DNA of 36,065 nt, from NCBI RefSeq assembly GCF_013817205.1, contig NZ_JACDDD010000036.1, positions 1 through 36,065 of the forward strand, in the 5' to 3' direction. The stretch comes from Polaromonas sp. Its GTDB lineage: Bacteria; Pseudomonadota; Gammaproteobacteria; Burkholderiales; Burkholderiaceae_C. The stretch's first letter is position 1. Each line of letters starts with the position of its first letter. The notes beneath the pieces are model-generated. The model made no database searches. It was not told where the DNA came from and saw only the letters and a list, made by a program, of their open reading frames with translations. Below, in pieces: positions 1-36,065 of this stretch. The position numbers and the translations under genes are program-made.

Positions 1-64
1 CACGGGGATCCCAACAGACGCTCATGTTTGCACGCAAGGGCAGCGCACGCGACCAAATGAGGCT

Positions 65-96
65 CCCTTCTCTCGCCCAGCGGGGCGAGGGAAGGG
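65..96. repeat. GC-rich intergenic hairpin
   Basis: CCCTTC-t-CTCGCCC pairs with GGGCGAG-g-GAAGGG around a 4-base loop, giving a 14-position stem with one T/G wobble. It lies about 170 bases beyond the hsdS stop. The stretch 1-194 otherwise shows no gene. The hairpin lacks a U-tract, so it looks more like a dispersed palindromic element than an intrinsic terminator. Confidence 0.5.
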
Positions 97-194
97 CGGG
101 GGGTTGGGAGTGGGGACGTGGTACCTACTGTCCAGAACGGACTCCAGCCGCAGCGTGATACCGCAGAGGATTTGAGCGCTTCCCGGATCGATTT

Positions 195-252
195 ATGAGT
201 GAAATCGGCCTACAGCCCTTATCCCACGGGCGCAAGCAGCTATCAATAACAG
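195..252 (+). repeat. Dispersed intergenic repeat, GCAAGCAGCTATCAA family, copy 1
   Basis: This copy reads GAAATCGGCC-TACAGCCCTT-atcccacggg-CGCAAGCAGC-TATCAATAAC. The same arrangement (a GGCCTCCAGCCC block, about 12 variable bases, then GCGCAAGCAGCTATCAA) recurs at 5191, 7975, 18483 (inverted), 22869 (inverted, inside a gene), 26216, 27991 and 31051. It lies just past the hsdS stop codon, in opposite orientation to the gene. Confidence 0.8.
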
Positions 253-265
253 AGTAAGGGCATGG

Positions 266-1948
266 TCAGGCCACCTCTTGCACCAACACCTGCGCCAGCA
301 ACCCCTGCTGATTGCGGGCGGTGGTGAGGCGCTGGCGCAGGTCGGCGCACAGGGCGCGCAGGGAGGCTACGCGGGCGACGATGCGGGATTGTTCGGCGAG
401 GGGTGGTACAGGCAAAAGCAGCACGTCCCACTTTCCCTTGCTAATGATCGGTGTTGCTGATCCGGTGGCTGCATAGACAACGGCGACCATAAAGTCGCTT
501 GATGACATTGCGTTCAAGACGTACTCGGCAGAAACCAGCACCGGATGGATGCTATTGATCTGTTGGTTGAATGCTGTGGCATATGAGGCGGCGGCACATT
601 TGCTTATAGAACCACCGATGCACACCATCAGAACATCGCCAATTTCCGCAACTGCGGACTCCATACGACCGCTTTCAGAAATGAACTTTTCGGCAGGCAA
701 TATGTTTCCGTTGGGAGTAATTTGCCCTGGTCCTATAAATGGAAAGTCGCCGTCAAAATATTCCGGCCGATTGGATGCTGGTGTGCCGCCCGTCTGCGTC
801 ACACCAATACTGCCGACCCTTGCCCACTCCCACCCCTGCGGCAAATCAAACGGCTTTTCATCCTCAGCAACCGGAGGCAACGGTTTGTCGCGTTTGATCT
901 TGCCTTGGGCGATGAGGCGGTCTTTCTCGGCGCGGATAGATTGCAGCAGGGTGCTGGCGGGTTCGTCTTTGGGGTCTTGGGGGACGAGGAGGCCGCGCAC
1001 TGCGAGTTGGAGGATGGTTTGCTCCAGGGCGTCTACGGCTTCGGGGCGGTCGAGCAGCAGGTCGAAGTGGATGGCGACGCGGTGCCAGTTCTCCGTCAGC
1101 TCTTCGGGCGTGGTGCTGGCGGTGAGGGTGCTAAGCAGGGTGGCGACGAGCTGGGCGTGTTGTGTGGCTTCGAGGCGGGCCTTGGCCTGGAGCGCGTCGC
1201 ACAGGCGCATGAGCTCTTCGACGCGGGTGACGATGCGGGATTGTTCGGCGAGGGGTGGAAGCGGGAGTTTTGCGTCGCCGAGTTTTGAAAGGGTGACGCG
1301 CGTAATGGCCACGCCTGTCATCCCATCGCGCATAGCCTGATAGAAGAATGGCGAACGCATTACCAGAGCTAGGAACTCTGAAGTCAATCCGCAGCTTGGC
1401 TTGATTACACCAACACTCGACAGCAAACTGAACGGTTCACGAAGCGTGTTGATGGTCAAAATTCCAGTTGTCGCGCCATCCTTGATATAGAGAATGTCCC
1501 CATATTCAGGATCGCAGCGAGCAAAGATTTCTTCATGAATGGCTTGCGGCACATAGGTTGCGCTGGAAATATCAATGCCCCACGACTTGATATTTTTTGC
1601 CGACAAATATTTGAAATCACCAGCGGGAAAGTTCGCTGGCGAGTGATGTGTCCCATCGGTAATTTTTTTCGACGCAGTTCCAAGACGCACCCACGCCCAG
1701 CCCTGCGGCAACTCAAACGGCTTCTCATCCTCCGCAATCTCCGCCAGCGGCTTGTCCCGCCTAATCTTCCCCTCGGCAATCAGCCGGTCTTTCTCCGCGC
1801 GAATCTTCTTCAGCAGCACGCACGCCGGTTCATCACTCGCGTCTTGTGGCACCAGATTGCCCTGCACAGCCAGGGTCAAAATCAGCTCGCGCAGCCTCGC
1901 CACGCCGTCGGATGCGGTGGCTAGTAGGTTCAAATTTGATAGCAACAT
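266..1948 (-). CDS. hsdS: Type I restriction-modification specificity subunit HsdS
   Basis: This 560-residue protein is the DNA-recognition subunit of a type I restriction-modification enzyme; it binds two HsdM and, with HsdR, forms the nuclease. It has the expected two-fold repeat. Conserved regions at about 24-90 and 313-379 both contain a LAVxGxLVPQD motif, an IRAEKDRLIA helix and a PFxLPQGWxW end. Target-recognition domains follow at about 90-230 and 380-515, and each ends in PPLAEQSRIVxRV. The length is somewhat above the usual 400-450 because both halves carry long spacers. The start MLLSNLNLLA fits the family, but there is no clear Shine-Dalgarno sequence, and the gene sits 91 bases downstream of a vapC stop with a hairpin between. 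It is the last gene of the hsdR-hsdM-TA-TA-hsdS array. Confidence 0.93.
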   Translation of the reverse strand: MLLSNLNLLATASDGVARLRELILTLAVQGNLVPQDASDEPACVLLKKIRAEKDRLIAEGKIRRDKPLAEIAEDEKPFELPQGWAWVRLGTASKKITDGTHHSPANFPAGDFKYLSAKNIKSWGIDISSATYVPQAIHEEIFARCDPEYGDILYIKDGATTGILTINTLREPFSLLSSVGVIKPSCGLTSEFLALVMRSPFFYQAMRDGMTGVAITRVTLSKLGDAKLPLPPLAEQSRIVTRVEELMRLCDALQAKARLEATQHAQLVATLLSTLTASTTPEELTENWHRVAIHFDLLLDRPEAVDALEQTILQLAVRGLLVPQDPKDEPASTLLQSIRAEKDRLIAQGKIKRDKPLPPVAEDEKPFDLPQGWEWARVGSIGVTQTGGTPASNRPEYFDGDFPFIGPGQITPNGNILPAEKFISESGRMESAVAEIGDVLMVCIGGSISKCAAASYATAFNQQINSIHPVLVSAEYVLNAMSSSDFMVAVVYAATGSATPIISKGKWDVLLLPVPPLAEQSRIVARVASLRALCADLRQRLTTARNQQGLLAQVLVQEVA

Positions 1949-1990
1949 ACGCAGGTTAAACGGGGGCTAGAAGGTGATTTGGCATATAAA

Positions 1991-2031
1991 AGTCCATTCA
2001 CTACACAGTGTGTAGCGAATCTCAACGGACT
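1991..2031. promoter_or_regulatory. Inverted repeat between vapC-like gene and hsdS
   Basis: An inner palindrome ATTC-a-CTACAC-agt-GTGTAG-c-GAAT (1996-2020) is framed by AGTCC (1991-1995) and GGACT (2027-2031). It lies in the 91-base gap before hsdS. No U-tract follows in the direction of hsdS. It could be a repressor operator or an attenuating hairpin that sets hsdS level. It shares the CACTAC/GTAG core with the inverted repeat upstream of the antitoxin gene at 2751. Confidence 0.45.
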
Positions 2032-2039
2032 TCTCAATC

Positions 2040-2486
2040 TCAATGGGTCAAAAGACCACTCAGTAGCGGTGAGCGTTGTGCGGCAAACGGGTCTACCACC
2101 GTAACGCCGCGCCAGGTAAAGCCGTTCTGAAAATCTTCACTCAGCAACAGACGGCAGTGACTTTCAGCAGCGACGGCCAAAATGAGGGCATCCCACATTG
2201 GCAGTTGGTGGTCCACCACGAGATCGAGTGCCGCTTGAAACGCCGACCAGTTGGAGTCGGCCACTTCAAAGCTGTCTGCCCAGCCAAGCACTGTCTCGCG
2301 CACGCTTGAAAGTGGGCGCCGCGCTTTGCCGGTCAACACCCGCGTCAACTCCCCAAGCGCTTGCGCGGGCAACACGACGGACGCCATCGGGAGTTGTTCT
2401 ATCAATTGCAAGGCCGCTGTGCAGCGCGTTTCATCGCCCAGCCCTTCGGCATAAACGAGGATATTGCTGTCCAGGGCTACACGCAT
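2040..2486 (-). CDS. PIN-domain toxin, VapC family
   Basis: This 148-residue protein matches the PIN ribonuclease fold of VapC-type toxins, which cut RNA in a Mg-dependent way and are held inactive by the partner antitoxin. The acidic residues expected for catalysis are visible: D6 (VALDSNILVY), E46 (ALGELTRV), D99 (MWDALIL) and D118 (LSEDFQ). The start lies 12 bases after the stop of the Phd-like antitoxin gene, so the two form a co-transcribed pair. The pair is placed inside the restriction-modification array, directly upstream of hsdS. The RNA target cannot be read from the sequence. Confidence 0.88.
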   Translation of the reverse strand: MRVALDSNILVYAEGLGDETRCTAALQLIEQLPMASVVLPAQALGELTRVLTGKARRPLSSVRETVLGWADSFEVADSNWSAFQAALDLVVDHQLPMWDALILAVAAESHCRLLLSEDFQNGFTWRGVTVVDPFAAQRSPLLSGLLTH

Positions 2487-2498
2487 GGGCCAGTCTCC

Positions 2499-2735
2499 TT
2501 AGCCTTGGTACAGTTCATCGCGGGTCCAGTCGCGGGCACCGGAAGCTTTGTTCTGACGCAGGCGTTTCAACAAAGTCTGCCGTGCCATCTGGCGCGGACC
2601 ACTCTCACGTGCAACGGGGCTAATGGTGGCCACGGGTTTGCCGCGCGACAGGACGGTGACGACTTCGCCCGTGGCGACATCACGCAGCAGACCGGAGAAA
2701 TGCCGATTGGCATCAGCGGCGGAGATGGTTTTCAT
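2499..2735 (-). CDS. Antitoxin, Phd/YefM family
   Basis: This 78-residue protein begins MKTISAADANRHFSGLLRDV and continues with GEVVTVLSRGKPVATI, the N-terminal DNA-binding signature of Phd/YefM antitoxins. The C-terminal part is basic and then WTRDELYQG, where the toxin-binding segment usually lies. An AAGGG ribosome-binding site is 8 bases before the ATG. It should repress its own promoter through the palindrome at 2751-2767 and neutralise the PIN toxin encoded just downstream. Confidence 0.88.
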   Translation of the reverse strand: MKTISAADANRHFSGLLRDVATGEVVTVLSRGKPVATISPVARESGPRQMARQTLLKRLRQNKASGARDWTRDELYQG

Positions 2736-2750
2736 AGGACACCCTTCAAT

Positions 2751-2767
2751 GTAGTGATTAACACTAC
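2751..2767. promoter_or_regulatory. Probable antitoxin operator
   Basis: The perfect inverted repeat GTAGTG-ATTAA-CACTAC lies 15 bases upstream of the Phd-like antitoxin start codon, where autorepression of toxin-antitoxin operons normally acts. Confidence 0.6.
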
Positions 2768-2768
2768 T

Positions 2769-2899
2769 TTAGCTCGATAAACGGTGTTGGTCAAGGGATT
2801 GGGCCAATAGGTCGCGCAGCTCATCCCGCAGCGCCTTGGGGCCTCCCCCGTAGGCGCTGGTAGTCGAAAAGAGGGGGTCTAATTTGACAGCAGCATGCG
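2769..2899 (-). pseudogene. Remnant of a second hsdM 3' end, possibly with an hsdS 5' scrap
   Basis: Bases 2791-2867 align with the 3' end of hsdM (3694-3778): both contain GTCGCGCA-CTCATC-CGCA-CGCC and AGGCGCTGGTAGTCG, with a 10-base deletion and at least one single-base indel. Read on the minus strand, it gives DYQRL and then, after a frameshift, ALRDELRDLLAQSLDQ with its own stop at 2769. The intact HsdM ends DYQRLQGEAQALRDELRDIL. Just upstream, 2881-2899 reads MLLSN-stop and matches the first codons of hsdS at 16 of 19 bases, although the same bases also resemble the dispersed repeat core. This is a scar of an earlier duplication or module exchange. Confidence 0.75.
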
Positions 2900-2926
2900 C
2901 CCGCTCTGTTGGCGTTATAGGGTGTT

Positions 2927-3358
2927 TTACCGGGAGGCGCTAAACGTCCACGGGTTGAAAATCTCAATGCCGGTTTCGCGGAAGTCCCGCGTGTTGCGGG
3001 TGGCCAGCATGAAGCCGTGTGTGCTGGCGATGGCGGCAATGGCGCAGTCGGCAAAGCTGATGGGGTTGCCATTGGCGCTTGCGCGGGTATTGACGTCGGC
3101 AAAGGCTTGTGCGGCCAGGGTGTCGAAAGGCAATATGCGCCCATCAAACAGGGGCAGCACTTGTGCTGTCAGCGCCAGCTTTAGCGCGTCGCGGCGGCGC
3201 CCGGCTGGCATGGCGGCGATGCCAGACAACAGTTCGGCCAGGCTGACCGACGTGAGGTAAAGCGTTTGCGGCGCTTGGGCGTTTAGCCAGTCCAACAGCG
3301 CAGCATCGGGTGCCGGTTTGAGGGGTTCTGACACCACGTTGGTGTCCAGAATGATCAT
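2927..3358 (-). CDS. PIN-domain toxin, FitB-like VapC
   Basis: This 143-residue protein has the FitB/VapC start MIILDTNVVSEPLKP, with D5 as the first metal ligand, E42 (LAELLSG), D104 (FADCAIAA) and D125 in TRNTRDF. These are the four positions of the PIN ribonuclease site. Its ATG overlaps the stop of the ribbon-helix-helix antitoxin gene by four bases (ATGA), so translation is coupled. It is the second toxin nested between hsdM and hsdS and is not closely similar to the other PIN protein, which argues for separate acquisition. Confidence 0.9.
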   Translation of the reverse strand: MIILDTNVVSEPLKPAPDAALLDWLNAQAPQTLYLTSVSLAELLSGIAAMPAGRRRDALKLALTAQVLPLFDGRILPFDTLAAQAFADVNTRASANGNPISFADCAIAAIASTHGFMLATRNTRDFRETGIEIFNPWTFSASR

Positions 3359-3588
3359 TCAAACCCCGCAGCGTCCACCGCGCGGGGGTCGCGGGGCAGG
3401 TCTAGCGTGACGCCGCCCAGGCTTTGGCCGACGGCAGCCAGGGCCGTGCCCATGCCCAGCGCGGGGCGCACGGCGTTTTCAAGGATGGTGCGGATTTCAG
3501 CTTCGGTGCTGCGGCCGTGCTGGGTGGCGCGCAGCTTGAGTGCGCGGTGCGTGGCCTCGGGGATGTTTCGGACGGTGACTGACGACAT
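3355..3588 (-). CDS. Antitoxin, FitA-like ribbon-helix-helix protein
   Basis: This 77-residue protein starts MSSVTVRNIPEATHRALKLR and then ATQHGRSTEAEIRTIL, the ribbon-helix-helix DNA-binding fold typical of FitA antitoxins that pair with PIN toxins. The C-terminal 30 residues are the likely toxin-binding tail. A strong ribosome-binding site (GGAGGG) lies about 8 bases before the ATG. The gene begins about 105 bases after hsdM, behind its own palindrome, so it probably has its own promoter and autoregulation. Confidence 0.9.
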   Translation of the reverse strand: MSSVTVRNIPEATHRALKLRATQHGRSTEAEIRTILENAVRPALGMGTALAAVGQSLGGVTLDLPRDPRAVDAAGFE

Positions 3589-3613
3589 GGGCTGCCCTCC
3601 TTTGAACTGGCTT

Positions 3614-3631
3614 GAATGATATCAATCATTC
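3614..3631. promoter_or_regulatory. Probable fitAB operator
   Basis: The perfect inverted repeat GAATGAT-ATCA-ATCATTC lies in the AT-rich gap between hsdM and fitA, about 25 bases upstream of the antitoxin start. FitA-type proteins bind inverted repeats in their own promoters; that this is the site is inference. Confidence 0.6.
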
Positions 3632-3693
3632 ATATTGATGTCAATTTTAACCGTGAACCGGCTTCTTTTTTAATATCTAACTACGCAGGTAGT

Positions 3694-5160
3694 TCAAGGG
3701 CTGTCGAGCGATTTGGCTAATATGTCGCGCAACTCATCGCGCAACGCCTGGGCCTCGCCTTGCAGGCGCTGGTAGTCGGCCAGCAGGTGTTCGGGGTCGT
3801 GGTCTTGCACCTCGCCCACATGGGGGTTCTTTTGGTCGAGGTTGTAGTTGGCGGCTTTGATCTGGGCGATGCTGACCTTCCAGGCGCGTTCGTTCTCCAC
3901 GCGGCTGGCAAAGCCATCGGCGTCGGTGCCCCACCAGGCTTTCTCGGCATCGAACTCTTCGATGCGGATGGGTTTGGTCTTGTTGTAGTTCTTCACCCCC
4001 GGCGGGTACGGGTGCTCGTAGTACCAGACGTCGGTGGTGGGCTGGCCTTTGGTGAAGAAGAGCAGGTTGGTTTTGATGCCGGTGTAGGGCGCAAACACGC
4101 CGTTGGGCAGGCGCACGATGGTGTGCAGTTTGCACTCGGCCAGCAGTTGCTCTTTGATGCGGGTTTTGACGCCTTCGCCAAACAGCGTGCCGTCAGGCAG
4201 CACCAGCGCGGCACGGCCACCGGGCTTGAGGATGTGCTTGATGAGCACCAGGAACAAGTCCGCCGTTTCTTTGGTGCGCACGTCAGCCGGAAAGCCCTGC
4301 TCGATGCCCGGCTCTTCGGTGCCGCCGAAGGGTGGATTGGTCAGAACGATGTCAACACGCTCCGCTGACGTGTATTCCCTGAGCGGTCGGGCCAGTGTGT
4401 TGCCGTGCACGATCTGACTCGGCACGGCGATGCCGTGGAGCATGATGTTGGTAATGCACAGCATGTGGGGCAGCTGCTTTTTTTCAACGCCGCCCACACT
4501 GGTTTGCAGCAATGCCTCCTGGTCGGGCGTGTGTACCTGCTTGCGCAGATGCTCGATGGCGCAGACCAGAAAACCGCCGGTGCCGGTGGCGGGGTCGAGC
4601 AGCTTTTCACCCAGCTGCGGGTTGATCTGATCGACCATGAACTGGGTCACGGCGCGGGGGGTGTAGAACTCACCTGCGTTACCGGCGCTTTGCAGATCAC
4701 GCAGGATTTTTTCATACAGGTCGTTGAACTGGTGGCGCTCGGTCTGGCGGTTGAAATCAATGCCGGCCAGCTTGTTGATGATCTGGCGCAGCAGGTGGCC
4801 GCTCTTCATGTAGTTGAAGGCATCTTCAAACACGCCGCGCACCACAAAGCCGCGCGGGTTGCGCACGGGGTCGGCACTCAGACCCTTGAGGCCGGGGAAA
4901 AGCTCGTTGTTGACGAAGTTGAGGAGGGTGTCGCCGGTGATGCCTTCGGCATCGGCCGCCCAGTTGCGCCAGCGCAGTTCATCAGGAATGGGGCTGGTGT
5001 AGCTGTCGCGGGTGAGCTCCAGGTCTTCTTCAAGCGCATCAAATACCTTGAGGAACAGCAGCCAGGTGAGCTGGCTGATGCGCTGGGCATCGCCATCGAC
5101 GCCGCTGTCCTGGCGCATGACGTCCTGGATGGATTTGATGGTCGGGGTGAGGTTGGACAT
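3694..5160 (-). CDS. hsdM: Type I restriction-modification DNA adenine methyltransferase HsdM
   Basis: This 488-residue protein transfers a methyl group from S-adenosylmethionine to adenine N6 in the site chosen by HsdS, protecting host DNA. An N-terminal helical domain (about 1-150, starting with IKSIQDVMRQDSGVDGD) precedes the methyltransferase core. That core has GEFYTPR at 163-169, the AdoMet-binding motif LDPATGTGGF at 188-197 and the catalytic NPPF at 275-278. The length is normal for HsdM. The start codon has no strong ribosome-binding site and lies 94 bases after the hsdR stop; a dispersed repeat fills part of the gap. Unusually, hsdS is not next: two toxin-antitoxin pairs and 1.7 kb separate them. 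Confidence 0.96.
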   Translation of the reverse strand: MSNLTPTIKSIQDVMRQDSGVDGDAQRISQLTWLLFLKVFDALEEDLELTRDSYTSPIPDELRWRNWAADAEGITGDTLLNFVNNELFPGLKGLSADPVRNPRGFVVRGVFEDAFNYMKSGHLLRQIINKLAGIDFNRQTERHQFNDLYEKILRDLQSAGNAGEFYTPRAVTQFMVDQINPQLGEKLLDPATGTGGFLVCAIEHLRKQVHTPDQEALLQTSVGGVEKKQLPHMLCITNIMLHGIAVPSQIVHGNTLARPLREYTSAERVDIVLTNPPFGGTEEPGIEQGFPADVRTKETADLFLVLIKHILKPGGRAALVLPDGTLFGEGVKTRIKEQLLAECKLHTIVRLPNGVFAPYTGIKTNLLFFTKGQPTTDVWYYEHPYPPGVKNYNKTKPIRIEEFDAEKAWWGTDADGFASRVENERAWKVSIAQIKAANYNLDQKNPHVGEVQDHDPEHLLADYQRLQGEAQALRDELRDILAKSLDSP

Positions 5161-5190
5161 CTATAAGGCTTAAGGGAAAAGTTCGGAGTG

Positions 5191-5247
5191 TTTTAAGGCT
5201 CTAGCCCTTGTGGGATGGGCGCAAGCAGCTATAAATTCAGTAGCAAG
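5191..5247 (+). repeat. Dispersed intergenic repeat, copy 2
   Basis: The sequence reads AAGGCTCTAGCCCTTG-tgggatg-GGCGCAAGCAGCTATA and then a TAGCAA end. It occupies most of the 94-base gap between hsdR and hsdM, inside the presumed operon, in opposite orientation to the genes. Confidence 0.75.
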
Positions 5248-5254
5248 TGATGGC

Positions 5255-7723
5255 TTATGGCGCGGCAGTGTAGAGCTCGTTCTCCAGCGCCTGCAGGGCG
5301 GCCAGGTACTGTGGACGGCCACCGAAACTCTTGACCAGTTCCACCGGGCTGCCCAGCGTATTGAGCGGCTGCACGCGCAGAACCTCGTCGCTTTCCATGG
5401 CGGCAATGCCTTCGTCGGCGTATTTGTCGAGCAGCGCTTCCAGCACCTTGCGCGCGGTGGCACCGTATTGGGTGAAGACGTTGCGCTTTTTGACGCGCCG
5501 CGCGCGCTCGCGCCGGGTCAGCGGCGGCATGTTCCAGGCCACGTGCAGCAGCAAATCAAACGGGTCCAGCCCGGTGAGGCCGGAGGCGGCCACTTCTTCA
5601 GCCAGGGCCTCGACCAGCACGCCGTGCTTTTCAAGTTCTTCCAGCAGCGCGGCCTTGCGGTCGGCGGCGCTCCAGGCGTGCAGAAAGGCGTCGAGCGAGG
5701 TGTATTGCTTTTGCAGGTTGATGCGGGTGTAGTCGCGCAGGCTTTCGGTGATGAGCTTGCCCTCGGCGTTCAGGTACTGCACGCGCTCACGGGCGACGGA
5801 CACGGTGACCTGGTTGCCCAGCACGTATTTGGTGACGGGCGTACTGCCGCCACCGAAAGGGCCGAGCGGGTCTTTGGGCTGGCCTTCGACAGGCTCAGGC
5901 CGAACGGGGTTGGGGTTGGCAGGGTCCAGCGGATCGGGGGTATCGGGCGGTGCAATCGGGTCGTCACCCTTGGGCTCGTAGATCTGCACCGGATCACCGT
6001 CAAAGTCCTTGTCGGCAAACAACTCGGTGGCGCGTTTGAAATCGAGAATGGTGAACCAGCTTTTGCCCAGGTCTTCGCGCAGGCGGGTGCCGCGGCCGAT
6101 GATCTGCTTGAACAGGGTCATGGACTTGATGTTCTGGTCCAGCACGATGAGCTTGCAGGTTTGCGCGTCCACGCCGGTGCTCATGAGTTTGGACGTGGTG
6201 GCGATGACCGGCAAGGCCTTTTCGGGGTCAATGAAGTTGTCGAGCTCGCGCTTGCCTTCAGGGTTGTCGCCGGTGATCTGCACCACATAGTTGGGTTTGG
6301 TGCCGCAGAGGTCGGCATTGGCATTGCTGAGGGCCTGCCGCATGCGGGCAGCGTGGTCGATGTCTTCACAGAACACGATGGTCTTGGCCATGCGGTCGGT
6401 GGCCTTCAGATACGCGGTAATGCGTTCTGCCACGACGGCGTCACGCGGCTCCAGCACCAGCTTGCGGTTCATGTCGCGGCCGGTGTAGACGCGGTCTTCG
6501 ATGAGCTGGCCGGTGTTGTCGGTCATGCCTGCGGTGGGGCGCCATCCAAAGGTGTCTTTGTCCAGGTCCACCCGAATGACTTTGTAGGGCGCCAGAAAGC
6601 CGTCTTCAATGCCCTGCTTCAGGCTGTAGGTGTAGATGGGCTCGCCAAAGTAGAAGGTGTTGGAGATCTCTTTGGTTTCCTTGGGCGTGGCGGTCAGGCC
6701 CACATGGGTGGCACTGTTGAAGTAGGTCAGGATGTCGCGCCAGGCCGAGTCTTCGGACGCGCTGCCGCGATGGCACTCGTCCACCACGATGAGGTCGAAA
6801 AAGTCGGGGCTGAACTGCTTGTAGATGTTGGACGCTTCCTCGGTGCCGGTGACTGCCTGGTAGAGAGAAAGATAAATCTCGTAGCTTTTGTTGACGGCCT
6901 TGGTGGTTTTGTCTACCGCCAGGTCCACGTCGTCCACTTCGAGTTGCCCCTGGTCATTGATGCGCTCAATGCCTTTGGCATTGGGGCTCAGCTTGGCCAT
7001 GGCGCCTTTGAATGGGCGAAAGTCGTTGACCATGGTCTGATCGATGAGGATGTTGCGATCAGCCAGAAACAGGATGCGTTTTTTGGCGCCGCTCTTCCAC
7101 AAGCGCCAGATGATCTGGAAGGCGGTGTAGGTTTTGCCGGTGCCGGTGGCCATGACCAGCAATGCGCGCTGCTGGCCGGCGGCAATGGCCGCGACTGTGC
7201 GGTTGATGGCATTGATCTGGTAGTAGCGCGGTATTTTGCTGGGCGAGTAGGCAAAACCTGCGACGCGCTGTACTTCGGGCGTCCAGCCCTTCCATGCGCA
7301 ATACCGCGCCCACAATTCGGCCGGGCTGGGGAATTCGTCGAGCGTGAGGTTTTGTTCCAGAACGCCGGTGGTTAGCGTGGAGTCGCGGAACACAAAGCCG
7401 TCGCCGTTGCTGGTGAAACTGAATGGAACATCAAGCAGCTGCGCATAGTTGATGGCCTGGGCCATGCCGGCGCTCACCGCATGGTTGTTGTCTTTGGCCT
7501 CGATCACGGCCAAGGGGATGTTGGGCTTCAGGCACAGCACATAGTCGGCAAACAGAACGGTTGACTTGTCACGCTGCGCCTTGTTGCCCCTGACCACCAC
7601 GCGCCCGGCCCGCAGGGGGAATTCGCGGTAGATCTGGTCCATGCCGTGCCACCCGGCTTTCTCCATGGCCGGGCGGATGAACTTGTCGCAAATGTCGCTT
7701 TCGGAAAGCTTCTTCTTGTCCAC
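5255..7723 (-). CDS. hsdR: Type I restriction endonuclease subunit HsdR (EcoEI-like)
   Basis: This 822-residue motor and nuclease subunit translocates unmethylated DNA and cuts it at a distance. The N-terminal nuclease domain shows the PD-(D/E)xK pattern ADYVLCLK...AVIEAKDNN at roughly 60-85. The helicase core follows, with Walker A MATGTGKTYTAF at about 190, motif II DECHRGS at about 315 and motif VI QIIGRGTRLRED at about 540. The EcoEI-type C-terminal domain that contacts the methylase completes it. The start is GTG at 7721-7723 behind a strong GGAGGAGG site. At about residues 605-613 the peptide RPEPVEG comes from a dispersed repeat inserted in frame, in a proline-rich linker where it may be tolerated. 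Confidence 0.95.
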   Translation of the reverse strand: MDKKKLSESDICDKFIRPAMEKAGWHGMDQIYREFPLRAGRVVVRGNKAQRDKSTVLFADYVLCLKPNIPLAVIEAKDNNHAVSAGMAQAINYAQLLDVPFSFTSNGDGFVFRDSTLTTGVLEQNLTLDEFPSPAELWARYCAWKGWTPEVQRVAGFAYSPSKIPRYYQINAINRTVAAIAAGQQRALLVMATGTGKTYTAFQIIWRLWKSGAKKRILFLADRNILIDQTMVNDFRPFKGAMAKLSPNAKGIERINDQGQLEVDDVDLAVDKTTKAVNKSYEIYLSLYQAVTGTEEASNIYKQFSPDFFDLIVVDECHRGSASEDSAWRDILTYFNSATHVGLTATPKETKEISNTFYFGEPIYTYSLKQGIEDGFLAPYKVIRVDLDKDTFGWRPTAGMTDNTGQLIEDRVYTGRDMNRKLVLEPRDAVVAERITAYLKATDRMAKTIVFCEDIDHAARMRQALSNANADLCGTKPNYVVQITGDNPEGKRELDNFIDPEKALPVIATTSKLMSTGVDAQTCKLIVLDQNIKSMTLFKQIIGRGTRLREDLGKSWFTILDFKRATELFADKDFDGDPVQIYEPKGDDPIAPPDTPDPLDPANPNPVRPEPVEGQPKDPLGPFGGGSTPVTKYVLGNQVTVSVARERVQYLNAEGKLITESLRDYTRINLQKQYTSLDAFLHAWSAADRKAALLEELEKHGVLVEALAEEVAASGLTGLDPFDLLLHVAWNMPPLTRRERARRVKKRNVFTQYGATARKVLEALLDKYADEGIAAMESDEVLRVQPLNTLGSPVELVKSFGGRPQYLAALQALENELYTAAP
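5883..5907. repeat. Dispersed repeat TTCGACAGGCTCAG family, inside hsdR
   Basis: CCTTCGACAGGCTCAGG-CCGAACGG is one copy of a short imperfect palindromic repeat; a second copy lies at 13371-13394. Here it is part of the hsdR reading frame and encodes RPEPVEG in a linker between the helicase and C-terminal domains. Confidence 0.8.
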
Positions 7724-7974
7724 CAGCTTCTCCTCCTCCGTTGTGGGGCCGCCTTATGCACGCGAACAATGCGTCCGTCCGGTACAGGGTTCCTTCTGTT
7801 TTGCTGCTGGACCTGATTGTCGCCCGAGATGGGCCCGCCCCCGCACAGGGGGCCCTTTGAAGGACGAATAGGGTTCGGGTCAAGAGATGAGGCGTTGTGG
7901 CCGACTCCGGCGGGTGCGCAAACCCCTATGAGCGCCGCCGGGTACAGGATCGCTTATTGAATCTGCACTCTAAT

Positions 7975-8031
7975 ATGAATTAGATCGACCTCCAGCCCCT
8001 ATACAGCAAGCGCAAGCAGCTATCAAAACAG
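7975..8031 (+). repeat. Dispersed intergenic repeat, copy 3
   Basis: GATCGACCTCCAGCCCCTAT-acagcaa-GCGCAAGCAGCTATCAAAAC lies a few bases past the stop of the outer-membrane factor gene. The 316-base gap 7724-8039 otherwise holds the hsdR leader and a GGGCCC...GGGCCC inverted repeat near 7831-7855; no gene was seen. Confidence 0.8.
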
Positions 8032-8039
8032 GAGCGGGA

Positions 8040-9482
8040 TCAAGGCTGCTGTGCTGCCTGCCAACCCCCGCCCAGTGACTGGATCAGCGCCACCGCCGTG
8101 GTCTGGCGATCGGCCATCGCCTGGACCAACGCGCGGCGGGCGCTCAGGGCTGTGGCTTGGGCAGAAATCACTTCGGTGAATCCGACCTGGCCGGCGCGGT
8201 AACGGTTGAGCACCTGCTGCTCGACGAGGTCTGCCGCTTCCGAGGCTTGGCGGCGCAGCTCCTGCTGGACTTGCAACACGCGGGTGGCGGCGAGCTGGTC
8301 TTCGACGTCCTGGAAAGCCACCAGCACGGTCTGGCGGTATCGCGCCACTGACTGATCGTAGGACGCGGTGGCGCCATCGACGCGGGCGCTGGTGGTGCCG
8401 GCGTCGAATAAAACCTGTGCGGCTGACAGGCCCAGCGACCAGATCAGGCTGGGTGCGGAAAACAGGTCCGCGATGCGGCTGGCTCCGGTACCGGCTGACG
8501 CGCCCAGCGAGAGGTTGGGGTAGTAAGCGCTCTTGGCGATGCCAATCTGCTCGTTGGCCGACGCCACCCGGCGTTCGGCTGCAGCGATGTCGGGCCGGCG
8601 CTGCAGCAAGGTGGACGGGACGCCCACCGGAATATCGGGAACGGTCGGCTTCCAGGCTACTGGCGGCAGCGAGAAATTGCCCGGCGCCTCGCCGACCAGC
8701 ACGGCAATCGCGTGTTCGAGCTGGGCACGCTGGCGCTGCAGGCCGGCATTGTCGGCCTGTGCGTTGGCCAGTTGGGTCTGCGCCTGCAGCACGTCGGTTT
8801 TGGCGACGATGCCGGCGGTGTAGCGGTTCTGCGTGATTTCGACGGAGCGCCGAAAGCCCTCCAGCGTGCTTTCCAGCAGCCGCTTTTGCGCATCGGTCTG
8901 GCGCAATGCGAAGTAGTTGGCGGCGAGTTCGCCCTGGGCCGAGAGTTTGGCCGAGGCCAGGTCGGCGGCGCTGGCCTGCGCGCCGGCCGAGGCGCCATCG
9001 ACCGCGCGTCCAAGGCGGCCCCAGACATCGGGCTCCCAGCTGCCGCCTATGCTGAGTTGGTAGTTGTTGCCGACGCGCCCGCTCGCCCCCGTCGTGGTGT
9101 TGCCGCTGCTGCGTGAGCGAGAAGCGCTGCCGTCCAGCGCGACAGACGGGAACAGCGAGGCGCGCTGCTCGCGCACCAGCGCACGCGCCTGGGCATAAGA
9201 CGCCACTGCGATGGCCACGTTCTGGTTGGACACTTCGACGCGCGCCGCCAGTTCGTTGAGCACGGGGTCGCCGAAGAGCTGCCACCAGGGGCCACGGTCC
9301 AGCATGTCGGCCGGTGTGGCGCTGACCCAGTCGCCGGCTTCCTTGTAGGCGGCAACTTCGGCAGTGGCCGGTCGCCGGTAGTCCGGGCCAACGGCACAAC
9401 CGGCGGCCAGCAGTGCCAGGACCATGGGGGCGAACAGGTGGCGCGGCAAGCGCAGGGTCAGGTATGGGGTCATGGTGGTCAT
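8040..9482 (-). CDS. RND efflux outer-membrane factor, NodT/OprM family lipoprotein
   Basis: This 480-residue protein forms the trimeric outer-membrane channel of the tripartite efflux pump encoded upstream. The N-terminus is a lipoprotein signal with lipobox LLAAGC and acylated Cys29, followed by the family signature AVGPDYRRP. Two homologous helical hairpin regions follow, with conserved TDVLQAQTQLANAQ and the second-half VASANEQIGIAKSAYYP and GFTEVISAQATALSARRAL segments. The length is normal. The ATG overlaps the stop of the preceding pump gene by four bases (ATGA), so translation is coupled and this is the last gene of the operon. The exported compounds cannot be deduced from the sequence. 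Confidence 0.94.
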   Translation of the reverse strand: MTTMTPYLTLRLPRHLFAPMVLALLAAGCAVGPDYRRPATAEVAAYKEAGDWVSATPADMLDRGPWWQLFGDPVLNELAARVEVSNQNVAIAVASYAQARALVREQRASLFPSVALDGSASRSRSSGNTTTGASGRVGNNYQLSIGGSWEPDVWGRLGRAVDGASAGAQASAADLASAKLSAQGELAANYFALRQTDAQKRLLESTLEGFRRSVEITQNRYTAGIVAKTDVLQAQTQLANAQADNAGLQRQRAQLEHAIAVLVGEAPGNFSLPPVAWKPTVPDIPVGVPSTLLQRRPDIAAAERRVASANEQIGIAKSAYYPNLSLGASAGTGASRIADLFSAPSLIWSLGLSAAQVLFDAGTTSARVDGATASYDQSVARYRQTVLVAFQDVEDQLAATRVLQVQQELRRQASEAADLVEQQVLNRYRAGQVGFTEVISAQATALSARRALVQAMADRQTTAVALIQSLGGGWQAAQQP

Positions 9483-12400
9483 TGCAGTTGCAGTGGCGCG
9501 TGTGGGGGCGGCGCGCTGTGGTCGTCAGGGTGGCGGCTGAGATGGTGCTCGGACGCGCCGCGGCGGCGCAGCTTGTCCATCAGCACGTACACCACTGGCG
9601 TGGTCAGCAGGGTGAGCAGCTGGCTGGCGATCAGCCCGCCGATGATGGAAATGCCCAGGGGTCGGCGCAGCTCGGCGCCCTCGCCGAAGCCGATCGCCAG
9701 AGGCAGCGCACCCAGCATGGCGGCCAGCGTGGTCATCAGGATGGGGCGAAAGCGCAGCAGGCAGGCTTCACGCACCGCATCGACGGCGGACAGCCCGCGC
9801 GAGCGCTCGGCCTCGATCGCGAAGTCGATGATCATGATGGCGTTTTTCTTGACGATGCCGATTAGAAGGAAAACGCCGATCAGTGCAATGATCGAAAACT
9901 CCATCTTGAACATCAGCAGCGCCAGCACCGCGCCAACGCCAGCCGAGGGCAGGGTGGACAAGACAGTGATCGGGTGGATCAGGCTTTCGTAGAGGATGCC
10001 CAACACGATGTAGATCACGATCAGCGCCGCCAGGATCAGCAGCGGCTGCTCCTGTTGCGACTGCTGCGCATTGCGCGCGGTGCCGGCAAAACTGCCGCGC
10101 ACATGGTTGGGCAAGCGGATTTCGGCTTCTGCCTTCTTCACCGCCTCCTGCGCCTCGCTGAGCGGCACACCTTCGGCGAGGTTGAAAGACACCGTGGTCG
10201 AAAGCTCGCCATCCTCGTGGCTGATCGACGAGGCCGTGGCGTTTTCGCTGAACTTCGCAATCGCCGACAGCGGCACCATGGTGGTCAGCGACGAACTCAG
10301 GGCCTGGCCGGAAGAGGGGTCGCGCAGCGCCGGATTGACCACGGTGGTCGCGGCCCCCGGCACCGCGCTGGCGAGCGTGCTGCCGCTGCCACCGCGTGCC
10401 GGCACATAAATGTCCTTGAGCGACTCGGGGCTCTGGATGTAGCGCGGCGCCACGCCCATGATCACCTTGTACTGGTTCAGATCCGCATAAATCGTTGCGA
10501 CCTGACGTTGGCCGAAGCCGTTGTACAGCGCGTTGTCAACGTCGCGTGAGCTGATACCCAGTCGCGCCGCGCTGTCCTTGTCTACGGTGACCATGGTCTC
10601 AACGCCGTTTTCCTGCTGGTCGGTGTCCACGTCGGTCAGCTCGGGTTGAAGCTTCATCTGTTGGGACAACCGCGTGGCCCAGAGCTTGAGTTCGGCGCTG
10701 CTGTCACTCTTGAGCGTGTACTGGTAGGTCGAATTGCTGGCGCGCCCGCCGCCGCGCAAATCCTGCACCGGGTTCAGGAAAATGCTGATGCCCGTGATCT
10801 GAGCAAGCTGCGGCCGCAACCGGGCGATCACCGCCTGGCCCTTGTCGCTGCGCTGGCCCACCGGTTTGAGGTTGATGAACATGAATCCGCCGCCGGCGCG
10901 GGAGCCGCCGGTAAATCCGACCACGGTGTCGACGGCCGGGTCGGCGCGGATGATATCTACGATGGCCTTGAGCTTGGTCTGCATGGCCTGGAAGGAGATG
11001 CTGCGGTCAGCACGTATGCCACCGCTGATCTGGCCGGCGTCCTGCTGCGGAAAGTAACCCTTGGGAATCGATATGAACAGGTAAACATTGAGCGCAATCA
11101 CCGCCACCAGGCTCAGCATCACAATGCCGCGGCTGGCCAGCGCCCAGTCCAGGCTGTGCTCGTAGCCACGGTGCACACGCTTGAAGCCATTGTCGAACCA
11201 GCGAGAAAGACGCCCCGGCGGCTTGCCCTTCGCTTGCGGCTTGAGCAGCCAGGCGCACATCATCGGTGTGGTGGTCAGCGAGATCAACAGCGAGATCAGC
11301 ACCGCCGCCGACAGCGTCACGGCGAACTCGCGGAACAAGCGTCCGACCTGGCCGCCCATGAAGAGTAGCGGGATGAATACCGCCACCAGCGACAGACTGA
11401 TTGACAGCACCGTGAAGCCGACTTCGCGCGCGCCCAGCAGCGCGGCCTTGAAACGGTCCATACCGGCCTCGATATGGCGGCTGGTGTTTTCCAAAACCAC
11501 GATGGCGTCATCGACTACGAAACCCGTGGCCACGGTTAGCGCCATCAGGCTCAGGTTGTTCAGGCTGAAGCCCAAAAAGTACATCACCCCAAAGGTGCCC
11601 AGCAGTGACACCACCGTTGCCACAGCGGGGATGACGGTCGCGCGTGCGCTGCGCAAAAAGGCGCTGACCACCAGCACCACCAGCACAATCGAGATTAACA
11701 AGGTGATCTCGATCTCGCGCAGCGAGGCGCGGATGGAGTTGGTGCTGTCAGAAGCCACCTGCAGCACCACGTCCTGCGGCAGTTGCGCCTGCAGCTCGGG
11801 GATCAGCGCGCGCACGCCGTCCACCGTGGCAATCACGTTGGCATCGGGCTGGCGCGTGATCAGCACAATCACTGCGCGCTCGCCGTTGAACAGGCCCAGG
11901 GTGTTGATGTTCTCAACGCCATCCACCACCTCGGCCACGTCGCTCAGGCGGATGGCCGCGTTGTTGCGCCAGGCCACGATCATGTCGCGGTAGTCGGCAG
12001 CCTTGCGTCCGCCGCTGGCGGTGTCTGACCCCGAATAGATCTGCAGGCGTTGCCCGTTGCCTTCGATGGCGCCTTTGGGCCGACTCGCATTGGCGGCCTG
12101 GAGCGCCGCGCGCACATCCTCGGCGCTGACGCCGTAGCGGTTCAGCGCAAACGGCAGCAGGTCCACACGCACAGCAGGCAGCGAGCCGCCGCCGAGCTCG
12201 ACGTCGCCGACGCCAGGCACCTGCGCGATTTTTTGCTGAACCAGGTTGGAAACCTCGTCGTAGATCTGGCCGGGAGAGCGTGTTTTGGAGGTCAGTGCCA
12301 GGATGATCACCGGCGCGGCCGCTGGGTTGGCCTTGCGGTAAGTCGGGTTGCTGCGCAAGGTGGCCGGCAAATCGGCGCGGGATGCATTGATGGCTGCCTG

Positions 12401-12724
12401 CACCTCACGCGCCGCTGCATCAATCTTGCGGTTCAGGTCGAACTGCAGGCTGATGCGGGTCGAGCCGTTGCTGCTGTTGGACGTCATTTCGTTGACGCCC
12501 GCAATCGTGCCGAGCCGCCGCTCCAGCGGTGTGGCGACGCTGCTGGCCATGGTGGAAGGGCTCGCGCCCGGCAGCGAAGCACTGACCGAAATGGTGGGAA
12601 AGTCCACCTGCGGCAATGGCGAGACCGGCAGCACGAAGAAGGCGCCGATGCCGGACAGCGCCAGGCCGACGGTCAGCAGCACTGTGGCGACTGGTCGGCG
12701 GACGAAGGGCTCGGAGAGGTTCAC
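9479..12724 (-). CDS. RND multidrug efflux permease, MdtC-like
   Basis: This 1081-residue inner-membrane proton antiporter is one of two paralogous pump subunits, as in the heteromeric MdtB2C pump. The N-terminus (LSEPFVRRPVATVLLTVGL) is the first membrane helix of the AcrB family. The paired aspartates of the proton relay lie in [14 protein letters not shown], and the C-terminal [20 protein letters not shown] helix is typical. The start is GTG at 12722-12724 with AGGAGG 8 bases upstream. The last 30 residues are histidine- and proline-rich and look lineage-specific. The gene follows its paralogue after a 736-base gap containing a large inverted-arm element, which is unusual for this operon type. 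Confidence 0.94.
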   Translation of the reverse strand: MNLSEPFVRRPVATVLLTVGLALSGIGAFFVLPVSPLPQVDFPTISVSASLPGASPSTMASSVATPLERRLGTIAGVNEMTSNSSNGSTRISLQFDLNRKIDAAAREVQAAINASRADLPATLRSNPTYRKANPAAAPVIILALTSKTRSPGQIYDEVSNLVQQKIAQVPGVGDVELGGGSLPAVRVDLLPFALNRYGVSAEDVRAALQAANASRPKGAIEGNGQRLQIYSGSDTASGGRKAADYRDMIVAWRNNAAIRLSDVAEVVDGVENINTLGLFNGERAVIVLITRQPDANVIATVDGVRALIPELQAQLPQDVVLQVASDSTNSIRASLREIEITLLISIVLVVLVVSAFLRSARATVIPAVATVVSLLGTFGVMYFLGFSLNNLSLMALTVATGFVVDDAIVVLENTSRHIEAGMDRFKAALLGAREVGFTVLSISLSLVAVFIPLLFMGGQVGRLFREFAVTLSAAVLISLLISLTTTPMMCAWLLKPQAKGKPPGRLSRWFDNGFKRVHRGYEHSLDWALASRGIVMLSLVAVIALNVYLFISIPKGYFPQQDAGQISGGIRADRSISFQAMQTKLKAIVDIIRADPAVDTVVGFTGGSRAGGGFMFINLKPVGQRSDKGQAVIARLRPQLAQITGISIFLNPVQDLRGGGRASNSTYQYTLKSDSSAELKLWATRLSQQMKLQPELTDVDTDQQENGVETMVTVDKDSAARLGISSRDVDNALYNGFGQRQVATIYADLNQYKVIMGVAPRYIQSPESLKDIYVPARGGSGSTLASAVPGAATTVVNPALRDPSSGQALSSSLTTMVPLSAIAKFSENATASSISHEDGELSTTVSFNLAEGVPLSEAQEAVKKAEAEIRLPNHVRGSFAGTARNAQQSQQEQPLLILAALIVIYIVLGILYESLIHPITVLSTLPSAGVGAVLALLMFKMEFSIIALIGVFLLIGIVKKNAIMIIDFAIEAERSRGLSAVDAVREACLLRFRPILMTTLAAMLGALPLAIGFGEGAELRRPLGISIIGGLIASQLLTLLTTPVVYVLMDKLRRRGASEHHLSRHPDDHSAPPPHAPLQLQ

Positions 12725-12790
12725 TTTTCGCCTCCTGCGAAGGCGGGCGTTTGGTGAACGGTGCTAACTCGCGATGGCGGTGGCTGGTGT

Positions 12791-13338
12791 GGCAAGCCGG
12801 GGGTTGCCCGGCGGCAACTCACTTTCTTTTTGCGTCGCCAAAAAGAAAGTAAGCAAAGAAAAAGGCGACCCTGCTGTCTGCGACCCCCTTCGCTGGCGCT
12901 ACGGGGGCAGCCTGCGGTGCTCGGTCCAGCCGGGGTCGAGCTCGAACTCGCCTTCGGCTCAGACAATCGCTCGCCCTGATCCGTCTGGACCTCCGCTCCT
13001 CGGCGCATACAGAAGGGTGGTGGGTGCGGGAGCGGATTCGGGATCGGATTCGCAATCGGGCTCCGGCGGGGACGCGCTTTGCGCGACCCCGCCTCCCCGC
13101 ATTCGTATTCATCCCCCCACCCGTCGGGCTGGGCCAAGGAGCACAGCCGAAAACGGATCAGGGCGAGCGATTGTCTGAGCGTAGCGAGTTCGAGCTCGAC
13201 CCCGTTTTCGGCGAGCACCGCAGGTTGCCCGCAGCGAAGCGAAGGGACCCGGACCATCGGGTCGCCTTTCTTTTGGGTCCTTTTCTTTGGCGACGCAAAG
13301 AAAAGGACCTCGCCCGCCGGGGCGAGACCCGGCTTGCC
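12791..13338. repeat. Composite inverted-arm element in the pump operon
   Basis: Two imperfect copies of a roughly 180-base unit face each other. Each begins with GGCAAGCCGGG and contains a strong hairpin with a CGTCGC or GCGACG loop. The left hairpin is ACTTTCTTTTTG/CAAAAAGAAAGT (12821-12850) and the right is GGTCCTTTTCTTTG/CAAAGAAAAGGACC (13276-13309, 14 perfect pairs). Each unit continues through GGCGACCC, CCTGCGGTGCTCG and GGGTCGAGCTCGAACTCG to CAGACAATCGCTCGCCC. The middle 150 bases are unrelated. No transposase is encoded. It fills the gap between the two pump genes and should form long secondary structure in the operon mRNA. Confidence 0.85.
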
Positions 13339-13370
13339 TGAAGCACCGCCGACGTTCAAGCTGGCACAGG

Positions 13371-13394
13371 CTTCGACAGGCTCAGCCCGAGCGG
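13371..13394. repeat. Dispersed repeat TTCGACAGGCTCAG family, intergenic copy
   Basis: CTTCGACAGGCTCAGCCCGAGCGG matches the copy inside hsdR at 5883-5907. It lies between the composite inverted-arm element and the 3' end of the mdtB-like gene. Confidence 0.8.
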
Positions 13395-13460
13395 TTGTGG
13401 TCTTCAAGCATGGATCCTGGATCAAGTCCCGGATGACAACCCGCGGGAAATGGAGGGCGT

Positions 13461-16400
13461 TCACACAGAATCCCTCCGCCCAAACCTCTGTCCCATCCTG
13501 TCAAACGCCAGATAAATCACCGGCGTCGTGAACAGGGTCAGCACCTGGCTGACGATCAGGCCGCCGAAGATGGACAGGCCCAGCGGGCGGCGCAGTTCGG
13601 CGCCTTCACCCCAACCCAGCATCAGCGGCACGGCGGCAAACAGCGCGGCCAAGGTCGTCATCAAGATCGGCCGGAAGCGCAGCAGCGCAGCCTGGTGAAT
13701 CGCCTCCTGCGGTGACTTGCCTTCGTTCCTCTCGGCGTCGATCGCGAAGTCGATCATCATGATGGCGTTTTTCTTGACGATACCGATCAGCAAAATGATG
13801 CCGATGATGCCGATCACGCCGAGGTCGGAACCACTGATCATCAGCATCAGCAGCGCACCCACGCCGGCCGAGGGCAAGGTCGAAAGAATCGTCAGCGGAT
13901 GGATATAACTTTCATACAACACGCCCAGCACGATGTAGACGCAGATCACCGCCGCCAGGATCAGCCACAGCTGGCTGGACAGTGAAGCCTGGTAGGCGCC
14001 GGCCGCACCCAGAAAGGTCATGGTCACGCTGGCTGGCAGGGCGATGTCTTTGGCCGCCTGCTTGACCTGGTCTACTGCCCGGCCCAGCGACACGCCGGAC
14101 GCAGTGTCGAAGCCCAGCGTGGTGGCCGGGTACTGCGCCACGCGCGTGATCTGCAGGGGTGCCGGCTGCTCGATGATGCTGGCGATGCTGTTCAGCGGCG
14201 TGGTCGTGCCCGAGCCGGTGCGTAGCGGCAGGTTGCCCAGCGATGCAGGTGTGGTGAGCTGGTCCGGCATGGCTTCGAGGATCACGCGGTACTGGTTGGT
14301 TTCGGTAAAAATTGTCGAGACGATGCGCTGGCCAAAGGCGTTGTAGAGCGCGTCGTCGATAGCCGAGGTCGTGACGCCGACCCGCGAGGCGGTGTCGCGG
14401 TCCACCTTGATGTATGCCGAGCTGCCCTGGGCACCGGCGTCCGACGAAATGTTGCGCAGCGCGCTCAGCTCCTGCATACGCTGCGCCAGCTTATTGGCCC
14501 ACAGCGCCACGGTGGCGGTGTCTGAGCCCTCGATGGACACGCGAAACTGCGTCGGCCCGGTTTCGGCGTCGATGGTCAAATCCTGTGTCGGCTGCAGGTA
14601 CATCGTGACGCCGGCCACCTCGGCGGCGCGGCGCTGCAGCCGGTCCATGGTCTCCTGCTGGCTGCCGCTGCGGCTGCTTTTGAGGTTGATCAGCATGCGG
14701 CCGGTGTGCAGCATGGTGTTGTTGGCCGCGTCCACACCGATGAAAGAGCTCAGTGTTTCCACGTCGGGGTCTTCCAGGATGGCCCGAGCGGCGGCCTGCT
14801 GCAGTTCGGCCATGCGGGCGTACGACACCAACTGCGAGGTTTCGATGCGCGCCTGCAACTGGCCGGTGTCCTGCGTCGGGAACAGGCCCTTGGGAATCAC
14901 CAGGTAAAGCAGCACCGTCAGCACCAGGGTGGCGACCGCCACCACCAGGGTCGCGCCCTGATGCCGCATCACCCAGGTCAGCGACTGGTCGTAACGCGTG
15001 ATCACGTCGTTAAAAAATTTCTCCAGCCGTGCACCGATGCGGTCAGGGGCTCTGTCTTCACCAGTCGGGGCCGCGGGTCCGGCTTCGCCGGCCCGCAGGC
15101 GCAGCGCCCCCTCGGGGGGCAGCGAACCACGCGAAGCGGGGAGCGTGGGGGCTCTTTTTTTGAGCCAGCGCGCCGACATCATGGGTACGAGGGTCAGCGA
15201 GACCACGGCCGAGATCAGGATGGTGATGGCCAGCGTGATGGCGAACTCGCGGAACAGCCGCCCGACCACGTCGCCCATGAACAGCAGCGGGATCAGCACC
15301 GCAATCAGCGAGACCGTCAGCGAAATGATGGTGAAGCCGATCTGCTGCGCACCCTTGAGCGCCGCGGACATGGGCGTCTCGCCTTTTTCGATGTAGCGCG
15401 AGATATTTTCGATCATCACAATCGCGTCGTCGACCACAAAGCCGGTGGCAATCGTCAGCGCCATCAGGCTCAGGTTGTTCAGGCTGTAGCCCAGCAGGTA
15501 CATTGCGCCGCAAGTGCCGATCAGTGAAATCGGCACCGCCAGGCTCGCGATCACGGTGGCGCGGAGGTTGCGCAAAAAGGCAAAAATCACCAGCACTACC
15601 ATCACCACGGCCAGCAGCAGCTCGATCTCCACATGCAGCACCGAGGCGCGTATGCCGGTGGTGCGGTCGCTCAGGATGTCGACCTGCATGGCGGTCGGCA
15701 GGCCGGCCTGCAGCTCGGGCAGGCGCGCCTTGATGGCGTCCACCGTGGCAATCACGTTGGCGCCGGGCTGGCGCTGCACATTCAATATGATCGCGGGTTT
15801 CAGGCCGGACCAGGCACCGAGCTTGATGTTCTCGGCGCTGTCCACCACCTGCGCCACGTCCTTGACGCGAACGGCTGCGCCGTTGCGAAAGGCAATGATC
15901 AGGTTCTGGTAGTCGCTGGCGGCCAGCAACTGGTCATTCGAGTTGATGGTGTAAGAGCGCGTCGGGCCGTCGATGCTGCCTTTGGCGGCATTCGCGTTGG
16001 CGGCACTGATGGCAGTGCGCAGCGAGTCCAGGCCGAGGCCGTAGGAGGCCAGCGCCCGCGTATCGGCCTGGATACGCACGGCCGGGCGCTGGCCACCGCT
16101 CAGCGAGACCAGGCCGACGCCACTGACCTGGCTGATCTTCAGCGCCAGCCGGGTGTTGACGATGTTCTGCACCTCGGTCAGCGGCAGGCTGTCGGAAGTG
16201 ATGGCCAAGGTCAGCACCGGCGCATCGGCCGGGTTGACCTTGGCATAGACCGGCGGCGCCGGCAGGTCGGCCGGCAGCAGCGAGCCGCCGGCGTTGATGG
16301 CGGCCTGTACCTGCTGCTCGGCCACGTCCAGAGCCAGGCCCAGGCCGAACTGCAGGGTGACGATGGAAACACCCGCCGCGCTGGTCGAGCTCAAACGCTG

Positions 16401-16631
16401 CAGCCCGGCCATCTGGCCGAACTGGCGCTCCAGCGGCGCGGTCACGGTTTGTGCCATGACCTCGGGGCTGGCGCCGGGGTACAGGGTCTGGACCTGGATG
16501 GTTGGGTAATCGACCTGCGGCAGCGCCGACAGCGGCAAAAACTTGAAGCCGACCAAGCCGGCCAGCACGATGGCCACCATCAGCAGCGCGGTGGCGACCG
16601 GTCGCAGGATGAAGGGACTGGACGGGCTCAT
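13461..16631 (-). CDS. RND multidrug efflux permease, MdtB-like
   Basis: This 1056-residue AcrB-family proton-driven pump is the partner of the MdtC-like paralogue downstream. The first helix ([19 protein letters not shown]), the proton-relay aspartates in [14 protein letters not shown] and the [20 protein letters not shown] segment near the C-terminus are all present. The ATG is 22 bases after the adaptor gene stop. An insertion at about residues 493-520 ([16 protein letters not shown] and then [11 protein letters not shown]) is encoded by a dispersed repeat. It falls in the cytoplasmic loop after transmembrane helix 6, following SARWLKK, where extra residues are likely tolerated. Two different pump subunits suggest a heterotrimeric MdtBC-type complex. 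Confidence 0.94.
15091..15152. repeat. Dispersed repeat CCCCCTCGGGGGGCAGCG family, inside mdtB-like gene
   Basis: GCCCCCTCGGGGGGCAGCG and the following ACGCGAAGCGGGGAGCG and TGGGGGC form a GC-rich palindromic repeat of a kind I recall as common between Comamonadaceae genes. Here it is translated in frame as [18 protein letters not shown] within a cytoplasmic loop of the pump. Confidence 0.75.
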
Positions 16632-16653
16632 GCGTGTGCGTGCCTCGTGCCCG

Positions 16654-18267
16654 TCACTGCGCCGGCGGCGCGCCGCCTTCGCGTCGCCGCTCCCTCATCC
16701 TCTGCCAGCGTTCGAGGGCGGCAGGGTCGCCCTGCTTGAGCTTCTCCACCATGGACTGGCGGCGTGCCAGCGCCTCCGGGTCGTCCTTGACCTGGTCAAG
16801 GAAGCGCTGCAATTGCTCTGCGGTCGGCGCTGCTGCGGCAGGTGCTGGCGCCGCGGAAGGCGCGGCAGTGGCGGCAGGGGCAGGGGCAGGGGCAGGGGCA
16901 GGGGCAGGGCTTGATGCAGCCGACCGCGCGGCTGGAGAAGCGGGGGCTGCCGACGCCCCACCTGGTGGCGCCGGTACGCCGACATCGCTGCTGCGCGGCG
17001 CCGAGGCTGCGCCCTGCGGCCTGCGGCCCTGGCGTCCCGCACCGCCTGCGCCCGGCGCATCGCCAGGCAGCACCACACGCGCACCATCCTTGAGGCGGTC
17101 GGCGCCCTCAGTGATCACGCGCTCGCCGGCTTTCAGGCCCGACGCGATGACCACCTTGTCCACGGTGGCCTGCCCGCGCTTGACCGGCCGCAGGCTGACG
17201 GTGCGGTCAGCGCCGTTGAGCACATACACATAGTCGCCGGTTGTGCCCAGGCGCAGCGCCGTCACCGGCACCACCACCGCGTTTTCAATCGTGCGCACCT
17301 CGACCCGCACGTTGACGAACTGGCTGGGAAACAGCGCAAGATTGCTGTTGGCAAAACGTGCCTTGGCCTTGATGGTGCCCGTGGTGGTGTCGACCAGATT
17401 GTCGAGAGAGGCGAACACGCCGGTATCCAGCACGCCGCTACGGGTGCGGTCCAGCGCCGTGACCTTCATCGGGGCGCCGGATGCCGCCAACTGCTGCAAC
17501 TCGCCGACCTGGTCCTGCGGGATCGCAAACACCACATCGATGGGCGTGACCTGGGTGATCAACGCAATGCCATTGGCATCGCTGGGGCTGACCACATTGC
17601 CGATGTCCACAGCGCGCAGGCCGACGCGGCCGCTGACCGGCGCCACCACGCGGGTGTAGCCGAGGTTCAGGCGTGCCGTACCTTCGTTGGCCCGGTTGAT
17701 CACCACCGTGCCCTCCAGCTGCTTGACCAGCGCGGCCTGCGAGTCGACCTCCTGGCGGGCAATCGAGTCCTGACTGAGCAGGGTCTGGAAGCGCTGCAGC
17801 GTCACGCGTGCGCTGTTGAGTTGGGCTTCATCGCGCTGGCGCTGGCCTGCGGCTTGCTGCAAAGCCAGCTCAAACTGGCGCGGGTCGATGGTGGCCAGCA
17901 ACTCGCCGGCCTTGACCATCTGGCCTTCCTTGAACAGCACCTTCTGCATCACGCCGCTGACCTGCGGACGCACCCGCACGCTAGCCTGCGGCGTCACCGT
18001 GCCGAGCGCGTCCAGCACGATGGGGATGCTGGCTTGCTCGGCCGTGGCCACACCGACGGTGGTGGCCGGCGCGCGGCGGCCGCCGGGGCCCGGTGCGCCC
18101 GGTCCGGCGCTGGTCTCGGCAGCAGGACGCGTGTAGTGCCAGGCCAGCCAGCCCAGCCCCGCCAGAGCCAACAGCGCGATCAGGCTGCCGATCAGCCTGG
18201 TGCGACGGCTGATGGGTTTGCGGGGCTGGGTCGGGCCGGCGGGCGGGGCGTCAAATTCTGGATCCAT
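16654..18267 (-). CDS. RND efflux periplasmic adaptor, MdtA-like
   Basis: This protein of about 537 residues links the inner-membrane pump to the outer-membrane channel. One N-terminal membrane anchor (about 25-43, rich in [15 protein letters not shown]) is followed by the biotinyl-lipoyl and beta-barrel regions: [52 protein letters not shown] and [19 protein letters not shown]. The ATG at 18265-18267 was chosen because AAGGA lies 6 bases upstream and homologous sequence begins after it. The C-terminus is extended by more than 100 residues of Pro-Ala-rich sequence, including a (PA)n run encoded by a hexanucleotide microsatellite, then a charged helix [21 protein letters not shown] end. It is the first gene of the operon. 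Confidence 0.92.
16875..16909. repeat. CAGGGG hexanucleotide tandem repeat
   Basis: Five full and one partial copy of CAGGGG lie on the plus strand; on the minus strand they encode a Pro-Ala run in the adaptor's C-terminal tail. Because the unit is six bases, copy-number change would add or remove Pro-Ala pairs without shifting the frame. The G4 tracts could form a quadruplex on the template strand. Confidence 0.85.
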
Positions 18268-18482
18268 CAGCTGTCCTTGGTGCCGCTGCTCATCGGCATT
18301 TATTGTTGTGGTCGGGAGATTGCCGCTGCGCGCCGGCTTGTGCCGCCCGGAGGTGCTGCTCCCTGTCAAGAATTATCACTGCAAGCTTTCTGCGGCAGGT
18401 GTAGCGGTTGACAGCCAAGGGTAAACCTCTGGTAAAGCGATGGCTCCGGGGCGCACTACGCTGCGTGCGTTCAATGGAAATG

Positions 18483-18544
18483 GTGATTTGCTATCAATAT
18501 GATAGCTATTGGAGCAAGACCGGCGTGGGCTGGAGCACGATTTG
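18483..18544 (-). repeat. Dispersed intergenic repeat, copy 4 (inverted)
   Basis: Read on the minus strand it gives CGTGCTCCAGCCCACG, a variable spacer, AGCTATCATATTGATAGCAA. The core GCTATCAATATGATAGC is nearly palindromic. It lies in the divergent gap between the efflux operon and the acetyltransferase gene. Confidence 0.7.
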
Positions 18545-18616
18545 ATGCATAAAAGACGAAGCACGACCGGGGTGGCCCGTAAAATCGCCGCTTCCCAGCT
18601 ACGCCCATGGACAGCC

Positions 18617-19117
18617 GTGACCCAAGCTCCCACCGAACTCAAGATCTGCCGTGCCGACTACCAGCGCGGCGAACACGCGAGCGCACTTGTCGATTTGCTC
18701 GACGCCTATGCGCGCGACCCGGCCGGCGGCGGCCGCCCGCTCAGCGACTTTGCCAAAAGCCACCTTGCGCGGGAACTGGCCGCGCGGCCGCAGGCTTTCA
18801 GCGTGCTGGCTTTCGACGGCGCGCAGCCGGTCGGGCTGGTCAACTGCATCGAGGGTTTCTCTACTTTCGCCTGCCGGCCGCTGGTTAATGTGCACGACGT
18901 GGTGGTGCTGGCCAGCCACCGCGGCCGCCGCGTCGGTGAACTGATGCTGGCTGAGGTCGAAGCCATCGCGCGTGAACGCGGCGCCTGCAAACTCACGCTG
19001 GAGGTGCTGCAGGGCAATACGCCCGCCATCAAACTGTATGAACGCATCGGCTTTGCCGGCTACCAGTTGGCCCCGGCGCTGGGGAATGCGCAGTTTTTGC
19101 AGAAGTGGCTGGGCTGA
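18617..19117 (+). CDS. GNAT family N-acetyltransferase
   Basis: This protein of about 166 residues is of the GNAT fold, transferring an acetyl group from acetyl-CoA to an unknown amine. The acetyl-CoA loop is visible in VVLASHRGRRVGELML, and the C-terminal GNTPAIKLYERIGFAGYQ segment is typical. GTG at 18617 (TQAPTELKICRADY) was preferred because homology to the fold begins there, and the sequence upstream (18483-18544) is a dispersed repeat; an in-frame ATG at 18545 is the alternative. TAAAAT at 18579-18584 could be its -10 box. It stands alone, divergent from the efflux operon, and its substrate is not evident. Confidence 0.85.
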   Translation: MTQAPTELKICRADYQRGEHASALVDLLDAYARDPAGGGRPLSDFAKSHLARELAARPQAFSVLAFDGAQPVGLVNCIEGFSTFACRPLVNVHDVVVLASHRGRRVGELMLAEVEAIARERGACKLTLEVLQGNTPAIKLYERIGFAGYQLAPALGNAQFLQKWLG

Positions 19118-19189
19118 AAGCCGGTGTCCGAGGTGTGTACGGCCGCAGGCTGCCTGAACAGGGTCCTGGGGATCAACCAGACGTACGCC

Positions 19190-19469
19190 ACCCTGCCGGA
19201 CAGCTCCACCAGCGCCCAGGCCAGCAAAGGAAGCAAGACGAAGTTGCGCAGTAGCGCAGCCCCTGCGAATCGCCGGTCACGCAGGGCATCCGAACACGCC
19301 TCAGGGGTATTTGCACGAAGGTGGCAAACAGCAGCGCTGCCAGGGCGGGCCACAACAATGCTTACAGTGCCGGTCCCAGGCCCGGCCACGCGGTTCCCGT
19401 CGCTAGGCCCAGCGTGATGGCGCTCAGGTAGACCCAGACCTTATGACGTTTGAGCGTGAGGCGGCTCAC
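19190..19469 (-). pseudogene. Decayed arsenic-resistance permease (Acr3-like), N-terminal third only
   Basis: The minus strand encodes, across three frames, a start VSRLTLKRHKVWVYLSAI and GLATGTAWPGLGPAL-stop, then ALLWPALAALLFATFVQIP, then RDRRFAGAALLRNF with VLLPLLAWALVEL. This is the order of the first membrane helices of the Acr3-related arsenic resistance protein family, interrupted by a stop and frameshifts and cut off after about 90 residues. Its GTG start (19467-19469) overlaps the stop of the MerR-type gene, so the two were once translationally coupled. It cannot make a functional transporter. Confidence 0.75.
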
Positions 19470-19945
19470 GAACAACAGCCAGCTGCCGGGGTCGCAGCGG
19501 GCATGCTTTGGCGAAGGTCGGTCAGGATGCAGCAGTCAGGGGCAGGGCCGCCGGCACAGCCTTCGTCGCAGGCCTGTACATAACGCGTCAGGCTTTGCTC
19601 GAGGCGGCGCAACTCGGCCATCTTGGAACGCACAGCGGTCAGATGCACCTGGGCAATCGAGCGTGCCTCCACGCAGTCGCGCCCGGGACTGCTTGACAGC
19701 GCGACCAGCTCGCGGGTCTCTTCGATGGAAAAGCCCAGGTCACGGCAATGGCGGATGAGGATCAGCACGTCCTGCACCGAGTCAGGGTAGACACGGTGAC
19801 CGCTGTCGCGGCGCATGGCAGGGGGTATCAACCCCACTTCTTCGTAGTATCGAAGTGCAGATACGGCGAAGCCGACCCGCTTGGCCAATGCGCCAATGGT
19901 CAGCAACTCTGGTGGGGGTTCCGTAGCGTTCACAGGTTTCTTCAC
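19466..19945 (-). CDS. MerR-family metal-responsive regulator
   Basis: This 159-residue regulator has a winged helix-turn-helix at about 15-85 (LLTIGALAKRVGFAVSALR, YYEEVGLIPPA, GHRVYP), a long dimerisation helix and a cysteine-rich end. C91 and C126 are 35 residues apart, the spacing of the metal-binding cysteines in ZntR/MerR/PbrR. C130, C138, C139 and a terminal C157-C158 pair add further thiols. It should bend the promoter at 19954-19984 to activate the divergent small membrane protein gene. The metal (arsenic, mercury, cadmium or lead) cannot be settled from sequence. Its stop overlaps a decayed arsenic-permease-like gene, favouring an arsenic or thiophilic metal role. Confidence 0.88.
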   Translation of the reverse strand: MKKPVNATEPPPELLTIGALAKRVGFAVSALRYYEEVGLIPPAMRRDSGHRVYPDSVQDVLILIRHCRDLGFSIEETRELVALSSSPGRDCVEARSIAQVHLTAVRSKMAELRRLEQSLTRYVQACDEGCAGGPAPDCCILTDLRQSMPAATPAAGCCS

Positions 19946-19953
19946 AAAAGCCC

Positions 19954-19984
19954 TTGCATCTCAAGTAACTTGAGATCTTACAGT
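19954..19984 (+). promoter_or_regulatory. MerR-type promoter with perfect palindrome
   Basis: ATCTCAAGT-A-ACTTGAGAT (19958-19976) is a perfect 9-1-9 inverted repeat. It lies between a -35-like TTGCAT (19954-19959) and a -10-like TACAGT (19979-19984), which are 19 bases apart, the long spacer characteristic of MerR-activated promoters. It drives the plus-strand MerF-like gene. Confidence 0.75.
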
Positions 19985-20029
19985 TGCTTCACGGGAATCA
20001 ACCCGCATGACTTATGAGGCGAAGACAAG

Positions 20030-20338
20030 ATGAAAAAACCTGTATTAGCGACCCTGGGATTGGCCGGTGCCTGCGTGGCCTGCTGCACTATTCCATTGGC
20101 CATCCCGCTGTTCGGGGGCGCGGCCGCGCTCGGGCTCACTTCCTGGCTGGGCGTGAACGCCGGGATCAGCCTGGAGTTGCTGGTGCTCGTGGTGATGGCG
20201 TCCATTGCCGCGGCGGTTTGGGGCGCCTTGGTGTGGACACGCCGTAGACGGGCCAGGCAATGTGGCGCTGACGCACCCGGTGGAAGTACATGTGCTGTGG
20301 GCCCGGACGCCTCGGGATGCGGTTGCGCCACGCGTTAG
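20030..20338 (+). CDS. Small cysteine-rich membrane protein, MerF-like
   Basis: This 102-residue protein has two predicted membrane helices (about 5-30 and 46-70). The first helix contains C15, C18 and C19 (ACVACCTIPL), matching the vicinal cysteine pair in the first helix of MerF/MerT mercury importers. After RRRRAR the tail has C78, C88, C97 and C99. This layout suggests movement or binding of a thiophilic metal across the inner membrane. MerF proteins are about 80 residues, so this is slightly longer. It is divergent from the MerR-type gene and controlled by the palindrome between them. Family assignment is by architecture only. Confidence 0.65.
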   Translation: MKKPVLATLGLAGACVACCTIPLAIPLFGGAAALGLTSWLGVNAGISLELLVLVVMASIAAAVWGALVWTRRRRARQCGADAPGGSTCAVGPDASGCGCATR

Positions 20339-20489
20339 GGACCATGGCTTGATGCCGGCCAGTGAGATCAGATTTCTCGATGGCCTGTCGCGGAAGAAGA
20401 GTCATGCAGCGCCATCAACGCTGCAAAGGCCAGGGCGCCAGCGCCTGCGCAAAACGAGCTGGCACCATCAGCTGGCCCTGGCGCGCGCC

Positions 20490-20678
20490 CTAGTCCTTGA
20501 CGCCGAACGGCATCAGCGGCAAGGCTACCACCAAGTGCAATCCGGCCCAGACCGCACCCCGCACGCCGCGTGCCAGCCCCATTCGAGCTCCAGCCAGGCC
20601 GACAGCGGCCAGTCCGGCGGCAAAGATGAAGCTGTCGGCGGCCAGGCTGGTGACGGTGACGCTGCGGTGCGCCTTCAT
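20490..20678 (-). CDS. Possible small membrane protein, unknown
   Basis: This 62-residue reading frame starts 28 bases after the aquaporin stop, on the same strand, with two possible membrane helices (about 11-35 and 41-57, LHLVVALPLMPFG). I do not recognise it, and no convincing ribosome-binding site is present. Sequence past its stop (20340-20489) contains another hydrophobic stretch (FCAGAGALAFAALMAL) in a different frame, so it may be the remains of a longer membrane protein. The 368-base gap 20339-20706 otherwise holds nothing I can name. Confidence 0.3.
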   Translation of the reverse strand: MKAHRSVTVTSLAADSFIFAAGLAAVGLAGARMGLARGVRGAVWAGLHLVVALPLMPFGVKD

Positions 20679-20706
20679 GGGCGGTAGGGGCGGGCAGCGA
20701 TGATGT

Positions 20707-21441
20707 TCAACCCGTGCCGAAATCGGTGGCCGTGGGACCCAGCGCGCGGCTCAGCAGCACGCCCACCACCGCGCCGACGGCTTCAGCGATCACAAAACCG
20801 CCCGCGCTGCTGGGCGCGATGCCCGCAAAACTGTCAGAGAACATGCGGCCCAGCACCGCAGCCGGGTTGGCAAACGAGGTGCTGGCGGTGAACCAGTAGG
20901 CCGCGCCAATATAACAAGCCACCAGCGCCGCCGCCTTGCCGGGCGGCGCGCGCAGGATGACCAGAATCAGCCCAGCGGTGGCAACGGCCTCAGCCAGCCA
21001 CTGACCCCAGCCGCTGAAGTTGCCGCCGGCCGTCCAGCCGCCGCGTAGTTTGCTGCTCAGTTGCAGAATGTTCAGGTCAAACATGGCGTGCGCCAGCCAA
21101 GCACCGGCGACTGCGCCCAGCAGTTGAGTTGCTATGAAAAAAAGAGCAGTCTGCGCACGTCCATCAAGGGCGTAGGGCGTTCTTGACCATACGACCAGGG
21201 TCACCAACGGGTTGAAGTGCGCGCCGCTGACCGGCCCCAGTAGCTCAATCAGCACGTACAGTGCAAACACTGTCACCAGGGTGTTGGCCAGCAGCGCCAC
21301 ACCGGTGTTGCCGCCCGAGAGCTGCTCGGCCATGATGCCCGAGCCAATGACGGCGCAGAGCAGGGCGGCGGTGCCCAGAAATTCAGCGAACAGACGTTGC
21401 GCCAGCGGCGGCGTGACGGCCGTGCTTATGCCTTGCAGCAA
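20707..21441 (-). CDS. Aquaglyceroporin, AqpS-like arsenite channel
   Basis: This 244-residue protein of the MIP family has six membrane segments and the two pore loops. The second is the canonical FANPAAVL (Asn190-Pro191-Ala192); the first reads HFNPLVTL, so its alanine is replaced by leucine (77-79). Variant first motifs occur in arsenic-linked aquaporins. In ars operons such channels let arsenite produced by arsenate reductase leave down its gradient, as described for Sinorhizobium AqpS. Here it is co-transcribed with arsC and arsI, and there is no intact arsenite pump in the window. The start overlaps the preceding gene by 16 bases. Confidence 0.88.
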   Translation of the reverse strand: MLQGISTAVTPPLAQRLFAEFLGTAALLCAVIGSGIMAEQLSGGNTGVALLANTLVTVFALYVLIELLGPVSGAHFNPLVTLVVWSRTPYALDGRAQTALFFIATQLLGAVAGAWLAHAMFDLNILQLSSKLRGGWTAGGNFSGWGQWLAEAVATAGLILVILRAPPGKAAALVACYIGAAYWFTASTSFANPAAVLGRMFSDSFAGIAPSSAGGFVIAEAVGAVVGVLLSRALGPTATDFGTG

Positions 21442-22304
21442 GCCGGGCCAAACATCGACAGCACCTGCGCCCAGTAGGGCCGGCGCGCGGGGTATTTGCT
21501 GGCGGCAAACAGTCCGATGGACGCAGGCCCTGTGTTTCCGCGCGGATAGTGAAAGGTTCCAAACACCAGATCCCAGACCATCAAGGCGCTGCCGTAGTTG
21601 CTGTTGCCTTCTTCCGGCCGGGTTGAGTGGTGCCAGCGGTGCAGCTCATTGGTGCTGAAAACATAGTTGAGCCAGCCATGGCGCAGCGGGAGGTTGACGT
21701 GCTGCAGCATCTGCACTGGCTGGGTCAGCGCGATGTAGCCGAGCAGGACATCGGCAGGCACGCCCAGAAGCATCAAGGGCAGCATGCTCAAGCTGTGCTT
21801 CAGTGCGTATTCCAGCGGGTGAACGCGAAAGTTGTTGATGGAATACAGGCGTTCACTGCCATGGTGCAGGGCATGCAGCCACCACAGCGCCGTCTGGGTG
21901 TGGTGCCAGCGGTGAACCCAGTACTTGCCTAACTCGGCCAGCAGCGTCACCAGCAGTACCTGCACGAGAAAAGGCAAGGGAGCCGCGAACCAACCCGCGC
22001 CTGGCTCTATCCATCCATACAGGGCAATCACGGCCAGGGGTGACAGCCACTTCAGCAATGGCTGAACCACCCCGGCCAGCAAGCCAAAACTCAGCCAGTC
22101 GGTCAGCCGGTCGCCGCGCGGTGCATTCCAGGGGGCGTGATGCGGCATGTAACGCTCCAGCAACATGGCCAAGCCCAGCGCACCGAGGCTGCTGATAAGA
22201 ATGGCCATTTCCAGATTGCCGCCGGTGTGTCGGGCATACAGAAAACTGCCAATGCTGATCAGCAATGCGGCGGGCAATAGACCTAGGGAGATGATGAATT
22301 TCAT
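21426..22304 (-). CDS. Membrane fatty-acid hydroxylase / sterol desaturase family protein
   Basis: This protein of about 292 residues belongs to the integral-membrane di-iron hydroxylase superfamily that also contains sterol desaturases and carotenoid or fatty-acid hydroxylases. Three histidine boxes are visible: HRWHH at 131-135, HALHH at 144-148 and HRWHH at 222-226, plus H209 and H252. Membrane helices occur at about 5-22, 33-50, 72-96 and 112-127. ATG at 22302-22304 was chosen because the upstream extension lies within arsC in another frame. The gene sits between arsC and the aquaporin with short spacing, so it is part of the ars operon, which is not a known context for this family. A lipid or organoarsenic substrate is speculation. 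Confidence 0.82.
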   Translation of the reverse strand: MKFIISLGLLPAALLISIGSFLYARHTGGNLEMAILISSLGALGLAMLLERYMPHHAPWNAPRGDRLTDWLSFGLLAGVVQPLLKWLSPLAVIALYGWIEPGAGWFAAPLPFLVQVLLVTLLAELGKYWVHRWHHTQTALWWLHALHHGSERLYSINNFRVHPLEYALKHSLSMLPLMLLGVPADVLLGYIALTQPVQMLQHVNLPLRHGWLNYVFSTNELHRWHHSTRPEEGNSNYGSALMVWDLVFGTFHYPRGNTGPASIGLFAASKYPARRPYWAQVLSMFGPACCKA

Positions 22305-22329
22305 GGATAGAAAGTTGGGAAGGAATAAA

Positions 22330-22833
22330 TCAGTTTGACGCTGCCAGCTCGCGCGCCGAACGTTCGACCATGGTGCGCTCCAGTTTCTCGGGCGGCAGGT
22401 TGACCAGCAGCTCGAGCCGGTGGCGAATCGCCAGCAGGGTCTGGCGGAAAGCTTCCTGCTTCTGAGCCACGTCACCCGGGGCCTCCGACGGATCGGGGTA
22501 GCCCCAATGCGCGGTGGCAGGCTGGCCGGGCCAGTAGGGGCAGACCTCGCCGGCGGCGTTGTCGCAGACGGTAATCACCAAATCCATCGCCGGGGCATCA
22601 GGCTCGCCGAACTCGTCCCAGCTTTTGCTGCGCAGGCCTTCGGTCGATATGCCGGCGTTAGTCAGCACCTTCAGGGCCAGCGGGTTGGGCTGCTGGTTCT
22701 CGCGCGGGCTGCTGCCGGCGGAGAAAGCCCGGAAGCGGCCCTTGCCGATGTGGTTGAGTGCGGCTTCAGCCAGGATGCTGCGGGCCGAGTTGTGGGTGCA
22801 GAGAAACAGGACGTTGATCACGCGGTCGGTCAT
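22330..22833 (-). CDS. arsC: Arsenate reductase, low-molecular-weight phosphatase type
   Basis: This 167-residue protein reduces arsenate to arsenite using thioredoxin or another low-molecular-weight thiol. The CX5R phosphate loop is at the start (FLCTHNSARS, Cys12), and VCDNAAGEVCPYWPG and HWGYPDPSE carry the other conserved features of this family, including a general-acid aspartate. The size is slightly above the 130-145 usual because of a C-terminal helix. The ATG is 10 bases after the arsI stop. A second, unrelated arsenate reductase is encoded at 25076, so the locus has both biochemical types. Confidence 0.92.
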   Translation of the reverse strand: MTDRVINVLFLCTHNSARSILAEAALNHIGKGRFRAFSAGSSPRENQQPNPLALKVLTNAGISTEGLRSKSWDEFGEPDAPAMDLVITVCDNAAGEVCPYWPGQPATAHWGYPDPSEAPGDVAQKQEAFRQTLLAIRHRLELLVNLPPEKLERTMVERSARELAASN

Positions 22834-22843
22834 TGCGGTTCTT

Positions 22844-23314
22844 TCAGCAGCAGACTTTGGCAGTGGGAGTTGCTACAGTATTTGTAGCTGCTGGCGCACA
22901 GCAGGCGGGGGCTGAGGCCCTATTTGATTCAGGTTTTTGCTCACTGAAGACCGGAATGCCGTCCAGCGTGTGGAACTGCTCCCAGGCCACGCCTTGCGGG
23001 TCGGTCAGCCAGTATTTGTCGCTGCGCGCATAGCAGCAGGTGGTTTCGCCGTCGTCCTGCAGTGCCAGGCCGGCGTCCCTGGCGTGGGCTCTCAGTTCGG
23101 CAAGCTCATCAGCGGTTTCGACCTGGATGCCCAAATGGTCCACACCGGTAGCGCTGCCGCGGGTCGAGATGGCAAAGTTGACCGGTGGGTCCTGCAGCAT
23201 CCACTTCGCATAGTCGGCCTCGGTACGCGCGGGAGGCCGGTGAAACATGGCGGAATAAAACGCGATGTTTTTGCTGAGGTCTTCGACATGCATGTGGACA
23301 TGAAAGCGTTTCAT
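22844..23314 (-). CDS. arsI: ArsI/CadI-type glyoxalase-fold protein (probable C-As lyase)
   Basis: This 156-residue vicinal-oxygen-chelate protein is likely an Fe(II)-dependent lyase that splits the carbon-arsenic bond of methylarsenite, a known role of ArsI. The metal ligands fit HVHMHV (His5 or His7), VDHLGIQ (His60) and WEQFHT (Glu112). The vicinal pair C93-C94 in TTCCYARSDKYW corresponds to the substrate-binding cysteines of ArsI. The C-terminal 28 residues end in a C138-C139 pair and a terminal CC; most of this tail is encoded by an inverted copy of the dispersed intergenic repeat. The ATG overlaps the upstream ATP-grasp gene by four bases. CadI-like cadmium-induced proteins share this family, so the substrate is inferred from context. 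Confidence 0.88.
   Translation of the reverse strand: MKRFHVHMHVEDLSKNIAFYSAMFHRPPARTEADYAKWMLQDPPVNFAISTRGSATGVDHLGIQVETADELAELRAHARDAGLALQDDGETTCCYARSDKYWLTDPQGVAWEQFHTLDGIPVFSEQKPESNRASAPACCAPAATNTVATPTAKVCC
22869..22937 (-). repeat. Dispersed repeat, copy 5, within the 3' end of arsI
   Basis: On the minus strand this reads GAATCAAATAGGGCCTCAGC, then a variable spacer, then GTGCGCCAGCAGCTACAAAT and GTAGCAACTCC. It has the same order of blocks as the intergenic copies (GGCCTCCAGCC, GCGCAAGCAGCTA, TAGCAA). It encodes roughly the ArsI residues ESNRASAPACCAPAATN and the few that follow. Confidence 0.75.
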
Positions 23315-24669
23315 GAGGGGCTCCGGGTTGAGGTTGAACGGGCAGTGGATGGATGGCAGTCGGCACGCAAGGAATGGCTGGCGCCCGCGTCCAGCGTGAT
23401 GGCGGGCACCACCACCACCGGCGAAAAACCACCCCCGGCGGTGCGGAAGTTGGTGGTCTGTCCGGTGTAGGTGCGTGCCGCCAGCAACTGCACCTGGCCG
23501 CGAAAGGTGTAGGCGCGGATGTCCAGCTTCAACCGTGTGGGCGCGCCATCGACATTGACCACCCGTTCACTGGGCGGCACCAGCGCCTGCGCGATAAACC
23601 CGCCGCCCAGGATGTCGGCCCACACGCCGCGCGTGAGCTTGTCTCCGCGGTAGGCGGCTTTGGCGCCGTAACCTGCCACCGGCTTGAAGAAAAGCTGGCG
23701 CCGTCGGGCCCAGAGCGTGTCTGCATGTTCGGCGCTGACGAGTTCGGTGTGTGGAACCACGGCTTGCAGGATGTGCCTGTCTTCTGCGGATACGCCCCAT
23801 GACGCCAGCAGTACATCGTCACCCAGTGTGATGAGATTGCGTTTGTCGGCAAACAGCGCATGGGCACGCGGATGCGGCGTGACCACCGCCGCGCCGGTCA
23901 CATAGGCGCGGCGCAAGGCCTGGTGGCTGGGCTCGGACAGGCTGAAATCGGTCAGGCGGTTGTAAACCAGATCGACTGTGGCACCCGGCAGCGCCGGGTG
24001 CCACAGTGCGCCGTCTTTCCACAACAGCTCACGCGCGTCGCCCACGGCAGCAGTGATGCCGTGCGCGATGAAGAGTTGCCGCGCCAGTGCGAATTCCGGC
24101 GCGAGGTATTGGGCTTGCGGCGCATCGTCGGTGATCAGCACGCTGCGCAGGGGCTGACTGCCGCGTTGAGCCTGCCACTCGGCGCGGAACATGTCCACAA
24201 AGGTCTGGTTGATATGCGTCAGGTGGCTGGAAGCATCCATCAGGCCTTGCAGGGGTTCGCAGCAGTCGCGGTGCGCGCGTGCCAGTGCGGCATTGAGCAA
24301 CGCGCCGCCGGCGTTGGTATTGATCTCGATCAGGCGCGGGCCGTCGTCGCCCAGATGAAAGTCGTAACCCATGAAAACGCCTGCGGGGCCGAAGTCGTGA
24401 CGGGCGATCTCTGGCGCATGGGCCAGCGCATGGTGTTGGTAGGCGGGGAGGGCGAGCACACGCTCGATGGCCGCAATCGCCTGGCCCACGGCGGCGCGCA
24501 TGCCAGGGTCCACAAACACGGCGGTTTCAGAAAACAGGTGCGGGTGAGTGGTGGACAGCCCGTCCAGCATGCCCTGCAGGCAGGGCTCGGTTTCAAGCTG
24601 CTGGCGCAGGCGCTCGGGGCTCAGGGTGCGGCACAGGCACCCGAGGTTCAGGGTTTCGGCGAGGTTCAC
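23311..24669 (-). CDS. Circularly permuted ATP-grasp-like protein in the ars operon
   Basis: This 452-residue protein has ATP-grasp features in permuted order. The metal-binding acidic motif LIEINTNAGG (113-122) precedes KRNLI (276-280), FFKPVAGYGAKAAYRG (327-342, resembling the nucleotide-binding loop) and FIAQALVPPSER (358-369). It ends with LDIRAYTF (382-389) and TYTGQTTNFRTAGGGF (400-415). In ordinary ATP-grasp enzymes the lysine/glycine loop comes first. Such enzymes ligate a carboxylate to an amine or thiol using ATP. Placement between arsR and arsI (start 12 bases after arsR, end overlapping arsI by four) implies a job in arsenic or methylarsenical handling, perhaps making a thiol or amide conjugate, but no substrate can be read from it. 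The last 25 residues look low-complexity. Confidence 0.72.
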   Translation of the reverse strand: MNLAETLNLGCLCRTLSPERLRQQLETEPCLQGMLDGLSTTHPHLFSETAVFVDPGMRAAVGQAIAAIERVLALPAYQHHALAHAPEIARHDFGPAGVFMGYDFHLGDDGPRLIEINTNAGGALLNAALARAHRDCCEPLQGLMDASSHLTHINQTFVDMFRAEWQAQRGSQPLRSVLITDDAPQAQYLAPEFALARQLFIAHGITAAVGDARELLWKDGALWHPALPGATVDLVYNRLTDFSLSEPSHQALRRAYVTGAAVVTPHPRAHALFADKRNLITLGDDVLLASWGVSAEDRHILQAVVPHTELVSAEHADTLWARRRQLFFKPVAGYGAKAAYRGDKLTRGVWADILGGGFIAQALVPPSERVVNVDGAPTRLKLDIRAYTFRGQVQLLAARTYTGQTTNFRTAGGGFSPVVVVPAITLDAGASHSLRADCHPSTARSTSTRSPS

Positions 24670-24681
24670 GCGGCTCCCCGG

Positions 24682-25023
24682 TCAGCAGGTGGCGCAGGCG
24701 GCGTCACCGGGTACTTCGCAAGCATCGCCCTGGCAACAGTGTTCGGTCATATAGGCGAGCAGGGCGTTCATCTGCCCAAAGTCGGCGCGGTAAATCAGGT
24801 TGCGCCCGCGCGGTTCGCTGCTGACCAGGCCGGAATGCGCCAGTTCTTTCAGGTGGAAAGACAGGGCGCTGGGCGCGACTTCCAGCCGCTCGGCAATCGC
24901 GCCCGGCGTCAGTCCGTCGGGCCCGGCCACCACCAGCGCGCGGAAGGTGCGCAGGCGTTGGGCCTGGGCCAGCGCCGCCAACGCGCGCACTGCCGAAACT
25001 TCGTCGAGGTTTTTTATTTTCAT
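24682..25023 (-). CDS. arsR: Arsenic-responsive ArsR/SmtB repressor
   Basis: This 113-residue winged-helix repressor has a recognition region at about 40-75 (TPGAIAERLEVAPSALSFHL, KELAHSGLVSSE, GRNLIYRAD). Instead of the CxC in helix 3 seen in the E. coli plasmid type, C96, C97 and C102 lie near the C-terminus (HCCQGDAC). This matches the C95/C96/C102 arsenite site described for Acidithiobacillus ferrooxidans ArsR. C110 and C113 follow. It should bind the palindrome directly upstream of its own start codon and repress both divergent ars operons until As(III) or methylarsenite binds. No ribosome-binding site is visible; promoter geometry suggests a leaderless transcript. Confidence 0.93.
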   Translation of the reverse strand: MKIKNLDEVSAVRALAALAQAQRLRTFRALVVAGPDGLTPGAIAERLEVAPSALSFHLKELAHSGLVSSEPRGRNLIYRADFGQMNALLAYMTEHCCQGDACEVPGDAACATC

Positions 25024-25058
25024 AATTCAAATATAATTGAATTATCGAAGTAAAACAA
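25022..25058. promoter_or_regulatory. ArsR operator and overlapping divergent promoters
   Basis: ATAATTCAA-N6-TTGAATTAT (25022-25045) is a perfect 9-base inverted repeat resembling ArsR sites with TTCAA/TTGAA half-sites. On the minus strand, -35 TTGTTT (25053-25058) and -10 TATATT (25030-25035) are 17 bases apart and end 6 bases before the arsR ATG. On the plus strand TATAAT (25032-25037) is a perfect -10 for the arsC-arsH operon with only a weak -35. One bound repressor would cover both promoters. Confidence 0.8.
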
Positions 25059-25075
25059 GCGAGCAAGAAAATTCA

Positions 25076-25507
25076 ATGACCAATATCACGATTTACCACA
25101 ACCCCCAGTGCGGCACCTCGCGCAACACGCTGGCGCTGATTCGCAACAGCGGGGCCGAGCCCGAAGTCATTGAGTACATCAAAACCCCGCCCGGGCGCGA
25201 GACCCTGCAGCAACTGATCACCGCCATGGGCGTGCCGGTGCGCGAGGTGATCCGGCAAAAGGGCACACCCTACGCCGAACTCCAGCTCGACAACCCGGCG
25301 CTGAGCGACGACCAGCTGCTGGACGCCATGCTGGCGCACCCTATCCTGATCAATCGCCCCATCGTCGTCACGCCGCTGGGCACGCGCCTGTGCCGTCCTT
25401 CTGAAGCCGTGCTGGACATCCTGCCGGCGCCGCAACTGGGCGCTTTTACCAAAGAAGACGGTGAACGGCTCATCAATGACAAAGGGGAACGTGTTGCCAG
25501 CAACTGA
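25076..25507 (+). CDS. arsC: Arsenate reductase, glutaredoxin type
   Basis: This 143-residue protein of the ArsC/Spx fold reduces arsenate with glutathione and glutaredoxin. The active-site motif is [11 protein letters not shown] with Cys12, and [18 protein letters not shown] carries the conserved arginines for oxyanion binding. ATG at 25076 was chosen because the family starts with [10 protein letters not shown]; an upstream in-frame ATG at 25037 lies inside the operator. It is the first gene of the rightward operon and overlaps arsH by 32 bases. It is mechanistically distinct from the phosphatase-type ArsC on the opposite side of arsR. Confidence 0.94.
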
Positions 25508-26210
25508 TCTTCCCAACATCGATGCGGCGCTGTTCGTGCCGCCGTCAACCGCGGCCCTGCAGGCCTTGCGCCCCTCGGCGCATGCGCCGCGAATTCTGCT
25601 GCTCTATGGCTCGGTGCGCGAACGCTCCTACAGCCGCCTGCTCAGCGAGGAAGCCGCGCGCCTGCTGCAGGCCATGGGCGCAGAAACAAAAACCTTCGAC
25701 CCGCGCGGCTTGCCGCTGCCCGACGACGCGCCCGGCACACACCCCAAGGTGCAGGAGTTGCGGCAACTCGCGCAGTGGGCCGAAGGCATGGTCTGGACCT
25801 CACCCGAGCGTCACGGCGCGATGACCGGCATCATGAAGTCGCAGATCGACTGGGTCCCACTCGCCGACGGCGCGGTGCGGCCGACCCAGGGCAAAACCCT
25901 CGCCGTGATGCAGGTCAGCGGCGGCTCGCAGTCTTTCAATGCCGTCAACCAACTGCGCGTGCTGGGCCGGTGGATGCGCATGCTCACAATTCCCAACCAG
26001 GCCTCGGTCGCCAAGGCCTTCCTGGAGTTCGATGAAGCCGGGCGCATGAAACCCTCGGCCTATTACGACCGCGTGGTGGACGTGATGGAAGAAATGGTCA
26101 AGTTCACCCTGCTCACACGCGATGTATCGCCTTACCTGGTGGACAGGTACAGCGAGCGCAAGGAAAGCGCCGAAGCGCTGTCGCAACGGGTGAATCAGCG
26201 GAGTATTTGA
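25476..26210 (+). CDS. arsH: ArsH, NADPH-dependent FMN flavoprotein
   Basis: This protein of about 244 residues is an NADPH:FMN oxidoreductase of the ArsH type, reported to oxidise trivalent methylarsenicals to less toxic pentavalent forms. The flavin phosphate loop is in [15 protein letters not shown], and [20 protein letters not shown] is the signature of the family. The region ending [25 protein letters not shown] has the expected C-terminal oligomerisation helix. ATG 25476 overlaps arsC; a GTG at 25491 with AAAGGGG just before it is an equally possible start. With ArsI it gives this locus activity on methylated arsenic. Confidence 0.94.
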
Positions 26211-26215
26211 GTTTT

Positions 26216-26280
26216 GTGAATCAAATCTGGCTCTGGCCCCCGCCAAGTATGCGCATGCAGCTATTGAATTGATAGCGTGC
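26216..26280 (+). repeat. Dispersed intergenic repeat, copy 6
   Basis: ATCAAATCTGGCTCTGGCCC, spacer, ATGCGCATGCAGCTATTGAA and TTGATAGC follow arsH by a few bases. A core-only fragment (TTGCTATTGAATTCATAGCA) is at 26645-26664. The rest of the 690-base gap 26211-26901 has no gene I can support; it contains an inverted repeat GGTTTCA...TGAAACC near 26477-26501 and the leader of the RNA-binding protein gene. Confidence 0.75.
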
Positions 26281-26901
26281 CAGCGGGGCACAGTCCCGCG
26301 GAACCGGCCATACCTCTCCCCCAGAAAATCAGGAAAAGCTCGCGCGGCGGGCGACAGATGCTTGCGCGACGGGCAGCGCGCATAAATTTCCATGCCGGGC
26401 TGCGTCCGTTCCGAGAGCATCGGCCGCTGTCCAGGATCCGATGTCGACGAGCATGTGATTCTCTGACGAGGGGCTGGTTTCAACTGCGGGAGGTGAAACC
26501 ATCCCGCGCAGCGGTCGCCGCGTGTCTTTCCGCACGGTGTTTTGCAGGAAAAAGGCTTGAAGTGAGGTGGGACAAGTTTGTGTCTCGAGAGTTTCACTTG
26601 GCGACGGTTGATCCGGGGTTCTGCCCTTTGGTTATGAGGCTGTATTGCTATTGAATTCATAGCAAAAATGTGAAATCAGGGATGCATTGATAGCGCCGGG
26701 GGCGGTCTGGCCGCGTTTATCTTGCCCTTTTTGTAGAAGTAATGTATTGCCAACGCATTTCCTGCAGCATAATCAGGGGGTGCGTGTCAATTCAGACCGC
26801 ACGAGTCAGGTGATCGGTCAGTTTCGCGCGCTACGGCGGTTTGATTTGTTGTGCTTTCGGGACCCCATCGCTTTTGTTTTATGTATTTTTGAGGAGTCCC
26901 C

Positions 26902-27309
26902 ATGGGCAATAAACTTTACGTCGGCAATCTGCCATACACGGTTCGTGACGAAGACCTGCAACAGTCCTTCGGCCAGTACGGCTCTGTCACCAGCGCCAAA
27001 GTCATGATGGAACGTGACACCGGTCGCTCCAAAGGTTTCGGCTTTGTCGAAATGGGCAACGATGCCGAAGCTCAAGCCGCAATCGCCGGCATGAACGGCC
27101 AGTCCCTGGGCGGCCGCAGCATCACCGTCAACGAAGCCCGTCCGATGGAGGCACGTCCTCCACGTAGCGGCGGTTACGGCGGCGGCGGCGGTGGTGGCGG
27201 CTACGGTGGTGGTGGCGGCGACCGTTCCGGTGGCGGCGGCTACGGCGGCGGCGGCGGTGACCGCGGCGGCTACGGCGGCGGCGGCGGTGGTGGACGCGGC
27301 GGCTACTAA
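26902..27309 (+). CDS. RRM-domain glycine-rich RNA-binding protein
   Basis: This 135-residue protein has one RNA-recognition motif at about 1-80, with the two RNP signatures KLYVGNLPY and SKGFGFVEM. A tail follows made of Gly-Gly-Tyr-Gly repeats with a few Arg and Asp, ending RGGY. Such proteins are common in cyanobacteria and beta-proteobacteria and are usually cold- or stress-induced RNA chaperones. GAGGAG lies 6 bases before the ATG. A leader of roughly 120 bases, from a possible TTGCCA/CATAAT promoter near 26748-26775, would allow post-transcriptional control. A strong terminator follows. Confidence 0.95.
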   Translation: MGNKLYVGNLPYTVRDEDLQQSFGQYGSVTSAKVMMERDTGRSKGFGFVEMGNDAEAQAAIAGMNGQSLGGRSITVNEARPMEARPPRSGGYGGGGGGGGYGGGGGDRSGGGGYGGGGGDRGGYGGGGGGGRGGY

Positions 27310-27351
27310 GCCCTGCAACCCAGCCGTCTCGGCCCTGTGCTGAGACAAGCC

Positions 27352-27389
27352 AAAAAGGCTTCAGAACTTCGGTTCTGAAGCCTTTTTTG
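27352..27389 (+). terminator. Intrinsic terminator after the RNA-binding protein gene
   Basis: AAAAAGGCTTCAGAAC pairs perfectly with GTTCTGAAGCCTTTTT around a TTCG tetraloop, giving a 16-pair stem followed by a U-rich end. The 250 bases after it, up to 27641, hold no gene I recognise. Confidence 0.95.
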
Positions 27390-27641
27390 TTGGGCGTTTA
27401 CCGGCTCTCGGGGAAGTGCTGTTGATTGCCACACTACGATGTTGCGATGCAGCAAGCCAGTCGCAAGGTCCACGGCCAACCAGGAAGCATCCCGGTGAGC
27501 ACCTTGCCGCTCGGCCATTTCTGCTCGGTCACGCCGCCCTGAGCTGCCTTTTTCTGCCGCTCCCCGCGAGCACTTTGGCGCCAGCCGCCGTTCCCTGTTG
27601 ATCCCCGCCTGCGCCAAGCAGGTGTTGTTACCGTTTCACCC

Positions 27642-27992
27642 ATGTTATTGAAATCATCTTTCCGCCAGACTTGGTTTTCCAATGTCCGGGGCGACCTGCT
27701 TGCCGGGCTCGTCGTGGCGCTGGCGCTGATTCCCGAAGCCATTGCTTTTTCCATCATTGCCGGGGTCGATCCCAAGGTCGGGCTTTACGCCTCTTTCTGT
27801 ATCGCCGCGGTTATTGCTTTCACCGGCGGGCGGCCGGGCATGATTTCGGCTGCTACCGGGGCAATGGCGCTGGTGATGGTCATCCTGGTCAAGGAGCAGC
27901 ACGACGACCACTTTGCTGCGGACCAGTCTAGTGCCGGTGCTGGTGCTGCGGTGACGCGGGCCGGTTGTGCCGGCGCCTGGATTCATGGCTAA
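27642..27992 (+). pseudogene. Truncated SulP-family anion permease
   Basis: The first 84 or so codons match the N-terminus of SulP sulfate/bicarbonate transporters ([59 protein letters not shown]). After [13 protein letters not shown] the similarity ends and the frame runs into a dispersed repeat and a stop. Full SulP proteins have 10-14 membrane helices and about 500 residues, so this is a remnant of roughly two or three helices. The breakpoint next to a repeat suggests deletion by recombination. Confidence 0.85.
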
Positions 27993-28045
27993 AACAGGCT
28001 GTAACCCATATGTAGCGGGCGCATACAGCTATTGAATCTGTAGCG
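27991..28045 (+). repeat. Dispersed intergenic repeat, copy 7
   Basis: AAACAGGCTGTAACCCATAT, GTAGCGGGCGCATACAGCTA and TTGAATCTGTAGCG match the block order of the other copies. The repeat starts at the end of the truncated sulP frame. A core fragment (TGCTACAAATTCAATAGCAA) is at 28143-28162 in inverted orientation. No gene was seen in 28046-28216. Confidence 0.7.
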
Positions 28046-28216
28046 CATGAAGTCCTGAAAACCGCTTCCGGCGTCACTGCTCTTTGGGCATGGTTCCGGA
28101 CCCGCCGATCCAGTTAAAAGAAATGTGCATTCCAGCCGCGTCTGCTACAAATTCAATAGCAACCCACGCTGTCCCTTTGTCGGTTGCGCGGCTCTAACGC
28201 AGTCACACCCAGTTGA

Positions 28217-28765
28217 TCAAACTGCTCCGGCGTACTCCCCGCGCGCGGGGTAGTCTTTGGCAATCGCGAAATCGATGGCACCCAGCAACTCCTGAAACGG
28301 TGGGCGGGCAAAGGGCATGGTTTGTACCGCGCCGTAGTACAAGGTGCCGTCCGCGCGCACGATGAAGACACCGGGTTCACTGAACAGAGCTGGCTCTTCA
28401 ATGCCAATCGACGTTTTGCCGCGCGACTCGCTGATGTACAGCCCCCACTCGCGGGCGCTGCGCAGACTCAGGCCCCAGCCAAACTGAAGCGCGTTGGCGC
28501 TCACCTTGGTTGCCATTTGCTGGGCGCGGTCAGCGTCATCGCTGCTCACCGCAACCACCCGCACCCCACGGGTGGCAAATTCCGGAGCCAGTCGCTCCAG
28601 CTCCAGCAGGTATTTCGCGCAAATCGGGCAATGCAGGCCACGGTAGAACACCACCATGTCGAACTTCTCACCCGGCTGGGCACCCAAAACGAAGCGACCT
28701 CCGTTGGTGAGCTGCACGTTGAGTGCGGGCACGGGGTAGCGAGGCATCAAAGCGGATTGGCGCAT
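28217..28765 (-). CDS. Peroxiredoxin-like (AhpC/TSA) protein
   Basis: This 182-residue thioredoxin-fold protein has the peroxidatic-type motif VVFYRGLHCPICAKYL, with Cys46 and Cys49 in a CxxC arrangement. It likely reduces peroxides or acts as a thiol oxidoreductase. The later FSEPGVFIVRADGTLYYGAV segment is the usual second half of the AhpC/TSA fold. The protein has no signal peptide, so it is cytoplasmic. It is divergent from an AraC-family gene with a 96-base AT-rich gap carrying spaced TTTGCA motifs, so regulation by that neighbour is likely. Confidence 0.88.
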   Translation of the reverse strand: MRQSALMPRYPVPALNVQLTNGGRFVLGAQPGEKFDMVVFYRGLHCPICAKYLLELERLAPEFATRGVRVVAVSSDDADRAQQMATKVSANALQFGWGLSLRSAREWGLYISESRGKTSIGIEEPALFSEPGVFIVRADGTLYYGAVQTMPFARPPFQELLGAIDFAIAKDYPARGEYAGAV

Positions 28766-28805
28766 GGTTTTTCCTGCAAGGTGATTGTGGTTGATTGAAG
28801 TTTTG

Positions 28806-28850
28806 AATTTTGCAGTACTATTTGCAAACTTTAATTCAATTAATTTTGCA
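28806..28850. promoter_or_regulatory. Phased TTTGCA direct repeats in divergent promoter
   Basis: TTTGCA occurs at 28809, 28821 and 28845, that is at spacings of 12 and 24 bases, with AATTTTGCA exact at 28806 and 28842. The AT-rich gap between the peroxiredoxin-like and AraC-family genes is where the AraC-family protein would be expected to bind. Confidence 0.45.
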
Positions 28851-28861
28851 ATTCATACAAG

Positions 28862-29695
28862 ATGTCTAATCAGAACCGCCTAGCTCGCCTGGATCGCCTG
28901 TCGGCGTTGTTGCACGGGCTGGCGCCAAGGTCGCAACTCACAAGGCCCCAACACGGTCAGACCAGCATCAACTTTGACGCCAGTGCAGAAGCCTTGCTAC
29001 GGATCCATGTATTCGATGGGCCGATGCAAATCACTGCGCTGGGGCGCACTACCCATACCCAGACCCCAGCGTTTTGGATCTGTCGTGCCGACACAGCTCA
29101 CACCTTGGCTGCGACCGGCGCAAATGCACTTGTCAGCGTAGTTTCGGCCAACGTGTTTCTGGACGGCCCGGTTGCCCCGGTGTTGCTGGCGGAGTTTGCG
29201 CACCCCAGGCTGGTGGCTTTGGATTCCGCCGATGACTTGCTTGCCAACGTGCTGGCACTGGTTCGCGCTGAAACCGCGGCGCCTCGGTGCGGCCAACCTG
29301 CGCTGCTGGATCACGCGGCTGACATGTTGTTCATCGGTTTGCTGCGGCATTTGGTGGCGCAGCCCCAGGCGCATAGCGGCCTGTTTGCCGGCCTGTCGGA
29401 CCCGCGCATTGCCGCAGCGCTTGTGGCCATGCACGAGTTTCCTGGACACCCCTGGTCTCTGGAGGCGCTCGCAAAGCACGCGGGCATGTCCCGCACGGCG
29501 TTTGCTGTGGGGTTCAAGAGCAGCCTGAACCGCACGCCGGGTAAATACCTCAGCGGCTTGCGGCTGCACATCGCGCGACGCGAGGTGGAGGCGGGGGCGG
29601 GGCTGAAGGCTGCGGCGCGTGCAGCGGGGTATGGCAATGTGTCGGCGCTGTCGAGGGCGCTGGGAAAAAACAAGCCGATGCTTGTAACTGAGTAG
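28862..29695 (+). CDS. AraC-family transcriptional regulator
   Basis: This 277-residue regulator has an N-terminal cupin-type effector domain (about 1-170) and a C-terminal double helix-turn-helix. The second part shows HPWSLEALAKHAGMSRTAF, FKSSLNRTPGKYLSGLRL and GLKAAARAAGYGNVSALSRA, in the order expected. The family (AraC with a Cupin_6-like sensor) often controls a divergent oxidoreductase gene. Here the divergent neighbour is a peroxiredoxin-like gene. The effector is unknown. Confidence 0.92.
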   Translation: MSNQNRLARLDRLSALLHGLAPRSQLTRPQHGQTSINFDASAEALLRIHVFDGPMQITALGRTTHTQTPAFWICRADTAHTLAATGANALVSVVSANVFLDGPVAPVLLAEFAHPRLVALDSADDLLANVLALVRAETAAPRCGQPALLDHAADMLFIGLLRHLVAQPQAHSGLFAGLSDPRIAAALVAMHEFPGHPWSLEALAKHAGMSRTAFAVGFKSSLNRTPGKYLSGLRLHIARREVEAGAGLKAAARAAGYGNVSALSRALGKNKPMLVTE

Positions 29696-29787
29696 CACAC
29701 AGCCTGCTCCCAAATCGCACCTGAGGCTCGATTGGCTGACAGCTTGTCCAGTGTTGATGGATTGATGAGCAGCTCGCAGTCACTCGT

Positions 29788-29901
29788 TCAGGGTGCATTC
29801 AGGGGGATCTTCAGGTAGGCCACGCCGTTGGCCTCTGTCGGCGGCAAGTCGCCAGCCCGGATGTTGAGTTGCTTGGCATCGTGCAACCGACCTTGTCGTA
29901 G
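29788..29901 (-). pseudogene. 3' scrap of an ETHE1-like metallo-beta-lactamase sulfur dioxygenase
   Basis: The last 37 codons before a stop encode LHDAKQLNIRAGDLPPTEAN and GVAYLKIPLNAP. This is the C-terminal end I know from ETHE1/Blh persulfide dioxygenases (usual form: LQVNxRAGxLPxPExNGxxYLKIPxN). Nothing of the catalytic domain is present upstream on the same strand. Its position beside two YeeE/YedE genes, which often accompany this enzyme, supports a decayed sulfide-oxidation cluster. The 273-base gap 29696-29968 holds no intact gene. Confidence 0.6.
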
Positions 29902-29968
29902 CAGCTCACTGTGCTGTGTGATAAAGGTGTTGTATGAACAGTTTTGTGTCAGTGAAAGAGAGTAAATC

Positions 29969-30406
29969 ATGACGATTGATTGGGTCAATTTCACGCCCTG
30001 GGCATCCTTGTCCGGTGGCATCCTGCTGGGCGTCGCCTCGGCGCTCTTCATCCTGGTCAATGGCCGGGTTCTGGGCATCAGCGGCATCCTGGGCGGCCTG
30101 TTGCCACCGAAAGTGGGTGACACCGGCTGGCGCATCGCCTTCCTGATGGGCATGCTGGCCGCGCCGCTGGTCTACGGACTGCTGGCGCCTGAGGGCTTTA
30201 TAAAAGCGCCGCGCATCGACGCCGGCTTTGCCACCATCGCCGCCGCCGGGCTGCTGGTGGGCCTGGGCACACGCTACGGCTCGGGTTGCACCAGCGGGCA
30301 CGGTGTGTGCGGGCTCTCGCGCCTGTCGCCCCGGTCGCTGGTTGCCACGCTGGCCTTCATGGGCGCGGGCTTTGCCATGGTTTTTGTGCTTCGCCACGTT
30401 TTGTAA
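29969..30406 (+). CDS. YeeE/YedE family sulfur-compound transporter, first half
   Basis: This 145-residue membrane protein has about four helices and the signature GTRYGSGCTSGHGVCGLSRL (about 103-122). In the TsuA thiosulfate importer the corresponding conserved cysteines guide the sulfur compound through the pore. Full-length TsuA has two such repeats in one chain; here each half is a separate gene, the other starting 12 bases downstream. Thiosulfate or a similar sulfur compound is the likely substrate. Confidence 0.92.
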   Translation: MTIDWVNFTPWASLSGGILLGVASALFILVNGRVLGISGILGGLLPPKVGDTGWRIAFLMGMLAAPLVYGLLAPEGFIKAPRIDAGFATIAAAGLLVGLGTRYGSGCTSGHGVCGLSRLSPRSLVATLAFMGAGFAMVFVLRHVL

Positions 30407-30417
30407 GGAGCACACAC

Positions 30418-30852
30418 ATGCACCGCATCACCGAATTTTTTGTGGGGCTGCTGTTCGGCCTGGGGCTGTTGCTCTCAGTGATGACCGACCCGGGCAAGGT
30501 CCTCGGCTTTCTGGACCTGTTCGGCACCTGGGACCCCTCGCTGGCTTTCGTTATGGGTGGAGCCATTGCTGTGGGCTTCTTCGCCTTTGCCTTGGCCCGA
30601 CAACGCACCACGACTGTTCTGGGCGGCGCCTTGCACTTGCCCAAATCGGACCAGATCGACAAGCGCCTTGTGCTCGGAGGCCTGAGCTTCGGCGCGGGCT
30701 GGGGCTTGGCCGGGTTTTGCCCCGGTCCGGGCCTCGTCTCCATGGCTTCAGGCGAAATCAAGGCCGCGCTGTTTGTGGCGGCCATGATCGTCGGCATGGT
30801 GATCTTCGAAATCGCCGAGCGCACCGTCGGGCGACGGGGCATCAGAGCCTGA
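30418..30852 (+). CDS. YeeE/YedE family sulfur-compound transporter, second half (DUF6691-like)
   Basis: This 144-residue membrane protein is the partner of the preceding gene. It starts MHRITEFFVGLLFGLGLLLS and has the second conserved motif WGLAGFCPGPGLVSMA with one cysteine. AAGGAG lies 7-8 bases before the ATG, which confirms this start over longer in-frame options. Separate YeeE halves like this are common in Proteobacteria beside sulfide-oxidation genes. The gap 30853-31221 after it holds a repeat copy and the phoX promoter region, with no gene. Confidence 0.9.
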   Translation: MHRITEFFVGLLFGLGLLLSVMTDPGKVLGFLDLFGTWDPSLAFVMGGAIAVGFFAFALARQRTTTVLGGALHLPKSDQIDKRLVLGGLSFGAGWGLAGFCPGPGLVSMASGEIKAALFVAAMIVGMVIFEIAERTVGRRGIRA

Positions 30853-31050
30853 CATGGTGCCGCTGAAGGCGCTTCCCTTTTTTCGAACAGTCTCGGTCGC
30901 AAGGCAGATCTCGCCGGCCGACCTGTGCGGGATTGTGCGCGCCGGCTGAGTTCAGCATCGGGGGTCACCCGCCCGGTGCTCTTGATCACGCATGCAGCCA
31001 GCGCGCCTTGTCGGTGTCGCGGTGTGATGCTGGCCCGCTTGAGGTGCATC

Positions 31051-31114
31051 GATGATCAAATTGGCCTCCAGCCCTTGTCCAGAAAGCGTGAATAGCTATG
31101 AATTCAGTAGCAAT
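31051..31114 (+). repeat. Dispersed intergenic repeat, copy 8
   Basis: GATGATCAAATTGGCCTCCA, GCCCTTGTCC, AGAAAGCGTGAATAGCTATG and ATTCAGTAGCAATTT form the fullest match to the family, lying just upstream of the phoX regulatory region. Confidence 0.8.
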
Positions 31115-31130
31115 TTGTGCAGCGTGGCGC

Positions 31131-31171
31131 TTGTCACCAAACCGCCATCAAACCGACATCAACCCGTCACC
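31131..31171 (+). promoter_or_regulatory. Tandem Pho-box-like array upstream of phoX
   Basis: Four consecutive 11-base units read TTGTCACCAAA, CCGCCATCAAA, CCGACATCAAC and CCGTCACCCCC. PhoB sites are 7-base CTGTCAT-like direct repeats separated by 4 bases, the same 11-base period. Units 1 and 4 carry GTCAC; 2 and 3 carry a CATCA variant. The array ends about 50 bases before the phoX start. Confidence 0.7.
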
Positions 31172-31221
31172 CCCCGAATCCAGAATCACGCCATCAATCA
31201 AAACACGATGGGAAGTGATTC

Positions 31222-33168
31222 ATGGGTCAAGGGTTTGGCAAGGCTTGGGAGCCGGAAGATGGCGTCAACACGGCGGGCAATCCGTCCATCCACGAGGTAG
31301 ACGGCGGGCGCCGCCACGTGTTGCGCTGCACCTCGGCGGCTGTGGCGCTGCTGATGGGCTCACACACCCTGACCGGCCACGCGGCCACGGCCGCCAAAGG
31401 CAAGCCGCTGGCTTTCACCAGCGTACCGCCGTCTCGCGCAGACGCGCTGGTGGTGCCGCCCGAGTATGAAGCGCAGGTGCTGTACCGCTGGGGCGACGTC
31501 ACTGGTATTGCTGGTGCAGCAGTACCGGATTTCAGGGCTGACGCGTCGAACAGCACCGGCGACCAGTTGCTGCAGGCCGGCATGCACCACGACGGCATGG
31601 AGTTTTTCCCGCTCGACAAAAACCCGCGCCACGGTCTGCTGGCCATCAACCACGAATACACCGACGACGGCCTGCTGCACAGCGACGGCATGAAGACCTG
31701 GACCGCCGACAAGGTGCGCAAGTCGCAGGCGGCGCACGGCGTGAGCATCATTGAGGTGGCAGAGAGCGGCGGCGTCTGGCGTGTGATGCCTAACTCGCGT
31801 TATGCACGCCGCATCACCGGCAACACACCGATGGTTTTTGGCGGGCCGGCCGCCGGCCATGCGCTGCTGAAGACTGCAGCCGACCCGGAAGGCAAGCGCC
31901 CGCTGGGCACGCTGAACAACTGCGCGGCCGGCCAGACGCCTTGGGGCACCTTCCTGACCTGCGAGGAAAACTGGAACGGATATTTTTCTGCGCAGGACAA
32001 GCCAAACCCCGAGGAGGCGCGTTACGGCTTGCGTGCCAAAGGTTTCGGTTACCGCTGGCATGAGTTCGACGAGCGTTTTGACGCCGTGAGAAACCCAAAT
32101 GAGCCGAACCGCTTCGGCTGGGTGGTCGAGATCGATCCGCAGGACCCGACACAAACCCCGATCAAGCGCACAGCGCTGGGCCGCCTCAAGCACGAAGGGG
32201 CGACCACGACGCTCAGCCGTGACGGCCGCGCCGTGGTTTACATGGGTGACGACGAGCGTTTTGAATACGTTTACAAGTTTGTCAGCCGCGACAAAGTCAA
32301 GCCCGGCGGCATGCGCGCCAACCGCGAGCTGCTGGACCATGGCACGCTGTACGTGGCGCGTTTCGACGCCCAGGGTTATGGCCGCTGGTTGCCGCTGGTT
32401 CACGGCGAGGGCGGCCTCAACGCTGCAGCCGGCTTCGCCGACCAGGCTGAGGTGGTGGTCAAGTGCCGCCAGGCGGCCGATACCGTCGGCGCGACCAAAA
32501 TGGACAGGCCCGAGTGGGTGGCAGTGCACCCGAACACCGGCGAGGTCTTCCTGACGCTGACCAACAACAGCGCACGTGGTCAGGACGGCCGTTTGGCGGA
32601 TGTCGCCAACCCGCGCAACGACAACATCATGGGTCACATCATCCGCTGGCGCGAAGGCAAGGGGCAGGGCGGTACGGACTCGTTTGACGGCGACGCGAGT
32701 GCTACCGAGTTCCGCTGGATGCACTTTGCGCTGGCAGGCGATCCGAACGCTGACAAGGCCGAATATCGCGGCACGATCAAGGGCGACATCTACGGCAGCC
32801 CCGACGGACTGCAGTTCGACGCCGGCGGTCTGCTCTGGATACAGACCGATATCTCGACCTCGGTCATGCACAAGGGTGCCTACAAGGATATAGGCAACAA
32901 CATGATGTTGTGCGCCGACCCCGCGACCGGCGAGACCAAACGTTTCCTGACCGGACCGCCCGGCTGCGAGGTCACCGGCGTGAGCTTCACGCCGGACCGT
33001 CGCGCGGTGTTCATCAACATCCAGCATCCCGGCGAAACCGCCAGCGAACGCGGCGACCCGGCCCGCCCGAAAGCGGTGAGCCACTGGCCCGACGGACCCG
33101 CAGGCGGCCGGCCGCGCTCGGCCACCGTCGTGATCCGCCGCAAGGATGGCGGCACGGTTGGTACCTGA
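31222..33168 (+). CDS. phoX: PhoX-family alkaline phosphatase (DUF839)
   Basis: This 648-residue secreted phosphatase releases phosphate from organic esters. PhoX enzymes are Ca/Fe-dependent and Tat-exported. The N-terminus has a short pre-region and then GRRHVLRCTSAAVALLMG (twin Arg30-Arg31) and an Ala-rich signal end. The conserved metal-site motif FLTCEENWNGYF has Cys247, and NHEYTDDGLLHSDG and GDDERFEYVYKFVS are further signatures. GGGAAG lies 6-8 bases before the ATG. A Pho-box-like array is upstream and a terminator downstream, so the gene is probably induced by phosphate limitation. Confidence 0.93.
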   Translation: MGQGFGKAWEPEDGVNTAGNPSIHEVDGGRRHVLRCTSAAVALLMGSHTLTGHAATAAKGKPLAFTSVPPSRADALVVPPEYEAQVLYRWGDVTGIAGAAVPDFRADASNSTGDQLLQAGMHHDGMEFFPLDKNPRHGLLAINHEYTDDGLLHSDGMKTWTADKVRKSQAAHGVSIIEVAESGGVWRVMPNSRYARRITGNTPMVFGGPAAGHALLKTAADPEGKRPLGTLNNCAAGQTPWGTFLTCEENWNGYFSAQDKPNPEEARYGLRAKGFGYRWHEFDERFDAVRNPNEPNRFGWVVEIDPQDPTQTPIKRTALGRLKHEGATTTLSRDGRAVVYMGDDERFEYVYKFVSRDKVKPGGMRANRELLDHGTLYVARFDAQGYGRWLPLVHGEGGLNAAAGFADQAEVVVKCRQAADTVGATKMDRPEWVAVHPNTGEVFLTLTNNSARGQDGRLADVANPRNDNIMGHIIRWREGKGQGGTDSFDGDASATEFRWMHFALAGDPNADKAEYRGTIKGDIYGSPDGLQFDAGGLLWIQTDISTSVMHKGAYKDIGNNMMLCADPATGETKRFLTGPPGCEVTGVSFTPDRRAVFINIQHPGETASERGDPARPKAVSHWPDGPAGGRPRSATVVIRRKDGGTVGT

Positions 33169-33179
33169 CATGACACGAG

Positions 33180-33203
33180 AAGCCCCGACCCCGGGGCTTT
33201 TTT
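33180..33203 (+). terminator. Intrinsic terminator after phoX
   Basis: AAGCCCCG pairs with CGGGGCTT around ACCC and is followed by six T. Only 47 bases then separate it from the olsB-like start, so that gene either depends on read-through or has a compact promoter there. Confidence 0.9.
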
Positions 33204-33250
33204 ACAGCGTTTCCGTTTTGTTGTTTGCGAATTGACATCAAGGAGTCACC

Positions 33251-34114
33251 ATGAAAGAACTACCCAATCCCACCTTCGCCCTGTCACCGGTGGCCCCGCC
33301 GCATTTTTCACGGGGGTTACTTCATCAAAGCTCTCATGCACCCCTTCCAGCCGCTGTTCAAGGGCCTGCCCTGGGGAAAATCCAGGTCGGCTGGGCCAGG
33401 CACCAGGACGAGGTGCGGCAGGCACAGCGACTGAGGTACGACGTCTTCGCGACGGAGATGGGGGCGACGCTGTCCGGCGCATTGCCAGGCCATGACATCG
33501 ACATCTTCGACGACTTCTGCGAACACCTGCTGGTGCGTGACGAAGCCAGCCAGGAGGTCATCGGCACCTATCGCGTGTTGACACCGGCACAGGCCAAACG
33601 CGCCGGCAGCACCTACAGCGATACCGAGTTTGACCTGACACGCCTGCGCTTTCTGCGCCCGCGCATGGTTGAATTGGGACGCAGTTGCGTGCACGCCGGG
33701 CACCGTCACGGCGGCGTGATTCTGGCGCTGTGGGGGGCACTGGCCGAGTTCATGGCGCGCAACCAGCTCGATACCATGATCGGCTGCGCCAGCATCCCGA
33801 TGCAGCACACCGGCCATCCGGAGTACGGCAGCGGGCATGCTGCTGCCAGCATCTGGCGTCAGGTCCGGCAGACCCATCTGGCATCTATCGAGTACCACGT
33901 GACACCACGCCTTGCGCTGCCGGTGGATCGCCTGGATGATTCGCTGGACGTCGAGCCACCGGCACTGATCAAGGGTTACCTGCGCCTTGGTGCCAAGGTG
34001 CTGGGTGCACCGGCCTGGGACCCGGACTTCAACTCGGCCGACCTGCCCATGATGATGCGCATTGCCGACTTGCCCGCGCGTTACCGCAAGCATTTTTCCG
34101 CCTCGGTGGCCTGA
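33251..34114 (+). CDS. L-ornithine N-alpha-acyltransferase-like protein (OlsB family)
   Basis: This 287-residue protein of the GNAT-like acyltransferase family (PF13444 type) makes 3-hydroxyacyl-ornithine, the first step of ornithine lipid synthesis in OlsB. Family features include AQRLRYDVFATEMGA, DIFDDFCEHLLVRD, IGTYRVLTP, LGRSCVHAGHRHGG and GCASIPMQHTG, and the end IKGYLRLGAKVLGAPAWDPDF. The length is typical. AAGGAG lies 6 bases before the ATG. The stop overlaps the next ATG by one base (TGATG). Ornithine lipids replace phospholipids when phosphate is scarce, which fits the phoX neighbour. No OlsA partner was seen in the window. Confidence 0.88.
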   Translation: MKELPNPTFALSPVAPPHFSRGLLHQSSHAPLPAAVQGPALGKIQVGWARHQDEVRQAQRLRYDVFATEMGATLSGALPGHDIDIFDDFCEHLLVRDEASQEVIGTYRVLTPAQAKRAGSTYSDTEFDLTRLRFLRPRMVELGRSCVHAGHRHGGVILALWGALAEFMARNQLDTMIGCASIPMQHTGHPEYGSGHAAASIWRQVRQTHLASIEYHVTPRLALPVDRLDDSLDVEPPALIKGYLRLGAKVLGAPAWDPDFNSADLPMMMRIADLPARYRKHFSASVA

Positions 34115-34977
34115 TGCGTTCGCTTTTCGACAAGCTCGGCCCGCTGAATCATGGTCACATGCCCGATGAGGCGGATGATCATGACGAGCTGACGCTGCGC
34201 AAGCGTTACCGCTGCATCTTCATCTCCGACCTGCACCTGGGCACACCCGGATGCCAGGCTGCTGCACTGCTGGATTTTTTGAAGGCTCACCCCAGCGACT
34301 ATCTCTACCTGGTCGGCGATATTGTCGACGGCTGGCAGTTGCGCCGCAAATGGTACTGGCCGCAGTCGCACAATGATGTGGTGCAAAAGCTGCTCAAGCG
34401 CGCACGCAAGGGCTGCCGTGTGATTTATGTGCCGGGCAACCATGACGAATTTGCACGACAGTTCATTGGCCACCAGTTCGGCGGCATCGAGGTGCTGGAC
34501 GAAGCGGTACACGTCACAGCCGATGGCCGGCAGCTGTGGGTGGTGCATGGCGACTATTTCGATGCGGTGGTGCAGTGCGCCAAGTGGCTGGCGTATGTGG
34601 GCGACAACCTGTATGAGTTCACGCTCAAGCTGAACCGCCACCTGAACAGCCTGCGCGCGCGTCTGGGTCTGCCTTACTGGTCGCTGTCGGCCTACCTCAA
34701 GCAAAAGGTCAAGAGCGCGTTGAATTACGTGACCGACTTCGAGGAAGCGGTTGCCACCGAAGCGCGGCGACGTGGCCATCAGGGCGTGGTCTGTGGCCAC
34801 ATCCATCGTGCTGAGATGCGCGAGATCAATGGCACGCTCTACTGCAACGACGGCGACTGGGTGGAAAGCCGCACGGCGCTGGTCGAGCTCTACGACGGCA
34901 CGCTGGAACTGTTGCACTGGGCGCCGTCCCATGAAACCCAGGGCCGGGGGCATATTGCCGCCACGGTCACCGCCTGA
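34114..34977 (+). CDS. Calcineurin-like metallophosphoesterase (PlcP / LpxH-like)
   Basis: This 287-residue metallophosphoesterase of the UDP-2,3-diacylglucosamine hydrolase-like group (COG2908) has all five metal-binding motifs: SDLHLG (Asp39, His41), GDIVDGW (Asp69), GNHDE (Asn109, His110), VVHGDYFD (His145) and CGHIHRAE (His229, His231). Members called PlcP act as phospholipase C during phosphate starvation, turning phospholipids into diacylglycerol. Co-transcription with an OlsB-like gene and a GT4 glycosyltransferase, behind phoX, favours PlcP over a housekeeping LpxH. Its start overlaps the previous stop by one base. Confidence 0.88.
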   Translation: MRSLFDKLGPLNHGHMPDEADDHDELTLRKRYRCIFISDLHLGTPGCQAAALLDFLKAHPSDYLYLVGDIVDGWQLRRKWYWPQSHNDVVQKLLKRARKGCRVIYVPGNHDEFARQFIGHQFGGIEVLDEAVHVTADGRQLWVVHGDYFDAVVQCAKWLAYVGDNLYEFTLKLNRHLNSLRARLGLPYWSLSAYLKQKVKSALNYVTDFEEAVATEARRRGHQGVVCGHIHRAEMREINGTLYCNDGDWVESRTALVELYDGTLELLHWAPSHETQGRGHIAATVTA

Positions 34978-34981
34978 GGCC

Positions 34982-36064
34982 ATGATGAAAATTGCCCTGA
35001 TCACCGACGCATGGAAACCGCAGATCAACGGCGTGGTCACCACGCTGGTCGAGTTGGTGCTGGAACTCGAAAAACTCGGCCACCAAGTCGAGGTGATCCA
35101 CCCCGGTCTGTTCAAAACCAGGCCCTGTCCGGGATATGCCGGCATCGACCTGGCGATCCGACCCAAAGCGCTGCTGGCGCAGAAGCTGGACGCGCTGCAG
35201 CCCGATGCCATCCACGTCGCGACCGAAGGGCCGCTGGGCTGGGCCGCACGCGGCTACTGCGTACGGCGCGGCCTGCGTTTCACCACGGCGTTTCACACCA
35301 AGTTTCCGGAAATCCTCAACGCCGCTCTGAAAATCCCGCTGTCCTGGGGTTATGCGCTGTTCCGCCACTTCCACAAGGCCTCGGCTGGCGTGATGGTGCC
35401 CACCGATGGTGTGCTGCGCATGCTGCACCAGCGAGGTTTTCACCAGCTGCGCAGCTGGACGCATGGCGTGGACACCCGCTTGTTTGCCTTCCAACCACAG
35501 CCGCGCCTGTACCCGCCACTGGGTAGCTTGGTGCGACCTGTCAGCCTGTTTGTTGGCCGCGTGTCCTACGAAAAGAACATCGCCGCCCTTCTCGACCTCG
35601 ACATCCCGGGGACCAAACTGGTTTGCGGCGTCGGCCCCCTGGAAGCGTCGCTGAAGCAGCGTTACCCGCAAGTGCGCTGGCTGGGCGTGTTGCCCCGGCA
35701 CGAGCTGGCCAGGGTCTACGCTGCGGCCGATGTGTTTGTGCTTCCAAGCAAATCGGAGACTTTTGGGCTGGTGATGCTGGAAGCCATGGCCACTGGCACG
35801 CCGGTAGCGGCCTACCCGGTGGACGGGCCTCTGGAAGTGCTGGGTGCGCAGAAGGGGCATTTTCTGGGTGGGGTTTTGCATGCGGACCTGCGCCAGGCCT
35901 GCCTGGCCGCGCTGGCGGTGCCGCGGCAAGAGGCGCGCGCTCGTTCCCTGGCGTTCAACTGGGTGCATGCCGCAAGGCTGTTTGAGGGGCATCTGGTCGC
36001 CGCCCGATACAGCGCCGGAAGCCAGCAGGGGGCGGGCGATGCCCTGACCGGTCAGGGCTTATGA
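34982..36064 (+). CDS. GT4-family glycosyltransferase, probable diacylglycerol glycosyltransferase (Agt-like)
   Basis: This 360-residue GT-B fold enzyme of family 4 has an N-terminal acceptor domain starting KIALITDAWKPQINGVVTTL and a C-terminal sugar-nucleotide domain. The latter shows FVGRVSYEKNI (about 190-200), VCGVGPLE and the E-x7-E motif SETFGLVMLEAMATGTP (Glu259, Glu267). In phosphate-starved bacteria, Agt enzymes of this family glycosylate diacylglycerol released by PlcP to make phosphorus-free glycolipids. The spacing (4 bases after the PlcP-like stop) fits that pairing. A second ATG at 34985 is an alternative start. The gene is complete at the window end. Confidence 0.88.
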   Translation: MMKIALITDAWKPQINGVVTTLVELVLELEKLGHQVEVIHPGLFKTRPCPGYAGIDLAIRPKALLAQKLDALQPDAIHVATEGPLGWAARGYCVRRGLRFTTAFHTKFPEILNAALKIPLSWGYALFRHFHKASAGVMVPTDGVLRMLHQRGFHQLRSWTHGVDTRLFAFQPQPRLYPPLGSLVRPVSLFVGRVSYEKNIAALLDLDIPGTKLVCGVGPLEASLKQRYPQVRWLGVLPRHELARVYAAADVFVLPSKSETFGLVMLEAMATGTPVAAYPVDGPLEVLGAQKGHFLGGVLHADLRQACLAALAVPRQEARARSLAFNWVHAARLFEGHLVAARYSAGSQQGAGDALTGQGL

Positions 36065-36065
36065 C

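Follow-up and report, generated by a model that had tools for sequence, protein, structure and literature searches.

Known ars and cop systems handle arsenic and copper through reductases, oxidases, methylation and efflux. Among the enzymes with which the protein described here is compared, YgiC and YjfC are reportedly peptide–spermidine ligases, a finding stated in the title of a 2023 paper. The protein itself is a predicted ligase of known fold, encoded in an ars operon of Polaromonas sp.; what is new is the four-cysteine family to which it belongs and the link of that family to several metals, both undescribed in the literature searched. An earlier note on this DNA knew of no role for such an enzyme in arsenic resistance, and in the same literature, which mostly excludes subscription papers, we likewise found no account of the four-cysteine family in resistance to metals or arsenic. 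The available parts of PMC7826186, PMC10092412, PMC6205960, PMC12506659 and PMC12568646 do not describe the gene. In the available part of PMC10092412, a Nitratiruptor 'ATP-grasp domain-containing protein', which may or may not be related to the four-cysteine family, has log2 fold changes of 1.03 for Cd and 1.29 for Cu.

The ligase gene and its ars operon

The window, a stretch of 36,065 nucleotides, contains two divergent ars units with the following features.

20707..21441, minus strand: aquaglyceroporin-like MIP channel (PF00230, E 1e-15)
21426..22307, minus strand: fatty-acid hydroxylase-like membrane protein (PF04116, E 1.5e-27; NF052566 (OlsE), E 3e-50, under its cut-off)
22330..22833, minus strand: arsC-like gene, LMWP type (PF01451, E 2e-16; TIGR02691, E 1e-17, under its cut-off)
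22844..23314, minus strand: arsI, ArsI/CadI VOC family (NF041414, E 4e-39)
23311..24669, minus strand: permuted, four-cysteine ATP-grasp ligase gene (GTG start, 452 aa, conserved core residues 1–422)
24682..25023, minus strand: arsR, at the head of the operon, coding for a repressor of the ArsR/SmtB type (NF033788, E 1e-15)
25012..25055, no strand: 44-nt near-palindrome, candidate ArsR operator (22-nt arms, 82% complementary)
25037..25507, plus strand: divergent arsC, glutaredoxin type (TIGR00014, E 1.4e-44)
25461..26210, plus strand: divergent arsH (TIGR02690, E 5e-123)

The operon on the minus strand thus runs in the order arsR, ligase, arsI, LMWP-type arsC-like gene, fatty-acid-hydroxylase-like gene and MIP channel. 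The earlier note had placed a 452-residue protein between arsR and arsI with tight spacing to both, and had named ArsH as well. The profile matches agree with these names (ArsI also matches PF00903, while PF12681 has no match in the host genome), and the spacing is as claimed: arsR ends at 24682, 12 nt from the ligase gene, whose stop codon overlaps the ATG of arsI (23314) by 4 nt. Co-expression of the ligase with the ars genes is probable from this arrangement, and the near-palindrome, which spans the start region of the two divergent units, may serve as the ArsR operator.

The gene is real and under purifying selection, with dN/dS of 0.09–0.12 against five Polaromonas copies (422 codons); for two copies at greater distance the values are 0.19 and 0.24, these being all seven comparisons. 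It is single-copy in the host genome (3.77 Mb), which also carries a separate gshB and an ArsS/glycosyltransferase cluster that includes an ArsM-like gene.

Predicted fold and conserved residues

The earlier note had read permuted ATP-grasp motifs in the protein and proposed a structure comparison as a check. The predicted structure and its matches in the PDB bear this reading out and confirm that the ligase belongs to the ATP-grasp superfamily, circularly permuted type, with the E-x-N motif N-terminal to the lid; in residue order, E115–N117 precede K276, K329 and D383. Over the whole chain, the prediction agrees with eukaryotic-type glutathione synthetase, and the predicted fold is that of this enzyme, glutathionylspermidine synthetase and YgiC. 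Residues after about 422 form a variable tail, the final three blocks of which have pLDDT values of only 50–56.

In sequence, the ligase stands apart from all of these enzymes. Identity to eukaryotic-type glutathione and homoglutathione synthetases (2hgs, 1m0w and 3kal) is only 11–12% in structural alignments, and the ligase family has CxC and CC cysteines that they do not share; the eukaryotic glutathione synthase profile matches neither the Polaromonas ligase nor any of 85 family members. The prokaryotic GshB profiles GSH-S_N and GSH-S_ATP do not match the Polaromonas ligase and match only two and one of the 85 members, respectively (best E 0.021 and 0.03). PF03738, the Pfam family of GspS, YgiC and YjfC, matches 0/85 members, has no match in 21 related genomes and occurs in 6/143 genomes of the class; a comparison of the ligase family profile with the GspS/YgiC family profile in hhalign gave 2.2%, which is not significant. 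Unlike the Polaromonas ligase, YgiC and YjfC have no ars gene nearby in the E. coli stretches inspected. CP_ATPgrasp_2 (PF14403) weakly matches 26/85 members (best E 8e-8), the Polaromonas ligase not being one of them. The best PDB sequence match in a profile search was 3n6x (E 0.055), a PDB search with the single protein returned only noise and a PHROGs search returned nothing. Cp1B (9cjn), a structural relative with 16% identity, is a fungal natural-product enzyme of the E-64 pathway according to the available part of PMC12568646.

We aligned 85 family members (72 main and 13 distant rows; L115 and L141 are among the rows left out). Identical in all 85 are D103, H105, E115, N117, N119, D181, Q187, Y236, R238, D241, K276, K329, K381, D383, R385, R399, Q404, T406 and N407, some of which we take, from their position and from general knowledge of ATP-grasp enzymes, to bind Mg and ATP. 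The motifs discussed below map as follows.

24259..24264, minus strand: C136-C137 codons (71/72 main rows, 0/13 distant rows)
24313..24363, minus strand: D103-F-H ... E115-I-N117-T-N119, candidate metal/ATP motif, N-terminal in the permuted order (D103, H105, E115, N117 and N119 in 85/85 rows)
24631..24639, minus strand: C11-x-C13 codons, motif LNxxCxCxTL (coordinates derived from the start at 24669)

C11 and C13 are kept in 72/72 main rows, and the CC motif was scored by alignment columns. The CxC region is missing from the 13 distant rows, in which one stray cysteine falls at column 11. Across L001–L142, a CxC lies within the first 80 residues in 138/141 loci, the exceptions being L060 and L115 and L141, the latter two having no in-frame CxC. 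L141 is a long branch among the CxC-bearing rows and lacks both cysteine motifs, which is in keeping with a shared role of the two pairs. Their coupling is imperfect: in L142 the CxC is kept and G-A stands in place of CC, and L038 reads C-S there. The blocks that hold the four cysteines are predicted with a mean pLDDT of 91–96.

Gene context across the family

Relatives were matched in 40/299 genomes of the family sample and 128/398 of the phylum sample, weak and distant matches counted. A scan of GTDB contigs gave 436 relatives, and we inspected the best 80 of the 436, some of them near-identical. Together with the Polaromonas locus these make 81 loci (L001–L080 plus Polaromonas), in 78 of which the codon-usage gene caller called the ligase gene (L068, L070 and L071 have no call). 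Directly upstream, in the same orientation, lie arsR (36/78 called loci), a CDF transporter (8/78) or Acr3 (4/78); directly downstream lie an LMWP-type arsC (18/78), arsI (12/78) or the ArsJ-associated GAPDH (6/78). Of the 36 loci with arsR directly upstream, 19 have a negative gap between arsR and the ligase gene, and in 15 it measures −4 nt. Coupling to arsR is hence the common theme and coupling to arsI that of a minority, so that the link to ArsI stressed in the earlier note stands for the Polaromonas locus, with its 4-nt overlap, and is not what the family conserves.

In eight distinct loci the ligase gene adjoins an amidotransferase of the N-acetylglutaminylglutamine type (TIGR03104), in both gene orders; no constant biosynthetic partner gene was found in the loci inspected. 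Some four-cysteine copies adjoin clpB-like, yaaA-like or other non-metal genes (named by eye). Arsenosugar-type glycosyltransferases, considered as companions of the four-cysteine branch, were rejected, their phmmer matches lying in the distant branch only.

Relatives, each less than 60% identical, also occur in 32 plasmid records, which call the protein a 'hypothetical protein' where they annotate it. We examined the gene context in 21 of the 32. In 13 of these 21 stretches the annotation includes copper-type genes (copper-binding protein, multicopper or copper oxidase, CopB, CueR), and in two further records a heavy-metal P-type ATPase; mer genes occur in two, one of which is among the 13. 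The remaining records show efflux genes of the RND or CDF type, or no gene that could be recognised.

In the tree (rows L060, L081 and L130 dropped), the Polaromonas ligase falls within a clade of 51 rows, of which 41 are labelled ars, 4 arsR only and 6 other, the labels being partly loose (L107 and L109 are 'ars' through a GAPDH match only, L038 is labelled through GAPDH alone and L100 through a generic MFS match). Of the 18 copper-labelled rows, 13 fall in a different clade. Placement in ars operons is thus conserved in the clade of the Polaromonas ligase and not in the family as a whole, which spans several metals and includes copies with no metal gene close by. For the refuting observation named in the earlier note, homologues lying mostly outside ars loci, the outcome is therefore mixed.

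As a control against the bias that comes with best matches, we looked for a single panel of metal genes up to 5 kb away, taking wider flanks if the contig was long enough, at 38 places from the family sample and 15 from the phylum sample, and at 20 distant matches of the latter picked by hand; the weak partial family-sample hits G159, G275, G168 and G170 were left out and the fragments L233 and L187 dropped. Metal genes lie within 5 kb of 33/45 four-cysteine proteins versus 2/26 others, with a Fisher p of 6e-8 that is only indicative, because the panel was built from the neighbours of four-cysteine copies (with some loose members, e.g. weak MerA matches) and because most of the 26 others belong to a single deep branch, which makes the contrast not phylogenetically independent. 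A stricter panel gives 29/45 versus 1/26, and none of the 20 distant matches is positive. The four-cysteine ligases are shown to associate with genes for arsenic, copper and further metals, 12/45 having no panel gene within 5 kb.

Possible function of the ligase

We tentatively favour, at somewhat less than even confidence, an amide or peptide ligase that uses common metabolites to make a small molecule binding soft metals, probably a thiol, and that carries a four-cysteine soft-metal site. Substrate, product, reaction, the thiol nature of the product, the role of the cysteines and a resistance phenotype are all points that we infer. The enzyme would be made together with the ars genes. Using ATP and Mg, for which D103, E115, N117, K276, K329 and D383 are conserved candidate ligands, it would phosphorylate a small peptide at a carboxylate and then join this substrate to an amine. 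Since no constant biosynthetic partner accompanies the gene, the product probably arises in one step from common metabolites, glutathione and gamma-glutamylcysteine being candidates, and since the associated metals share an affinity for thiols, a thiol-bearing soft-metal ligand is favoured; the simplest account would be that the ligase extends or amidates a thiol peptide. That a ligase here could build a protective thiol had been raised in the earlier note and is supported as a possibility, although the TIGR03104-type neighbours do not suggest a thiol. C11, C13, C136 and C137 probably form a site for a soft metal or a metal thiolate, which would either sense the metal or position the metal-bound substrate, handling the metal or its complex with the thiol.

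The main rival is a metal-gated ligase with a non-thiol product, such as a peptide–polyamine conjugate or a peptide amide, in which the cysteines would be only a metal sensor or a structural zinc site. The RefSeq names of YgiC and YjfC (peptide--spermidine ligase) and the amidotransferases adjoining the gene in eight loci speak for it, and we regard it as unlikely without being negligible; by itself it leaves unexplained why the contexts of the thiol-affine metals arsenic, copper and mercury recur. If the gene were a passenger in metal islands and had an unrelated role in housekeeping or stress, the copies beside clpB-like, yaaA-like or other non-metal genes and the 12/45 that lack panel genes would be accounted for. 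Against such a passenger, which we find improbable, stand the tight placement in ars operons with overlap of arsR in 19/36 loci, the position directly after CDF genes in 8/78, the copper-type stretches in 13/21 plasmid records and the purifying selection on the gene.

Modification of a protein, in which an amino acid or amine would be attached to, for instance, a metal-binding protein in the manner of RimK-type ligases, agrees with ATP-grasp chemistry and with the want of a constant biosynthetic partner, and seems to us highly improbable all the same. Least probable is the earlier note's idea that the ligase conjugates arsenic itself or an organoarsenical. It draws on arsI and arsH in the same locus and on the ArsS/glycosyltransferase cluster with its ArsM-like gene in the same genome; yet arsI lies directly downstream in only 12/78 called loci, and the copies in copper clusters, together with those beside CDF genes, make it fit poorly. 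A task tied to ArsI, ArsH and methylarsenicals is likewise not supported, since relatives with the same catalytic-type residues and cysteines sit in copper, CDF and mer contexts, where organoarsenicals are not expected.

Returning to the soft-metal ligand, the association of a dedicated ligase with several soft metals suggests that there is a metabolite, so far unknown, that binds metals. It is possible, if rather doubtful, that many bacteria make such an undescribed low-molecular-weight ligand in a one-step ligation by a glutathione-synthetase-like four-cysteine enzyme, and that it serves arsenic, copper and mercury resistance alike. If our reading is true, the ligase would complement the known pumps and reductases by buffering metals in the cytosol, and a function would be given to a family that plasmid records annotate as 'hypothetical protein'.

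Ars operon of the window and cysteines at protein C-termini

The ars operon of the window also contains an OlsE-like fatty-acid-hydroxylase gene (21426-22307), which is found in two loci of ligase relatives (L003 and L012) as well. Acr3 was not found among the scanned proteins of 20707-26210; the MIP channel of this locus may provide an exit route for arsenite. The ArsI encoded here (22844-23314) ends in KVCC, and several copies of the ligase, the four-cysteine permuted ATP-grasp protein of the operon, carry cysteine-rich tails at their C-terminus (e.g., SCAC in L060 and SCGC in L084).

Neighbours of related ligases

An N-acetylglutaminylglutamine-type amidotransferase adjoins the ligase in L172 (the same place as L095), L215, L216, L208, L220, L231, L118 and L074, lying 5′ of it in two loci and 3′ in six, and its TIGR03104 identity was confirmed for L172 and L231. 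In L219, a partial amidotransferase of this type adjoins the ligase at the contig end. By eye, four ligase copies from Rhodocyclales-type genomes that bear the CxC motif (L075, L076, L077 and L080) adjoin apparent molybdenum-cofactor genes.

Far relatives without the four cysteines form a distant branch, a single genome family (f39) that includes loci L161, L200, L201, L247-L262 and L264-L266. Neighbours in f39 were counted by similarity to L161, and the family names TIGR04283 and TIGR04282 were checked on L161 alone. Counted in this way, a TIGR04283 relative lies immediately 3′ of the ATP-grasp gene in 22 of 24 loci and is followed in turn by a TIGR04282 relative in 20; an MTA-phosphorylase gene is close by in 13 of the 24. 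The remaining distant loci with wide flanks did not show this glycosyltransferase arrangement. The putative arsenosugar connection of f39 is based on NCBI family names (TIGR04283, 'arsenosugar biosynthesis glycosyltransferase').

Possible arsenosugar cluster in the window's own genome

Another contig of the same genome (C108) carries the following cluster at locus L246, in which the ArsM-like methyltransferase scores below its family cut-off:

C108:17000-24602, MTA-phosphorylase-like gene, ArsS (TIGR04167), TIGR04283, TIGR04282-like gene and ArsM-like methyltransferase

Given this cluster, the organism may be capable of producing arsenosugars.
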